Source: Ideonella aquatica (lineage in GTDB: Bacteria > Pseudomonadota > Gammaproteobacteria > Burkholderiales > Burkholderiaceae_C). From it: DNA of 64,000 nucleotides. Numbering within the stretch: the first letter of the stretch is position 1; every line of letters begins with the position of its first letter. The position numbers and the translations under genes are program-made. Positions 1-64,000 of the stretch are shown piece after piece. The notes below the pieces were generated by a model. The model was not told the origin of the DNA. It saw only the letters and a program-made list of their open reading frames with translations, and ran no database searches. Location of the stretch: contig NZ_JAGQDE010000015.1 of the NCBI RefSeq assembly GCF_018069755.1, forward strand, positions 1 to 64,000, written 5' to 3'.

Positions 1-761
1 GCGCCTGGCAAGTGCAGCCGCAGCGCGGCCGGCCTGCCGGCGCCCGCCCGGGCGACCCGCGCCGCGGCGCCCGGCTGAACCTGGTCGAGACGCTGCGTGC
101 CGCCGCGCCCTGGCAGACGCTGCGCCGCCGCGAGCGCCCGGCCCACCCCGCGCGCGTCCAGCTGCAGCGCGATGACTTCCGCATCACCCGCCGCATCCAG
201 CCGCGCCAGACGGTGACGATGTTCGTCGTCGACGCTTCCGGCTCAGCGGCGGCCCACCGCCTGGCCGAGGCCAAGGGCGCGGTCGAGCTGCTGCTGGCCG
301 AGTGCTATGTGCGGCGCGACCAGGTGGCGCTGCTGGCCTTTCGCGGCCAGCCCGGCGGCCCGTCGGTCGAGTGGTTGCTGCCGCCCACCCGCGCGCTGGC
401 ACGGGCGCGGCGCTGCCTGGCCGGCCTGGTCGGCGGCGGCGCCACGCCGCTGGCGGCCGCGCTCGACGCCGCCTGGCTGGCCAGCCAGGAGCAGTTGCGC
501 CGCGGCGCCACGCCGGTGGTGGTGGTGCTGTCCGACGGCCGCGCCAACCTGGCGCGCGACGGCCGCCCCGGTCGCACCCAGGCCGCGGCCGATGCGCTGG
601 TGTCGGCGCGCGCCTTCGCTGGCCAGTCCCTCGATCTGCTGTGGCTGGACACCGCGCCGCAGCCCCAGGCCCAGGCGCGCGAGCTGGCCCAGGCGATGGG
701 CGCGCGCTACCTGCCGCTGCCGCACGCCGACGCGCGTCAGCTGCACGCCGCGCTGGGCTGA
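1..761 (+). CDS. bchD: Magnesium chelatase subunit D, C-terminal part (5' end outside window)
   Basis: The reading frame is open from the window edge (frame starting at base 3), so only the C-terminal ~250 residues are present. They begin with a basic stretch and continue into a von Willebrand factor A-like integrin domain: VDASGS is the MIDAS-type metal-binding motif and VVVLSDGRAN the later core strand. BchD forms with BchI and BchH the ATP-dependent complex that inserts Mg2+ into protoporphyrin IX, the first committed step to bacteriochlorophyll. The 3' end overlaps the convergent bchO by 25 bp. The product is recognised from this domain and from context; bchI would be expected just upstream of the window. 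Confidence 0.9.
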   Translation, partial: AWQVQPQRGRPAGARPGDPRRGARLNLVETLRAAAPWQTLRRRERPAHPARVQLQRDDFRITRRIQPRQTVTMFVVDASGSAAAHRLAEAKGAVELLLAECYVRRDQVALLAFRGQPGGPSVEWLLPPTRALARARRCLAGLVGGGATPLAAALDAAWLASQEQLRRGATPVVVVLSDGRANLARDGRPGRTQAAADALVSARAFAGQSLDLLWLDTAPQPQAQARELAQAMGARYLPLPHADARQLHAALG

Positions 762-1579
762 TCCAGCAGCAGCGCGGCCAGCCGCGGCGGGTCTTCCTCA
801 TGCATCAGGTGGCCCAGCCCGTCGAGGCGCTGCACCTGCACACCCGGTCGGCGCAGCCGCGCCGCCTGGGCCGGCGGCACCACCGCGTCGCGCTCGCCCA
901 CCACCAGCGTCAGCGGGTGCGTCAGGCGCGGCAGGTCGCGCTGCAGGCCGGGCAGGTCCCAGTCGGCCATCATCGACAGCACGCCCGCCAGGTGGGTGGG
1001 CTGGCGCAGCCAGTGGCCGTAGCGGGCGACCGCGGCCTCGTCCAGCGTCGAGCCGGTGGCGGTGATCAGGCGGCGCACCGCCGACAGATCGCGCGCCCGC
1101 CAGGCGGCCAGCGGCGGCACCAGCGGGTTCCAGGCCAGCAGGCGGGCCAGCGCCGGGTAGGTCCAGCCGGCCAGGCCGTCAAAGGGCTGCAGCGCGGCGT
1201 TCAGGCCGACCAGCCGGGTGTCGGCGGGCAGGCCACCGTCCAGGGCCAGGCGCAGCATCAGCGCGCCACCGGCCGAATGGCCCAGCACCAGCTCGGGTGG
1301 CGGCGCCTGCGTGGCCAGCAGCGCGCGCAGCGCCGTGGCCATGGCCGCCATGCCGCGCCGCCCGGACGGCAGTGGCGCGCTGCGGCCCTGGCCGGGCAGG
1401 TCGGGGGCCAGCAGGGTCCAACCGGCGTCGCGCGCCAGCCAGGCCTGGGCCAGGGTGTGAAAACTGTCGCTGCAGGCACCGGTGCCGTGCAACCACAGCG
1501 CCCGCCGCGGTCCGTCGCCCCAGCGCGCCAGGTGCCAGCGCAAGCCGCCGGCAGACACCATCGTGGTGCCTACCCCCAT
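737..1579 (-). CDS. bchO: Alpha/beta-hydrolase, magnesium chelatase accessory protein BchO
   Basis: A protein of ~280 residues with an alpha/beta-hydrolase fold. It has the oxyanion segment LWLHGTGA near residue 30, the nucleophile elbow GHSAGG near residue 100, and a C-terminal GLGHLMHEE carrying the probable catalytic His. In many purple bacteria bchO lies beside bchD/bchI and is assumed to assist magnesium chelation, but its substrate is unknown. The start is either this ATG or the GTG three bases upstream. Its 3' end overlaps bchD convergently. Assignment rests on fold plus position. Confidence 0.85.
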   Translation of the reverse strand: MGVGTTMVSAGGLRWHLARWGDGPRRALWLHGTGACSDSFHTLAQAWLARDAGWTLLAPDLPGQGRSAPLPSGRRGMAAMATALRALLATQAPPPELVLGHSAGGALMLRLALDGGLPADTRLVGLNAALQPFDGLAGWTYPALARLLAWNPLVPPLAAWRARDLSAVRRLITATGSTLDEAAVARYGHWLRQPTHLAGVLSMMADWDLPGLQRDLPRLTHPLTLVVGERDAVVPPAQAARLRRPGVQVQRLDGLGHLMHEEDPPRLAALLLDQPSAACS

Positions 1580-1614
1580 CACGCGCCCCCACGGGCCGCG
1601 GGCCAGGCCCTAAG

Positions 1615-2271
1615 ATGACCCACATGAGTCTGGCCGCGCCCACCTTCCACCCCGTGGCCCGCCGGCTGCGTCAGGCCACGCAGACGCGCCACACCCAGGT
1701 GGAGCGCAGCGCGCTGATGCAGCGCCTGCTGCGCGGCCAGCTGGGCCGCGCCGCCTACTGCGACTGGCTGCGCGACCTGCACACCCTGTACAGCGCACTG
1801 GAGGATGGCCTGGCCGCCCCCGCCGTGCAGCAGCGCCTGGCGCCGCTGCTGGACCCGGCCCTGGCGCGCAGCCACGCGCTGGCGCAGGACCTGACACAGC
1901 TGCACGGCCCCGACTGGCCCACCACCCTGCAGCCCAGCCCACCGGCCCAGGCCTATGCCCGGCACCTGCACAGCCTGGGTACGCAGCCGCTGGGCCTGGC
2001 GGCGCACGCGTATGTGCGCTACCTGGGCGACCTGGCCGGCGGCCAGGTGCTGGCGCGCGTGGTGGCCCAGAGCCTGGGCCTGGGCGACGGGCCTGGCCTG
2101 GCCTTCTATGACTTTGGCGGGCCCGAGCGCGTGGGCGCGCTGGCGGCGCGCTTTCGCAGCGGCCTGGACCAGTTGGCGCACAGCGAGGCCGAGGCCCAAG
2201 CGCTGGAAGACGAAGCCTGCGCAGCCTTCGACCGCCACGGCGACTGGTTCGACGGGCGCGGCCCGGCCTGA
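1615..2271 (+). CDS. hmuO: Haem oxygenase (biliverdin-forming)
   Basis: 218 residues of the haem oxygenase family. The sequence RHTQVE near residue 26 supplies the likely proximal haem-ligand His, and YLGDLAGGQ near residue 140 matches the conserved distal-helix glycine motif of the family. The enzyme opens haem to biliverdin IX, the chromophore of bacteriophytochromes. It is convergent with the bacteriophytochrome gene, ending 17 bp from its stop, so the chromophore-making and chromophore-using genes are adjacent. A second in-frame ATG lies 9 bp downstream of the chosen start. The symbol follows related PGC-linked genes; bphO would be equally apt. Confidence 0.88.
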   Translation: MTHMSLAAPTFHPVARRLRQATQTRHTQVERSALMQRLLRGQLGRAAYCDWLRDLHTLYSALEDGLAAPAVQQRLAPLLDPALARSHALAQDLTQLHGPDWPTTLQPSPPAQAYARHLHSLGTQPLGLAAHAYVRYLGDLAGGQVLARVVAQSLGLGDGPGLAFYDFGGPERVGALAARFRSGLDQLAHSEAEAQALEDEACAAFDRHGDWFDGRGPA

Positions 2272-2288
2272 GCCGCGCGCTCCTGTGC

Positions 2289-4526
2289 TCACGGGCCGCC
2301 GTCCGCACCCGGCGGCGTGCTCAGCCGGCGGATGCGCTCGACCAATGAGGTGGCCCGGCGGGTGGCGCTTTCCAGCTCTTCGAGCATCGGCGCGGTGGGT
2401 ACCGACGCGCTGGAATCGGCGATGTCCATCGCCGCCAGGCTGGCGTTGGTGAGGATGGCGCCCAGCAGCGGGTCGATCTCGCGCGTGGCCGCGGCGCCGG
2501 CCGACAGGCCCTCGGCGGGCGCGGCCGCCGGCATGGCCCGCGCCAGCGAGGCCTCCAGGTGGGCGCGGGCCTGGGTGGCGCGCCAGCTCTGGCTGCGGTC
2601 GAACAAGGTGAGCACATAGCCCAGCGGACGGCCGTCGCGGCCGGGCACGACCTCGGCGCGCACGGTCACCGGCCGCTCGGCGTCACCGGCCTGCGGCCGC
2701 AGCAGCATCTCGCCACGCCAGTGGGCCTGGCCGGTGCGCAGCGCGGCCAGCGCGTCGCGCAGCAGCGCCGGCTTGGTGAAGGCATCGGCCAGGTGCTCCA
2801 GGTCGGTCGACACGGTGCCGCTGGCCAGTGCCGCGGCCGGGCCGAGCAGCTGGCTGCAGGCCTCGTTGATGAACAGCAGCCTGCCGTCGGGGCCGGCCAC
2901 CAGCACGGCCTCGACCGCGTTGCGCACCGTCTCGCGCACCGTGGCCAGTTGGTGCTCGGCCACCAGCAGGCGCACCGCCTGGACCTGCACGATGATGTCG
3001 ACCAGCGCACCGCCAAAGGCGCGGCCCAGCGCCAGCTCGGCGGTGGTCCAGGCGATCGCGGTGCCGCGCACCAGCTCGGACCAGGCGGCGAACGAACGCC
3101 TGGGCGACAGGCTCATCGGGTCGTCGCCGATCATCGGCTTGTGCGGGTCGCCGGCCCAGGTGACGGTGCGCATCTGCTCCTTGCGCAGCCACAGCAGCAG
3201 GTCGGGCCGCTGGGCTGACAAGCGCACACCCAGCACGCCGCTGGCGGTGGGCGTCAGCGAGGCCAGCGCCGGGTTGGCCTTGCCCACCGCGGAGCTGGCG
3301 AACAGCATGTCGCTGGCGGTCTGCTCGACCACCCAGTCGCGCAGCGCGCGCAATTCGGGCGTGGACGGCACCTCGCCGGTGGTCAGCAACTCGTTCTCGG
3401 CGAACAGCACCGCGCCGGTGGCATTCAGCGGCTGCAGCAGCGTGGACGGGTTGCGGAACAGCGCCTGGCGCCAGTCGCCCTCGGTGGAGGTGGCCTCCAC
3501 CAGGCGTTGCTCAAGCCGGCGCACCAGCACCGCCACCTGGGCGTGCGCGTAGTTCTCAATCGCGGCGATGCGGGTGGAGACCACCTCGCCGATCAGGTCG
3601 CAGGCGGCGCGCACCGCATAGCGCACATTGCGCGGTGAGTCGTGGTGGGCGGCGATCAGGCCCCACAGCCGTTCCTCGTGCACCAGCGACACCACCAGCG
3701 TGGCGGTGACGCCCATGTTCTTGAGGTACTGCAGGTGCAGCGGCGACATGCTGCGCAGGTAGCTCATCGACATGTCGAGCTGGTCGCCCACCGGCTGGCC
3801 GTCCTCGCGCAGCAGCAGCTGCGGCTGGTAGTGCACATCGACCAACACCCGCACACGGTTGCGCAGGTAGAGCTCGCGGGCACGCTGCGGAATGTCGGTG
3901 GCCGGGTAGTGGTGGCCCAGCAGCGAGGACAGGCGCGGGTCGCGCGATTCGGCAATGATCTCGCCGTGGCCCTCGGGGTCGAACTTGTAGACCATCACCC
4001 GGTCGTAGCCGATCAGCTCGCGCACGCCGCGCGCGGTGGCGTCGGCCAGCACGCCCAGGCTGGCGGCCTCGCCAATGCGCTGCACGGTCTGCGCCACCAG
4101 CGACATCAGCGTGTCGCGGTGATGGCCCACGGTGGGCGCGGCGGCGGGCGCCAGCGGCTCCAGTTCCAGCACCAGCGCGCCGGCGGTGTTGCGGTGCAGC
4201 GCGCCTTCCCAGTCGGGGGCGCTGGCCGCACCGCCCGCCAGGGTGGCCTGCAGCGGCACCGGCTCGTCGGCACGCAGCGCCGGCAGCGTGGCCTGCACCG
4301 CCTGCGCCAGGCCCGGCGCCAGCGCCTCGAGGGGCCGTCCCAGGCAGGCGCTGCCCGGCACGCCCAGCAACAGCGCGACGTTCTCGGACGCCGCGGCCAG
4401 CCGCAGGCCCTCGCCCTCCAGCACCAGCAGCACGCCATGCGGCTGCACCGAGCCGGCGAGGTGGATCAGCTCGCGTTCGCAGTTGGTCAGATCGGCCTGA
4501 CCGAAGCGGGGACTCTCGCCTTGCAC
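2289..4526 (-). CDS. bphP: Bacteriophytochrome (PAS-GAF-PHY-PAS) with degenerate kinase end
   Basis: 745 residues from a GTG start with GGAG about 6 bp upstream. The order is an N-terminal PAS with the biliverdin-attachment Cys at residue 16 (LTNCERE), then SVQPHG, a GAF domain with the PATDIP chromophore-pocket motif, a PHY domain containing the WAGDPHKP tongue region, and a second PAS near residues 530-650. The last ~90 residues keep a helical dimerisation-like segment, but I see no H-box His and no ATP-binding N/G boxes, so kinase activity is unlikely. The layout resembles the BphP1 proteins of Bradyrhizobium and Rhodopseudomonas palustris, which act by direct binding to a PpsR. The gene lies 16 bp downstream of a ppsR, evidently co-transcribed. 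Confidence 0.92.
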   Translation of the reverse strand: MQGESPRFGQADLTNCERELIHLAGSVQPHGVLLVLEGEGLRLAAASENVALLLGVPGSACLGRPLEALAPGLAQAVQATLPALRADEPVPLQATLAGGAASAPDWEGALHRNTAGALVLELEPLAPAAAPTVGHHRDTLMSLVAQTVQRIGEAASLGVLADATARGVRELIGYDRVMVYKFDPEGHGEIIAESRDPRLSSLLGHHYPATDIPQRARELYLRNRVRVLVDVHYQPQLLLREDGQPVGDQLDMSMSYLRSMSPLHLQYLKNMGVTATLVVSLVHEERLWGLIAAHHDSPRNVRYAVRAACDLIGEVVSTRIAAIENYAHAQVAVLVRRLEQRLVEATSTEGDWRQALFRNPSTLLQPLNATGAVLFAENELLTTGEVPSTPELRALRDWVVEQTASDMLFASSAVGKANPALASLTPTASGVLGVRLSAQRPDLLLWLRKEQMRTVTWAGDPHKPMIGDDPMSLSPRRSFAAWSELVRGTAIAWTTAELALGRAFGGALVDIIVQVQAVRLLVAEHQLATVRETVRNAVEAVLVAGPDGRLLFINEACSQLLGPAAALASGTVSTDLEHLADAFTKPALLRDALAALRTGQAHWRGEMLLRPQAGDAERPVTVRAEVVPGRDGRPLGYVLTLFDRSQSWRATQARAHLEASLARAMPAAAPAEGLSAGAAATREIDPLLGAILTNASLAAMDIADSSASVPTAPMLEELESATRRATSLVERIRRLSTPPGADGGP

Positions 4527-4542
4527 GTCCGTGCTCCGCAGA

Positions 4543-6009
4543 TCAGTTCAGCAGCCCCGGGCCCGGCGGCTTGCCCGCTTCGAGCCGATGGTGGCGCATG
4601 CGCGCCCAGAGATCATCCAGCGAGATGCCCAGCAGTGCCGCGGCCTGCGACAGATCGGCCGGGTGGCGCGCAATGGCCTCTTCCAGCAGGTGGCGCTCGG
4701 CCAGCTCACTGGTCTCGCGCAGCAGGTCGCCCAGCGACATCAGGCCCACCTGCGCCGCCAGCCGATCGATCGCGCTGGCCAGCTGGCGCACCTGCGGCGG
4801 CAACGTGCCCTGGCGGTGGTCGATGCGGCGCAGTGTCAGGCCCATGCATTCCTGGTCGCCCTCGGCCAGCAGCGCGGCCGAGACCTCGACGTCGATCATC
4901 ACCGCCTCATTGCGACCGATGGTGCACAGCTGTTGGTCGACGATGCCCAGGTGGCGCGCCTGCGCCAGGATGGCCGGCAGGCAGCCCTTGGCGTCGCCCA
5001 GCAGATCGGTCAGGTTCTGGCCGGTGCTGGGCATGGGCATGCCGGGCATGGGCGCCGCATCCTGACACAGCAGGTCAAAGGCGGTGTTGGACATCAGCAC
5101 CCGGGCCTGCGAATCGGTGATCACCACCGCGTCGGGCGTGCGGTCGACAAAGCTGGCCAGGCGCAGACTGGCCGAACCCGGCTCGGCCGCCACCTCGGCC
5201 ACGCGCACGCGCACCAGCAGCAGCAGCGTGCCGTCGGCACTGAAGGGCGTGGCCGACAGGTCGGCCGGCACCGGCGCCACCGCCAGGCCCTCGCCCGGCG
5301 CCAGCAGCGCGCGGATCTCGCCCGGGCGACCGCTGGTGCGGGCGGTGACGAAGAGCTCCTCGACCGCCGCGCGCGAGACGCTGCTGATGCTGGCCAGCAC
5401 GCTCTGCCCGGCCCAGTGCGCCATCACGCGGCCGAACAGCTCGGCGGCGGCGCGGTTGGCCTCGACCATGGCGTAGCTGTGGGCGTCAATGACCAGCACG
5501 CCGTCGGTGGCCACCTGGAACAGCATGCGGTAGCGGGCCTCGGCCTGGCGACGGCGCCAGTAGTCGCGCTCCAGCGCCTGCTGGGCCTCGACGAAACGCT
5601 GCTGGATGGCGGCCACCGAGCGCAGGTCGCGGCCCACCGCCAGCACCGGGCCCTTGGCGCCCAGGCGCACGGCCGAGTAGGCCACCGGGATCTCGGTGCC
5701 GCCGTCGGCCTGGTGGTTGACCTCGCGGCGCTGCGTCACGCGGCCGGCGCGGGCCTCGCTGAGCATCATCTCGACCTTGCGCCGGGTCTCGCCGGTGACG
5801 GTGTCCACCCAGTGCCGGCCCACCCAGTGGGCGGCGCCACCGGTCAGCGGCTCGGCGCCCTGGGCGACGTTGCGGATGACGCCGTCGTCGTCAATCACCA
5901 GCGCGATGTCGCTGGCGATGGAGACAAAGGTCTGCGCCAACTGGGGCGCGAGTTCGGACAGCGCACCCAGGTCAGGTGGCTCGGTCGGGCGATTCGGGGC
6001 GTTGCTCAC
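4543..6009 (-). CDS. ppsR2: PpsR-type transcriptional regulator, divergent copy (PpsR2-like)
   Basis: 488 residues from a GTG start preceded by GGAGAA at 6 bp; an upstream extension to 6099 is open but lacks a ribosome site. It has the PpsR/CrtJ plan: an N-terminal PAS, a central region and Q-helix (VEAQQALERDYWRRR), further PAS segments and a C-terminal Fis-like helix-turn-helix. Compared with the other PpsR in this window (41733-43199), the Cys just before the HTH is replaced by Leu (ERHLLEEAI), and the recognition helix reads SLDDLWARMRHH instead of SRQSLYVKLRRY. That suggests it is not redox-controlled through this Cys and may bind different DNA or bind weakly. It lies directly upstream of bphP, as PpsR2 does in phototrophic rhizobia. 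Confidence 0.85.
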   Translation of the reverse strand: MSNAPNRPTEPPDLGALSELAPQLAQTFVSIASDIALVIDDDGVIRNVAQGAEPLTGGAAHWVGRHWVDTVTGETRRKVEMMLSEARAGRVTQRREVNHQADGGTEIPVAYSAVRLGAKGPVLAVGRDLRSVAAIQQRFVEAQQALERDYWRRRQAEARYRMLFQVATDGVLVIDAHSYAMVEANRAAAELFGRVMAHWAGQSVLASISSVSRAAVEELFVTARTSGRPGEIRALLAPGEGLAVAPVPADLSATPFSADGTLLLLVRVRVAEVAAEPGSASLRLASFVDRTPDAVVITDSQARVLMSNTAFDLLCQDAAPMPGMPMPSTGQNLTDLLGDAKGCLPAILAQARHLGIVDQQLCTIGRNEAVMIDVEVSAALLAEGDQECMGLTLRRIDHRQGTLPPQVRQLASAIDRLAAQVGLMSLGDLLRETSELAERHLLEEAIARHPADLSQAAALLGISLDDLWARMRHHRLEAGKPPGPGLLN

Positions 6010-6236
6010 GCGACTTCTCCACTGCAGCGCACGACTTGCACCAAGGGCGGAATGATCCGCCAGGCGCAGGTGTCGACGCACAGGGCCTGGAATGATCAAA
6101 CCACGATACCACAGGGGCCCTGTCCATGACGCTGCCGAGAGGACCAGGGCCGGCGAGTCGGGCTCTTTGAGGTCGGCTGCCCGGGCGCCGCAGCGCAGGG
6201 GAAGGTGGGGCCGGCCAGGAGGAGTACGGATCGTGT

Positions 6237-6279
6237 TGTCATTCTAACTTGACACTCCTACAATCACCAAATGTTGACA
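6237..6279 (+). promoter_or_regulatory. PpsR/CrtJ operator before crtI
   Basis: A perfect TGT-N12-ACA palindrome, TGTCATTCTAACTTGACA, occupies 6237-6254. Twenty-five bases further on (6262-6279) is a half-conserved second box ending in TTGACA, overlapping the crtI start codon. TTGACA in the first box could also serve as a -35 element. PpsR/CrtJ is known to repress crt genes through such sites; use of this one is inferred. Confidence 0.75.
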
Positions 6280-7785
6280 CTCGACAGTGGCGTGCCGCAC
6301 GCCGTGGTGATCGGCTCCGGCTTCGGTGGCCTCGCCGCCGCGGTCCGGCTGGCCGCCCGTGGCTGGCGGGTGACCGTCGTCGAGCAGCTCGACGCCCCCG
6401 GCGGCCGCGCCTACGTGCACCGGCAGGACGGCTTCACCTTCGACGCCGGGCCCACGGTCATCACCGCCCCCTTCCTGCTCGAGGAGCTGTGGGCGCTGTG
6501 CGGCAAGCGCCTGTCCGACGACATCGACCTGCGCCCGGTGGCGCCGTTCTACCGCATCCGCTTCGACGACGGCACGCTGTTCGACTACAGCGGCGACCCC
6601 GAGGCCATGCGCCGCGAGGTGGCCCGCCTGGCGCCGGATGACGTGGCCGGCTACGAGCGCTACCTGGCAGCCAGCCAGGACATCTTCAAGGTCGGCTTCG
6701 AACAGCTGGGCCACGTGCCCTTCGAGAGCGCCACCGACATGCTCAAGGTCGCCCCCGACCTGCTGCGCCTGCAAGGCTGGCGCTCGGTCTGGGGCCTGGC
6801 CAGCCGCCACGTGCGCGACCCGCGGCTGCGCGTGGTGCTGACCTTCCAGTCGCTGCTGGTGGGTGGCAACCCCTTTGACACCACCGCGGTCTACTGCCTG
6901 ATCGCCCACCTGGAACGCCACTGGGGCGTGCACTTCGCGATGGGCGGCACCGGCGCGCTGGTCAGCGGCCTGGTGACGCTGATACAGGAGCAGGGCGGGC
7001 AGCTGCGGCTGAACACCCGGGTCGAGCAGATCATCGTCGAGGGCGGCCGCGCCCGGGGCGTGATGCTGCAGGGCGGCGAGCGGCTGGACGCCGACGCGGT
7101 GATCTCCAACGCCGACTCGGCCTTCACCTACCGCCGCCTGGTGGCCCCTGAGCACCGCCACCGCTGGACCGACCGCAAGCTGGACCGGGCGAACTACTCG
7201 ATGAGCCTGTTCGTCTGGTACTTCGGCACGCGGCGCCAGTACCCCGGCGTGGCCAACCACACGATCGCGCTGGGGCCGCGCTACCGCGAGCTGCTGGCCG
7301 ACATCTTCCACCGACAGCACCTGGCCGAGGACTTCAGCCTGTACCTGCACCGTCCCACCGCCACCGACCCCTCGCTGGCGCCACCGGGCTGCGACACCTT
7401 CTACGCGCTGGCGCCGGTGCCGCACCAGGGCAGCGGCGTCGACTGGACGCAGCAGGCCGAGCCCTTCCGGCAGGCGGTGCAGCGGCGGCTGGAGAGCACG
7501 CTGCTGCCAGGCCTGGGCGCCGAGGTCGTGACCTCGCGCGTGACCACGCCGCTGGACTTCGCGCAGCGCCTGTCGTCCGAGCAGGGCGCCGCCTTCGGCC
7601 TGGCACCCACGCTGATGCAAAGCGCCTGGTTCCGGCCGCACAACCGCAGCGAGGACATCCCCGGCCTGTACCTGGTGGGTGCCGGCACCCACCCGGGCGC
7701 CGGGCTGCCGGGCGTGCTCAGCTCGGCGCGCGTGCTGGATCACTACCTGGCCCCGGCCGCCGCCCATGTCCGCGCCGCTGCCTGA
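6271..7785 (+). CDS. crtI: Phytoene desaturase
   Basis: 504 residues of the CrtI/CrtD flavoprotein family. The N-terminal FAD-binding motif is VVIGSGFGGLAAA (near residue 13), followed by APGGRA and FDAGPTVIT. The C-terminal family signature is LYLVGAGTHPGAGLPGV. The enzyme carries out successive desaturations of phytoene to neurosporene or lycopene at the membrane. No clear Shine-Dalgarno precedes the ATG. The PpsR box just upstream suggests light and oxygen control. It overlaps crtB by 20 bp, so the two are translationally coupled. Confidence 0.95.
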   Translation: MLTLDSGVPHAVVIGSGFGGLAAAVRLAARGWRVTVVEQLDAPGGRAYVHRQDGFTFDAGPTVITAPFLLEELWALCGKRLSDDIDLRPVAPFYRIRFDDGTLFDYSGDPEAMRREVARLAPDDVAGYERYLAASQDIFKVGFEQLGHVPFESATDMLKVAPDLLRLQGWRSVWGLASRHVRDPRLRVVLTFQSLLVGGNPFDTTAVYCLIAHLERHWGVHFAMGGTGALVSGLVTLIQEQGGQLRLNTRVEQIIVEGGRARGVMLQGGERLDADAVISNADSAFTYRRLVAPEHRHRWTDRKLDRANYSMSLFVWYFGTRRQYPGVANHTIALGPRYRELLADIFHRQHLAEDFSLYLHRPTATDPSLAPPGCDTFYALAPVPHQGSGVDWTQQAEPFRQAVQRRLESTLLPGLGAEVVTSRVTTPLDFAQRLSSEQGAAFGLAPTLMQSAWFRPHNRSEDIPGLYLVGAGTHPGAGLPGVLSSARVLDHYLAPAAAHVRAAA

Positions 7786-8842
7786 CCTGCGGTCCGCCGA
7801 CCGCGCCGACCTGGCCGCCTGCCGCGTGGCGCTGGCCAACGGCTCGCGCACCTTTCTGGCCGCGTCCTGGCTGCTGCCGCGCGCGGTGCGCGAGCCGGCC
7901 TGCGCGCTCTACGCGTTCTGCCGCATGGCCGATGACCTGGTCGATGGCGCCGCTGCCCGCGGCGAGCGTGCCGCCGACGCCGTGGCCGAGCTGCGCGATC
8001 GCCTGGCGCGCCTGTACGCCGGCCAGCCCGGCCCGCACGTGGCCGACCGCGCGCTGGCCGCGGTGGTGCGCGGCGGCATGCTGCCGATCGCCTGGCCGCT
8101 GGCGCTGATCGAGGGTTTCGAGTGGGACGCCACCGGCCGCCGCTACGAGACGCTGGACGAGGTGCTGGCCTACGGTGCCCGCGTGGCCGGCGCGGTGGGC
8201 GCGATGATGGCCGCGCTGATGGGCGCCACCCAGGGTGAGCACGCCGAGGCCGCGCTGGCCCGCGCCTGCGACCTGGGCGTGGCGATGCAGCTGTCCAACA
8301 TCGCCCGTGACGTGGGCGAGGACGCCGCCATGGGCCGGCTCTACCTGCCGCAGCAATGGCTGCGCGAGGCCGGCATCGACCCCGAGGCCTTCCTGGCCGC
8401 GCCGGTGTTCAGCCCCGCGCTGCGCGAGGTCGTCGAGCGGCTGCTGGCCGAGGCCGAGCGGCTGTACACCCGCGCCGGTGCCGGTGTGGCCGCGCTGCCG
8501 CTGGCCTGCCGGCCCGGCATCAATGCCGCGCGGCTGCTGTACCGGCAGATCGGCCGCCAGGTGCAGCGCAACGGCGGCAACTCGGTGGATCAGCGCGCCG
8601 TGGTCTCGGCGCGGCGCAAGCTGTTGGGCCTGGGTCAGGCCGCGTGTTCGCTGCGGCCCTCGCTGCAGGCGCTGCACGAGCCGCCGCTGGCCGCCACCGC
8701 CTTCCTGGTGCAGGCCCTGCCGCGCCCCTTGGCCAACACCTCGCCCGCCTGGTGGCAGTGGCAGACGCGCGGCCTGCGCGTGCTGGCGCTGTTCGAGCGT
8801 CTGGAGCGCGAACGCGCGCGCGGGGCGGCGGCGTGTCGCTGA
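7766..8842 (+). CDS. crtB: Phytoene synthase
   Basis: 358 residues from an ATG inside the end of crtI. The family motifs are visible: YAFCRMADDLVD near residue 50 carries the first Asp-rich Mg2+-binding motif, and LSNIARDVGEDAAMGRLYLP near residue 175 the second. It condenses two geranylgeranyl diphosphates to phytoene, the entry to carotenoids. The length is slightly above the ~300-340 typical of the family, owing to a longer C-terminal end. It forms an operon with crtI and the small downstream ORF. Confidence 0.95.
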   Translation: MSAPLPDLRSADRADLAACRVALANGSRTFLAASWLLPRAVREPACALYAFCRMADDLVDGAAARGERAADAVAELRDRLARLYAGQPGPHVADRALAAVVRGGMLPIAWPLALIEGFEWDATGRRYETLDEVLAYGARVAGAVGAMMAALMGATQGEHAEAALARACDLGVAMQLSNIARDVGEDAAMGRLYLPQQWLREAGIDPEAFLAAPVFSPALREVVERLLAEAERLYTRAGAGVAALPLACRPGINAARLLYRQIGRQVQRNGGNSVDQRAVVSARRKLLGLGQAACSLRPSLQALHEPPLAATAFLVQALPRPLANTSPAWWQWQTRGLRVLALFERLERERARGAAACR

Positions 8843-9003
8843 TCTGGCTCGAGATCGTGCTGGGCTTCGGCGTGCCGATCGCCTGGGGCCTGTGGGAGCT
8901 GTGGTCGCTGCGCCGGCTGCGTCAGCGCGATGAAGCGCTCAAGCGCGCCGCGGCATCCGGAACGGCAGCATCGCCTGCACCCACGGACGAGCAAAGCGCC
9001 TGA
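8833..9003 (+). CDS. Small single-span membrane protein, unknown function
   Basis: 56 residues from a GTG that overlaps the end of crtB by 10 bp. Residues 2-23 (SLIWLEIVLGFGVPIAWGLW) form one hydrophobic segment, followed by a basic stretch RRLRQRDEALKR and a low-complexity tail. Third codon positions are GC-rich in the first half, as in neighbouring genes, which supports coding. The last ~65 bp run antisense to the end of crtC. I do not recognise the family; position suggests a role tied to carotenoid synthesis or its membrane assembly. Confidence 0.55.
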   Translation: MSLIWLEIVLGFGVPIAWGLWELWSLRRLRQRDEALKRAAASGTAASPAPTDEQSA

Positions 9004-9964
9004 GGTCCAGGCTCTCCTGCACCGCACACACCGACAGGCCGTGCCAGCGCAGGCCCAGCAGTGAGCGCGTGTAGAACGGCCCGTCCTCGAGCTGCCGCAG
9101 GCGCTGCGGCACGCAGCCCGCGTCCTGGCGCACCTGCTGCGCCACGCCCCAGGCGCCGCGCGGCAGATCGGCGCTGGCCATCAGCGGCAGATGCTGCACC
9201 GGCTGGCCTTCACGCAGCTCCAGCGCCAGCGCGCGGGTCTGGCCGTCGCGCTCCACCGTGTCGTAGACCACCATGCAGCGCCGCTCATCCAGATGGGCGC
9301 GCGCCCAGTGCCAGTGCGAGAAGCCCTGCTCCAGCGGCTCGTTGCCGCGGTTGCAGTCCAGGTAGCCCTGGCCGCGCCAGTGCCAGCCGGGCGCGTCGAA
9401 GTCCACCTCGACATCGGCCAGCGGCGCCAGCGGCCACCACTGGTGGCGGCCGCCCGCGTCCAGATCGATCGGCGCGGTGGGACAGGGCCTCGGCCGCAAC
9501 CGCACCCGGCCGCGCAGGCGGCGCGGCCAGGGCACGGCCCATTCATGGATCTGCGCCTCCAGCACCTCGCCGTCCCAGTGCAGCGCGCTGGGCCCCACCT
9601 GCAGGTGATCGGGCCCGCGCTGCAGCTGCGTGGCGCCGCGCTCGGTCATCGCCCACAGCGGCCGGCCGTCGCGGTACAGCGCCACGTTGATCGCGCAGTG
9701 CGCCTGCGGATCGGCCAACCCGCGGGCCCGGGCGCGGGCGTAATAGGGTGAGAAGACGCTGCCGACGAAACCGATCAGCACCAGCGCATCACGGCGGTCG
9801 GCGCTCAGCGCGTCGAGGTACCACCAGGCATAGCCGCCGGGCGCGACAGGGTGATCGAAACCCGGGCCGAAGGCGCCCGCAGCATGGCCTGCGCCGCCAG
9901 CCAGCCTGAGGTGGCCGCCATCGGCAGCCCCGGCCCCGGGTGCACACTGCCCCCCGCCAACCAC
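8939..9964 (-). CDS. crtC: Acyclic carotenoid 1,2-hydratase (hydroxyneurosporene synthase)
   Basis: The clearly homologous part runs from AFGPGFDHPVAPGGYAWWYL to the C-terminus, with FVGSVFSPYYARAR and the FSHWHWARAHL / YDTVERDG segments typical of CrtC. It adds water across the terminal double bond of neurosporene or lycopene. The start is uncertain: no ATG or GTG lies near the first conserved residues, and the given GTG at 9964 lies inside crtD, making a 160-bp overlap. Translation may begin at a rare start codon about 75 bp further downstream. It is transcribed after crtD. Confidence 0.88.
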   Translation of the reverse strand: MVGGGQCAPGAGAADGGHLRLAGGAGHAAGAFGPGFDHPVAPGGYAWWYLDALSADRRDALVLIGFVGSVFSPYYARARARGLADPQAHCAINVALYRDGRPLWAMTERGATQLQRGPDHLQVGPSALHWDGEVLEAQIHEWAVPWPRRLRGRVRLRPRPCPTAPIDLDAGGRHQWWPLAPLADVEVDFDAPGWHWRGQGYLDCNRGNEPLEQGFSHWHWARAHLDERRCMVVYDTVERDGQTRALALELREGQPVQHLPLMASADLPRGAWGVAQQVRQDAGCVPQRLRQLEDGPFYTRSLLGLRWHGLSVCAVQESLDLRRFARPWVQAMLPFRMPRRA

Positions 9965-11370
9965 AGGCCCGGGATCCGGCTGGCCGAGCCCGGTCGGCGA
10001 AACGAGGCCTGCCAGCCGTGCGTCGCCCGGCCATACAGCGCTCCGCCCGTCCCCGGAAAGCGCGCCGCGAAGTCCGCGGGCGTCGTGCGCAGCACCGTCT
10101 CGGGCTGCCAGCGCAGGCGCAGGCCGCAGCGTCTCAGATGGGTCAGGCTGCGCAGTTCGCATGGTTCGATCTCCTGTGGGGACAGGCCCTGGCCGTCCGC
10201 CTGGGCGGGTGCATTGACCAGCCAGAACATCCGCTCCAGGCCCTCGGGCGGCGGCGCGGTGTCGTCGCGGTCGGGGGCACAGAGGTAGACGGTGGGACGA
10301 CGCGGCAGGCGGCCGGCGCCAAAGATGTCGGCAAACTCGCTCGCGCCGTCGCTGCTGAAGAACACGGTGTGGTGGGCCAGCGCCAGGCCCTGGGCCTCGG
10401 CCAGCGCGGTCCAGGTGAGCGCCGACAACGAGCGCGGCGCGGTGGCGGCGTCGGACGGTGTGGCGGCGCGCGCGGACTCGCCCGCCAGGCCGCGGGCCAG
10501 CGCGGCCGCGTCGCCGTTCCACAGCACCTGATCGGCGCGCAGGCACTCGCCATCGGCCAGACGCACGCCGCCGATGCGACCACCCTCGATCAGCAACTCG
10601 CTGACATGCGCACCGGTGCGCAGCACGGCGCCGCGGGCTGCGGCCACCTCGGCCAGCGCCTGGGCCAGGCGCTGCATGCCGCCGGGGATGCGCCACACGC
10701 CGGCGCGCTCGGCCTGCGCCACCAGCATCAGCGTGGCCGGCGCGGCAAAGGGCGACGCACCGCAGTAGGTGGCGTAGCGGCCGAAGAGCTGGCGCAGCCG
10801 CGGGTCGCGGAACTGCTGCGCCAGCGTGTCCATCAGCGTGGCAAAGGGCGCGATGCCGGCCAGCGCCGCCAGCCCCGGCAGGCCCTGGGCGCGCCAGCTG
10901 CGCCAGGCCAGGCTCCAGGGCGTGGGCCGCGGCGCGCGCATGTGGGTGTGCTCCAGCGCGCGGAAAATGCGCTCGGCGCGCGTGCAGAAGGCCTGGTAGC
11001 GGCGCGCTTCGTCGGGCCCGGCGAAGGCACCGATCGCGTCCACCGTCTGGCGCGCATCGGCCAGCAGGTCCAGCGTGTCGCCGCCGCGCCAGACGTGGCG
11101 CGCCAGCACCGGCAGCGGCCGGGTGGGCACCCGCGCGTCGAAGGATTCGCCCAGCTCGGCGAACAGCGCCTCGAACCAGGGCTTGAGCGTGAACACCGTC
11201 GGGCCCGCGTCCACCCAGGCCGCTCCCGCCGCCTGGCTGCGCAGCTTGCCGCCCCAGTGCGCGGCGCGCTCCAGCACGGTGACGGCTCGGCCCGCGTGGG
11301 CCAGCCGCGCCGCGGCCACCAGGCCGCCGATGCCGCCGCCGACCACGATCACCCGGTCCTCGCCCGCCAT
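9805..11370 (-). CDS. crtD: Methoxyneurosporene / hydroxyneurosporene dehydrogenase
   Basis: 521 residues of the CrtI-like family with FAD motif VIVVGGGIGGLVAAARL at the N-terminus, WVDAGPTVFT, and C-terminal GLWLAGGSVHPGPGLPMA. The last ~20 residues extend beyond the family signature into the region shared with crtC. CrtD introduces the 3,4 double bond in hydroxylated or methoxylated neurosporene/lycopene derivatives on the way to spheroidene or spirilloxanthin. It is divergent from crtE, with two PpsR boxes between them. Assignment as CrtD rather than a second CrtI is based on context beside crtC and on sequence type. Confidence 0.92.
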   Translation of the reverse strand: MAGEDRVIVVGGGIGGLVAAARLAHAGRAVTVLERAAHWGGKLRSQAAGAAWVDAGPTVFTLKPWFEALFAELGESFDARVPTRPLPVLARHVWRGGDTLDLLADARQTVDAIGAFAGPDEARRYQAFCTRAERIFRALEHTHMRAPRPTPWSLAWRSWRAQGLPGLAALAGIAPFATLMDTLAQQFRDPRLRQLFGRYATYCGASPFAAPATLMLVAQAERAGVWRIPGGMQRLAQALAEVAAARGAVLRTGAHVSELLIEGGRIGGVRLADGECLRADQVLWNGDAAALARGLAGESARAATPSDAATAPRSLSALTWTALAEAQGLALAHHTVFFSSDGASEFADIFGAGRLPRRPTVYLCAPDRDDTAPPPEGLERMFWLVNAPAQADGQGLSPQEIEPCELRSLTHLRRCGLRLRWQPETVLRTTPADFAARFPGTGGALYGRATHGWQASFRRPGSASRIPGLWLAGGSVHPGPGLPMAATSGWLAAQAMLRAPSARVSITLSRPAAMPGGTSTR

Positions 11371-11408
11371 GGTCTTCAGGCCCGGCGGCGACCGTGGGGG
11401 GTCGTCAG

Positions 11409-11451
11409 TGTGTATTGACGTTGACAGCTCATGTGTCTATTCTGCTTGACA
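11409..11451. promoter_or_regulatory. Two perfect PpsR/CrtJ operators between crtD and crtE
   Basis: Two exact TGT-N12-ACA boxes, TGTGTATTGACGTTGACA (11409-11426) and TGTCTATTCTGCTTGACA (11434-11451), start 25 bp apart and leave a 7-bp gap. They sit in the only spacer between the divergent crtD and crtE and could control both. The spacing fits the cooperative paired sites known for CrtJ. Confidence 0.85.
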
Positions 11452-11521
11452 CTTGATGCTGTTGACAACCGCGTCAGGCCGGCCGCTCCTCGGTCGGCCG
11501 GGCGTCACACCGGGGAGCCTG

Positions 11522-12403
11522 ATGGACATTCGCAACCGGATCGAGGCCTCGCTGCAGCGGGCCCTGGAAGGCGCCCTGGTCGACGACGCGCCGCCGCGCC
11601 TGGCGGCTGCCGTGCGGCACGCGGTGTGGCCGGGCGGCGCCCGCGTGCGGCCGCGCCTGTGCCTGGCCGTGGCGCTGGCCTGCGGCGACGACGACCCGCT
11701 GCTGGCCGACGCGGCCGCCGCAGCGATCGAGCTGCTGCACTGCGCCTCGCTGGTCCACGACGACCTGCCCTGCTTTGACAACGCCCGCCTGCGGCGCGGC
11801 CGCCCCTCGGTGCACGCCGCCTATGGCGAGCGGCTGGCGGTGCTCAGCGGCGACGCGCTGATCGTGCTGGCATTGCAAGGCCTGGGCGCGGTGGGTGCAC
11901 GCGCGCCGCAACGCCAGCCCGCGGTGTGGGCGGCGGTGACACGCGGCATCAGCATGCCCCACGGCATCGTCGCCGGTCAGGCCCAGGAGTGCGAGCCGCA
12001 GGTGGTGCTGAGCGACTACCAGCGCGCCAAGACCGGCGCCCTCTTCGTGGCGGCCACCGTGGCCGGGGCCGAGGCCGCGGGCGTGCCGGGCGCCCCCTGG
12101 CGCGCGCTGGGCGCCTGCCTGGGCGAGGCCTACCAGGTGGCCGACGACATCCGCGACGTGGTCTCTGACCCCCAGGCCCTGGGCAAGCCGGTGGGCCAGG
12201 ACGAGATGCACGACCGCCCCAGCTCGGCCCGCATGCACGGCCTGCTGGATGCGACGCGGCACTTCGCCGAGCTGCTCGACGAGGCCGCCGCGTCCATCCC
12301 CGCCTGCCCGGGCCGCCATCACCTGCAGGCCCTGGTGCGCGCCGAGGGCGAGCGCCTGGTGCCCACCGCGTTGTGCGCCGATCTGCTGCGCCAGGCGGCC
12401 TGA
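11522..12403 (+). CDS. crtE: Geranylgeranyl diphosphate synthase
   Basis: 293 residues of the trans-isoprenyl diphosphate synthase family. The first Asp-rich motif is HDDLPCFDNARLRRGRPS near residue 80, with the DDx4D spacing usual in bacterial short-chain synthases, and the second is DDIRDVVSD near residue 210. It makes the C20 precursor used for phytoene and for the phytyl/geranylgeranyl tail of bacteriochlorophyll. It is followed without a gap by crtF and is preceded by paired PpsR boxes. Confidence 0.94.
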   Translation: MDIRNRIEASLQRALEGALVDDAPPRLAAAVRHAVWPGGARVRPRLCLAVALACGDDDPLLADAAAAAIELLHCASLVHDDLPCFDNARLRRGRPSVHAAYGERLAVLSGDALIVLALQGLGAVGARAPQRQPAVWAAVTRGISMPHGIVAGQAQECEPQVVLSDYQRAKTGALFVAATVAGAEAAGVPGAPWRALGACLGEAYQVADDIRDVVSDPQALGKPVGQDEMHDRPSSARMHGLLDATRHFAELLDEAAASIPACPGRHHLQALVRAEGERLVPTALCADLLRQAA

Positions 12404-12417
12404 GCGCCGCCACCACG

Positions 12418-13560
12418 GTGGCCCCCTGGCGCGACCGCTGGTCGCTCTGGCGTGACCGCCTGCTGGCCAGTCCGCGCTTTCGCCAATGGGCGGCCGGCTT
12501 TCCGCTGACGCGCTGGGTGGCGCACCGCCGCGCGCAGTCGCTGTTTGACCTGGTGGCCGGCTTCGTCTATTCGCAGGTGCTGCTGGCCTGTGTGCAGCTG
12601 CGCCTGTTCGACCACCTGGCCGACGGCCCGCTGACGGTGTCCGCGCTGCAGCCGCGCCTGGGGCTGGACGCCGCCGCCACGCTGCGCCTGCTGCAGGCGG
12701 CGCAAGCGCTGCAACTGGTGGAGGCACGCCATGGCGGCCGCTGGGGCCTGGGCCCGCTGGGCGCGGTGATGGCCGGCGACCGCGCGATCAGCGCGATGGT
12801 CGAACACCACGGCGCGCTCTACGCCGACCTGGCCGATCCGGTGGCGCTGCTGCGCGGCCAGGCCCGCGACAGCCACCTGGCGGCCTTCTGGCCCTACGCC
12901 ACCACCAGCGCGCCAGGCCAGCTGGGCGACGCCGACGTGGGCGCCTACAGCGAACTGATGAGCGCCTCGCAGCCGCTGGTGGCCGAGCAGGTGCTGGACG
13001 CCGTGGACCTGCGGCGCTTTGCCTGCCTGATGGACGTGGGGGGTGGCCAGGGGCGATTCCTGATCGAGGCCGGCCGGCGCGCCCCATCGCTGGCGTTGCG
13101 CCTGCTGGACCTGCCAGCGGTGGTTGAGCGCGCGCAGCGCCAGCCCGAGTGGCAGGCGCTGGGCGCGCGCGCCAGCGTGCATGGCGCCGACTTCCTGCGC
13201 CAGCCGCTGCCCGGCGGGGCCGACATCGTCTCGCTGGTGCGCGTGGTGCACGACCACGATGACGAAGCTGCACAGGCGCTGTTGCGCGCCGTCCACGCCG
13301 CGCTGCCGCCGGAGGGCCGATTGCTGCTGGCCGAGCCGATGGCCGACACGCCCGGCGCCGCCCGCATGGGCGACGCCTACTTCGGCTTCTACCTGCTGGC
13401 CATGCGCAGCGGCCGACCGCGCAGCGCCGCGCAGTTGGCCGCGATGCTGCAGGCCGCTGGCTTCCAGGCGCCGCATGAACACGCCACGCGCCAGCCGCTG
13501 CAGACGCGGGTCCTGATGGCGCTCAAGCCGGTCGCCAACGTCCCCGGCGCCCGGGCGTAA
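12418..13560 (+). CDS. crtF: Demethylspheroidene O-methyltransferase
   Basis: About 380 residues of a class I SAM-dependent O-methyltransferase. An N-terminal winged-helix dimerisation part (LFDHLADGPLTVSAL) precedes the SAM site LMDVGGGQGRFLIE near residue 205 and the catalytic-region motif VRVVHDHDDEAA. It methylates the tertiary hydroxyl left by CrtC, giving the methoxy carotenoids of spheroidene or spirilloxanthin type. The start is not clear: GTG at 12418, GTG at 12373 (inside crtE) or a CTG overlapping the crtE stop are possible; none has a good ribosome site. Confidence 0.92.
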   Translation: MAPWRDRWSLWRDRLLASPRFRQWAAGFPLTRWVAHRRAQSLFDLVAGFVYSQVLLACVQLRLFDHLADGPLTVSALQPRLGLDAAATLRLLQAAQALQLVEARHGGRWGLGPLGAVMAGDRAISAMVEHHGALYADLADPVALLRGQARDSHLAAFWPYATTSAPGQLGDADVGAYSELMSASQPLVAEQVLDAVDLRRFACLMDVGGGQGRFLIEAGRRAPSLALRLLDLPAVVERAQRQPEWQALGARASVHGADFLRQPLPGGADIVSLVRVVHDHDDEAAQALLRAVHAALPPEGRLLLAEPMADTPGAARMGDAYFGFYLLAMRSGRPRSAAQLAAMLQAAGFQAPHEHATRQPLQTRVLMALKPVANVPGARA

Positions 13561-13581
13561 ATCACCCTTGACAACTCGACA

Positions 13582-13624
13582 TGTCAGCGTACAGTGACAC
13601 TCAACATGTCAATTTCTACTGACA
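13582..13624 (+). promoter_or_regulatory. Two perfect PpsR/CrtJ operators at the start of bchC
   Basis: Boxes TGTCAGCGTACAGTGACA (13582-13599) and TGTCAATTTCTACTGACA (13607-13624) both fit TGT-N12-ACA exactly and start 25 bp apart. The second begins within the bchC start codon. Paired CrtJ sites at bchC are well known in Rhodobacter. These boxes would control the bchCXYZ-puf transcript, as no box is seen directly before pufB. Confidence 0.87.
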
Positions 13625-14571
13625 CCTTGGCCGTTGTCCTCGCCTCGCCCGAGCACCTGCAGCTCGAGCGCCTGGCCCTGTCGCCGCGCGGCGAGGACGA
13701 CCTGCTGGTCGAGGTGGAATGGAGCGGCATTTCCACCGGCACCGAGCGCCTGCTGTGGAGCGGCCGCATGCCGCCCTTCCCCGGCATGGGCTATCCGCTG
13801 GTGCCGGGCTATGAGTCGGTGGGCCGCGTGGCCGAAGCTGCCGCCAACAGCGCCTTCCGCCCCGGTGACCGCGTCTTCGTGCCCGGTGCCAACTGCTTCG
13901 GCCCGGTGCGCGGCCTGTTCGGTGGCGCCGCGCGCCGCCTGGTGGTGCCGGCGCGCCGCGTGGTGGCCGTGGACGAGGCCCTGGGCGAAGACGCCGTGCT
14001 GATGGCCCTGGCCGCCACCGCCTACCACGCGGTGGCCCGCGGCGGCCACTGCGAGCACCCCGAGCCGCCCGAACTGATCGTCGGCCACGGCGTGCTGGGC
14101 CGCCTGCTGGCGCGCCTGAACGTGGCCGCCGGCTGCACCAACACGGTCGTCTGGGAAACCGACGCCCGCCGTCAGGACGGCGCCCGCGGCTACACCGTGC
14201 TGCACCCGGATGACGACCCGCGGCGCGACTACAAGAGCGTCTGCGACGTCAGCGGTGATGCGGCGATGCTGGACGTGCTGATGCAGCGCCTGGCCCCCGG
14301 CGGCGAGATCGTGCTGGCCGGCTTCTACCCGGACCGCGTGTCCTTCGCCTTCCCGCCCGCGTTCATGCGCGAGGCGCGCATCCGCGTGGCGGCCGAATGG
14401 CAGCGCCCCGACCTGCTGGCGGTGAAGGCGCTGATCGAGTCCGGCGTGCTGCCGCTCGACGGCCTGGTCACCCACCACTGCGAGGCCACCGAGGCCGACC
14501 AGGCCTACCGCACCGCCTTTGGCGACGCAGCCTGCCTGAAGATGATCCTGGACTGGAGACACAGCGCATGA
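13606..14571 (+). CDS. bchC: Bacteriochlorophyllide a dehydrogenase
   Basis: 321 residues of the zinc-type alcohol dehydrogenase superfamily: SGISTGTERLLWSG near residue 40, PLVPGYESVG near residue 65, and a nucleotide-binding part around ELIVGHGVLGRLLARL. BchC oxidises the 3-hydroxyethyl group of 3-hydroxyethyl bacteriochlorophyllide to the 3-acetyl of bacteriochlorophyllide a. ATG at 13606 is chosen because homology starts there; a GTG 12 bp upstream is in frame. It overlaps bchX by the ATGA junction. Confidence 0.95.
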   Translation: MSISTDTLAVVLASPEHLQLERLALSPRGEDDLLVEVEWSGISTGTERLLWSGRMPPFPGMGYPLVPGYESVGRVAEAAANSAFRPGDRVFVPGANCFGPVRGLFGGAARRLVVPARRVVAVDEALGEDAVLMALAATAYHAVARGGHCEHPEPPELIVGHGVLGRLLARLNVAAGCTNTVVWETDARRQDGARGYTVLHPDDDPRRDYKSVCDVSGDAAMLDVLMQRLAPGGEIVLAGFYPDRVSFAFPPAFMREARIRVAAEWQRPDLLAVKALIESGVLPLDGLVTHHCEATEADQAYRTAFGDAACLKMILDWRHSA

Positions 14572-15575
14572 ACTCTCCCACCGAGGTGCCTGTGCAGGTG
14601 CTGCGAGATCTCCAGCTGCGCGCCGAGGCCGCGATCGAGCCCGACGCCCCGTCCACCGGCCCGGTCAAGCAGGGCACGCAGATCATCGCGATCTACGGCA
14701 AGGGCGGCATCGGCAAGAGCTTCACGCTGGCCAACCTCAGCTACATGATGGCCCAGCAGGGCCGGCGCGTGCTGCTGATCGGCTGCGACCCCAAGAGCGA
14801 CACCACCAGCCTGCTGTTCGGCGGCAAGGCCACGCCCACCATCATCGAGACCAGCAGCCGCCGCAAGGCCGCTGGCGAGGCGGTGGCGATCGGCGATGTC
14901 TGCTTCAAGCGCGACGGCGTCTACGCGATGGAGCTGGGCGGCCCCGAGGTCGGCCGCGGCTGCGGCGGGCGCGGCATCATCCACGGCTTCGAGACGCTGG
15001 AGAAGCTCGGCTTCCACGACTGGGGCTTCGACTACGTGCTGCTCGACTTCCTGGGCGACGTGGTCTGCGGCGGCTTCGGCCTGCCGATCGCCCGCGACCT
15101 GTGCCAGAAGGTCATCGTCGTCGGCTCGAACGACCTGCAAAGCCTGTACGTGGCCAACAACGTCTGCTCGGCGGTCGAGTACTTCCGCAAGCTCGGCGGC
15201 AACGTCGGCGTGGCCGGCCTGGTGGTCAACAAGGACGACGGCACCGGCGAGGCCCAGGCCTTTGCCGCACAGGCCGGCATCCCAGTGCTGGCCAGCATTC
15301 CCGCGCACGAGGACATCCGCCGCAAGAGCGCCGCCTACGAGATCATCGGCCGCCCCGACGGCGCCTGGGGTCCGCTGTTCGGCCAGCTGGCCGACGCCGT
15401 GGCCGAGGCCCCGCCGCAGCAGCCCCGCCCGCTCAGCCAGGACGGCCTGCTGGCGCTGTTCTCGGGCAGCGCGGTCGGCCGCGACGTGGTGCTGCAGCCG
15501 GCCACCGACGCCGACATGATGGGCCGCGCCGTGGTGGCCAAGCCCTCGCTGGAGGTGGTCTACGACCCCGAGTGA
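14568..15575 (+). CDS. bchX: Chlorophyllide a reductase iron protein subunit X
   Basis: 335 residues, NifH-like. The P-loop is [12 protein letters not shown] near residue 44, the switch region CDPKSDTT follows, and the two Cys expected to bridge a [4Fe-4S] cluster lie in GRGCGGRG and GDVVCGGFG. BchX is the ATP-dependent electron donor of the chlorophyllide reductase BchXYZ, which reduces ring B of chlorin to bacteriochlorin. It starts inside the bchC stop (ATGA), and bchY follows after 7 bp. Confidence 0.97.
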   Translation: MNSPTEVPVQVLRDLQLRAEAAIEPDAPSTGPVKQGTQIIAIYGKGGIGKSFTLANLSYMMAQQGRRVLLIGCDPKSDTTSLLFGGKATPTIIETSSRRKAAGEAVAIGDVCFKRDGVYAMELGGPEVGRGCGGRGIIHGFETLEKLGFHDWGFDYVLLDFLGDVVCGGFGLPIARDLCQKVIVVGSNDLQSLYVANNVCSAVEYFRKLGGNVGVAGLVVNKDDGTGEAQAFAAQAGIPVLASIPAHEDIRRKSAAYEIIGRPDGAWGPLFGQLADAVAEAPPQQPRPLSQDGLLALFSGSAVGRDVVLQPATDADMMGRAVVAKPSLEVVYDPE

Positions 15576-15582
15576 GCCAGCG

Positions 15583-17109
15583 ATGACCGTGTCCACCCTG
15601 CCCCTGCACGACGGCGCCCCCGAGGCGCTGGGCTGCCACGCCTCGGCCGAACAGGTCGCGGCGCTGGCCCAGCAGCTGCCCGAGTCCACCGCCGACACGC
15701 TGGCGCGCTACGCCCGCGACTACCCGCAGGGCCCGCACGACCAGCCGCAAAGCATGTGCCCGGCCTTCGGCTCGCTGCGCGTGGGCCTGCGCATGCGCCG
15801 CGTGGCCACCGTGCTGTCGGGCTCGGCCTGCTGCGTCTACGGCCTGAGCTTCACCTCGCACTTCTACGGCGCGCGCCGCAGCGTGGGCTACGTGCCCTTC
15901 AACAGCGAGACCCTGGTCACCGGCAAGCTCTTCGAGGACATCCGCGAGGCGGTCTTTGGCCTGGCTGACCCCGAGAAGGTCGACGCGGTGGTGGTGATCA
16001 ACCTGTGCGTGCCCACCGCCAGCGGCGTGCCGCTGCAGCTGCTGCCCCGGCAGATCGACGGCGTGCGCGTGATCGGCATCGACGTGCCCGGCTTCGGCGT
16101 GCCCACCCATGCCGAGGCCAAGGACGTGCTGGCCGGCGCGATGCTGCGCTATGCCCGCGCCGAGGCCGAGTCCGGCCCGGTGCAGGCCCCGCGCGGCGGC
16201 CGCGCCGAGCGACCCAGCGTGGCCTTCCTGGGCGAGATGTTCCCGGCCGACCCGGTGGTGCTGGGCGCGCTGCTTGATCCGCTGGGCCTGGCCGCCGGCC
16301 CGGTGGTGCCCACCCGCGAATGGCGCGAGCTGTACGCGGCGCTGGACGCCAGCGTGGTGGCCGCGATCCACCCCTTCTACACCGCCAGCGTGCGCGAGTT
16401 CCAGGCCGCTGGCCGGCCCATCGTCGGCTCGGCGCCCGTGGGTGCCGAGGGCACCGACGCCTGGCTGCAGGCCATCGGGCGCAGCGCCAACGTGCCGCAG
16501 GCGATGATCGACGCCGCCCGCAACCGCTTCGTGCCCGCGGTGCGCGGCGCGCTGGCGGCGCAGCCGATCCGCGGCCGGCTGACGCTCAGCGGCTACGAAG
16601 GCTCGGAGCTGCTGGTGGCCCGGCTGCTGGTGGAGAGCGGCGCCGACCTGCGCTACTGCGGCACCGCCGCCCCCGCCACGCCCTGGAACGCCGAGGACCG
16701 CGCCTGGCTGGCCGCGCACGGCGTGCATGTGCAGTGCCGCGCCTCGCTGGAGCAGGACCTGGCCGCGATGCGCGCCTTCAAGCCCGACCTGGCGATCGGC
16801 ACCACGCCGCTGGTGCAGGCGGCCAAGCAGGCCCGCACACCAGCGCTGTACTTCACCAACCTGATCTCGGCGCGGCCGCTGATGGGCCCGGCCGGTGCCG
16901 GCTCGCTGGCCACGGTGATCAACGCCGCGATCGCCAACCGCGCGCGCTTCGAGGCGATGGACGATTTCTTCGGCGCCTCGGGTGTCGGCCAGGGCGACCG
17001 CAGCGGCGTCTGGCAGCAGGCGCCGCAGGAGCGGCCGGCCTTCCGCGCCGACTTCCGTCGCCGCGTCATCAAGATCCAGCAGGCGGCGAACGCGCCGGTG
17101 GGGGTGTAG
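15583..17109 (+). CDS. bchY: Chlorophyllide a reductase subunit Y
   Basis: 508 residues related to the nitrogenase MoFe-protein family. QSMCPAFGSLRVG, GSACCVYGLSF and VVINLCVPTASG contain the conserved Cys positions of BchY. It forms with BchZ the catalytic heterotetramer of the chlorophyllide reductase that accepts electrons from BchX. The gene sits in the bchCXYZ operon; bchZ begins three bases after its stop. Confidence 0.96.
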   Translation: MTVSTLPLHDGAPEALGCHASAEQVAALAQQLPESTADTLARYARDYPQGPHDQPQSMCPAFGSLRVGLRMRRVATVLSGSACCVYGLSFTSHFYGARRSVGYVPFNSETLVTGKLFEDIREAVFGLADPEKVDAVVVINLCVPTASGVPLQLLPRQIDGVRVIGIDVPGFGVPTHAEAKDVLAGAMLRYARAEAESGPVQAPRGGRAERPSVAFLGEMFPADPVVLGALLDPLGLAAGPVVPTREWRELYAALDASVVAAIHPFYTASVREFQAAGRPIVGSAPVGAEGTDAWLQAIGRSANVPQAMIDAARNRFVPAVRGALAAQPIRGRLTLSGYEGSELLVARLLVESGADLRYCGTAAPATPWNAEDRAWLAAHGVHVQCRASLEQDLAAMRAFKPDLAIGTTPLVQAAKQARTPALYFTNLISARPLMGPAGAGSLATVINAAIANRARFEAMDDFFGASGVGQGDRSGVWQQAPQERPAFRADFRRRVIKIQQAANAPVGV

Positions 17110-17112
17110 ACC

Positions 17113-18591
17113 ATGCTGGTGCTGGACCATGACCGGGCAGGCGGCTACTGGGGCGCGGTGTACGTGTTCACCGCGATCAAGGGCCTGCAGGTGGTGATCG
17201 ACGGCCCGGTGGGCTGCGAGAACCTGCCGGTCACCAGCGTGCTGCACTACACCGACGCGCTGCCACCGCACGAGCTGCCGATCGTCGTCACCGGCCTGGC
17301 CGAAGAGCAACTGGGCCGCGAAGGCACCGAGGGCGCGATGCGCCGCGCCCACCGCGCCCTGGACCCCGACCTGCCCGCGGTGGTGGTGACCGGCTCGATC
17401 GCCGAGATGATCGGCGGCGGCGTCACCCCCGAAGGCACCGGCCTGCTGCGCTTCCTGCCACGCACGATCGACGAAGACCAGTGGCAGTGCGCCAACCGCG
17501 CGATGAGCTGGCTGTGGACGCAGTACGGCAGCAAGCGCATCCGGGCCGCGACGCCCGCGGCCGAGCGACCCGCCGGCCAGCGCCCCAAGGTCAACCTGAT
17601 CGGCCCGAGCTACGGCGTCTTCAACGGCCCGAGTGATCTGGCCGAGATCCGCCGCCTGGTCGAGGGCATCGGCGCCGAGGTGAACCTCAGCTTCCCGCTG
17701 GGCAGCCACCTGGAAGACGTGCCGCGCCTGGCCGAGGCCGACGCCAACGTCTGCCTGTACCGCGAGTTCGGCGCCGCGCTGTGCGAGCAGCTGGAGCGGC
17801 CCTGGCTGCATGCGCCGATCGGTGTGCACAGCACCACCCGCTTCCTGCGCACGCTGGGCGAGATGCTGGGCCTGGACCCCGAGCCCTTCATCGAGCAGGA
17901 AAAGCACACCACGCTCAAGCCGGTGTGGGACCTGTGGCGCTCGGTGACGCAGGATTTCTTCGCCACCGCCAGCTTCGCGGTGGTGGCCGGCGCCACCTAC
18001 ACCCGCGGCCTGCAGCGCTACCTGGGCGAGGAGCTGGGCCTGCCCTGCCAGTTCGCGGTGCCGCGCGTGCCGGGCGCCAAGACCGACAACGCCGAGGTGC
18101 GCCGCCTCACGCACAGCCGCACGCCGCTGGTGATGTTCGGCTCCTTCAACGAGCGCATGTACCTGGCCGAGCTGGCCGGCGGCCATGGTCCGCGGCCCAG
18201 CTACATCCCTGCCTCGTTCCCCGGCGCCATCATCCGCCGCGCCACCGGCACGCCCTTCATGGGCTATGCCGGCGCCACCTATGTGCTGCAGGAGGTCTGC
18301 AACGCCTTCTTCGACGCGCTGTTTCATGTGCTGCCGCTGGCCTCGGCGCTGGATGCGGTCGAGCCCACGCCCGCCCGTCTGGCGCCCGAGCGCCCGCGCG
18401 CCTGGGACGACGAGGCGCAGCGCCTGCTCGACGAGCTGGTGCGCGCGCAGCCGGTGCTGGTGCAGATCTCGGCCGCCAAGCGCCTGCGCGACCGTGCCGA
18501 GCACGAGGCCCAGCAGGCCGGCGAAGACCGTGTCACCGCCGAGCGCATGGCGCGCGTGCGAGACACCCTGACCACGGGAGTGCCGGCATGA
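17113..18591 (+). CDS. bchZ: Chlorophyllide a reductase subunit Z
   Basis: 492 residues, nitrogenase-component-like. The N-terminus [18 protein letters not shown] and the segment [18 protein letters not shown] with its conserved Cys are characteristic of Bch[15 protein letters not shown] follows. With BchY it forms the catalytic part of the enzyme that makes the bacteriochlorin ring. The stop codon overlaps a 42-codon frame of doubtful reality that runs into pufB, so the puf genes are likely read through from the bch promoter. Confidence 0.96.
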
Positions 18592-18708
18592 GGCCGCTGC
18601 CACCCCGACCCCACGTTCCGGCTGGCAGCCCTGCCACCGGGCGCCCTTGCCGCGCGGGATGGAGCCGCGGTATCGGCCGCAAGGCCATTGAGAAAAGGAA
18701 CCCCCACT

Positions 18709-18858
18709 ATGGCTGATGACCGTAAGGGCTCCCTGTCCGGACTGACCGAGCAGGAAGCACGCGAGTTTCACGGCATGTTTGTGACCAGCTTCATCGCGTT
18801 CACTGCGATCGCGATCGTCGCCCACATCCTCGTGTGGAACTGGCGTCCCTGGCTCTGA
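18709..18858 (+). CDS. pufB: Light-harvesting 1 (LH1) beta polypeptide
   Basis: 49 residues with a polar N-terminus ([17 protein letters not shown]), one membrane span and the bacteriochlorophyll-ligand His at residue 39 in [14 protein letters not shown], the standard LH1-beta signature. AAAAGGAA lies just upstream as the ribosome site, after a short GGCC-GCAA-GGCC hairpin. It is the first puf gene, 117 bp after bchZ. It is separated from pufA by 273 bp holding another ORF, which is unusual because the two are normally almost adjacent. Confidence 0.95.
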
Positions 18859-18894
18859 GCCAGGCCCGCCTTCAACGCTCCTGAGGAGCAAGAG

Positions 18895-19116
18895 ATGACC
18901 GCTTCCACCCTGAAGTCCGACCTTGGCCACACCCGGGGCGCCGAGTCCTCGCGCCTGGTGTTCTGTGTGTGCTTTGCGATGTTCCTGGTGATCGCCGTGA
19001 TCGCCCAGCTGCTGTTCATTCCCTGGCGCAGCTGGCTGACCGGTGCCGAGGACCATCGCTCGCTGATCGGCGGCGTCAGGTCGGCGGTCTACACCCTGTT
19101 GTCCAACATCCCTTGA
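18895..19116 (+). CDS. Single-span beta-like polypeptide inserted between pufB and pufA, no known name
   Basis: 73 residues with a GAGGAG ribosome site before the ATG. Residues 19-48 align without gaps to residues 20-49 of the adjacent PufB with 11 of 30 identities by eye, including the terminal W-R-x-W-L; the His that binds bacteriochlorophyll in PufB is Gln38 here. A 25-residue C-terminal extension (TGAEDHRSLIGG onward) has no counterpart in PufB. It therefore looks like a beta paralogue that may not bind pigment. Length (73) and one span also fit PufQ, but PufQ normally precedes pufB and its C-terminal motif is not convincing. Possible roles are an LH1 ring subunit, a quinone-gate protein or an assembly factor; all are inference. 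Confidence 0.75.
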   Translation: MTASTLKSDLGHTRGAESSRLVFCVCFAMFLVIAVIAQLLFIPWRSWLTGAEDHRSLIGGVRSAVYTLLSNIP

Positions 19117-19131
19117 CTGGAGAGACAAGAC

Positions 19132-19314
19132 ATGTGGAGATTGTGGCTGTTGTTCGACCCGCGACGGGTCCTGATCGCGCTGTTCACCTTCCTGTTCGGA
19201 CTGGCGCTGCTCATTCACTTCATCCTGCTGAGCACCGACAAGTTCAACTGGCTCGACGGCGCCAAGAAAACCAAGGCGGCGACCGTCCAGGTCGAGGCAC
19301 CGCCCAAGGGCTAG
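19132..19314 (+). CDS. pufA: LH1 alpha polypeptide
   Basis: 60 residues. The N-terminus [16 protein letters not shown] and the membrane span with pigment-ligand His29 ([11 protein letters not shown]), followed by [10 protein letters not shown], are the LH1-alpha signature. A GGAGAG ribosome site lies upstream. The C-terminal tail [14 protein letters not shown] is soluble. It pairs with PufB to form the core antenna around the reaction centre. A stable hairpin follows its stop. Confidence 0.95.
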
Positions 19315-19315
19315 T

Positions 19316-19354
19316 CCCGGCACCCACCCTGCGCCTTCGGGTGCAGGGTCCGGG
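19316..19354 (+). promoter_or_regulatory. Intercistronic mRNA hairpin after pufA
   Basis: The arms ACCCTGC (19326-19332) and GCAGGGT (19343-19349) are perfect, extended by CCCGG (19316-19320) with CCGGG (19350-19354) across a 5-base bulge. No T-run follows. In Rhodobacter such a hairpin between pufA and pufL protects the pufBA message and gives excess antenna over reaction centre. The same role is inferred here from position and structure. Confidence 0.7.
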
Positions 19355-19492
19355 CCGGAGACCCCCTTGTTCACCGTCCCTCGGCATCCGAGCCTGCCGC
19401 CTGCCCACGGGCAAGCGACCGGCCGCATGCCGACCCAACACCTGATCGGCGCAGCCCCTTTTTGACGAGCTGCGTCTGCATGGGAGTCGGCC

Positions 19493-20317
19493 ATGGCCAT
19501 GCTCAGCTTCGAGCGCAAATACCGCGTCCGCGGAGGAACCCTGATCGGAGGCGACCTGTTCGACTTCTGGGTCGGTCCGTTCTACGTGGGCTTCTTCGGC
19601 GTCACCACTGCGTTCTTCGCGACGCTGGGCACCGCGCTGATCCTCTACGGCGCCGCCCTGGGTCCGACCTGGAACCTGTGGCAGATCAGCATTGCGCCGC
19701 CCGACCTGAGCTGGGGCCTGCGCCTGGCGCCGCTGGCCGAAGGCGGGCTGTGGCAGTTGATCACGATCTGCGCGCTCGGGGCCTTCGTCTCCTGGGCGCT
19801 GCGCGAGGTCGAGATCTGCCGAAAACTGGGCATCGGCCTGCATGTGCCGGTGGCCTTCAGCTTCGCGATCTTTGCCTACTTCACGCTGGTGGTGATCCGC
19901 CCGATGCTGCTGGGCGCCTGGGGCCATGGCTTCCCCTACGGGATCATGAGCCACCTGGACTGGGTGTCCAACACCGGCTACCAGTACCTGCACTTCCACT
20001 ACAACCCGGCGCACATGCTGGGCGTGAGCTTCTTCTTCGCCACCTGCTTCGCGCTGGCGCTGCACGGCTCGCTGATCCTGTCGGCCACCAACCCGGGCAA
20101 GGGCGAGCCGGTCAAGGCGCCCGAGCACGAGAACACCTTCTTCCGCGACACCATCGGCTACTCGATCGGCTCGCTGGGCATCCACCGCCTGGGCCTGTTC
20201 CTGGCGCTGTCGGCGGCCTTCTGGAGCGCGATCTGCATCGTGCTGAGCGGCCCGTTCTGGACCCGCGGCTGGCCCGAGTGGTGGAACTGGTGGCTGAGCC
20301 TGCCCGTCTGGCGCTGA
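19493..20317 (+). CDS. pufL: Photosynthetic reaction centre L subunit
   Basis: 274 residues. [10 protein letters not shown]-type N-terminus ([13 protein letters not shown]), five membrane spans, the special-pair and accessory-pigment His region [15 protein letters not shown], and the iron/quinone region [13 protein letters not shown] with the later [15 protein letters not shown]. PufL and PufM carry the bacteriochlorophyll, bacteriopheophytin and quinone cofactors of the type II reaction centre. It is 178 bp after pufA, a gap that contains the hairpin. Confidence 0.97.
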
Positions 20318-20358
20318 ACATCCCCACCCACGGCCCCTAGACAACAACAGGAGTCCCC

Positions 20359-21321
20359 ATGGCCGAGTACCAGAACCTCTTCACCCGCGTCCAGGTCCAC
20401 GCGCCCGCCTACCCGGGCGTGGCGCTGGCCGAGGACAAGCGCGCCGGCACCCCGGTGCATGTGCATCTGCTGGGCCGCTTCGGCGACGCGCAGATCGGCC
20501 CGATCTACCTGGGCTGGCTGGGCGTGGTCGCGCTGATCCTGGGCTTCGCGGCCTTCGAGATCATCGGCCTGAACATGCTGGCCTCGGTCAACTGGAACCC
20601 GATCGAGTTCGTGCGCCAGTTGCCCTGGCTGGCGCTGGAGCCGCCGGCGGCCGAGTACGGTCTGAGCATCCCGCCGCTCGAGAAGGGCGGCTGGTGGCTG
20701 ATGGCGGGCTTTTGCCTGACCATGGCCATCCTGCTGTGGTGGGTGCGCATGTACCGCCGGGCGCGCGCGCTGGGCCTGGGCACGCATGTGGCGTGGGCCT
20801 TTGCGGCGGCGATCTGGCTGTACCTGGTGCTGGGCTTCATCCGCCCGGTGATGCTGGGCCACTGGAGCGAGGCGGTGCCCTTCGGCATCTTCCCGCACCT
20901 GGACTGGACGGCGGCCTTCTCGCTGCGCTACGGCAACCTGTTCTACAACCCCTTCCACATGCTCAGCATCGCCTTCCTGTACGGCTCGGCGCTGCTGTTC
21001 GCGATGCACGGGGCGACGATCCTGGCGGTCACCCGCTTCGGCGGCGAGCGCGAGATCGAGCAGATCCTGGACCGCGGCACCGCCAGCGAGCGCGCCGCGC
21101 TGTTCTGGCGCTGGACCATGGGCTTCAACGCGACGATGGAGTCCATCCACCGCTGGGCCTGGTGGTTCGCGGTGCTGTGCCCGCTGTGCGGCGGCATCGG
21201 CATCCTGCTGACCGGCACCGTGGTCGACAACTGGTACCTGTGGGCGGTCCAGCACGGCGTGGCGCCCAGCTACCCGGCGGCCTACCCGGTCGCACCGGAC
21301 CCGGCCCTGGCCCCGCAATGA
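20359..21321 (+). CDS. pufM: Photosynthetic reaction centre M subunit
   Basis: 320 residues with the PufM N-terminus [13 protein letters not shown], five membrane spans, the pigment-ligand region [33 protein letters not shown] near the non-haem iron, and [13 protein letters not shown], the iron/quinone His region. It partners PufL. AGGAG precedes its ATG. The following pufC suggests that its electron donor is a bound cytochrome. Confidence 0.97.
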
Positions 21322-21390
21322 ACCGATGTCCGCTGATGCGCCCGCACCCCACGCCGTCGGCGGCCCGTTGATCCCGCAGGAGCAACCCAC

Positions 21391-22461
21391 ATGAACATGC
21401 CTCAACGCGGCCTGCTGGCCGCCGCCCTGAGCCTCTGCGCCCTGCTGGCAGGCTGCGAGCGCCCGCCGATGGAGAGCACGCAGACCGGCTACCGCGGCAC
21501 CGCCATGGGCCAGGTCAGCAACCCGCGCCTGACCGAGCCGCTGCTGGCCGCCCAGACCGTGCCCGAGCCGCTGGCCGCGGTGCCGGCGCCGCCCGGCTCG
21601 CCGCTGGCCAAGGACACCTTCAAGAACGTCAAGGTGCTGGGCGATCTGCCGGTGGGCGAGTTCGTCCGCACGATGCAGGCGATCACCAACTGGGTGTCGC
21701 CGCAGCAGGGCTGCGCCTACTGCCACGCCCAGGGCGCCGAGCTGTCCGACGACACGCTCTACACCAAGGTCGTGGCGCGGCAGATGCTGTCGATGACGCG
21801 CCACCTCAATGCCGACTGGCAAAGCCACGTCAAGCAGACCGGGGTGACCTGCTACACCTGCCACCGCGGCAACCCGGTGCCGGCGCAGGTGTGGTTCAAC
21901 CAGGACGGCGGCAAGCACGCCGGCGGCGCCTCGGCGCTGGGCTATGGCCAGAACCATCCGTCGGTGCAGGCCGGGTTGACGTCACTGGATGTGAATGTGC
22001 TGTCGCGCTACCTGGTGGGCGCCGAGACCATCCGCACCGCCACGCCGCAGGCCCTGCCCATGGGCAGCACCACGACGATCCGCCAGACCGAGAACAGCTT
22101 CGGCCTGATGATCCACATGAGCCAGTCGCTGGGCGTGAACTGCACCCACTGCCACAACACCCGCTCGCACACCGACTGGGCGCAAAGCCCGCTGGCGCGC
22201 ACCCAGGCCTTCCACGGCATCCGCATGGCGCGCGAGTTGAACAACCAGTACCTGCTGCCGCTGACCTCGGTCTTCCCGGACCACCGCAAGGGCCCGGGCG
22301 GCGATGTGGCCAAGATCAGCTGCGCCACCTGCCACCAGGGTGTCAACAAGCCGCTGGCCGGCCAGTCGATGCTGAAGGACCATCCGGCGCTGGGTGTGGT
22401 GTCGATGAGCCCGGCCACCGCCGCACCGCCCGCGGCGACCACCGTGGCCGCGCCCAACTGA
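21391..22461 (+). CDS. pufC: Reaction-centre-bound tetrahaem cytochrome c
   Basis: 356 residues. The N-terminus ends in a lipobox (CALLAGCERPP), so it is probably a lipid-anchored periplasmic protein. Four haem-binding CxxCH motifs are present: CAYCH, CYTCH, CTHCH and CATCH. PufC re-reduces the photo-oxidised special pair. A 23-residue Ala/Pro-rich tail follows the last haem. It closes the puf operon. Confidence 0.96.
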   Translation: MNMPQRGLLAAALSLCALLAGCERPPMESTQTGYRGTAMGQVSNPRLTEPLLAAQTVPEPLAAVPAPPGSPLAKDTFKNVKVLGDLPVGEFVRTMQAITNWVSPQQGCAYCHAQGAELSDDTLYTKVVARQMLSMTRHLNADWQSHVKQTGVTCYTCHRGNPVPAQVWFNQDGGKHAGGASALGYGQNHPSVQAGLTSLDVNVLSRYLVGAETIRTATPQALPMGSTTTIRQTENSFGLMIHMSQSLGVNCTHCHNTRSHTDWAQSPLARTQAFHGIRMARELNNQYLLPLTSVFPDHRKGPGGDVAKISCATCHQGVNKPLAGQSMLKDHPALGVVSMSPATAAPPAATTVAAPN

Positions 22462-22506
22462 CGCCACCCGTCGTACCCCGCCCCCTTCACCTGCCTTCAC
22501 AGCGCC

Positions 22507-23643
22507 ATGGCCACGCAGCCCCTGCAGATCCTGCTGGCCCAGCCGCGCGGCTTCTGCGCGGGCGTGGAGCGAGCGATTGACAGCGTGGAGCGGGCGCTGG
22601 CGCGCTTCGGTGCGCCGCTGCACGTGTTCCACGAGATCGTCCACAACCGCCAGGTGGTGGACGATCTGCGCGGCCGCGGCGTGGTCTTTGTGAACGACGT
22701 GGCCCAGGTGCCGCGCGGCGAGGTGCTGGTGTTCAGCGCCCACGGTGTGGCCGACAGCGTGCTGGACGCCGCCCAGGCGCGCGGCCTGCGCGTGATCGAC
22801 GCCACCTGCCCGTTGGTCAGCAAGGTGCACCAGCAGGTGCGCCAGTACAGCGCCGACGGCCGCCGCGTGATCCTGATCGGCCAGGCCGGCCACGACGAGG
22901 TGGAGGGCACGCGCGGCGTGGCGGCCGCCGAGCCCCTGGAGGTGGTGGGCAGCGCCGCCGACATTGCCGCGCTGAACTGGCCCGCCGACACCCGCGCCGC
23001 CTATGTGACGCAGACCACGCTGTCGATCGACGACACCGCTGGCCTGATCGACACGCTGCGCCAGCGCTGGCCTGATCTGCAGGGGCCCAATACCTCGGAC
23101 ATCTGCTACGCCTCGCAGAACCGCCAGTTCGCGGTGCGCGCGCTGGCGCGCCAGGTCGACGCGGTGCTGGTGGTGGGCGCCCGCCACAGCGCCAACGCCG
23201 CCCGGCTGCGCGAAGTGGCCGAGCAGGCCGGCGTGCCCGCCTGGCTGATCGAACACGTGGGCGAACTGAACCCCGCCTGGCTGGACGGGCTGCAGCGTGT
23301 GGGCATCACCGCCGCTGCGTCCACGCCGCCGTCCTTGGTGGACGCACTGTGCGATCGGCTGGTGGCGCTGGGCGCCTCGGCACCGCGCGCGCTGCCCGGC
23401 GAGGTCGAGCGGGTGCGCTTCAGGCTACCGGCCGGCCTGGACACGCCAGCGCTGCCCGAGCAACCCCGTGCTCCGCCGCGCCTGCACCCGGGCCCGCCGG
23501 CGGTGATGAGCGCGCTGGGCGCTCACCAGTCCAGCTCGAACTCGCAGGCGGGGGCGCCCATCGCCGCGCAGGCCACCTCCAGCACGCTGGACGAAGGCGA
23601 CACCAGCGCCTGGAACAGGCGCTCGAAGGTGGCGGCAAAGTAG
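22507..23643 (+). CDS. ispH: 4-hydroxy-3-methylbut-2-enyl diphosphate reductase, with C-terminal extension
   Basis: 378 residues; the family is usually 310-320. Cys17 (PRGFCAGVERAI), Cys101 (DATCPLV) and Cys200 (SDICYASQNRQ) are the three [4Fe-4S] ligands, and VFHEIVHN and SAHGV are further signatures. It makes isopentenyl and dimethylallyl diphosphate in the last step of the MEP pathway, feeding carotenoid and phytol synthesis. The extra ~55 residues run beyond the conserved VRFRLP end and overlap the 3' end of bchJ on the other strand by 121 bp; they probably have no conserved function. Confidence 0.93.
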   Translation: MATQPLQILLAQPRGFCAGVERAIDSVERALARFGAPLHVFHEIVHNRQVVDDLRGRGVVFVNDVAQVPRGEVLVFSAHGVADSVLDAAQARGLRVIDATCPLVSKVHQQVRQYSADGRRVILIGQAGHDEVEGTRGVAAAEPLEVVGSAADIAALNWPADTRAAYVTQTTLSIDDTAGLIDTLRQRWPDLQGPNTSDICYASQNRQFAVRALARQVDAVLVVGARHSANAARLREVAEQAGVPAWLIEHVGELNPAWLDGLQRVGITAAASTPPSLVDALCDRLVALGASAPRALPGEVERVRFRLPAGLDTPALPEQPRAPPRLHPGPPAVMSALGAHQSSSNSQAGAPIAAQATSSTLDEGDTSAWNRRSKVAAK

Positions 23644-24119
23644 TCGCACAGCGGCTCATCCGCGTGCGCACCACGGCTGGTGGCGCTGCCTTGCAGGCGC
23701 AGCTGCACGCGGCCCGGCCGCAGCACCCGGGCACTGAACTGACCGCTGCCGCAGAAGGTCCAGGCATGGCGGCGGATCGCCACCAGCAGCACGCGCGCCG
23801 CCCACACCGCCGGCAGGCGCGGCAGCAGCCAGCGCATGGGCCTCGGAATGCGGTGGGCCAGCAGATAGTCGCCCGTGGCCCGCCCGGCCTCGCGGCCGAT
23901 GCGCCGCGCCTCGGCCACCGAGCCCTGCTCGCGCAGCACGCGGTGCAGCGCCTGCACCTGCGCTTCGTCCACCATGCCTTGCGGCGGCGCATCGGCATAC
24001 GCGGCCAGTCCGGCCTGGGCCAGCACCGCGCGGCAGGCGCGCTCGCCGGGGCCGGCGCGCAGCACCGCCATCACCTGCAGGATGGCGTTGGGGCCGATGC
24101 GGCCGGCGACGGCGCTCAC
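23523..24119 (-). CDS. bchJ: BchJ, bacteriochlorophyll synthesis accessory protein
   Basis: 198 residues from a GTG overlapping the bchE stop by four bases (GTGA). It matches BchJ, a V4R-type fold protein: [11 protein letters not shown] at the N-terminus and a C-terminal [18 protein letters not shown]. BchJ was once thought to be the 8-vinyl reductase but is now viewed as an accessory protein, perhaps carrying a Mg-porphyrin substrate. Being coupled to bchE suggests that it assists the cyclase step. It is convergent with the ispH tail. Confidence 0.85.
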
Positions 24120-25750
24120 GGCGTGGCCGCCGGCCCGTCCACCGCCTCGGTCATGCGGGCCAGCGCCTCGGCGGCAATCGCCTCGCCCTCGCGCCGACGC
24201 TTGGCGATCTTCGGGCCGTGCATCGTCACCCAGCCCTCGTCGGCCGCGGCAATCGCCTCGGCATCGGGCCGCGCGTGCACCCGCTCGCCAGCAAAGCCGA
24301 AGTCGACCTTGCCCTTGCTCTGCGGGCCCCAGTAGCCCACCCGGCCCAGGTCGTAGAAGCTGCGCTGGAAGCCGCTCTTGGCAAAGGCCTTGAGGCAACC
24401 CATCAGGTAGCGCCGCCGCGTGCGGTCCTTGGTCCAGGGGTACTGGAGAAAGGCCTTGTTCATGAAAAAGCGGCGGTAGTTGTGCATCACCCGGTCCAGC
24501 AGCTCGGCGCGGTCCATCGCATCGGGCTTCATGATCGGCGTGACGAAGTTGTACTTCTCGAAATCGAACACCTCGACCTTGTCGCCCAGCTCCTGGAACA
24601 GGTCCGAGAACGGCCAGGGCGTGTACATCGCCCAGTTGGCCATGTCGGGGTTCCAGTCGCGCGCCATCTGGTAGGTCTCCTCCAGCGTCTCGGCGGTTTC
24701 GTTCTCGAGGCCGACGATGAACTGCGCCTCGGTGACGATGCCGGCCTCGCGCAGCAGCGCGATGGCCTTCTTGTTCTGCGCGACCGTGGTCTCCTTGTGG
24801 AAGCGGTCCAGCTTGAGCTGCGCCGCCGCCTCGGTGCCCAGGCTCACATGCACCAGGCCGGCGCGCCGGAACAGCGGCAGCAGGGCCTCGTCGCGCAGGA
24901 TGTCGGTGACACGGGTGTTGATGCCCCACAGCACCCCCAGGTCGCGCCGGATCAGCTCCTCGCAGAAGGCAATGAACTTCTTGCGGTGGATCGTGGGCTC
25001 CTCATCGGCCAGGATGAAGAAGCCCACCTGGTGCTCGCGCACCAGGGTCTCGATCTCGTCGACCACCTTGATCGGGTCGCGCACGCGGTAGTCGCGCCAG
25101 AACTTCCACTGGCTGCAGAAGCTGCAGGTGAAGGGGCAGCCGCGGGCGAAGTTGGGAATCGCCACCCGCACACCCATCGGGATGTAGATGTACTTGTTCC
25201 ACTCCAGCACGCCCCAGTCAGGGGCCACGCGGTCCAGGTCCTGGATCGGCGGCTCGGCCGGCGTGGCCACCACCTTGCCGTCCTGCCGGTAGGCAATGCC
25301 GTGCACCACGCCAGGTCCCTCTGAACGCCAGCGGCCATCGTCCACCGCGCGCACCAGGTTCAAAAAGACCTGCTCGCCCTCGCCGCGCACGATGGCATCG
25401 ATCCACGGCGCCTCCTTCAGCACCTGCGGGTACATGAAGGTGCCATGGATGCCGCCCAGCACCGTGACCGCCTGCGGCAGCGCCTCCTTGGCCATCTTCA
25501 GCAGCGCCTCGGCCTTGTAGATGGCCGGCGTGATCGCGGTGCAGCCCACGATGTCAGGCTGCAAGGCCAGCAGCCGCTCACGCACCTGCTCATCCGTCAG
25601 GTGGTGCGTCATCGCATCAATGAAGCACAGATCGGTGTAGCCGGCGTGCTTCAGGTAGCCCGCCAGGTAGGCCACCCAGGCCGGCGGCCAATTGCCGGCG
25701 ATCTCGGCGCCGCCGGAGTGGTAGTTGGGGTGGATCAGGACGATGCGCAT
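24116..25750 (-). CDS. bchE: Oxygen-independent Mg-protoporphyrin IX monomethyl ester cyclase
   Basis: 544 residues. The N-terminal [20 protein letters not shown] and the region up to ~150 form a B12-binding-like domain; the radical-SAM Cys cluster motif is CPFTCSFC near residue 195. BchE makes the isocyclic ring E with water as oxygen source under low oxygen. GGAGG lies 5 bp before this ATG, which is why longer upstream forms are rejected. bchJ is coupled downstream, and PpsR boxes lie ~90-135 bp upstream. The oxygen-dependent cyclase acsF is also present in this window. Confidence 0.95.
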
Positions 25751-25841
25751 ACGAGCCTCCGCCGCGGGGGACGCGGGTGAGGATGAGCGTAGCGAGGTGG
25801 GTTGGAGCGGACTTGAGGTGGGGCAAGGTCGGCGCGCAAAG

Positions 25842-25885
25842 TGTCCACATCTCAGTACATCTACCAGTGTCACTGACGTTTGACG
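25842..25885 (-). promoter_or_regulatory. PpsR/CrtJ operators before bchE
   Basis: TGTCCACATCTCAGTACA (25842-25859) is a perfect TGT-N12-ACA site. TGTCACTGACGTTTGACG (25868-25885) differs by one base at the last position. They start 26 bp apart with an 8-bp gap, matching the arrangement at crtE and bchC, and suit control of the divergent-facing bchE-bchJ transcript. Confidence 0.72.
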
Positions 25886-25919
25886 ACGGCCCGCCACTGC
25901 TGTCCTCCGCGCGACCGTC

Positions 25920-25933
25920 GTTCCGTACGGAAC
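25920..25933. promoter_or_regulatory. Perfect 14-bp palindrome upstream of bchE
   Basis: GTTCCGTACGGAAC is a perfect inverted repeat, 170 bp upstream of the bchE start and 35 bp beyond the second PpsR box. It is not an FNR-type site (TTGAT-N4-ATCAA). It could be an operator for a further regulator or a chance palindrome in GC-rich DNA. Confidence 0.4.
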
Positions 25934-25984
25934 AGGCCCTAAGGCGAACAGCCGCCGGGCCAACGCGCTACATCAACCGTGCCG

Positions 25985-26318
25985 CCAAGGGCTCTGACTG
26001 CAGAGGTTGGCGCACAGCCAAGGCCTGAGCGGCCTGAGTCTGTCGTCGCAGACGGTGGCGGTCGGCTGCGCCGACTCCCCTCGGGTGCTCGCCACCCCGG
26101 GGTGGTCGCCAAACTCCCTGCGCTCGCCTGCGGCTCGCTGCGGTCAAACAGTGTCGACCAAGTCAGTTCACAAAGCGCGCCTGCGGCGCGCGCCCCGGGG
26201 CGTCTGCGCTCCTCGGCGCCCCCGACAGCGCCGCCAGCCCCAGTCCACTCAGCCCTTGGCTGAATCCACCGTTGGCGTTCTGCAAGGGTAGGGGCCCGGA
26301 GCTGTCCGCGCCGCAGCC
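25985..26318. repeat. Gene-free stretch resembling a dispersed extragenic repeat
   Basis: Together with the bchE promoter this fills a 568-bp gap between bchE and puhE. I see no plausible gene in it. It contains short internal echoes (GCTCGCCTGCGGCTCGCTGC, and a GGTGCTCGCCACC-type hairpin around CCCCGGGGTGG) and reads like sequences that recur between genes in Burkholderiales genomes. That recollection needs a search. Boundaries are approximate. Confidence 0.35.
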
Positions 26319-27119
26319 CTACCCGCCATCCCCTCTCACCACCACAGCCGCCTTCGCCCGGTGCGAACTCAGCCCCCAGCGCCACAGCGCATCGGAGGGC
26401 AGCGGCAGCACCAGCAGCACATGCTCCAGCACACCCAGGGCCAGCAGGGTGCCCAGCAGCACGCGGGCCGCGCCTTCGCCGGTGGCGGGCATGCCGCTGT
26501 CCAGCAGCGGGCCCCAGGCCAGCACGGTGGCGGCGCCGATGAGCAGGGCGGAGAAGGGGAACAGTGGGTTCATCGCGCGGCGGCGAAAGTAGCTGGACAG
26601 GTAGGCCAGGTGGGGCGGCAGCAGCGACTCGCCCAGGTTGCGCACGCCCAGGAAGATGTTGAGCTTGGCGCTCTGGCGCATGGCCCACAGCAGCGCATAG
26701 GTCCACACGCCCACGCGGTTGCTGCCCGGGCCCACGCAGGCCAGCACGGTCAGGGCCAGCACCACCAGCGCGAACTCGTGGTACAGCACGGTCTGCAGCG
26801 CCAGGTGGGCGCGGCGCCAGCCGGTGGCCTGCGGCGGGCAGGCCTCGCGGCGCGGGCCGGTGACCATGCCCAGCAGAAAGGCCACCTCCTGCCAGGCCCA
26901 CACCAGCAGCGCGCAGGTGAAGGCGCAGTAGGCACCGCTGGCCGAGACATCATCGCGCGTGTGCACCAGGCCCCACAGCGCGGCCACCAGCACGGCGGTG
27001 GTCCAGCGCATCGTGGTGACGAAGGTGCGCTGGGGCAGGCCGTCCAGGTAGATGATGACGCCGGTGCTGAACCACCACAGGAACAGCGTGAAGCCGACGG
27101 CCAGCGCGATCTCGGTCAC
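26319..27119 (-). CDS. puhE: Photosynthetic complex assembly protein PuhE (DUF3623)
   Basis: 266 residues with about seven hydrophobic segments. The N-terminus FTLFLWWFSTGVIIYLDGLP, the central VLYHEFALVV and MRQSAKLNIFLGVRNLGE, and LAYLSSYFRRRAMNPLFPFS are the conserved parts of the DUF3623 / PuhE family. In purple bacteria PuhE helps reaction-centre and core-complex assembly; its chemistry is unknown. It is the last gene of the long minus-strand superoperon, 15 bp after acsF. Confidence 0.9.
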   Translation of the reverse strand: MTEIALAVGFTLFLWWFSTGVIIYLDGLPQRTFVTTMRWTTAVLVAALWGLVHTRDDVSASGAYCAFTCALLVWAWQEVAFLLGMVTGPRREACPPQATGWRRAHLALQTVLYHEFALVVLALTVLACVGPGSNRVGVWTYALLWAMRQSAKLNIFLGVRNLGESLLPPHLAYLSSYFRRRAMNPLFPFSALLIGAATVLAWGPLLDSGMPATGEGAARVLLGTLLALGVLEHVLLVLPLPSDALWRWGLSSHRAKAAVVVRGDGG

Positions 27120-27134
27120 AGGCGGGCCCGGCGC

Positions 27135-28211
27135 TCAGTAGGCCGGTGCGATGTGCACCTGCGCCGGCAGTTCGTGGTTCTTCACTGGCAGCAGGTACAG
27201 GCGGGCAAAGCACAGCGCGGCGCCGGCACCGCACCAGGCCTGCTGCAGCCGGCCGATCAGGCCGCCGCGGGCCTTGGCGGCGTCCATGCGGCGCGACCAC
27301 GCGCACAGGGCGTCCAGGCCACGGCGGAAGGCCGGGTGGTCGATGTCCAGCGACAGCGGGAAGACCTGGCGCGAGATCTCGCTGGTGATGCGAAACACCT
27401 CGAAGCCGTAGGCCGACGGATCCAGCCCCATGGCCTGGTGCATCTCGGGGCGGGTATGGTCGCGCACGTACATGGTGGCGAACACCGCCAGCAGGAAGAA
27501 GCGGATCCACCAGCGGTTGCCGCCCTGCAGCAGGCCCGGGTTGGCGCGCATGATCAGCGCGAAGCTCTCGCCGTGGCGGAATTCGTCGTTGCACCAGCGT
27601 TCGAACCACCGGAAGATCGGGTGGAAGCGGCGCTCGGGGTGGCGCTCGAGCTGGCGGAAGATCGTGATGTAGCGCGCGTAGCCGATCTTCTCCGACAGGT
27701 AGGTCGCGTAGAAGATGTACTTGGGCTTGAAGAAGGTGTAGGCCTTGGTGCGCTTGAGGGCACCCAGGTCCACGCCCAGGCCATAGTCCTTCAGCGCCTT
27801 GTTCAGAAAGCCTGCGTGGCGCGATTCATCGCGCGCCATGTAGGCCATCAGCTGCTTGACCTCGGGGTGCTCGATCTGCTGGCGGATCTCGTTGTAGAGC
27901 ACGCAGCCGCTGAACTCTGACGTCAGCGAGCTGACCAGGAAGTCGAGGAACTCCTGGTGCAGCGCCGGCGGCAGCTCGCGGATCTCCTGCGCGAAAGCCT
28001 CGTCGCGCTGGAAGTGGTCGTGGTTGTTGTCGCCCTCGTACTCGGCCATCACCGCGTCCCATTCGGCCTGCACCGAGGACAGGTCCAGCCGGTCAAAGGC
28101 CTTGAAGTCGGTGGTGTAGAAGCGCGGGGTCAGCAGCGTCTGGCGGCGGGCGCGGGCGATCGCGTCGTCGGGGTTCTGCAGCGGGGTGAGGGCGGTATCG
28201 GCGATGTCCAT
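27135..28211 (-). CDS. acsF: Aerobic Mg-protoporphyrin IX monomethyl ester oxidative cyclase
   Basis: 358 residues of the di-iron AcsF/CHL27 family. Iron-ligand motifs of the ferritin-like fold are seen: [21 protein letters not shown] (ExxH near residue 129) and [10 protein letters not shown] (ExxH). AcsF makes the isocyclic ring E using O2. With bchE present as well, the organism can close the ring with or without oxygen. The length is typical. It sits between puhC and puhE in the superoperon. Confidence 0.96.
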
Positions 28212-28244
28212 GACGCGCTCCGGATGAAGGCGGGGTGAAGGGGC

Positions 28245-28757
28245 TCAGCGCGACGGCGCCAGCGCGGGCAGGTGCAGCAGCTGGGCAAAGTCGGCGGCGT
28301 TGGTCTGGCCGAAGGACTCCAGGTCGATGCGCACACCAGTGGCCGGGTCGTCCAGGCTGAGGCGGCCGTCGGCGTGGGCCCGCAGCCGGTAGGCGGGTGA
28401 GGCCTGGCCGCTGGCCGGCGCCAGCGCGGGCGTGACGGTGGCAGCGGTGGACAGGCGGCGCTCGCGGGCCAGCGCGCGCAGCGCGCCACGCAGAAAGCCA
28501 TGCGCACCGGCCGACAGCGTGGCCAGCGGCCGGCCGGACTCCAGCACCTCGACCTGGCCATTGGGCAGGTCGCGGAACTGCAGCCAGCGCTCGGTCACCA
28601 CCGGCGCGGCGCTGGCGCTGGACGGCGCACCGCCACTGAGCTGCACCCAGGCCACGGCCACCAGGGTGGCCAGGATCAGTGCGGCCACGGCGCGCAGCGC
28701 GCCGCGGGGGACCTCGACATGGTCGTCGTGCTCAAGGGGCGGGGCGGAGGTGCTCAT
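28245..28757 (-). CDS. puhC: Photosynthetic complex assembly protein PuhC
   Basis: 170 residues. A hydrophobic anchor lies at residues 22-42 (AVAALILATLVAVAWVQLSG) and the rest is a periplasmic-type domain with ERWLQFRDLPNGQVEVLE and GFLRGALRALARERR, typical of PuhC. PuhC is needed for normal RC-LH1 levels in Rhodobacter, probably through assembly or ring reorganisation. It lies 7 bp downstream of puhB. Confidence 0.9.
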   Translation of the reverse strand: MSTSAPPLEHDDHVEVPRGALRAVAALILATLVAVAWVQLSGGAPSSASAAPVVTERWLQFRDLPNGQVEVLESGRPLATLSAGAHGFLRGALRALARERRLSTAATVTPALAPASGQASPAYRLRAHADGRLSLDDPATGVRIDLESFGQTNAADFAQLLHLPALAPSR

Positions 28758-28764
28758 GACAGTC

Positions 28765-29439
28765 TCAGGCGGCGTGCGGCAGGTGGCCGGGCAGCGTCGC
28801 GGGTTCGGTGGTGACGGGCGCGGCGCTGGTGGCGCGCTGGTCGGGTTGCAGGGAGGCGTTCAACGCGGCGGCCAGCAAGGCGGACACCTGGTCCACCTCG
28901 GGCAGCGCACGCAGCATGGGCTCGGCGCGGGCGAAGCGCCAGGGACGGCAGTGCGGCCACAGGTGCATCACGCCGATGCGGTCGTCGCCCAGCAAGCGCA
29001 GCGCCAGCTCGCCGCTGCCATCCGGGTGGCGGCGCAGCTCGGCGGCCTCGATGCGCGTGAGCGGCAGGTTGAAGCTCACCGTCAGCACGATGCCGATGCG
29101 CAGCACCAGGCGGCGGTCGGTCAGCGTGTAGAGCGTGCTGCGCTCGACCAGCCAGGCCAGCACGGCGATGAAGCCCAGCGCCAGCGCGGCCAGGCCCAGC
29201 AGTGGCGCCGTGCCGATCAGCAGGGCCGTGGCGCCGGCACCATCGGTCCACAGGTTGGCGATGCGCCAGACCAGCAGCACGCCGAAGTACAGCGCAAAGC
29301 CGCCCAGGTGAAAGCCGCGCCGGGCCAGCACACGGGCGTTCGGCGCGCCTTGCCACAGCAGGCGCTCGCCCGCCGGCAGGCGCTCAGGCAGGCCGCGCTG
29401 CGGCTCGCTGTGGTGCTCGCGGGCGCGCCCGGGGTTCAC
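28765..29439 (-). CDS. puhB: Reaction centre assembly factor PuhB (PH-domain membrane protein)
   Basis: 224 residues with three or so membrane spans (FALYFGVLLVWRIANLW and LGLAALALGFIAVLAWLV among them) and a bacterial PH domain around YTLTDRRLVLRIGIVL. PuhB forms dimers and assists reaction-centre assembly. It starts inside the puhA stop codon (ATGA overlap) and is thus translationally coupled to puhA. Confidence 0.92.
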   Translation of the reverse strand: MNPGRAREHHSEPQRGLPERLPAGERLLWQGAPNARVLARRGFHLGGFALYFGVLLVWRIANLWTDGAGATALLIGTAPLLGLAALALGFIAVLAWLVERSTLYTLTDRRLVLRIGIVLTVSFNLPLTRIEAAELRRHPDGSGELALRLLGDDRIGVMHLWPHCRPWRFARAEPMLRALPEVDQVSALLAAALNASLQPDQRATSAAPVTTEPATLPGHLPHAA

Positions 29440-30209
29440 AGCAGCGGCTCCTGACGCGAGGGCTCGGCGTACAGCGTGCCGGCACCGTAGTAGGCACCAA
29501 TGCGCTCTTCCTCGAGCAGCGTGACCTGGTCAGGCAGCCGGGTGCCGGGCACGCCCACGAACTGGTGGCCCAGGATCGATTGCACCCGGACGGCGCGGTC
29601 GCCCACCTTGGCCAGCGTCATCGGCAGCAGCACGCGGCGGCCACCGGCCACTTCCACTTCCAGGTAGCGCAGCAGCACCTCGCTGCGGTCGACCCAGGCG
29701 TCCACCACGGTGCCGCCCTGGGCGCCGTCAGCGCCCAGCACCGGCATGCCGCGCGGGTCAGGGCCGCCGTGGGCGATGTCGAAGCCGGCGGCCACGCGCA
29801 GCGGCTGCAGGCGCGGGCCGCGGTCGTCCCAGGTCAGGTCGGGCGTGTCGGGCCGGTTGGCGTAGGCGCCGGGGCCCACACCGGCGAGCATCGGGTCACC
29901 GATGGGCACGATCGGTGAGCCGGGCACGCGCGAGGTGGCCTCGCCGCCGGTCAGCGGCTCGCGGGCGGTGTTCGGGCCGGGGGCCTGGCGGGTGCTGCCG
30001 TCGCGCAGCAGGAAGGTCTTGGGCGCCGGCACCGCCGGGAAGCCCTGGATGACCACGCGGCCGCCGCGGCCGTCGGACTCCAGCGGGTAGCCCTCGCGCT
30101 TGTTCTCGCGGTGGAGGTAGTAGATCAACCCGGCAAAGAAGATCCAGAACATGTACAGCACGACCTGGGCGATGTCGATGTTGTGGGTGATGGCGCCAAG
30201 ATGAGACAT
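29436..30209 (-). CDS. puhA: Photosynthetic reaction centre H subunit
   Basis: 257 residues. One N-terminal membrane span (VVLYMFWIFFAGLIYYLHRE, residues 16-36) is followed by a large cytoplasmic domain with REGYPLESD, FLLRDGST, GDPMLAGVGPG and VVDAWVDRSE, all PuhA signatures. It caps the L-M pair and guides protons to the secondary quinone. Ribosome site AGGAGC lies upstream, 23 bp after lhaA. Confidence 0.96.
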   Translation of the reverse strand: MSHLGAITHNIDIAQVVLYMFWIFFAGLIYYLHRENKREGYPLESDGRGGRVVIQGFPAVPAPKTFLLRDGSTRQAPGPNTAREPLTGGEATSRVPGSPIVPIGDPMLAGVGPGAYANRPDTPDLTWDDRGPRLQPLRVAAGFDIAHGGPDPRGMPVLGADGAQGGTVVDAWVDRSEVLLRYLEVEVAGGRRVLLPMTLAKVGDRAVRVQSILGHQFVGVPGTRLPDQVTLLEEERIGAYYGAGTLYAEPSRQEPLL

Positions 30210-30232
30210 GGGCTTGCTCCTTCAGTGATCCT

Positions 30233-31675
30233 TCAGCCGGGGAACTCGGCCAGGCCGAAACGGCCCACCGGTGCCCCGGACCCGGGCCGCGGGCGTCGCA
30301 CCAGCGGTCCCAATGCCACCAGGGTGGCGAACAGCAGCGCGATCTCGAGGTGATAGACCACGCTGAATCCAACGCCGGGGCTGCTCAGCGCAGGCCCCAG
30401 CCAACCGGTCACGGCCAGGGCCGAGACGGCATCTCGCAACGCACCGCCCAGCGCAATCGCCAGGCCGGCCGCCGTGGCCTGCACCGCGCCCCAGGCGCCC
30501 AGCGCCAGGCCATGCGGCACGGCGCCGTCGCCGCTGTCATCCAGGGCCATGACCGCGCTGAGCATGGCCACGCTGAACAGGCCGCTGCCCAGGCCGATCA
30601 GCGTGGCGCCTGCGGCATACAGCGCGACCGACGCCAGCGGCTCGGCAAACACCACCGCGGCAAAGGCCCAGACGCCCACCAGCGCGCCGCCAGCCGCCAG
30701 GCGCACCGCGTCGCGGCCTTGCTGCAGCGCGCGCGCGGCCAGCGCGAAGGCCACCAGCGCGCCGGCCGCGGTGAGTGCGCTCAGCAAGGAGGTACCCGCC
30801 ACCGGCAGGTGCAGCACCTGGCCGCCATAGGGTTCGAGCAGGATGTCCTGCATGCTGAAGGCCGCGGTGCCCAGGCCCACCGCCCACAGCAGGCGGCGCA
30901 CCGGCGCGCGGCCGGCAAAGGCGGCCCAGGCGCTGCGGAAGTGGGGCCGATCGGCCGCGCTGCGGCGCGGCTGGCGGGCCTCCTGCTTCCACAAGGCCAC
31001 GCCGTTGAGCAGCATGGTCAGCAGTGCCGCGCCCTGCACCACCTGCACCAGGCGCAGCGGGCTGAAGTCCTGCAGCAGCAGGCCCAGCACGACGCCGCTG
31101 CCCAGGATGCCCAGCATCAGCGACACATACAGCAGCGCCACCACGCGCGGGCGCTGCGCGGGGGTGGCCAGATCCGTGGCCAGCGCCAGGCCGGCGGTCT
31201 GTGTGGTGTGCAGGCCGGCGCCCACCAGCAAAAAGGCCAGCGCCGCGCCCAGCTGACCCACCCAGGCGGGACCGGTGCCCTCACCGGTCAGCACCAGCAG
31301 CGCGAAAGGCATGATCGACAGGCCGCCGAACTGCAGCAGCGAGCCGAACCAGATGTAGGGCACGCGGCGCCAGCCCAGCGCCGAGGCATGGTGGTCGCTG
31401 CGGTGGCCGATCAGCGCCCGCACCGGTGCAAAGACGATGGGCAGCGCCACCATCAGCGAGACCAGCCAGGCCGGCACCGCCAGCTCGACGATCATGACCC
31501 GGTTCAGCGTGCCATTGAGCAGCGCCAGCGCCAGGCCCACCGAGACCTGAAACAGCGACAGGCGCAGCAGCCGCCCCAGCGGCAGCTCGGGCGTGGCGGC
31601 ATCGGCAAAAGGCAGAAAGCGCAGCCCGACCTGGCGCCACAGCGACAGGATCTTTTGCTGCGCGCGGCCGTTCAT
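30233..31675 (-). CDS. lhaA: LhaA, PucC-family antenna assembly transporter
   Basis: 480 residues, about twelve membrane spans, of the bacteriochlorophyll-delivery branch of the major facilitator superfamily. Conserved parts are LNGTLNRVMIVELAVP, VRALIGHRSDHH and QDILLEPYGGQVL. LhaA is required for LH1 assembly in Rhodobacter capsulatus and may deliver bacteriochlorophyll. It overlaps bchM by four bases. A second family member lies at 44413-45750. Confidence 0.94.
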   Translation of the reverse strand: MNGRAQQKILSLWRQVGLRFLPFADAATPELPLGRLLRLSLFQVSVGLALALLNGTLNRVMIVELAVPAWLVSLMVALPIVFAPVRALIGHRSDHHASALGWRRVPYIWFGSLLQFGGLSIMPFALLVLTGEGTGPAWVGQLGAALAFLLVGAGLHTTQTAGLALATDLATPAQRPRVVALLYVSLMLGILGSGVVLGLLLQDFSPLRLVQVVQGAALLTMLLNGVALWKQEARQPRRSAADRPHFRSAWAAFAGRAPVRRLLWAVGLGTAAFSMQDILLEPYGGQVLHLPVAGTSLLSALTAAGALVAFALAARALQQGRDAVRLAAGGALVGVWAFAAVVFAEPLASVALYAAGATLIGLGSGLFSVAMLSAVMALDDSGDGAVPHGLALGAWGAVQATAAGLAIALGGALRDAVSALAVTGWLGPALSSPGVGFSVVYHLEIALLFATLVALGPLVRRPRPGSGAPVGRFGLAEFPG

Positions 31676-32403
31676 CCGCGTCTCCAGGCCATGGCCTGCG
31701 AGGTGTAGAAGCCCGAGGCCACGCGCTCGGTGCCGGCCAGCGCCCAGCCCTGGCCGCCCAGCCGCTGCTGCAGGCGCTGGTGCAGATCGGCCTCGGCCAC
31801 CGGCACAATGGCCGGCGCGCGGTCGCTGCGCGGGAACCAGCGGCCCACCGCATGCATCGCCGCCAGCGCGGGGGTGCGCGGCGCGAAGGTGAACAGCATC
31901 GAGGCGCGCGTGCGCTCAGCCAGCGCGGCCAGCGCCTGCACGGTATCGATGGTCTCGTAGTGGATCAGCGAGTCCATCGCCACCACATGGTCGAAGTGGC
32001 CCAGCGCCGGGTCCAGCATGTCGCCGGCCAGGAAGCGGATGCGGCCCTCGCCCAGGTCGGCCGGCAGGCGCTCCTGCGCCAGCGCCATCAGCGTGGGTGA
32101 CAGGTCGATCGCCACCACCTCGGCGCCGCGGCGCGCGGCCTCCACCGCCAGCGCGCCGGTGCCGCAGCCGGCGTCCAGCAGGCGCTGGCCGCGCAGGTCG
32201 GCCGGCAGCCAGTCGAGCAGGCGCGCGCGCATGCGGCCGCGGCCGGCGCGCACCGTGGCGCGGATGCGGCCCACGGGGGCGTCCGAGGTCAGCCGCGCCC
32301 AGGCCTGCACCGCGGTGCGGTCGAAGTAGGTTTCGATCTGGCCGCGCCGGTGGGCGTAGGCGGCGGGCCGCTCGGCCACGGGGAATCGGGTGGGCATGTC
32401 CAT
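31672..32403 (-). CDS. bchM: Magnesium protoporphyrin IX methyltransferase
   Basis: 243 residues. A class I SAM-dependent methyltransferase with LLDAGCGTGALAVEAARRGA near residue 70, then VVAIDLSPTL and FDHVVAMDSLIHYE, typical of BchM/ChlM. It methylates the ring-C propionate of Mg-protoporphyrin IX, making the cyclase substrate. The ATG at 32403 lies 5 bp after the bchL stop; a second in-frame ATG follows two codons on. The 3' end overlaps lhaA (ATGA). Confidence 0.95.
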   Translation of the reverse strand: MDMPTRFPVAERPAAYAHRRGQIETYFDRTAVQAWARLTSDAPVGRIRATVRAGRGRMRARLLDWLPADLRGQRLLDAGCGTGALAVEAARRGAEVVAIDLSPTLMALAQERLPADLGEGRIRFLAGDMLDPALGHFDHVVAMDSLIHYETIDTVQALAALAERTRASMLFTFAPRTPALAAMHAVGRWFPRSDRAPAIVPVAEADLHQRLQQRLGGQGWALAGTERVASGFYTSQAMAWRRG

Positions 32404-32408
32404 GGTGC

Positions 32409-37139
<4,731 letters not shown>

Positions 37140-37165
<26 letters not shown>

Positions 37166-38711
37166 CGTAGAGGGTCTCGACAGTGATCAGGGCCACGCCA
37201 CGGTCGCGCGCGAAGCGCTCGGTGTTGCGGCGCGCCTTGCCGCGCACGAAGAAGGGGATCTTGTGCAACTCGCGCTCGGCCTCGACCGCCCAGCTGGGCT
37301 CGTTGGAGGCCGGTGCCGGAGCGGGCAGCGGCGCGGGGGCGCTGGCGCCCAAGTTCGAAGAGCTGGGCGCGGTCGCGCCCAGGTGCGACGGCGCGGCCTG
37401 CGGCGAGAACTCGAAGTCGTCGCGGAACATCGCCAGCAGGTGCTCTTCCAGGCCCATCATCAGCGGCAGCACCCAGGCGTCGAACATCACGTTGGCGCCT
37501 TCCAGGCCCATCTGCGGCGCGTGGCGGGCGGGGAAGTCCTGCACATGCACCGGCGCCGAGATCACGGCGCAGGGCAGGCCCAGGCGCTTGGCGATGTGGC
37601 GCTCCATCTGCGTGCCCAGCACCAGGTCGGGCTGCAGCGCGGCGATGTGGCGTTCCACCTCGAGGTAGTCGTCGGTGATCAGCGGCTCGACGCCGTAGAG
37701 CGCGGCCGCCTCACGCAGCTCGCGCGCCTGCTCGCGGCTGTAGGTGCCCAGGCCGGCGACGGTGAAGCCGATCTCGCGCGCGGCCACCCGGGCGGCGGCC
37801 ACCGCGTGGCAGGCATCGCCAAAGATGAAGACGCGCTTGCCGGTGAGGTAGGTGCTGTCGACCGAGCGGGCGAACCAGCGGGCGCGCGCATCGATGCGCT
37901 GCAGCGCCGGTGCCGGATCGACCCCGGCCAGCGTGGCCAGCTCGGTGATGAAGTCGGCGGTGGCGCCCAGGCCGATCGGCACCTGGCGGGTGCGCGGCTG
38001 CTGCCACTGGCGTGCCAGCCAGTCGGCCAGCGTGCCGGCCAGCTCGGGGTACATGACGACGTTGAAGTCGGCCTCGGGGATGCGCGCCAGATCGGCCGCG
38101 TGGGCGTCCAGCGGGGCCACCACGTTCACCTCGATACCCAGCAGCGCCAGCAGCTCGCGCACCTCGCGCAGGTCGTCACGGTGGCGAAAACCCAGCGCCA
38201 TCGGGCCCAGGATGTTGGCGCGCGGCGCGCGCTCGGCCGGGCGCGGCGGGCGCACGTACTGCGCGGGCGGCAGGCCGGCCAGGCCGCGCACCAGGCGGTA
38301 CAGGGTCTCGGCGGCGCCCCAGTTCTCCTTGCGCTGGTAGGCGGGCAGCTCCAGCGGGATCACCGGCAGCGGCAGCTGCAGCGTGGCGGCCAGGCCACCG
38401 GGGTCGTCCTGGATCAGCTCGGCGGTGCAGGAGGCGCCCACCAGCAGCGCGGCCGGCTGGTGGCGCGTCACGGCATCGCGCACCGTGGTCTTGAACAGCT
38501 CGGCGGTGTCGCCGCCCAGGTCGCGCGCCTGGAAGGTGGTGTAGGTGACGGGCGGGCGCTGGTCGCGGCGCTCGATCATGGTGAACAGCAGGTCGGCGTA
38601 GGTGTCGCCCTGCGGGGCGTGCAGCACGTAGTGGACGTCGCGCATCGCGGTGGCCACGCGCATCGCGCCCACGTGCGGCGGTCCTTCATAGGTCCAGAGC
38701 GTCAGCTGCAT
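37140..38711 (-). CDS. bchB: Dark protochlorophyllide reductase subunit B
   Basis: 523 residues, nitrogenase-like. The N-terminus [38 protein letters not shown] and the C-terminal [20 protein letters not shown] with its helical domain are characteristic of BchB. It binds protochlorophyllide with BchN. A Pro/Ala/Ser-rich linker (residues ~430-465) between the core and the C-terminal domain is longer than in many homologues. Confidence 0.96.
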
Positions 38712-38724
38712 CGCGGTGTCCTTG

Positions 38725-40863
<2,139 letters not shown>

Positions 40864-41736
40864 ATGGGTTCCTGGAACCGGGGTCACGCGCCGCCCCCCA
40901 CCCGGCCGCCACTGGGGGACGACAGCTGTCTGGGTGTGCGGGCCGATGACCTGCTGTCAGCCCATTCGGCTGCCCTGCTCGACACGGTCGAGCACCAGAT
41001 CATTCCGCGCCTGATGCTGCTGCATCGGCAGCACGACGCGCTGATGTCGTCGACGCTGCCGGGCAGCGGCATGACGCTGGATGGCCACGAGGTCGAACGA
41101 TTCACCGAGCACGTGCTGCAGGGCTACGAGCAGGCCATGCAGCATGCGCTGTACCTGCTGGACCACGGTGTGCCTGCGCCCACGCTGTGCCTGGAGTTGC
41201 TGGCCCCGGCCGCGCGGCGGCTGGGCGATCTGTGGTCGGCCGACCAGTGCGACTTCACCCAGGTCACGATCGGCCTGGGCCGGCTGCAGGGCCTGTTGCG
41301 CAGCATCGCCGAGCGCCTGCCCGCCTCGCCGCAGGCCGCCCGCCCCACCCGCAGCGCGCTGTTCGCGCCGGCGCCGGGCGAGCAGCACACGCTGGGCCTG
41401 TCGATGGTGCGCGATTTCTTCCGCGCTTCGGGCTGGGATGTCTGCGCCGATGAACCCAAGGCCGAGGCCGGCCTGCTGTCGCTGGTGCGCAGCCACAGCT
41501 TCGATGTGATCGGCTTTTCCATCGGCAGCGATCGCCAGGCCGACAGCCTCAAGGCCTTGATCGCGCGGCTGCGCCAAGAAGCCCGTTACCCGCTGATCGT
41601 TCTCCTCGGTGGGCCGCTGGTATTATCCCGTCCCGAATTGGCACAGGCGCTGGGTGCAGACGCCGGTGCCACTGATGCCCGACAAGCCCTTTTTGTTGCT
41701 GACGCCCTGATGACCGCGCGGGATTCGAACCGGTGA
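40864..41736 (+). CDS. aerR: AerR/PpaA-type cobalamin-binding antirepressor
   Basis: 290 residues. Residues 75-155 form the helical cap typical of B12-binding sensors (LGDLWSADQCDFTQVTIGLGRLQ), followed by a Rossmann-like domain with GEQHTLGLSMVRDFF, where His175 fits the axial ligand of the E/DxHxxG motif, and FDVIGFSIGSD. AerR/PpaA proteins bind cobalamin in light and antagonise CrtJ/PpsR. GAGGAG lies 6 bp upstream of this ATG; the ATG at 40858 is too close to it. The stop overlaps the ppsR start (GTGA), so the pair is translationally coupled. Confidence 0.9.
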   Translation: MGSWNRGHAPPPTRPPLGDDSCLGVRADDLLSAHSAALLDTVEHQIIPRLMLLHRQHDALMSSTLPGSGMTLDGHEVERFTEHVLQGYEQAMQHALYLLDHGVPAPTLCLELLAPAARRLGDLWSADQCDFTQVTIGLGRLQGLLRSIAERLPASPQAARPTRSALFAPAPGEQHTLGLSMVRDFFRASGWDVCADEPKAEAGLLSLVRSHSFDVIGFSIGSDRQADSLKALIARLRQEARYPLIVLLGGPLVLSRPELAQALGADAGATDARQALFVADALMTARDSNR

Positions 41737-43199
41737 GCACACGACGCCCGTTGACACGCGCCGGCAAAAGCTCCAAGCCCACCGCGGCCGTCGGACACAC
41801 CTTCGACCAACCCGAACGCTCGCTGCAGGCGCTCGCGCCGGATGCGGCGGCGTCGCTGATCTGGACCGCCTCGGACATCGCGCTGATCGTTGACCACCAG
41901 GGCGTGGTCGAGGACGTCTCCACCAGTGTCAACGGCCTGCCCCACGACGTACCGGGCGGCTGGGTCGGCCGGCCCTGGGTGGATGTGGTCACCCCGGAGA
42001 GCCGCACCAAGGTCGAGTCGCTGCTCAGCGAGACCGGCAATCCGCAGTGGCGCCATGTGAACCACCCGCTGGGCCAGGGCGGCGATTTCCCGGTCATGTA
42101 CCGCGCGATGCCGGTGGGCGAGCAAGGCCGCGTGCTGGCCTTGGGCCGCGACCTGCGCAGCGTGGCCAAGCTGCAGCAGCGCCTGGTCGACGCGCAACAC
42201 GCGGTCGAGCGCGATTACCTGCGCCTGCGCAATGTCGAGGCGCGCTACCGCCTGCTGTTCGAGCGCGCCACCGACGCCATCCTGATCGTCGACGCCAGCG
42301 ACCTGCGCGTGCTGGAAGCCAACCCGATGGCGCTGGAGCTGCTGGGCCAGCCCTCGCGCCGCCTGGTGGGCCAGGTGCTGGGCGTGGGCCTGCCCGACCG
42401 CGTGGTGCGCGAGCTCGATGCCCTGCTCGACCGCGTGCGCTCCAGTGGCCGCGGCGAGGACCAGCGCCTGCGCGTGACCACGCCACGCCGCCTGGACGTG
42501 GTGGTCAGCGCCAGCCTGTTCACGCAGGACGAGCGCACGATGATCCTGGTGCGCATGCGGCCGCTGCAGGCCGGCGGCGTCGAGGGCGCGCGCGAGCTGG
42601 CGCTGTCGCAGCTGGTGCAGGGCCTGCCGGACGGCTTTGTCGTCACCTCGCCCGACGGCCGCGTGCTGATGGCCAACAAGGCCTTCGTCGAGCTGGCCCA
42701 GATGACCCGCGAGGAGCACCTGATCGGCGAGTCGATCGAGCGCTGGCTGGGCCGCCCCGGTGTCGACCTCAACGTGATGCTGGCCGCGCTGCGCCAGCAG
42801 GGCACGCTGCGCCTGTTCAACACCGTGGTGCATGGCGAGCTGGGCGTGGACGCCGATGTCGAGATCTCCGCCGTCACCGCCCCCGAGGCCGAACCGCCCT
42901 GCGTGGCCTTCAACATCCGCCATGTCGGCCGTCGGCTGGGCCAGGAAGAAACCACCACCAAGGGCATGCCGCGCTCGGTCGAGCAGCTCACCCAGCTGGT
43001 CGGGCGCATGCCGCTGCGCGACCTGGTGCGCGAGTCCACCGACCTGATCGAGCAGCTGTGCATTGAAGCCGCGCTGCAGCTGACCCAGGGCAACCGGGCC
43101 TCGGCCGCCGAGATGCTGGGCCTGTCGCGCCAGAGCCTGTACGTGAAGCTGCGCCGCTACGGCATGGCCGAAGCCGGCGCCGACAGCGCCGCGCGCTGA
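41733..43199 (+). CDS. ppsR: PpsR/CrtJ transcriptional repressor of photosynthesis genes (canonical copy)
   Basis: 488 residues from a GTG overlapping the aerR stop. Domains in order are an N-terminal PAS (~40-140), the Q-linker helix (~145-170), PAS1 (~172-275), PAS2 (~290-395) and a Fis-type HTH (NRASAAEMLGLSRQSLYVKLRRYG, ~454-478). Only two Cys are present, Cys390 and Cys443; Cys443 (EQLCIEAAL) lies where the redox/sulfenic-acid Cys of CrtJ sits, just before the HTH. It represses bch, crt and puf genes through TGT-N12-ACA boxes, many of which occur in this window. Confidence 0.94.
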   Translation: MSTRRPLTRAGKSSKPTAAVGHTFDQPERSLQALAPDAAASLIWTASDIALIVDHQGVVEDVSTSVNGLPHDVPGGWVGRPWVDVVTPESRTKVESLLSETGNPQWRHVNHPLGQGGDFPVMYRAMPVGEQGRVLALGRDLRSVAKLQQRLVDAQHAVERDYLRLRNVEARYRLLFERATDAILIVDASDLRVLEANPMALELLGQPSRRLVGQVLGVGLPDRVVRELDALLDRVRSSGRGEDQRLRVTTPRRLDVVVSASLFTQDERTMILVRMRPLQAGGVEGARELALSQLVQGLPDGFVVTSPDGRVLMANKAFVELAQMTREEHLIGESIERWLGRPGVDLNVMLAALRQQGTLRLFNTVVHGELGVDADVEISAVTAPEAEPPCVAFNIRHVGRRLGQEETTTKGMPRSVEQLTQLVGRMPLRDLVRESTDLIEQLCIEAALQLTQGNRASAAEMLGLSRQSLYVKLRRYGMAEAGADSAAR

Positions 43200-43221
43200 T
43201 CCGGCCCGGGCCGCCCGGCCC

Positions 43222-43410
43222 TCAGCCGTAGAACGAGCCTGGCGGCCGCGGCGCCGCAGCGCCCGACGGCACCCAGGGCAGCAGACGCTCCCACCACCGC
43301 ACCTGTTCCCCCATCACCGACACCGGCGCGCGCCAGACCGCCGGGCCGGCGGGCGAGCGTCGCTGGGGCGGCAGGGCGCGCCACAGGCGCAGCGGGGCGG
43401 GGTGGTTCAT
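43222..43410 (-). CDS. Small unknown protein divergent from bchG
   Basis: 62 codons, ATG start, ending in PRPPGSFYG. Third codon positions are overwhelmingly G or C, as in the real genes here, which argues for coding; the frame remains open up to 43482. It is rich in Trp, Arg and Pro (for example EQVRWWERLLPWVPSG) with no clear membrane span, and no ribosome site is evident. It is convergent with ppsR and divergent from bchG, sharing the bchG PpsR boxes. I do not recognise a family. Confidence 0.4.
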   Translation of the reverse strand: MNHPAPLRLWRALPPQRRSPAGPAVWRAPVSVMGEQVRWWERLLPWVPSGAAAPRPPGSFYG

Positions 43411-43450
43411 CGTGATGGCTCGGTGCGGCTCCGGGACGGCGCCCTCACCC

Positions 43451-43494
43451 TGTAAATTACTCTTGACACCACAACGTGTCAATCAAAGAATGCA
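43451..43494. promoter_or_regulatory. PpsR/CrtJ operators before bchG
   Basis: TGTAAATTACTCTTGACA (43451-43468) is a perfect TGT-N12-ACA box. TGTCAATCAAAGAATGCA (43477-43494) differs at one base (GCA). They start 26 bp apart and end just before the bchG ATG, so the bound repressor would block both polymerase and translation start. Confidence 0.75.
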
Positions 43495-43497
43495 GAC

Positions 43498-44382
43498 ATG
43501 CCTGCTGCCAGCCGTCCCTCCCTGGCCACCGTGGCCGAGCTGCTCAAGCCGATCACCTGGTTCCCGCCGATGTGGGCCTTCGGCTGCGGCGTCGTGGCCT
43601 CGGGTCTGCCGCTGGACGGCCGCTGGGGCCTGGTGCTGCTGGGGGTGCTGCTGGCCGGGCCGCTGGTCTGTGCCACCAGCCAGGCGGTGAACGACTGGTT
43701 CGACCGCGAGGTCGACGCCATCAACGAGCCCCAACGCCCCATCCCCTCGGGCCGCATGCCCGGCCGCTGGGGCCTGTATGTGGCGTTGATCTGGACCGGG
43801 CTGTCGCTGCTGGCCGCGCTGCCGCTGGGCGACTGGGGCTTTGGGGCTGCGGTCATGGGCCTGGCGCTGGCCTGGGCCTACAGCGCGCCGCCACTGCGCC
43901 TGAAGCGCAATGGCTGGTGGGGCAATGCCGCCTGCGCGCTGTCGTACGAGGGCCTGGCCTGGGTCACCGGGGCCGCGGTGATGGCCTGGGGCACGATGCC
44001 GCACGGCCGCTCCGTCGCGCTGGCCCTGCTCTACAGCCTGGGCGCGCACGGCATCATGACGCTCAACGACTTCAAGTCCATTGAGGGCGACCGCGCCACC
44101 GGCATCGGCTCGCTGCCGGTGCGCCTGGGCGTGCGCGGTGCGGCGCGCGCCGCCTGCCTGACGATGCTGCTGCCGCAGGCCGTGGTGGTGGGCCTGCTGC
44201 TGCTGTGGCAGGCGCCCTGGCATGCAGCGGCAGTGGGCGGCCTGATCCTGGCGCAGGCGCGGATGATGCAGCGCTTCCTGGCCAATCCCCGCGCCCAGGC
44301 CACCTGGTACAGCGGCTTTGGCGTGCCGCTGTTCGTGCTGGGCATGCTGGTCAGCGCGTTCGCGCTGCGCGGCCTGGTGTGA
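43498..44382 (+). CDS. bchG: Bacteriochlorophyll synthase (geranylgeranyl/phytyl transferase)
   Basis: 294 residues of the UbiA prenyltransferase superfamily, with about eight membrane spans. The Asp-rich sites are NDWFDREVDAINEPQRPIPSG near residue 65 and LNDFKSIEGDRATGIGSLPV near residue 190. It attaches the isoprenoid tail to bacteriochlorophyllide a. It opens the bchG-transporter-bchP-tspO operon. Confidence 0.96.
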   Translation: MPAASRPSLATVAELLKPITWFPPMWAFGCGVVASGLPLDGRWGLVLLGVLLAGPLVCATSQAVNDWFDREVDAINEPQRPIPSGRMPGRWGLYVALIWTGLSLLAALPLGDWGFGAAVMGLALAWAYSAPPLRLKRNGWWGNAACALSYEGLAWVTGAAVMAWGTMPHGRSVALALLYSLGAHGIMTLNDFKSIEGDRATGIGSLPVRLGVRGAARAACLTMLLPQAVVVGLLLLWQAPWHAAAVGGLILAQARMMQRFLANPRAQATWYSGFGVPLFVLGMLVSAFALRGLV

Positions 44383-44412
44383 GCGCCCGGCACGCATGAA
44401 AGGACTCCCGCG

Positions 44413-45750
44413 ATGAACCCCTTCTTCGGCTGGCCCCAGGTGGCCCGGCTCGGTCTGGTGCAGGCCGCGCTGGGCGCGATCGTGGTGCTGACCACCTCCA
44501 CGCTGAACCGCGTGATGGTGGTGGAGCTGGCCCTGCCCGCGCTGCTGCCGGGCCTGCTGGTGGCGCTGCACCACGCGGTGCAGATCACCCGCCCGCGCAT
44601 GGGCCATGGCAGCGATGTGGGCGGGCGCCGCACGCCCTGGATCATCGGCGGCATGCTGGTGCTGGCGCTGGGTGGCGTGCTGGCCGCGCTGGCCACGGCC
44701 TGGATGGGCACCGAGCCCGGGCCGGGCGCGGCGCTGGCGGCGCTGGGCTTTGTGCTGATCGGCCTGGGCGTCAGCGCGTGCGGCACCGCCTTGCTGACCT
44801 TGCTGGCCAAGCGGGTGGCGCCGGCGCGCCGTGCCGGCGCGGCCACCGTGGTCTGGCTGATGATGATCGTCGGCTTTGCCGTCACGGCCGGCGTCACCGG
44901 CCGGCTGCTCGACCCCTACAGCCCCGCACGCCTGGTGCAGGTGACCAGCGGCGTGGCGCTGCTGGCGGTGTTGATCACGGTGCTGGCGCTGTGGGGCCTG
45001 GAGGGCCACGCCGCGCCCCGCACCGAACCCGACGCGGCCCAGCCCGACGCGCAGGCCTTTCGCAACGCGCTGCGTGAGGTCTGGGCCGACGACGACGCGC
45101 GCCGCTTCTCGGTCTTCGTCTTCCTGTCGATGCTGGCGTATGCGGCGCAAGACCTGGTGCTGGAGCCCTTTGCCGGCCAGGTGCTGGGCTACACGCCGGG
45201 CCAGACCACCAGCCTGGCGGGCCTGCAGCACGGCGGCGTGCTGGTGGGCATGCTGGCCGCGGCCTTCGCCGGCAGCCAGTGGCGCGGCCTGCGCCTGGGC
45301 AGCCTGCGCGGCTGGACGGTGGGTGGCTGCATCGCCTCGGCCCTGGCCATGGCCGGCCTGGTGATGGCGGCGCTGGTCGGGCCCGAGTGGCCGTTCCGCC
45401 TGAATGTGTGGCTGCTGGGGGCGGCCAATGGGGCGTTCTCGATCGCCGCGATCGGCTCGATGATGCACCTGGCGGGCGCCCAGGGCGGCGGCCGCGAGGG
45501 CGTGCGCATGGGCCTGTTCGGTGCCGCGCAGGGCATCGCCTTCGGCCTGGGCGGTCTGGTCGGCACCGGCGCCAGCGACCTGGCGCGCTGGGTCTTCGGG
45601 CAGCCGGGCAGCGCCTACGCCAGCGTCTTCGCGCTGGAGGCGGCGATGTTCGTGGCCGCCGCCGGCATCGCTGCCGGACGGCGCCGCGCCCGTGCCGCGC
45701 CCGCGCCAACGGCCTTGCCCGGCGCCACCACCGCGCAGGTGCCGCGATGA
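44413..45750 (+). CDS. PucC-family transporter between bchG and bchP
   Basis: 445 residues, about twelve membrane spans, of the same BCD branch of the major facilitator superfamily as LhaA: TSTLNRVMVVELALPALLPG, PRMGHGSDVGGRRTPWI and AQDLVLEPFAGQVLGYTPG. In Rhodobacter the gene in this position is an ORF of ~428 residues of unsettled role in bacteriochlorophyll delivery. Its stop overlaps the bchP start (ATGA). Confidence 0.92.
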   Translation: MNPFFGWPQVARLGLVQAALGAIVVLTTSTLNRVMVVELALPALLPGLLVALHHAVQITRPRMGHGSDVGGRRTPWIIGGMLVLALGGVLAALATAWMGTEPGPGAALAALGFVLIGLGVSACGTALLTLLAKRVAPARRAGAATVVWLMMIVGFAVTAGVTGRLLDPYSPARLVQVTSGVALLAVLITVLALWGLEGHAAPRTEPDAAQPDAQAFRNALREVWADDDARRFSVFVFLSMLAYAAQDLVLEPFAGQVLGYTPGQTTSLAGLQHGGVLVGMLAAAFAGSQWRGLRLGSLRGWTVGGCIASALAMAGLVMAALVGPEWPFRLNVWLLGAANGAFSIAAIGSMMHLAGAQGGGREGVRMGLFGAAQGIAFGLGGLVGTGASDLARWVFGQPGSAYASVFALEAAMFVAAAGIAAGRRRARAAPAPTALPGATTAQVPR

Positions 45751-46922
45751 ACGCGCCGCGCCCGCTGGATCTGGTGGTGGTGGGCGGCGGCCCGGCCGGT
45801 GCCACCGCGGCCCATGAGGCCGCGCGCGCCGGAAAGCGCGTGCTGCTCATCGACCGCGCCGGCCGCATCAAGCCCTGCGGCGGCGCGATCCCGCCGCGCC
45901 TGATGCGCGACTTCGACATCCCCGAATCGCTGCTGGTGGCCAAGGCGCGCTGCGCGCGCATGGTGGCCCCCTCGAACCAGCATGTCGACATCCCGATCGA
46001 GAACGGCTATGTGGGCCTGGTCGACCGCGAGCACTTCGACGAATGGCTTCGCCAGCGCGCCGAGGCCGCGGGTGCCGAGCGCTGCACCGCCCGCTTCGAG
46101 AGCCTGGGCCGCGACGGCGACGGCGTGCGCGTGGTGCACGCGCGCAGTGCCAGTGGCGCCGACCTGCGTTTTCGCACCCGCTGCGTGATCGGTGCCGACG
46201 GCGCCAACTCGGCGGTGGCGCGCGGCACGGTGCCGGGCTGGGACCGCGGTCGCTTCGTCTTCGCGTACCACGAGATCATCGACACGCCGCCGGGCGTCGA
46301 CCCCGAGCGCTGTGACGTGATCTACCGCGGCAGCCTGTCGCCCGATTTCTACGCCTGGATCTTCCCGCACGGCCGCACGATGAGCGTGGGCACCGGCAGT
46401 GCCGAGCAGGGTTTCTCGCTGCGCGCTGCGGTGGGCCGGCTGCGCGAGGCCAGCGGCCTGGCCGCGGCCGCCACCCTGCGCCGCGAGGGCGCGCCGCTGC
46501 CGCTCAAGCCGCTGCCGCGCTGGGACGACGGCCAGGACGTGCTGCTGGCCGGCGACGCCGCTGGCGTGGTGGCGCCAGCCTCAGGCGAGGGCATCTACTA
46601 CGCGATGCTGGGCGGGCGCCTGGCGGCCGAGGCGGCGCTGGCCTTCCTGGCCAGTGGCGACGTGCGCGACCTGCGCCAGGCGCGCGCGCGCTTCCTGCGC
46701 GAGCACGGCCGGGTGTTCTGGGTGCTGGGGGCGATGCAGTGGTTCTGGTACCGCAACGACCGCCTGCGCGAGCGCTTCGTCAGCATCTGCCGCGACCGCG
46801 ACGTGCAGCAACTCACCTTTGACGCCTACATGAACAAGCGCCTGGTGCGCGCCAAGCCCATGGCGCATCTGCGCATCTTTGCCAAGGACGTGGCGCACCT
46901 GCTGGGTCTGGCGCGCGTATGA
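45747..46922 (+). CDS. bchP: Geranylgeranyl reductase
   Basis: 391 residues. The N-terminal FAD motif is DLVVVGGGPAGATAAHEAARAG, followed by KPCGGAIPPRLM, and DVLLAGDAAGVVAPASGEGIYYAM is the second FAD motif. BchP reduces the geranylgeranyl tail of bacteriochlorophyll (or GGPP) to phytyl with NADPH. It overlaps both neighbours by four bases. Confidence 0.96.
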   Translation: MNAPRPLDLVVVGGGPAGATAAHEAARAGKRVLLIDRAGRIKPCGGAIPPRLMRDFDIPESLLVAKARCARMVAPSNQHVDIPIENGYVGLVDREHFDEWLRQRAEAAGAERCTARFESLGRDGDGVRVVHARSASGADLRFRTRCVIGADGANSAVARGTVPGWDRGRFVFAYHEIIDTPPGVDPERCDVIYRGSLSPDFYAWIFPHGRTMSVGTGSAEQGFSLRAAVGRLREASGLAAAATLRREGAPLPLKPLPRWDDGQDVLLAGDAAGVVAPASGEGIYYAMLGGRLAAEAALAFLASGDVRDLRQARARFLREHGRVFWVLGAMQWFWYRNDRLRERFVSICRDRDVQQLTFDAYMNKRLVRAKPMAHLRIFAKDVAHLLGLARV

Positions 46923-47401
46923 GTCCTGTCACCCGCGCGCGGCTGGCCGCCGCCGCCGCTGCGCTGGCTGTGGCCGCGCTGGGCGGGCTGTCCACCGACA
47001 TCGGCCCCTGGTACGCCAGCCTGCAGCGCCCGCCCTGGCAGCCGCCCGACGCCTGGTTCGGCCCGGTCTGGACGCTGATCTACGCGCTGTGCGCGCTGTC
47101 TGCCGCCGAGGTCTGGCAAGCCAGCAGCACCCGCGCGCAGCGCCTGAACCTGCTGCTGGCCTGGAGCCTGAACGCCTGCCTGAACGTGGGGTGGAGCCTG
47201 CTGTTCTTCCGCCTGCGCCGGCCCGACTGGGCGCTGGCCGAGGTGGGCTGGCTGTGGGCCTCGATCGCGCTGCTGGTGGTGATCAGCTGGCCGCGCTCGC
47301 GCCGGGCGGCGCTGCTGCTGCTGCCCTACCTGGCCTGGGTGGCTTTTGCCGCCACCCTCAACCGCGCGGTGGTGGATCTGAATCCGCCGTTCGGCCCGTG
47401 A
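46919..47401 (+). CDS. tspO: TspO/MBR tryptophan-rich sensory protein
   Basis: 160 residues, five membrane spans. WYASLQRPPWQPPDAWFGPVW near residue 32 and AWSLNACLNVGWSLLFF are the TspO signature. TspO binds porphyrins; in Rhodobacter it is an outer-membrane oxygen-linked modulator of photosynthesis gene expression. The ATG overlaps the bchP stop. Confidence 0.95.
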   Translation: MSPVTRARLAAAAAALAVAALGGLSTDIGPWYASLQRPPWQPPDAWFGPVWTLIYALCALSAAEVWQASSTRAQRLNLLLAWSLNACLNVGWSLLFFRLRRPDWALAEVGWLWASIALLVVISWPRSRRAALLLLPYLAWVAFAATLNRAVVDLNPPFGP

Positions 47402-47646
47402 TGCCCGCCCTGCCCGCGCTCTGGCTGCCCTGGCTGCTCAACCTCATCCTGGTGCTGATGGCCGCTGAGGCCGCGTGGCTGCTGTGGCGCTCACCCGCGC
47501 CGCCTCAGCGCCTGCGCTCGGTGCTGGCCGGCGCCGGTCTGGTGCTGGCCTGGCGACTGCACGAAGCCGGTGCCGCGCCGCTGGTGGTGGCGGCCTGCCT
47601 GGGCGCCGCCGGGCTGTCGCACCTGCGCGCCTGGTGGTGGCGCTGA
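47401..47646 (+). CDS. Small membrane protein downstream of tspO
   Basis: 81 residues starting at the last base of the tspO stop (TGATG). Three hydrophobic segments are visible (LWLPWLLNLILVLMAAEAAW, VLAGAGLVLAWRL and APLVVAACLGAAGL). Codon third positions are GC-rich as in its neighbours. No family is recognised. Translational coupling suggests that it belongs to the bchG-bchP-tspO operon, which ends here, convergent with trpE. Confidence 0.6.
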   Translation: MPALPALWLPWLLNLILVLMAAEAAWLLWRSPAPPQRLRSVLAGAGLVLAWRLHEAGAAPLVVAACLGAAGLSHLRAWWWR

Positions 47647-47667
47647 GCGCACCACCGCGCCCGGCAA

Positions 47668-49143
47668 TCAGAAGCCTTCTTCGACCAGCTCCGCCGCGCG
47701 GATCACCGCGCGCGCCTTGGCCTCGGTTTCCTTCCATTCCAGCTCGGGCACCGAGTCGGCCACCACGCCGGCGCCGGCCTGCACGTACAGCGTGTTGTCC
47801 TTGACGATGCCGGTGCGGATGGCGATGGCCACGTCCATGTCGCCGGCAAAGCTGAGGTAGCCGCAGGCACCGCCGTAGATGCCGCGCTGCGAGATCTCCA
47901 GCTCGTCGATGATCTCCATCGCATGGATCTTCGGTGCGCCGCTGAGCGTGCCGGCCGGGAAGCTGGCCTTGAGCACATCCAGCGCGCTCAGGCCCGGCTG
48001 CAGCAGGCCTTCGACGTTGCTGACGATGTGCATCACGTGCGAATAGCGCTCGATGCCGAAGGCCTCGGTGACCTTGACGCTGCCGGTCTGGGCGATGCGG
48101 CCCACGTCGTTGCGCGCCAGGTCGATCAGCATCACATGCTCGGCGCGCTCCTTCATGTCGGCCAGCAGATCAGCCTCGAGCTGGCGGTCCTGCTCGGGCG
48201 TGGCGCCGCGCGGGCGGGTGCCGGCGATCGGACGAATGGTGACCACCTGGCCTTCGGGCCGCGCTTCCTGCCGCACCAGGATCTCGGGGCTGGCGCCGAC
48301 GATCTGGAAGTCGCCCATGTCGTAGTAGTACATGTAGGGGCTGGGGTTCAGCGAGCGCAGCGCGCGGTACAGCGACAGCGGGCTCTCGGTGTAGCGCTTC
48401 TTCAGGCGCTGGCCGATGACGATTTGCATGCAGTCACCCGCGGCGATGTACTCCTTGGCCTTGAGCACCGCGCGCTCGAAATCGGCCTTGGCGAACTCGC
48501 GCTCCACCGCGTGGCTGGCGCCGCGTTTCACCTGGGGTGCGGTGACGCTGTAGCGCAGCTTGTCGCTCAGCTCGGCCAGGCGCTTCTTGCCCTTGAAGTA
48601 GGCCTCGGGCTGCGACGGATCGGCCCAGACGATCAGGTACAGCCGGCCCGAGAGGTTGTCGATGACCGCCAGCTCCTCGGTCTGCAGCAGCAGGATGTCG
48701 GGCGTGCCGATGCCGCCGGGCTTCTTCACGCCGGCCAGCTTCTTCTCGATGTAGCGCACGGTCTCGTAGCCGAAGTAGCCGGCCAGGCCGCCGCAAAAGC
48801 GCGGCAGTCCCGGGCGCAGCGCCGGCTTGAAGCGCTGCTGGTACTGGGCCACGAAGTCCAGCGGGTTGCCCTCATGGCGCTCGACCACGGCGCCGTCGGT
48901 GACCACCTCGGTCACGCCGTCGGTGGCGCGCAGCAGGGTGCGGGCCGGCAGGCCGATGAAGCTGTAGCGGCCGAAGCGCTCGCCGCCCACGACGGATTCG
49001 AGCAGGAAGCTGTGCTTGTGGCCGCCGGCCAGTTTCAGGTACAGCGACAGCGGGGTTTCGAGGTCGGCAAAGGCCTCGGCGATCAGCGCGATGCGGTTGT
49101 AGCCCTCGTCGGCCAGGCTCTTGAATTCGAGTTCGGTGATCAC
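47668..49143 (-). CDS. trpE: Anthranilate synthase component I
   Basis: 491 residues, GTG start with AAGGA upstream. The N-terminal LLESV feedback motif (HSFLLESVVGGERFGRYSFIG) and the chorismate-binding domain with IAGTRPRGATPEQD, LIDLARNDVGRIA and FPAGTLSGAPKIHAMEII are clear. It converts chorismate and ammonia (from TrpG, not in this window) to anthranilate. A possible Trp-rich leader peptide lies 150 bp upstream. Confidence 0.97.
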   Translation of the reverse strand: MITELEFKSLADEGYNRIALIAEAFADLETPLSLYLKLAGGHKHSFLLESVVGGERFGRYSFIGLPARTLLRATDGVTEVVTDGAVVERHEGNPLDFVAQYQQRFKPALRPGLPRFCGGLAGYFGYETVRYIEKKLAGVKKPGGIGTPDILLLQTEELAVIDNLSGRLYLIVWADPSQPEAYFKGKKRLAELSDKLRYSVTAPQVKRGASHAVEREFAKADFERAVLKAKEYIAAGDCMQIVIGQRLKKRYTESPLSLYRALRSLNPSPYMYYYDMGDFQIVGASPEILVRQEARPEGQVVTIRPIAGTRPRGATPEQDRQLEADLLADMKERAEHVMLIDLARNDVGRIAQTGSVKVTEAFGIERYSHVMHIVSNVEGLLQPGLSALDVLKASFPAGTLSGAPKIHAMEIIDELEISQRGIYGGACGYLSFAGDMDVAIAIRTGIVKDNTLYVQAGAGVVADSVPELEWKETEAKARAVIRAAELVEEGF

Positions 49144-49296
49144 GGGTCGGGTCCTTGACGGGGCCCGGCCGGCTGCGCAGGCGGCAGCAGGTAACGGCTC
49201 GGGCAGAGGTGTCGGGGGCGGCGGCGTGCGGGGCCGCGGCAGGAAACCGGCGCGCTGGCGGGCCCGGTCACGGGCGCTCAGGCAGGCGGCAAAGGA

Positions 49297-49371
49297 TCAG
49301 GCCAGCCAGCGACGCCAGGGCCAGGCTCCCCGGTCGATCGACGACGCCATCCATGTGCGCGAGGTGAACAT
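49297..49371 (-). CDS. trpL: Candidate trp leader peptide upstream of trpE
   Basis: 24 codons followed by TGA, with Trp at codons 7, 17, 19 and 22 (ending GAWPWRRWLA). It has the same direction as trpE. A TACACT -10-like element ends 7 bp before its ATG and no ribosome site is visible, so it may be translated from a near-leaderless transcript, as known for trpL of Sinorhizobium. I see no U-tract terminator between it and trpE, so a classic attenuator is not proved. Confidence 0.6.
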   Translation of the reverse strand: MFTSRTWMASSIDRGAWPWRRWLA

Positions 49372-49519
49372 GCGCCCGAGTGTAGCGCAGCGACTCCCAG
49401 GGTCTCTTGCGTTCCCCCGGTTTACAGGCCGCCCGGCATTGGCGACACTCGCGCCCGCTGCAGGCCGACCGGGCCCGCGGCCACCACAGAGCACCGGCAG
49501 TACCCGAGGAGTGCCCACC

Positions 49520-50134
49520 ATGAGACGTCGTTCGATGCTGCCCGCCCTGGCGGCGGCGCTGGCCCTGTCCCCCTGGAGCGTCCGCGCGGCCGATCCGCCG
49601 CCGGTGGAGCTCGCCGGCGTGCGCTACGACGCCTTCGAGACCGTGGCCGGCAGCCGGCTGCAGCTCAACGGCGCGGGCATCCGCTACAAGGCCATCTTCA
49701 AGGTCTACACCGCCGGCCTGTACCTGGGCCGGCCGGCCACCACGCCAGAGGCGGTCTACACCACGCCCGGCCCGCGCCGCCTGCACATCGTGATGCTGCG
49801 CGAGATCGACGCCAACGAGCTGGGCAAGCTCTTCACCCAGGGCATGGAGAAGAACGCCTCGCGCCAGGAGTTCGCCAAGTCCATCCCGGGCACGCTGAAG
49901 CTGGCCGAGCTGTTCGCCCGCAAGAAGAAGCTGGCGGCCGGCGATTCCTTCAGCGTCGACTTCCTGCCCGGCCAGGGCACGGTGGTGGTGGTCAACGGCA
50001 AGCCCGAGATCGAGCCGATCAAGGAGCCCGAGTTCTTCAACGTGCTGATGAGCATCTGGCTGGGCCAGGCGCCGGCCGATGCGGGCCTGAAGGACGCCCT
50101 GCTGGGCTTGAAGGGCCGCGCTTTCGGCGCCTGA
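49520..50134 (+). CDS. Secreted chalcone-isomerase-like protein
   Basis: 204 residues with a Sec signal (MRRRSMLPALAAALALSPWSVRA, cleaved after ~23). The mature part, ELAGVRYDAFETVAGSRLQLNGAGIRYKAIFKVYTAGLYL, is the bacterial chalcone-isomerase-like domain, a widespread periplasmic family that lacks known isomerase activity. GAGGAG precedes the ATG at 9 bp. It is divergent from trpE and followed closely by the glyA-like gene. Confidence 0.85.
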   Translation: MRRRSMLPALAAALALSPWSVRAADPPPVELAGVRYDAFETVAGSRLQLNGAGIRYKAIFKVYTAGLYLGRPATTPEAVYTTPGPRRLHIVMLREIDANELGKLFTQGMEKNASRQEFAKSIPGTLKLAELFARKKKLAAGDSFSVDFLPGQGTVVVVNGKPEIEPIKEPEFFNVLMSIWLGQAPADAGLKDALLGLKGRAFGA

Positions 50135-50159
50135 GGCCCATCCCCCGGAGCACCCCGCC

Positions 50160-51446
50160 ATGCCGCCCGCCCTCCTGCCCGACGGCTACTTCAGCGCCGG
50201 GGTCGAGCAGACCGATCCGCTGATCGCCCAGGCCATCGCCCGCGAGAAGACCCGCACCCGCGATGTGATCGAGCTGATCGCCTCGGAGAACATCGTCAGC
50301 CGGGCGGTGCTGGAGGTGCAGGGCTCGATCCTGACCAACAAGACCGTCGAGGGCTATCCCGGCAAGCGCTACCACGCGGGCGGCGTGAACGTCGACGTCA
50401 TCGAGCAGGCGGCCATCGACCGCGCCTGCCAGCTCTTCGGCTGTCGCTTTGCCAATGTGCAGCCGCATTCGGGCAGCCAGGCCAACCATGCGGTGCTGCA
50501 TGCCGTGGCCCGGCCCGGCGAGACCATCCTGTCGATGAACCTGAACGCCGGCGGCCACCTCAGCCACGGCGCCGACGCGAACGCCAGCAGCCAGTGGTTC
50601 CGCATCGTCAGTTATGGCGTGCGCGCCAACGACGGCCTGATCGACTACGACGAGGTCATCGCGCTGGCGCGCCAGCACCGGCCCAGGCTGCTGATCGCCG
50701 GGGGCTCGGCCTACCCGCGGGCGCTGGATTTCGCGGCGCTGCGGCGCGCCGCCGACGCCGGTGGGGCCAAGCTGCTGGTGGACATGGCGCACTTCGCGGG
50801 CCTGGTGGCGGGCGGCGCGCACGAGAGTCCCTTCCCCCACGCCGACATCGTCACGACCACCACCTACAAGTCGCTGCGCGGTCCACGCGGGGCGATCATC
50901 CTGTGGAACGACGAGGCCCTGCGCAAGCCGATCAACAACGCGGTGTTCCCCGGCCTGCAGGGCACGCCCTCGCTGCACATCGTCGCCGGCAAGGCGGTGG
51001 CGCTGGGCGAGGCGCTGCAGCCCTCATTCGCCCACTACGCCCAGGCCGTGCTGGCGAATGCGCGCGCGCTGGCGCGGCGGCTGCAGCAGCACGGCTTCGA
51101 TCTGGTGGGCGGCGGCACCGACACGCCGCTGATGCTGGTGGACCTGCGCGCCCAGGGCCTGACCGGCGCACCCGCCGCCCAGAGCCTGGAGCGCGCCGGC
51201 ATCATCGCCAACATGAACCCCATCCCCTCGGACGCGGCCGATCTGAAGGTGATGTCGGGGCTGCGCTTCGGCCTGTCGGGCGCGACCACGCGGGGCCTGG
51301 GGCAGGCGCAGGTCGAGCAGGTCGGCGACCTGATCGCCGAGGTGCTGGAGGGCCTGCGCAGCCGATCCGACGACCAGGCAGCGACCGAGTCGCGGGTGCG
51401 CGCCGCCGTGCGGGATATCGTGGCGCCGTTTCCGACCTACGGCTGA
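50160..51446 (+). CDS. glyA: Serine hydroxymethyltransferase family protein, probably alpha-methylserine type
   Basis: 428 residues, PLP-dependent fold type I. ELIASENIVS and the PLP Lys237 in TTTTYKSLRGPRG are clear. Three active-site positions differ from E. coli GlyA as aligned by eye: Tyr55 is Thr62 (TNKTVEGYPGKRYH), Tyr65 is His72 and His228 is Tyr236. Tyr-to-Thr at the first position is known from alpha-methylserine aldolases/hydroxymethyltransferases and widens the substrate to alpha-methyl amino acids. Hence it may not be the housekeeping GlyA. The symbol is a family label only. Confidence 0.75.
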   Translation: MPPALLPDGYFSAGVEQTDPLIAQAIAREKTRTRDVIELIASENIVSRAVLEVQGSILTNKTVEGYPGKRYHAGGVNVDVIEQAAIDRACQLFGCRFANVQPHSGSQANHAVLHAVARPGETILSMNLNAGGHLSHGADANASSQWFRIVSYGVRANDGLIDYDEVIALARQHRPRLLIAGGSAYPRALDFAALRRAADAGGAKLLVDMAHFAGLVAGGAHESPFPHADIVTTTTYKSLRGPRGAIILWNDEALRKPINNAVFPGLQGTPSLHIVAGKAVALGEALQPSFAHYAQAVLANARALARRLQQHGFDLVGGGTDTPLMLVDLRAQGLTGAPAAQSLERAGIIANMNPIPSDAADLKVMSGLRFGLSGATTRGLGQAQVEQVGDLIAEVLEGLRSRSDDQAATESRVRAAVRDIVAPFPTYG

Positions 51447-51447
51447 G

Positions 51448-51734
51448 CGGGCTGCTGCTGCCGCCTTCCTGACCCTGCTGCTGCCGCTGGCGGGCCTGCC
51501 GGCCGCCGTGATGATGGCCCTGGCAATCCACGGCCGCGGCGTCAAGGAGGCCCAGGCCGGCGCCAGCCTGATGGTGCTGGCCGTGTCGCTGATCCCGCTG
51601 CTGCAGCTGCTCAGCACCCTCGGCGAACTGGCCTGCCAGCTGTTGCTGCCAGTGAGGCTCAGAGCACGCTGTTGGGCCGCGTGCTGGGCGCCGAGGTCAT
51701 GGACGCGGTGGAAGTGCTGATGCCCCGGCGCTGA
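51448..51734 (+). pseudogene. Frameshifted C-terminal remnant of an ABC-2 type (NatB-like) permease
   Basis: Directly after glyA the frame from 51448 reads a hydrophobic segment and then RGVKEAQAGASLMVLAVSLI, which resembles the last part of NatB-type permeases. Near 51650 the match moves to another frame (SEAQSTLLGRVLGAEVM) and ends at TGA 51732-51734. No start or upstream half is present. I read it as a decayed gene fragment brought next to glyA; the family call is from memory of motif pattern. Confidence 0.6.
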
Positions 51735-51834
51735 TGTGTAACGTGCTGACGGTGGGGGTGCTGGGCTTGGTGGTCAGGCAGATGGGGAGGGTGGTCGCGC
51801 CGTGAGCACAAGATGATGTCGTGTTACGCATCAG
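51731..51834. repeat. Imperfect inverted repeat at the edge of the AT-richer island
   Basis: CTGATGTGTAAC (51731-51742) and GTTACGCATCAG (51823-51834) are inverted copies with one mismatch. Weaker inverted similarity (GTGCTGGG...TGGTC) lies inside and just outside. The gap to the TIR gene otherwise holds no gene. The element could be a terminator-like fold, a small non-autonomous element or an island edge. Confidence 0.4.
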
Positions 51835-51954
51835 ACCACCCAGCACTTCAGGCAGTTCCTTCGGAGTAACTTTGGTCCGTCCGGAAGCATGGACCATATT
51901 GGCCTCCGCGTTGAACGGCCTGTCAGGCCTTGATGGCACACCCTCAAAACCTTC

Positions 51955-52809
51955 CTAAAAGGGAATATCTAGCGCAATCGTCAGACTCTTTATGCGCTCA
52001 TCAAGACTTGCCATTAATTTGGTCATTTGAGCCGAGTATTTTGGAAATGTCTTTGCAGGTTTGATTTTTGGAGTTATTAGGTTCGCTGTTAGCCTCAAGT
52101 ACGCCTGTAAACAGTTGAGTTGATCCAATACTACAGCCTGCTCTGCTTTTTCAGTTACCCTCAGTGTATTGTAGCCATAATCTATTGCATTCTGTAGCAA
52201 TACAAGCCAGTGATTGACCGACCCGTCATCTACTGGAGGGGCGGGGTTAAAGGATATGGATCGAACGATGCTCAATGTTTCCTCGACCATATCCTGGAGG
52301 CTTCGAGGGGCCGGAGTTAGGTCCGGTGATTTTGAGCTAAGGATGCTTTGAATGTTATCGTCGAGCTCGTTCCAGCATCGATCAAAGGCTCTCTCCAATT
52401 GCACCTCGGTTAATGGAGTGGCAGTCTCAGCGTTCACCACCTTCATAAACTTGAACACCTCGTCTCTTGAGTATGGCGTGGCTTGGAATTGCAGCAATGG
52501 CCCAGCCAATTGCGCTGAATCTACCCCGAAGAGCAGAGGGCAGACCTTTCCATTTCGACTATCCTTCGATACTGCACCCGCCTCAAATAACAGCCAAGGC
52601 GCCGTGAGATTTTCGGCAGTAAGGCAGAATAGACCAAACTGGCTATTGTGCAGATTCTCCGCAATCTCTGTTGCCCAGCGTTGGCCTTTTGCCACATCAT
52701 CAGGGGTGAAGTATGGTCGCACCGACTGAATTACTTCTGGCAACCAATTTCTGAATGCCTCGCCAATTTGTCTGCTTTTTTCGCCCGACCAAGAGATAAA
52801 TATTTTCAT
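51955..52809 (-). CDS. TIR-domain protein, probable NADase effector
   Basis: 284 residues from ATG 52809; upstream in-frame codons lack support. Residues 1-130 are a bacterial TIR domain: MKIFISWSGEKSRQIGEAF, YFTPDDVAKGQRW and TAPWLLFEAGAVSK, in which Glu76 matches the catalytic Glu of NAD-cleaving TIRs. The rest is helical with no recognised domain. Base composition is much more AT-rich than the flanks, with codons such as AGA and ATA, indicating acquisition. Bacterial TIR proteins often act in antiphage defence by depleting NAD+; its role here is inferred. Confidence 0.8.
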   Translation of the reverse strand: MKIFISWSGEKSRQIGEAFRNWLPEVIQSVRPYFTPDDVAKGQRWATEIAENLHNSQFGLFCLTAENLTAPWLLFEAGAVSKDSRNGKVCPLLFGVDSAQLAGPLLQFQATPYSRDEVFKFMKVVNAETATPLTEVQLERAFDRCWNELDDNIQSILSSKSPDLTPAPRSLQDMVEETLSIVRSISFNPAPPVDDGSVNHWLVLLQNAIDYGYNTLRVTEKAEQAVVLDQLNCLQAYLRLTANLITPKIKPAKTFPKYSAQMTKLMASLDERIKSLTIALDIPF

Positions 52810-52920
52810 GGTTTGTGGTGTGAGTATTTTGAGATGGAGCGCCACTTCTAATTTTGGGCCTGACGTTCGAGGTGACGTGCAAATTGCAGCTTGCTGAAAT
52901 TCTTCGCCTCGACTGAGGTG

Positions 52921-53373
52921 TCATGCCCCTGTTTCGACACCGATGACAACAGACACATTGCGGAATTGATTCTTCGCCAATGTGTTCCCCATGACGTAGA
53001 GTGCACTCTCGTCGGAGTAAATGTTCAATCCGAAGGGTCGAAGATCCAATTTCTGCACATTGAGTACCGTTTCGTTTCCGCGTAGGGCGCTAAGCACAAC
53101 TCCCTGCGGTGTGCGGACAACGATTCTCTTTGGGAATGCCTCAACCTTGACGTCAGGATGCGATGAGAAGTTGTCCTTAACTAGTGGATACCAGCGCGAA
53201 CCCGTTCTGTCTGCTGGTATGGAAAGCCAGACACGTGGAGTAGCCCCGTTGCCGATGAGCAAAGGGACGTTGCCGCCCACCGTGGCGAGCGCCTTCACGT
53301 TCTCAAGCATGTTCGAGCCGATGCGCACCCTAGTGAACGGCTCGTATTGCGATGGCAGGTCGAGGGGCGTCAT
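52921..53373 (-). CDS. Unknown 150-residue protein in TIR island
   Basis: No family recognised. It is predicted soluble, with alternating beta-rich stretches (RVWLSIPADRTGSRWYPLV, KRIVVRTPQGVVL). The ATG overlaps the stop of the upstream membrane-protein gene (ATGA), so the two are coupled. It lies 111 bp upstream of the TIR gene in the same direction and shares its lower GC content, which suggests a joint system. Confidence 0.65.
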   Translation of the reverse strand: MTPLDLPSQYEPFTRVRIGSNMLENVKALATVGGNVPLLIGNGATPRVWLSIPADRTGSRWYPLVKDNFSSHPDVKVEAFPKRIVVRTPQGVVLSALRGNETVLNVQKLDLRPFGLNIYSDESALYVMGNTLAKNQFRNVSVVIGVETGA

Positions 53374-53801
53374 TGTAAATCCGGGTTCGCAGTGAGGTGT
53401 ACCCGGCGAAGCTTATTAATTGTGAAGTGGCCGTCGATAACTTCTTCGAGTTTGAACCGATCACTATCTTCCTGCGAGTGGACGAACTTAATAACGAGCG
53501 AGGCAAGCACGCCGGCTGCAATTGCCCAGAGTTCCCACGATTCAATCGTGGGAGCCTTCTTGTCAAGAAGCGCCGAAAGAGCCTTGCCCGCGATCGATAT
53601 GACAACACCCGCAGTCGCGCCGGCGCACAGGGTGAACCAAAATTCAGAGGACGTACGTCGACGAAGCACGGCGAATTCGAACTTCGTTAGTTCGTAGGGC
53701 TTCTCGGCGATGTAGCGCTCTGGTTCGGCATCGATCGCACCACGCAGCATCAGTGGTGAGTCAAACCGTTCGCCTTCAATCACACGGTGAGAATCGGACA
53801 T
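53370..53801 (-). CDS. Unknown two-span membrane protein in TIR island
   Basis: 143 residues. Two hydrophobic segments lie at ~54-76 (FWFTLCAGATAGVVISIAGK) and ~89-107 (ELWAIAAGVLASLVIKF), with a 50-residue N-terminal cytoplasmic-like part and a C-terminal FKLEEVIDGHFTINKLRRVH. First gene of the minus-strand island, coupled to the next. No family recognised. Membrane partners accompany several defence effectors, but no direct match is claimed. Confidence 0.65.
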   Translation of the reverse strand: MSDSHRVIEGERFDSPLMLRGAIDAEPERYIAEKPYELTKFEFAVLRRRTSSEFWFTLCAGATAGVVISIAGKALSALLDKKAPTIESWELWAIAAGVLASLVIKFVHSQEDSDRFKLEEVIDGHFTINKLRRVHLTANPDLQ

Positions 53802-54238
53802 GACTCGGCAAGTTTAGCGGCGCGTCCCGCCGAAAGGGGCAAAACGTCTTGTCATAGGGCGCAGCATCCTGCGATCGCTGATCGCTTCCGTTTTATCACT
53901 TAGCGGTCATCCGTCGAGCGGCCGTTGTCGCACATGACTCTTTCCTCGCGAACTGCATCCCCATGCAGTTCATTCTTCCCGGAAAACCGGATGTCTGTTG
54001 CAGCTGATTGTGGCGGCGCTAAGCGGCTCTTGCCAAGGGGTGGCGATCCATGAATGACGTCTTCGCATCGCGAGGAGCCAGCCTGCCAAAAGACATCGCG
54101 ATCGCCCCCAATCGCCTGGCTCTCTCTCGAGTCCTAAGCTTGACCGCCGCGCCAGACGGCTCCGCCCACGCGGTAGCGCCATCGCCCCCAATGGCACCTG
54201 CAAATTTGGGGGCACGGTGGATCACCCCGCTGGCCCCA
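53802..54238. other. Gene-free spacer between TIR island and secreted-protein gene
   Basis: Composition returns from AT-rich to GC-rich across this stretch. It holds a perfect 9-bp inverted repeat, GAACTGCAT-CCCC-ATGCAGTTC (53950-53971), and a 12-bp direct repeat ATCGCCCCCAAT at 54101 and 54181, 80 bp apart. Short open frames such as 54050-54271 have no coding features. The island promoter should lie just upstream of 53801. Confidence 0.5.
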
Positions 54239-54277
54239 TGTCCGGATCCGCGCTCCCATCGCGTTCTCTGAGGTATC
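54239..54277 (+). promoter_or_regulatory. ECF-like promoter element, copy A
   Basis: TGTCCGGAT (54239-54247) and CGTTCTCTGAGGTATC (54262-54277) are repeated at the same spacing before the next secreted-protein gene (54857-54895) and in variant form at 60062-60101. The two-block layout suggests -35 and -10 elements of an alternative sigma factor. Confidence 0.6.
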
Positions 54278-54301
54278 CACCCACTTCTTGAGGAGTCCGC
54301 C

Positions 54302-54784
54302 ATGTCCCGCCGCACCCTGATCGCCGCCGCCCTGCTCGCCCTGGCTGCGCTGCCCACCGCCCAGGCGGCGGTGCGCTGCACCGACTTCCTCGCCTTCCCC
54401 GACAACTTCCCGCTGATGGAGAAGTTCAAGCTCAACAAGTTCAAGTTCCAGGATCGCAGCGGCGGCTTCGCGCCTTTCGTCAACGTGTTCAGCGACCTGA
54501 TCGGCCAGCCGGTGCACGGCATGCAGTTTGACCCGCGCGGTCTGCGCATCACGCTGCCCGGTCCGTCGCTGGCCGTGGAGCTGCGCATCGGCGCGTTTGC
54601 CGGCGCGGGTCTGCAGATCGAGGCGCTGGACGCCGCGGGCGGCGTGCAGGACGTGTTGATCCTGCCCAGCGACGACATCATGCACACGGTGACGCTGAGC
54701 GCCGTGTCCGCGCCGATCACGATGGTGCAGGTCAAGGGCGGCGCCAACGAGGGCGTGGTCAACGGCGTCTGCGCCATGCGCTGA
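54302..54784 (+). CDS. Secreted protein of a small local paralogous family, copy 1
   Basis: 160 residues with a Sec signal peptide (about residues 1-22, ending TAQAA). The mature protein has two Cys, one near each end, likely a disulfide. The motif KFKLNKFKFQDRSGGFAP and HGMQFDPRGLRITLP recur in the gene at 54922. GAGGAG lies 6 bp before the ATG. No known domain recognised; probably periplasmic or extracellular. Confidence 0.8.
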   Translation: MSRRTLIAAALLALAALPTAQAAVRCTDFLAFPDNFPLMEKFKLNKFKFQDRSGGFAPFVNVFSDLIGQPVHGMQFDPRGLRITLPGPSLAVELRIGAFAGAGLQIEALDAAGGVQDVLILPSDDIMHTVTLSAVSAPITMVQVKGGANEGVVNGVCAMR

Positions 54785-54803
54785 GCCCGGCTGCCCCCCG
54801 CCC

Positions 54804-54832
54804 AGGCGCCCTGCGGGGCGCCTGTGTCTTTT
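54804..54832 (+). terminator. Rho-independent terminator after copy 1
   Basis: An 8-bp stem AGGCGCCC / GGGCGCCT with loop TGCG (54804-54823) is followed by GTGTCTTTT. Confidence 0.75.
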
Positions 54833-54856
54833 CGGGCTGTGGCGCTGGCCGCCGCG

Positions 54857-54895
54857 TGTCCGGATCGGCGCTCGGATCACGTTCTCTGAGGTATC
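54857..54895 (+). promoter_or_regulatory. ECF-like promoter element, copy B
   Basis: TGTCCGGAT (54857-54865) and CGTTCTCTGAGGTATC (54880-54895) at exactly the spacing of copy A, 27 bp before the start codon of the next gene. Confidence 0.6.
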
Positions 54896-54921
54896 ACCCA
54901 CCCACGCATGAGGAGATGCCG

Positions 54922-55416
54922 ATGATCCGCCCCGCCCTGCTCGCCGCCACGCTGCTGGCCCTGTCCGCGCTGGCGCCTGCCCAGGCCGCCACCCGCTGCG
55001 CCAACGTGGACGCCGTCGACGCTGGCACCGTGATGCCCGACAAGTTCAGGATCAAGGGCTTTCGCTTCAAGGACCGCAGCGGCGGCGTCGCCCCGACGGT
55101 GCGCGACCTCACGGCCGTCAACGGCCAGGTGCTGCATGGCTTCAGCTTCGACCCGCGCGGGCTGGTGATCACGATGCCCGAGTCGCATGTGGCCGGCATG
55201 CGGGTGCGGATGCGCCTGCTGCTGTCGCCCACCGAGGTGGTGCGGGTGCGCGCGCTCAACGATGCCGGCCAGACGCTGAGCAGCGAGCTGGTCAACAACG
55301 AGAACGTCTTCGACGTGATCCTGGTGCCGCCCGCCACCGAGCGCATCGCCAGCGTGGTGCTGGACGGTGGCGAGGGCCAGGGCGTGCTGGGCTCGACCTG
55401 CTCGGTCGCCCCCTGA
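54922..55416 (+). CDS. Secreted protein of the local paralogous family, copy 2
   Basis: 164 residues with a Sec signal (MIRPALLAATLLALSALAPAQA). It is similar to copy 1: KFRIKGFRFKDRSGGVAP, LHGFSFDPRGLVITMP and two Cys at the mature N- and C-ends. ATG 54922 is chosen because GAGGAG lies 6 bp upstream, as in copy 1; ATGs at 54908 and 54916 are too close. Function unknown. Tandem duplication with its promoter is evident. Confidence 0.8.
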   Translation: MIRPALLAATLLALSALAPAQAATRCANVDAVDAGTVMPDKFRIKGFRFKDRSGGVAPTVRDLTAVNGQVLHGFSFDPRGLVITMPESHVAGMRVRMRLLLSPTEVVRVRALNDAGQTLSSELVNNENVFDVILVPPATERIASVVLDGGEGQGVLGSTCSVAP

Positions 55417-55438
55417 CGGCCTGGGCCATCGCCCAAGC

Positions 55439-55466
55439 ACAACGGCGCCCCGCAGGGCGCCGTTGT
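55439..55466. terminator. Bidirectional terminator hairpin between copy 2 and glcB
   Basis: Perfect 12-bp arms ACAACGGCGCCC and GGGCGCCGTTGT around a CGCA loop lie between two convergent genes. No long T-run on either side. Confidence 0.7.
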
Positions 55467-55488
55467 CGTGCTCAGGTCGCCGCCGTGA

Positions 55489-57681
55489 TCAGGCGCCGGC
55501 CTTCACCTTCAGGCGCCAGGCGTGCAGCAGCGGCTCGGTGTAGCCGCTGGGCTGGGCCACGCCCTTGAAGACCAGGTCGCAGGCGGCCTGGTAGGCGGCG
55601 CCCTTGGCGTTCTTGGCCATCGGCGTGTAGGCGCTGTCGCCCTTGTTCTGCTGGTCCACCACCTTGGCCATGCGCTTGAGCGTGGCCTTGACCTGGTCCT
55701 TGGTGACCACGCCGTGCAGCAGCCAGTTGGCCATGTGCTGGCTGGAGATGCGCAGCGTGGCGCGGTCTTCCATCAGGCCCACGTTGTGGATGTCGGGCAC
55801 CTTGGAGCAGCCCACGCCCTGGTCCACCCAGCGCACCACGTAGCCCAGGATGCCCTGGGCGTTGTTGTCCAGCTCCTGCTGCTTCTCGGCATCGCTCCAC
55901 TTGGCCTTCTTCACCACGGGGATGGTCAGCAGGCCGGTGAGGATCTCTTCGCGCACCGCATCGACATCGGTCTTTTCCAGCTCCTTCTGCACCTTGAACA
56001 CGTCCACCTGGTGGTAGTGCAGCGCGTGCAGTGTGGCGGCGGTGGGGCTGGGCACCCAGGCGGTGTTGGCGCCGGCCTTGGGGTGGCCGATCTTCTGCTG
56101 CAGCATCGCGGCCATCAGGTCGGGCATGGCCCACATGCCCTTGCCGATCTGCGCCTTGCCGCGCAGGCCGCACTCCAGGCCCACCAGCACGTTGGAGCGC
56201 TCATAGGCCTGGATCCAGGCGCTGGTCTTCATGTCGCCCTTGCGCATCATCGCTCCGGCGCGCATGGCGGTGTGCATCTCGTCGCCGGTGCGGTCCAGGA
56301 AGCCGGTGTTGATGAAGGCCACGCGGTCGGCGGCGGCGGCAATGCAGGCCTTGAGGTTGACGCTGGTGCGGCGCTCCTCGTCCATGATGCCCAGCTTGAC
56401 GGTGGCCTTGGGCAGGCCCAGCAGCTGCTCCACGCGGGTGAACAGCTCGCAGGCAAAGGCCACTTCGGCCGGGCCGTGCATCTTGGGCTTGACGATGTAG
56501 ACCGAGCCCTTGCGGCTGTTGCGGATACCGGCGGTGGCGTTGCCCTTCAGGTCATGCAGCGCGATGGTCGTGGTGATGACCGCGTCCATGATGCCCTCGG
56601 GGATCTCCTTGGCGCCGTCGCCCCACAGGATGGCCGGGTTGGTCATCAGGTGACCCACATTGCGCACGAACAGCAGGCTGCGGCCGTGCAGGGCCACGTC
56701 CTCGCCGCGCGGGCCGGTGTAGAGGCGGTCGGGGTTCAGGCCGCGGGTGAAGGTCTTGCCGCCCTTGCTGACTTCCTCGGTCAGCGTGCCCTTCAAGATG
56801 CCCAGCCAGTTGCCGTAGGCCAGCACCTTGTCCTGCGCGTCGACCACGGCCACCGAGTCTTCCAGGTCCAGGATCGTCGACAGCGCCGACTCCAGCACCA
56901 GGTCGCAGACACCGGCCGCGTCGCTGGCGCCAATGGTGGTGCTGCGGTCGATGCGCAGGTCCATGTGCAGGCCGTGGTGGCTCAGCAGCACGGCGCTGGG
57001 CTCGCCCATCTCGCCCTGGAAGCCGACGAACTGGGCCGGGTTCTTCAGGCCGACGGTGCTGCCGTTCTTCAGGGTCACGGCCAGCTGGTTGTCGACCACG
57101 CGGTAGGCGGTGGACTCGAGGTGCGAGCCCTTCTTCAGCGGCACGCAGCGGTCCAGCACGTGGCGGGCGTATTCGATGACCTTGGCGCCGCGCACCGGGT
57201 TGTAGCCGGGGCCCTTGGTCGCACCGTCGGTCTCGGGCAGCGCGTCGGTGCCGTACAGCGCGTCGTACAGGCTGCCCCAGCGGGCGTTGGCGGCGTTCAG
57301 CGCGTAGCGGGCGTTGGTGATGGGCACCACCAGCTGCGGGCCGGCCTGCAGGGCCAGCTCGGCGTCGACGTTCCTGGTGGTGGCCTTGACCTTGGCGGGC
57401 ACCGGCACCAGGTAGCCGATCTTCTCCAGGAAGGCGCGGTACTTGCCCATGTTCTTGATCGGGCCGGGGTGCTTGGTGTGCCAGGCGTCCAGCTCGGCCT
57501 GCAGGCGGTCGCGCTCGGCCAGCAGGGCGGCGTTCTTCGGCGCCAGGTCGGCGACGATCTGGTCGAAGCCCTGCCAGAAGGCGGCGGCGTCGACGCCGGT
57601 GCCGGGGAGCACCTGCTCCTCGATGAAGCGGTGCAGCTCGGTGGCCACTTGCAGGCCGTGGACGGTGGTGCGTGCGGTCAT
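55489..57681 (-). CDS. glcB: Malate synthase G
   Basis: 730 residues, the usual size of the G isoform. The catalytic region shows [57 protein letters not shown] and [17 protein letters not shown] (arginine and acid residues of the active site). It condenses glyoxylate and acetyl-CoA to malate, supporting growth on acetate or glycolate. It lies 32 bp downstream of a HAD-type gene, and a LysR regulator is divergent from that pair. Confidence 0.96.
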
Positions 57682-57713
57682 GTCAAACCTCGTCGGAGAA
57701 GAAAAGTGGCGAA

Positions 57714-58400
57714 TCAGGGAAACAGGGTCAGCACATCGCGCAGCGTGCTGCCCGTGTGGTGGGGGGCGGTGCCCAGACGCTCCAGCGGCGCACCGCTGCG
57801 GTTGACCCACAGCGTGGTGAAGCCGAACCAGGTGGCGCCGATCGCGTCCCAGCCATTGCTGGAGACGAACAGCAGCTCGCGCGCCGGCCCGCCCAGCGCG
57901 TCCACGCCCACCTGGTAGGCGGCGGGGTCGGTCTTGTAGCGGCGCGTGGGGTGCACGCTCAGCACATGGTCGAGCAGGCCGCCCAGGCCGGCGCCCTTGA
58001 CGGTGACGGCCAGCATCTCGGGGTCGCCGTTGCTGAGGATGCCGGTGGGGATTCCGCGCGCCTTCAGGGCCTGCAGCACGCCGTGGTTCTCGGGGAAGAC
58101 CGACAGGTGGCGGTAGGCATTGAGCAGGCGCAGCTCGGCCTCGGGCGACAGCATCAGGCCCAGCTTCTCGGCCGAGAACAGCAGGGCCTCGCGGGTGATC
58201 TCCCAGAACGGGCGGTAGTGCTGCGGGCCGCTCATCGACACCAGGCGGGTGTATTCGATCTGCTTGTCGCGCCACAGCTGGGCCAGCGCGTCGCCGCGGC
58301 CGGGGAAGAGCTGGCCAGCCTCCAGCGCCACGCTGTAGACATCGAACAGCGTGCCGTAGGCGTCGAACAGCACGGCGCGGGGCGGGGGCCTCTTCTCCAT
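57714..58400 (-). CDS. Haloacid dehalogenase type II family hydrolase
   Basis: 228 residues. N-terminal [15 protein letters not shown] has the nucleophile Asp of the HAD fold; [11 protein letters not shown] carries the Ser/Asn, and [24 protein letters not shown] the later signature of L-2-haloacid dehalogenases. Products of such an enzyme (for example glycolate from haloacetate) could feed glyoxylate to GlcB, but this substrate link is inferred. First gene of the pair with glcB. Confidence 0.9.
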
Positions 58401-58444
58401 GCTCGCAATTTATTCGATACTTGGCCAGCGATTAATACCCTGAA

Positions 58445-58464
58445 AAGTCATGGATTCATGACTT
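58445..58464. promoter_or_regulatory. Palindrome between HAD-glcB and lysR
   Basis: AAGTCATG-GATT-CATGACTT is a perfect inverted repeat with 8-bp arms in the divergent spacer of the regulator and its likely target genes. A LysR-type operator is the natural reading. Confidence 0.65.
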
Positions 58465-58486
58465 GAACGCAAAAGTCAGCCCACCC

Positions 58487-59392
58487 ATGCCCCGCCTCAA
58501 GCAGATCGAAACCTTCGTCGCCGTGGCCACCAAGGGCAGCCTGACGGCCGCCGCGCTGGCCGAGGGCGTGGCCCCGGCGGTGATCGGCCGGCGCATGGAC
58601 GCGCTGGAAGAGCGCTTGGGCGTGAAGCTGCTGCTGCGCACCACGCGGCGTGTCACGCTCACCCACGAGGGCAGCGCCTTTCTGGAAGATTGCCAGCGCC
58701 TGGTGGTGGACTTCAACAATGCCGAGGCCAGCGTATCCGCGGGTGGCGTGAAAGCCAGTGGTCACTTACGAGTGACCGCGCCGGCCGGTTTCGGGCGCCG
58801 CCACGTGGCGCCGCTGGTGCCGGCCTTCCTGGCCCAGCACCCCGAGGTGAGCCTGTCGCTGAACCTGTCGGACCGGGTGGTGGACATCGTCAACGAGGGC
58901 TTCGACTGCGCGGTGCGGGTGGGCGATCTGCCCGACTCCAGCCTGGTGGGCGTGCGCCTGGCCGACAACCGCCGCCTGTGCGTGGCCACGCCCGAGTACC
59001 TGCGCGTGGCCGGCACGCCGCAGCATCCGTCCGAGCTGGGCCGCCACCAGTGCCTGACGCTCAGCTCCGACGCCAGCCAGACCCGCGGCTGGGCCTTCCA
59101 GGTGGATGGCACCGTCACCCACCTGCGCCCCGGCGGCCGGCTCGATTGCAGCGACGGCCAGGTGCTGCACGCCTGGTGCCTGCAGGGCCTGGGCATCGCC
59201 TGGCGCAGCACCTGGGAGGTGCAGGCCGACATCGACGCCGGTCGCCTGCTCAGCGTGCTGGACGACTTCGCCGCGCCGCCCAACGGCATCTACGCGGTGT
59301 TCGCCAGCGCCCGCCACCTGCCGCTGCGGGTGCGGCTGTGGATCGACTTCATCAAGCACAGCTACGGCGACCCCGGTTACTGGAGCCGCTGA
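58487..59392 (+). CDS. LysR-type transcriptional regulator
   Basis: 301 residues. The N-terminal winged HTH is LKQIETFVAVATKGSLTAAALAEGVAPAVIGRRMDALEERLG, followed by LysR linker and a periplasmic-binding-like effector domain (VTAPAGFGRRHVAPL, DRVVDIVNEGFDCAVRVG). It is divergent from the HAD-glcB operon across a short spacer with a palindrome, so it probably controls those genes. The effector is unknown. Confidence 0.92.
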   Translation: MPRLKQIETFVAVATKGSLTAAALAEGVAPAVIGRRMDALEERLGVKLLLRTTRRVTLTHEGSAFLEDCQRLVVDFNNAEASVSAGGVKASGHLRVTAPAGFGRRHVAPLVPAFLAQHPEVSLSLNLSDRVVDIVNEGFDCAVRVGDLPDSSLVGVRLADNRRLCVATPEYLRVAGTPQHPSELGRHQCLTLSSDASQTRGWAFQVDGTVTHLRPGGRLDCSDGQVLHAWCLQGLGIAWRSTWEVQADIDAGRLLSVLDDFAAPPNGIYAVFASARHLPLRVRLWIDFIKHSYGDPGYWSR

Positions 59393-59475
59393 GGCTGCTG
59401 ACTGTCCCGTGTTCACGGGAATGGACAGCGTGCCCATTACAGCGTTCAATGCGCCGTCGCCAGTTCGGAAACCGC

Positions 59476-60033
59476 ATGAACGATTCCACACCGAACGCCG
59501 CGCCGACCAACGGGCCTGAGGGGGCGCGCGGCGTGGACGAGCTGTTCGAAACCGCTTACCAGGACCTGCGCCGCATGGCGCGCGCCCGGCTGCACGGGGC
59601 CGGCCCGTCGCGCATGCTCGACACCACGGCGCTGGTCCACGAGTCCTACCTGCGCCTGGCCGGCAAGGACGCAGGCTTCCCGGACCGCGCCCGCTTCATG
59701 GCCTATGCCGGCCGCGTGATGCGCTCGGTCATCATCGACCTGGTGCGCGAGCGCCAGGCCGAGCGCCGCGGCGGGGACCTGGCCCAGGTCACGCTGTCCA
59801 CCCAGTTGGGCGAGAACCTGCCGGCGGCCAGCGGCGAGGAGCAGATCCTGCGCGTCAATGAGGCGCTGGACGAGCTGTCCAAGCTCGACCCGCGCATGGC
59901 CCGGGTGGTGGAAATGCGCTATTTCGGTGGCCTGACCGAGCCCGAGATCGCCGCCGCGCTGGACGTCAACGAGCGCACCGTGCGCCGCGACTGGCAGCAG
60001 GCCCGGCTGTTCCTGGCTGACGCGCTGCGCTGA
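59476..60033 (+). CDS. ECF-type RNA polymerase sigma factor (TIGR02999-like)
   Basis: 185 residues. Region 2 (ELFETAYQDLRRMARARL, ALVHESYLRLAGK, FMAYAGRVMRSVIIDLVRER) and region 4 (LDPRMARVVEMRYFGGLTEPEIAAALDVNERTVRRDW) are clear; the pattern is that of the Sig-70_X6/ECF-like group often without a dedicated anti-sigma gene. No anti-sigma gene is adjacent. It directly precedes a secreted-protein gene with a promoter-like element also found before two related genes 5-6 kb away, which suggests their control by this factor. A CCCGTG-TT-CACGGG palindrome lies at 59406-59419 upstream. Confidence 0.9.
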   Translation: MNDSTPNAAPTNGPEGARGVDELFETAYQDLRRMARARLHGAGPSRMLDTTALVHESYLRLAGKDAGFPDRARFMAYAGRVMRSVIIDLVRERQAERRGGDLAQVTLSTQLGENLPAASGEEQILRVNEALDELSKLDPRMARVVEMRYFGGLTEPEIAAALDVNERTVRRDWQQARLFLADALR

Positions 60034-60061
60034 GGCCCCCTAGGCTTGGGGGGAGGCAGGG

Positions 60062-60101
60062 CGTCCGGATTGGAGCCCGCCAGCCCGTCTTCTGAAGTGT
60101 C
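60062..60101 (+). promoter_or_regulatory. ECF-like promoter element, copy C
   Basis: CGTCCGGAT (60062-60070) and CGTCTTCTGAAGTGTC (60086-60101) resemble copies A and B, with one extra base of spacing. Confidence 0.5.
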
Positions 60102-60154
60102 GGGAGTCGATTGTTCTCCGACGCCGTACCCCACCACACTTCAGGAGCTTCATC

Positions 60155-60586
60155 ATGACCGTTTCGCGCAGCCTCACCGCCCGTCTCATTGCCGCCGCTC
60201 TGGCGCTGGGCATCGCCGGCCCCAGCCTGGCCGGCGTCTGCCAGGACATCACCTTCACCGTCAAGAACGACCACTACACGGGTGACGAGATCAAGATCAA
60301 GAAGGTCAAGTACCGCGACACCACCGCCGCCAGCAACAACACCGAGGACGTGATCGACATCACCTGCCAGCACGGCAACACCTGCACCACGCTGGGCGAT
60401 GACCTGGGCTCGGTGGTGGAAGGCCGGCTGGGCCACGACCTGAGCAACATCCAGTTCTACTACTCGTACCGCGAGGCCGACGGCCAGTGGAGCCTGCCGC
60501 TGTGGAGCAAGAAGTTCAAGCCCACCGACAAGGAGTGCACCAACGGCCGCAACTACGGCACCTCGGCCTGGGTGATCACCGGCTGA
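60155..60586 (+). CDS. Secreted cysteine-containing protein, third member of the local family
   Basis: 143 residues with a Sec signal (about 1-26, ending SLAG). Mature Cys occur in VCQDITF, ITCQHG, NTCTTLG and KECTNG. The stretch DEIKIKKVKYRDTT resembles DKFRIKGFRFKDRS of the 54922 gene, so it is a distant paralogue. AGGAG precedes the ATG. It follows the sigma factor gene by 121 bp. Function unknown. Confidence 0.75.
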   Translation: MTVSRSLTARLIAAALALGIAGPSLAGVCQDITFTVKNDHYTGDEIKIKKVKYRDTTAASNNTEDVIDITCQHGNTCTTLGDDLGSVVEGRLGHDLSNIQFYYSYREADGQWSLPLWSKKFKPTDKECTNGRNYGTSAWVITG

Positions 60587-60620
60587 TCCCGCGCGCCCGC
60601 ACCCGTTGGATTCGCTTCTT

Positions 60621-60652
60621 CGCCTGGCGGCCCCGTGCTGCCGGGCGTTTTT
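60621..60652 (+). terminator. Rho-independent terminator after the third secreted-protein gene
   Basis: An 11-bp stem CGCCTGGCGGC / GCTGCCGGGCG (two G-U pairs) with loop CCCGT is followed by TTTTT. Confidence 0.85.
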
Positions 60653-60673
60653 CATGGCGGCGACAATCGCGCC

Positions 60674-61117
60674 ATGTTCACCGAGGCCCTGATCGCCTAT
60701 GTCCACCTGGCCGCGGTGCTGGCCATGGTGGTGTTCTCCACCAGCCAGGCCGCACTGCTGCGCCCTGAATGGCTCAATGCCGCGGTGCTGCAGCGCCTGC
60801 GGGTGGTGGATCGCATCTACCTGGGCTGCCTGGCCGCCCTGCTGCTGAGCGGGCTGCTGCGCATGACGCTGGGCATCAAGGGCCTGGCCTGGTACGGCGC
60901 GCAACCGCTGCTGTGGGCCAAGCTGCTGGGCCTGGCCTTGCTGGCCTGGGCCGCCGTGGCCCCGCACCGCGCCTACACCCGTTGGGCCACCACCACCACC
61001 CTGCCCAGCGCCGACGAGGTGACCCGCGTGCGCCGCCAGGTGATGCGCGCCTCGCACGCGATGCTGCTGATCCCCCTGCTCGCCGTGCTGCTGGCCCGCG
61101 GCCTGCTCACCACCTGA
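60674..61117 (+). CDS. DUF2214 family membrane protein
   Basis: 147 residues with four hydrophobic segments (EALIAYVHLAAVLAMVVFST, IYLGCLAALLLSGLLRM, LLWAKLLGLALLAWAAVA and HAMLLIPLLAVLLARGLL). The layout and the HLAAV...R.D..Y features match DUF2214. Function unknown. It is a stand-alone gene between two hairpins. Confidence 0.8.
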   Translation: MFTEALIAYVHLAAVLAMVVFSTSQAALLRPEWLNAAVLQRLRVVDRIYLGCLAALLLSGLLRMTLGIKGLAWYGAQPLLWAKLLGLALLAWAAVAPHRAYTRWATTTTLPSADEVTRVRRQVMRASHAMLLIPLLAVLLARGLLTT

Positions 61118-61145
61118 CCCCCGACATCACCCAACAGAAACGACA

Positions 61146-61168
61146 AAGCCCGGCCAGAGACCGGGCTT
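61146..61168. terminator. Bidirectional terminator hairpin
   Basis: AAGCCCGG-CCAGAGA-CCGGGCTT, an 8-bp perfect stem. It serves the DUF2214 gene and, with the T-rich complement of AACAGAAACGACAA, the convergent psiF-like gene. Confidence 0.75.
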
Positions 61169-61204
61169 CGATAGATCCAGGCAGGACCCCAATCCAGGTC
61201 CATG

Positions 61205-61277
61205 CGCGGATCCGGCTTTGCCGGTCCGCTGCATGAGCCCCCTTGGGGGGCAGCGACCGGCAGGGAGCGTGGGGGCC
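61205..61277. repeat. Likely dispersed extragenic repeat of Burkholderiales type
   Basis: The stretch with GAGCCCCCTTGGGGGGCAGC and GGGAGCGTGGGGGCC, ending at the stop of the next gene, looks like a palindromic sequence that I recall downstream of many genes in Comamonadaceae and relatives. CCCCCTTGGGGGG is itself a hairpin. Confidence 0.5.
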
Positions 61278-61598
61278 TTATTTACCCAGGCACTCCTTCA
61301 TGAAGGCCTTGCGCTCATCGCCCTTGAGCGCCTTGGTCTTGGCGTCGGCGTTGCAGGTCTTCATCTTCTCTTGCTGGGCGGCGCGGCCGTCCTTGCGGGC
61401 CTTCAGGCATTCGGCCAGGAAGGCCTTGCGCTCGTCGCCCTTCTTGTCGCCGGCTTGCTGGTGGCACTGGCTCATCTTGTTGCGCTGCGCGGTCTGCGCG
61501 GCCGACGGGCCGGAGGCGGGGGCGGCCGGGGCGGCGGTCTGGGCGGCCGCGGTGAAGGCGCAGGCGGCCAGCGCGATGGCGGTGAACAAATGCTTCAT
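61278..61598 (-). CDS. PsiF-repeat secreted protein
   Basis: 106 residues with a Sec signal (MKHLFTAIALAACAFTAAAQ). Two PsiF repeats follow an Ala/Pro-rich linker: MSQCHQQAGDKKGDERKAF and MKTCNADAKTKALKGDERK, each with paired Cys (x-C...FLAECLKAR and FMKECLGK). In E. coli psiF is phosphate-starvation induced; the function is unknown. No Pho box is evident. Confidence 0.88.
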   Translation of the reverse strand: MKHLFTAIALAACAFTAAAQTAAPAAPASGPSAAQTAQRNKMSQCHQQAGDKKGDERKAFLAECLKARKDGRAAQQEKMKTCNADAKTKALKGDERKAFMKECLGK

Positions 61599-61764
61599 GG
61601 GGTCCTTCCTAGCAGGATGTGCGGGAGCGTGGGTGGTGAACCGGTCCGCAGCCACAGGGGCCGGGGTACCTGGGTTCACAACGCAGGTTGCGCCTGCTTG
61701 GTGGACAACACAAGCCCCCGACAGGGGGATGCGTTGAATGCGCCGCCCGCGTGTCGGTGCCGGG

Positions 61765-63069
61765 CTACAGGATGCGGCGCGGATGCGCCATCGCCTCGTG
61801 CGCGGCGTGCAGCCGGCGCACCAGCACCTTGATGAAGGCGCCATCAAAGCGGTGGCGGGTCTCGGTGCTCAGCTCGGCCAGCGTATCCGGTGTGAACGAG
61901 ATCGTCGTGCAGGGTTCGCTGACGATCACGTCGGCGGCGTGGCGGCGCAGCTCGGGGCTGGGCGCCAGGTAGGCCATCTCGCCCACCGAGGTGCCGGCGC
62001 CCAGGCGTGCCACGCGCTGGCCTTCGCGGAAGACCTCGACCTCGCCCTGGGCGATGATGTAGAACTGCCGGCCCTGCTGGCCGCGCTTGTAGATGCGGTG
62101 GCCGTAGTGGAAGCGCTGCCAGCGCGCGCGCCGCACCACCTCCCACAGCTGCACGTCGCCAAAATCCGCAAAGAACTCCAGCCCGCGCAGCAGGTTGAAG
62201 CGCTCCGAGTCCATCACCTGCTGCAGCCGGCCGCGCGGCACCTGGTGGTTGACGATCAGCGCCGAGAGTTGCTGCGCAAAGATCTGCCAGTTGGCCGGCC
62301 GGTCCTCGCGCGACTTGGCCAGCGCGCCGCAGATCACCTGCGAGAGCTCCTCGCCCACACCGGCGCGGCAGCCGGTCAGCGGCTCGGGCGAGGCATGGCA
62401 GATCAGGTTGAGCAGCGCACCTTGCGATTCAGCCTCGAAGGGCGGCCGGCCCGCCACCAGGTGGTAGAGCACCGCGCCCAGCGAGTAGATGTCGGCGCGA
62501 CAGTCCAGCGTGGCGCCGTCCAGCTGCTCGGGCGACATGTAGGCCAGCGAGCCCACGCGGTGGACCTGGGTGCGGTCACTGGTCAGGTTCAGCGCGCTGC
62601 CGAAGTCGGTGAGCTTGACGTCGGTCAGCTCACCGGCCTCCTCGACGGTCAGGATGTTGGCCGGCTTGACGTCGCGGTGGATCAGGCCCTGGCGCCACAC
62701 ATAGTCCAGCGCCATCGCGCATTTGAAGCCGATTTCCACCACCTGCTCCAGCGGCAGCAGGCGGTCGGGGGCGCAGTGACCGCGCAGCGTGTCGCCGGCC
62801 ACATACTCCATCACCAGGTAGGCACGGCCGTCGGCGTCCTCCACCGCGTCGTACAGCTGCACCACGTTGGGATGGTTCAGACGGCCAACCAGCGCGGCCT
62901 CGGCGGCGAAGAAGTGCGCCGCGAAATGCTGCTCGGCGGCGCTGCGGCCGGCCAGCGCCAGCGTGCGCTTGATGGCCACCTCGCGCTGGTGGAACTCGTC
63001 CCAGGCCAGGAACACCTCGCTGGTGGCGCCCTCGCCCAGCTTCTTGATCACCTTGTACTTGCCGATCAT
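61765..63069 (-). CDS. Ser/Thr protein kinase with C-terminal cyclic-nucleotide-binding domain
   Basis: 434 residues from ATG 63069, where the kinase fold starts at once; GTG 63141 would add 24 residues. [11 protein letters not shown] is the Gly loop, Lys34 (VAIKR) the ATP-contacting Lys, [10 protein letters not shown] the catalytic loop, LTDFGSA the metal site and MSPEQLDG the APE-like motif. From ~330 a CAP/cNMP-type domain follows ([51 protein letters not shown]). Kinase control by a bound cyclic nucleotide or by another effector is likely but not shown. It is divergent from argS. Confidence 0.92.
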
Positions 63070-63260
63070 CCGCAGCGCCCCCTCCCGGGCCTGGGGCACG
63101 GTGGAGTCCAGATGGCGGGAGAGGTCGGAGAGGTCGGACACGGCGGCAGACGGCGGGCGGAACTGCCATGGTGCCCGCAGCGCCGCGCGCAGAAGCGGCG
63201 AACAGCCCCACGCCCACCGGCCAGTTCGGGCGGCCACCCCCAACCGTAGAATCGGGCCCC

Positions 63261-64000
63261 ATGATCCAAGCCAAGGCAGAGCTCCAGGCCGCGCTGGCCG
63301 CCGCCGTCGCGCAGCTGGCCCCCGACGCCGCCCTCACCCCCGTTTTCGAGTCGCCCAAGCAGGCCGCCCACGGCGACCTGGCGATCACCGCCGCGATGCA
63401 GCTGGCCAAGCCGCTGAAGGCCAACCCGCGGGCGCTGGCCGAGCAGCTGATCGCCGCGCTGAAGGCCCAGCCCGCGTTCGAGCGCTGGGTGGCGGCGCTG
63501 GAGATCGCCGGCCCGGGCTTCATCAACCTGCGTCTGAAGGACAGCGCCAAGCAAAGCGTGGTCAGCGAGGTGCTGGCCGCCGGCAGCGCCTTCGGCCGCC
63601 AGCCGGCCAACGGCCGCAAGCTGATGGTCGAGTTCGTCTCGGCCAACCCCACCGGCCCGCTGCACGTGGGCCACGCCCGCCAGGGCGCGCTGGGCGACAG
63701 CCTGTGCCACCTGTTCCAGACCCAGGGCTGGGACGTCACCCGCGAGTTCTACTACAACGACGCCGGCGTGCAGATCGCCACGCTGGCCACCTCCACCCAG
63801 TGCCGCATCCAGGGCCTCAAGCCCGGTGACGCCGGCTGGCCCGAGAGCGCCTACAACGGCGACTACATCGCCGACATCGCCGCCGACTTCCTGGCAAAGA
63901 AGACGGTGACGGCCGACGACCGCGCCTTCACCGCCTCGGGCGACCCGGCGGATCTGGACGGCATCCGCCAGTTCGCCGTGGCCTACCTGCGCCACGAGCA
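63261..64000 (+). CDS. argS: Arginyl-tRNA synthetase, N-terminal part (3' end outside window)
   Basis: About 246 residues are present. An N-terminal additional domain ([28 protein letters not shown]) precedes the class I signature [20 protein letters not shown] with the HVGH ATP-binding motif, and [18 protein letters not shown]. It charges tRNA-Arg. The gene runs off the window. Confidence 0.96.

Follow-up and report, generated by a model that had tools for sequence, protein, structure and literature searches.

A ligand-less relative of the LH1 beta polypeptide encoded between pufB and pufA in phototrophic Burkholderiales

Between the pufB and pufA genes of Ideonella aquatica, within the 64,000-nucleotide stretch of DNA that was analysed as a whole (the window), lies a 73-codon gene, hereafter X, whose product is, on profile comparison, homologous to the beta polypeptide of the LH1 antenna across the membrane segment, the W-R-x-W motif and the tail known from extended forms of beta, while lacking the His that ligates the pigment. 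X is not peculiar to the I. aquatica genome and is common in its order. Its product has probably been overlooked as a component of the photosynthetic core complex, or as a helper in its assembly, and is, with a probability that we put at about one half, a pigment-free, tail-bearing beta derivative located in or on the LH1 ring. The gene itself is not new, since ORF2 had already been reported in the puf operon of Rubrivivax gelatinosus; an open reading frame described in 1994, whose function was still given as "unknown" in 2025, thereby gains a sequence identity. Within the open-access literature searched, no prior description of X as a PufB relative was found; to that extent, the recognition of X as a ligand-less beta, its distribution and its mutual exclusion with related genes are new here. 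From these data, the core complex of phototrophic Burkholderiales is predicted to have a subunit, or a factor for its assembly, that has so far gone unseen, and the kinship between beta and the PufQ-like genes discussed below bears on the nature of PufQ.

Gene X within the puf operon

In the window, X occupies positions 18895..19116 of the forward strand (ATG to TGA) and is preceded by a GAGGAG at 18883..18888 (forward strand), which its sequence and pairing energy designate as the likely ribosome site. The pufB stop lies 36 bp ahead of X, and 15 bp separate the end of X from the pufA ATG, in agreement with the earlier note, in which a 73-codon gene with its own ribosome site was said to separate the two antenna genes. 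The neighbouring genes all lie on the forward strand: pufB (18709..18858) codes for a short LH1 beta of 49 amino acids in which the ligand His is present (PF00556, 42.6 bits; NF040862, 86.4 bits), pufA (19132..19314) codes for an LH1 alpha of 60 amino acids (PF00556, 63.9 bits; NF040861, 75.6 bits), and pufL (19493..20317) and pufM (20359..21321) are both matched by PF00124. Upstream, the open reading frame at 17113..18591 is presumably bchZ, a name assigned from position and synteny. Since the spacing between bchZ and pufB is of only 117 bp, the PufQ position is empty in the window. In the genome of I. aquatica, PF00556 matches PufA and PufB only, and therefore no LH2 was found.

That pufB and pufA are usually almost adjacent, as the earlier note had assumed, is confirmed by the measurable loci devoid of X, in which they are 10-86 bp apart, whereas the 123 loci that contain X have a spacing of 255-303 bp (a partly redundant set, which leaves out 4 more X loci that had been mis-sorted). 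The pairing energies of the ribosome sites in the window are -7.5 for X, -6.4 for pufA and -4.9 for pufB, and the medians over 26 loci are alike for the three genes (-7.9 for pufB, -7.2 for X, -7.3 for pufA). A strong hairpin lies 3' of pufA, at 19314..19370 of the forward strand (z -4.46 over 19300-19380), and is a common signal, with a median z of -3.14 in 27 loci, although weaker in some of them. X belongs to the pufB-X-pufA segment ahead of this hairpin and, given this place in the operon and the ribosome sites, its product would be expected to reach levels similar to those of alpha and beta. As regards the gaps flanking X, the median z in 27 loci is 0.36 between pufB and X and 0.14 between X and pufA. 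In the window, a hairpin extends across the pufB stop codon (18838-18898, z -2.56); as a general feature it was rejected on the basis of the former median.

Relationship to the LH1 beta polypeptide

The alignment put forward in the earlier note was reproduced in all its numbers: residues 19-48 of X face residues 20-49 of the window PufB without gaps, with 11 identities out of 30 and the closing W-R-x-W-L in common, and Gln38 of X (codon 38, 19006..19008, forward strand) stands opposite the ligand His39. BLASTP gives an E-value of 9e-7 for this pair, in a single comparison, and the best ungapped identity count of the window pair alone was equalled in 17 of 2000 block shuffles. The likeness is therefore best described as modest from the window pair alone, and as strong once relatives are added to the comparison. 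Indeed, a profile built from 55 X rows scores 97.5 against 14 extended PufB, all from outside the order, 56.0 against 32 short PufB and 15.4 against PufA. The controls, run with an earlier set of 56 X rows, reached at most 27.3 with block-shuffled targets (40 shuffles each) and 18.4 with reversed profiles. The additional row of that set, L128, proved to be a truncated extended PufB, and its removal lowered the score against extended PufB from 104.1 to 97.5 and the score against PufQ-like genes from 78.6 to 75.0. L128 is also included in the set behind the shuffled controls and behind the model scores of the extended PufB of genome G318, namely 97.9 by the X model and 96.5 by the beta model, the former model thus holding one cut copy of the same protein.

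The absence of the pigment ligand is general. Among 101 distinct X-type frames, the sole one with a His was L128, which was excluded as a cut extended PufB; none of the remaining 100 has a His at the ligand place, which is taken by Gln in 81, Thr in 9, Ser in 5, Glu in 2, and Gly, Leu and Ala in 1 each. By comparison, the ligand His is found in all 131 PufB that could be parsed out of 145 distinct ones. The His located 18 residues ahead of the ligand place is present in 130 of the 131 parsed PufB versus 5 of the 100 X. The profile score against extended PufB and the missing His together uphold the description of X as a beta paralogue devoid of the pigment ligand. X resembles PufB, and above all its extended form, in the membrane helix, the W-R-x-W motif and the tail, but differs from it in having neither the ligand His nor the S-G-L-T-x-x-E-A-x-E-F-H start, and in not being matched by PF00556, which does match PufB and PufA of the window. 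Pfam and NCBIfam searches with X alone gave nothing useful.

The best-kept parts of X are the W-R-x-W motif and the tail motif S-L-x-G-G-V-K-x-A-V-Y-T-F-M-S. The 25-residue tail noticed earlier is thus present, but it was not merely added to a beta core, as it is homologous to the tails of extended PufB. The gene is judged to be under purifying selection from 15 pairs of X genes, 14 of which show dN below dS, the exception being the L017/L019 pair with a dS of 0 and a dN of 0.033. AlphaFold2 predicts with confidence a membrane helix at residues 13-41 (18931..19017, forward strand; block-mean pLDDT of 88 and 81 for residues 21-40), and a doubtful tail helix at residues 55-71 (19057..19107, forward strand), for which the evidence is a pLDDT of about 50-62 and the conserved tail motif, the pTM of the whole model being 0.34. 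The orientation of X in the membrane would, by analogy, be that of beta. The nearest solved chains found with the X profile, 8z81_B, 7xxf_B and 9m8m_B, are all extended betas; among the 39 PDB sequences matched at an E-value of 0.1, none is named LH1-gamma, protein-W or PufX, and the PDB searches returned no close RC-LH1 structure for phototrophic Burkholderiales.

In an unrooted tree of 75 proteins and 72 columns, whose bootstrap values are unsettled, X forms one clade (95/92) and the PufQ-like genes another (95/89), beta making up the remainder. The extended PufB of the order are placed at the end of beta closest to X. Five loci of the order, in five genomes (L217, L218, L219, L221 and L222), carry an extended PufB with the His and an X-like tail but no X, and look intermediate between PufB and X.

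Occurrence of X and of its relatives

When 60 related genomes were searched at the protein level, 9 gave a match, 1 of which was judged due to chance, and X was found in 2 of the 16 genomes of the genus of the window. At the level of the order, the profile search matched 53 of 399 sampled genomes, PufB and chance matches included, and PF00124 revealed reaction-centre genes in 48. X accompanies a short PufB in 38 of these 48 genomes and is followed by pufA in 37 of the 38, the contig of the remaining one (G087) ending before that point. Five others have an extended PufB directly followed by pufA, without X, and three, from one genus, likewise lack X, their pufB coding for a short form and being preceded by a PufQ-like gene. 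As two of the 48 are cut by contig ends, 46 are readable, and in none of them do any two of X, extended PufB and a PufQ-like gene occur together; within the order, X is thus met only where PufB is tailless. These 46 genomes are mutually related and stand for fewer than 46 independent cases, and the PufL tree, from which 9 genomes are absent and in which 3 rows are partial, is poorly resolved for counting switches between the arrangements. One genome, G309, has X without a PF00124 match. Several candidates were discarded: G318, G064, G288, G214 and G201 had been matched through their own extended PufB, and L013 of G018, the matches in G582 and G883 and the weak matches within long frames were attributed to chance.

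In the genome_contigs collection, the patterns picked out 345 stretches, of which 308 encoded a relative, extended PufB possibly being among these. The pufB-X-pufA order is found in 79 of the best 80 of the 308 loci, the eightieth (L054) starting inside X, and the titles of these best 80 include Rubrivivax gelatinosus, R. benzoatilyticus, Piscinibacter, Rivibacter and Ideonella. X is conserved across several families. Conservation among relatives sharing the pufB-pufA gap, on which the earlier note had made its reading partly hinge, is therefore what was observed, in 79 of the best 80 loci as well as in 38 of 48 genomes. Searches for X in the plasmid collection and in viral contigs gave no match.

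Two members of the family had already been reported under other names. In R. gelatinosus, the puf operon contains, upstream of pufA, an ORF2 first reported by Nagashima in 1994 (as quoted in PMC12817894), whose function is given as unknown. ORF2 is described there as being of low identity to PufA2 and as lacking a His where the alpha ligand would stand, and the section of that article in which this is stated draws no link to PufB (PMC12817894). In our data, R. gelatinosus DSM 1709 (L073) has X between pufB and pufA, and X is almost certainly this ORF2, which shares its place in the operon and is of about 74 amino acids. Matched by place and length, X is also very probably the ORF74 of Roseateles depolymerans. 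In the account given for that species, the locus tag of ORF74 falls between those of pufB and pufA, the gene shares the major 1-kb puf transcript with both, and it is among the three loci that change most upon starvation (PMC10037100).

Outside the order, 22 phototroph loci were retrieved from class and phylum samples by their match to the X profile, which makes them a biased set, and X was found between pufB and pufA in none of them. Ten combine an extended PufB with a PufQ-like gene, five have an extended PufB alone, one has a short PufB with a PufQ-like gene, five have a short PufB without one, and one is unreadable. Because an extended PufB and a PufQ-like gene stand together in 10 of these 22 loci, the mutual exclusion is a trait of the order and not a general rule; likewise, the five short-PufB genomes with neither X nor a PufQ-like gene mean that the tail is dispensable for some LH1. 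Both facts weigh against the ring reading set out below. One of the loci with a short PufB and no PufQ-like gene, in G1095, has a canonical PufQ at the PufQ position.

Possible roles and origin

The reading that we favour, a ring subunit derived from beta, can be laid out as follows. In the simplest history, an ancestral extended beta would have been duplicated, after which one copy lost its tail but went on binding pigment and the other did the reverse, although the direction of duplication and loss is only inferred since the tree is unrooted. The two jobs would thereby have been divided, PufB retaining the pigment and X retaining the tail on what would be the periplasmic side. Made in near alpha/beta amounts, X would be sited in or against the LH1 ring, and might shape, seal or stabilise it as a pigment-free subunit, in a role like that of LH1-gamma or protein-W. 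A non-pigment helix at the LH1 ring is indeed the possible role that X would share with LH1-gamma, the gamma-like peptides, protein-W and PufX. In Rhodopila, 11 gamma-like peptides are described as lying between the beta polypeptides and blocking the pores, but this peptide is unlike X in its length of 22 residues and its opposite orientation (PMC9640540).

A serious rival, which we consider possible but doubtful, is that X is a relocated PufQ-like factor, which would not be a ring subunit but a small membrane protein that assists bacteriochlorophyll supply or the assembly of LH1 and that moved from the bchZ-pufB slot to the pufB-pufA slot; in Rhodobacter, PufQ has been tied to ferrochelatase and porphyrin flux (PMC5725709). 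The small genes of the bchZ-pufB slot in alpha- and gammaproteobacteria (L140, L133, L163, L165, L166, L145, L147 and L148), most of which have no PF05398 match, are homologous to beta by profile. The X profile scores 73.2 against 11 PufQ-like genes and 75.0 against 8 from alpha- and gammaproteobacteria, outside the order (shuffles at most 23.5; controls for the eight genes at most 22.6), and PufQ-like genes score 57-58 against extended PufB (shuffles at most 20.8). In addition, the PufQ-like gene is missing where X is present, the bchZ-pufB gap being of at most 207 bp in 114 X loci versus 371-558 bp in loci in which that gene was read, and the three X-less genomes of the order with a short PufB do carry such a gene. 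The tails of X and PufQ-like genes are alike, and the X of G087 (L169:1210-1512), with an X core of W-R-S-W-F-P-G and a long tree branch, ends as a PufQ-like gene does. Against this reading, the X profile scores higher with extended PufB (97.5) than with the PufQ-like genes (75.0). The latter form a clade of their own, and their link to canonical PufQ is itself weak (23.3, with shuffles at most 19.4 in 25 shuffles). X shares with PufQ and the PufQ-like genes the operon, a small size and a single membrane span, but lies after pufB instead of between bchZ and pufB. Canonical PufQ (26 sequences) scores 27.5 against X, which does not exceed the shuffles (at most 29.9), and 23.2 when the 55-row X set is used; against extended PufB, canonical PufQ scores 9.1. 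With such scores near the shuffle range, the tie of X to true PufQ is a weak one. PF05398 gave no match to X, and its two weak matches in the same genome, both below the cut-off, lie away from X. The identity with the PufQ family that the earlier note had named as its main rival reading is thus not supported by a family match, but the rival lives on in a new form, because the small genes that occupy the PufQ position in other lineages share homology with X and never turned up alongside it. The ring subunit is nevertheless preferred to the PufQ-like helper because X is closer to beta and belongs to the high-expression segment. As a separate observation, the PufQ-like gene of G457 (L140) has a His at the ligand place.

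Quite unlikely, in our opinion, is a second bacteriochlorophyll-binding beta, which would hold its pigment through the Gln or another residue and pair with alpha in part of the ring. Gln is able to ligate the magnesium of chlorophyll in other proteins, it prevails at the ligand place of X, and the beta-like core is kept together with W-R-x-W. However, no ligand is conserved across the family since that place varies, with Thr, Ser, Glu, Gly, Leu or Ala in the other sequences, and the His located 18 residues before it is rare. Hardly credible, finally, is the view of X as a remnant, or as a frame serving chiefly for the spacing or control of the puf message. It would suit a gene standing between two highly expressed genes on one transcript, but is at odds with the dN/dS values, with the conservation of the tail motif and the maintenance of X over several families, and with the gaps on both sides of X, in which no general RNA structure was found.

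In its widest form, the ring-subunit proposal would have the beta of Burkholderiales split into a short pigment-binding beta and the tailed, pigment-free X, present in many copies in the ring, with the genes at the PufQ position of other purple bacteria tracing back to one ancestral extended beta shared with both, and with antenna subunit, ring accessory and PufQ-like factor consequently making up one superfamily; taken as a whole, this extension is speculative and rather unlikely to hold.

Elsewhere in the window, a gene with a TIR domain (51955-52845, reverse strand; PF13676, E 3.5e-8) lies near two open reading frames at 52921-53373 and 53370-53801, in a stretch whose G+C content is 51.5%, versus near 70% in the rest of the window, and which is possibly an acquired defence island.
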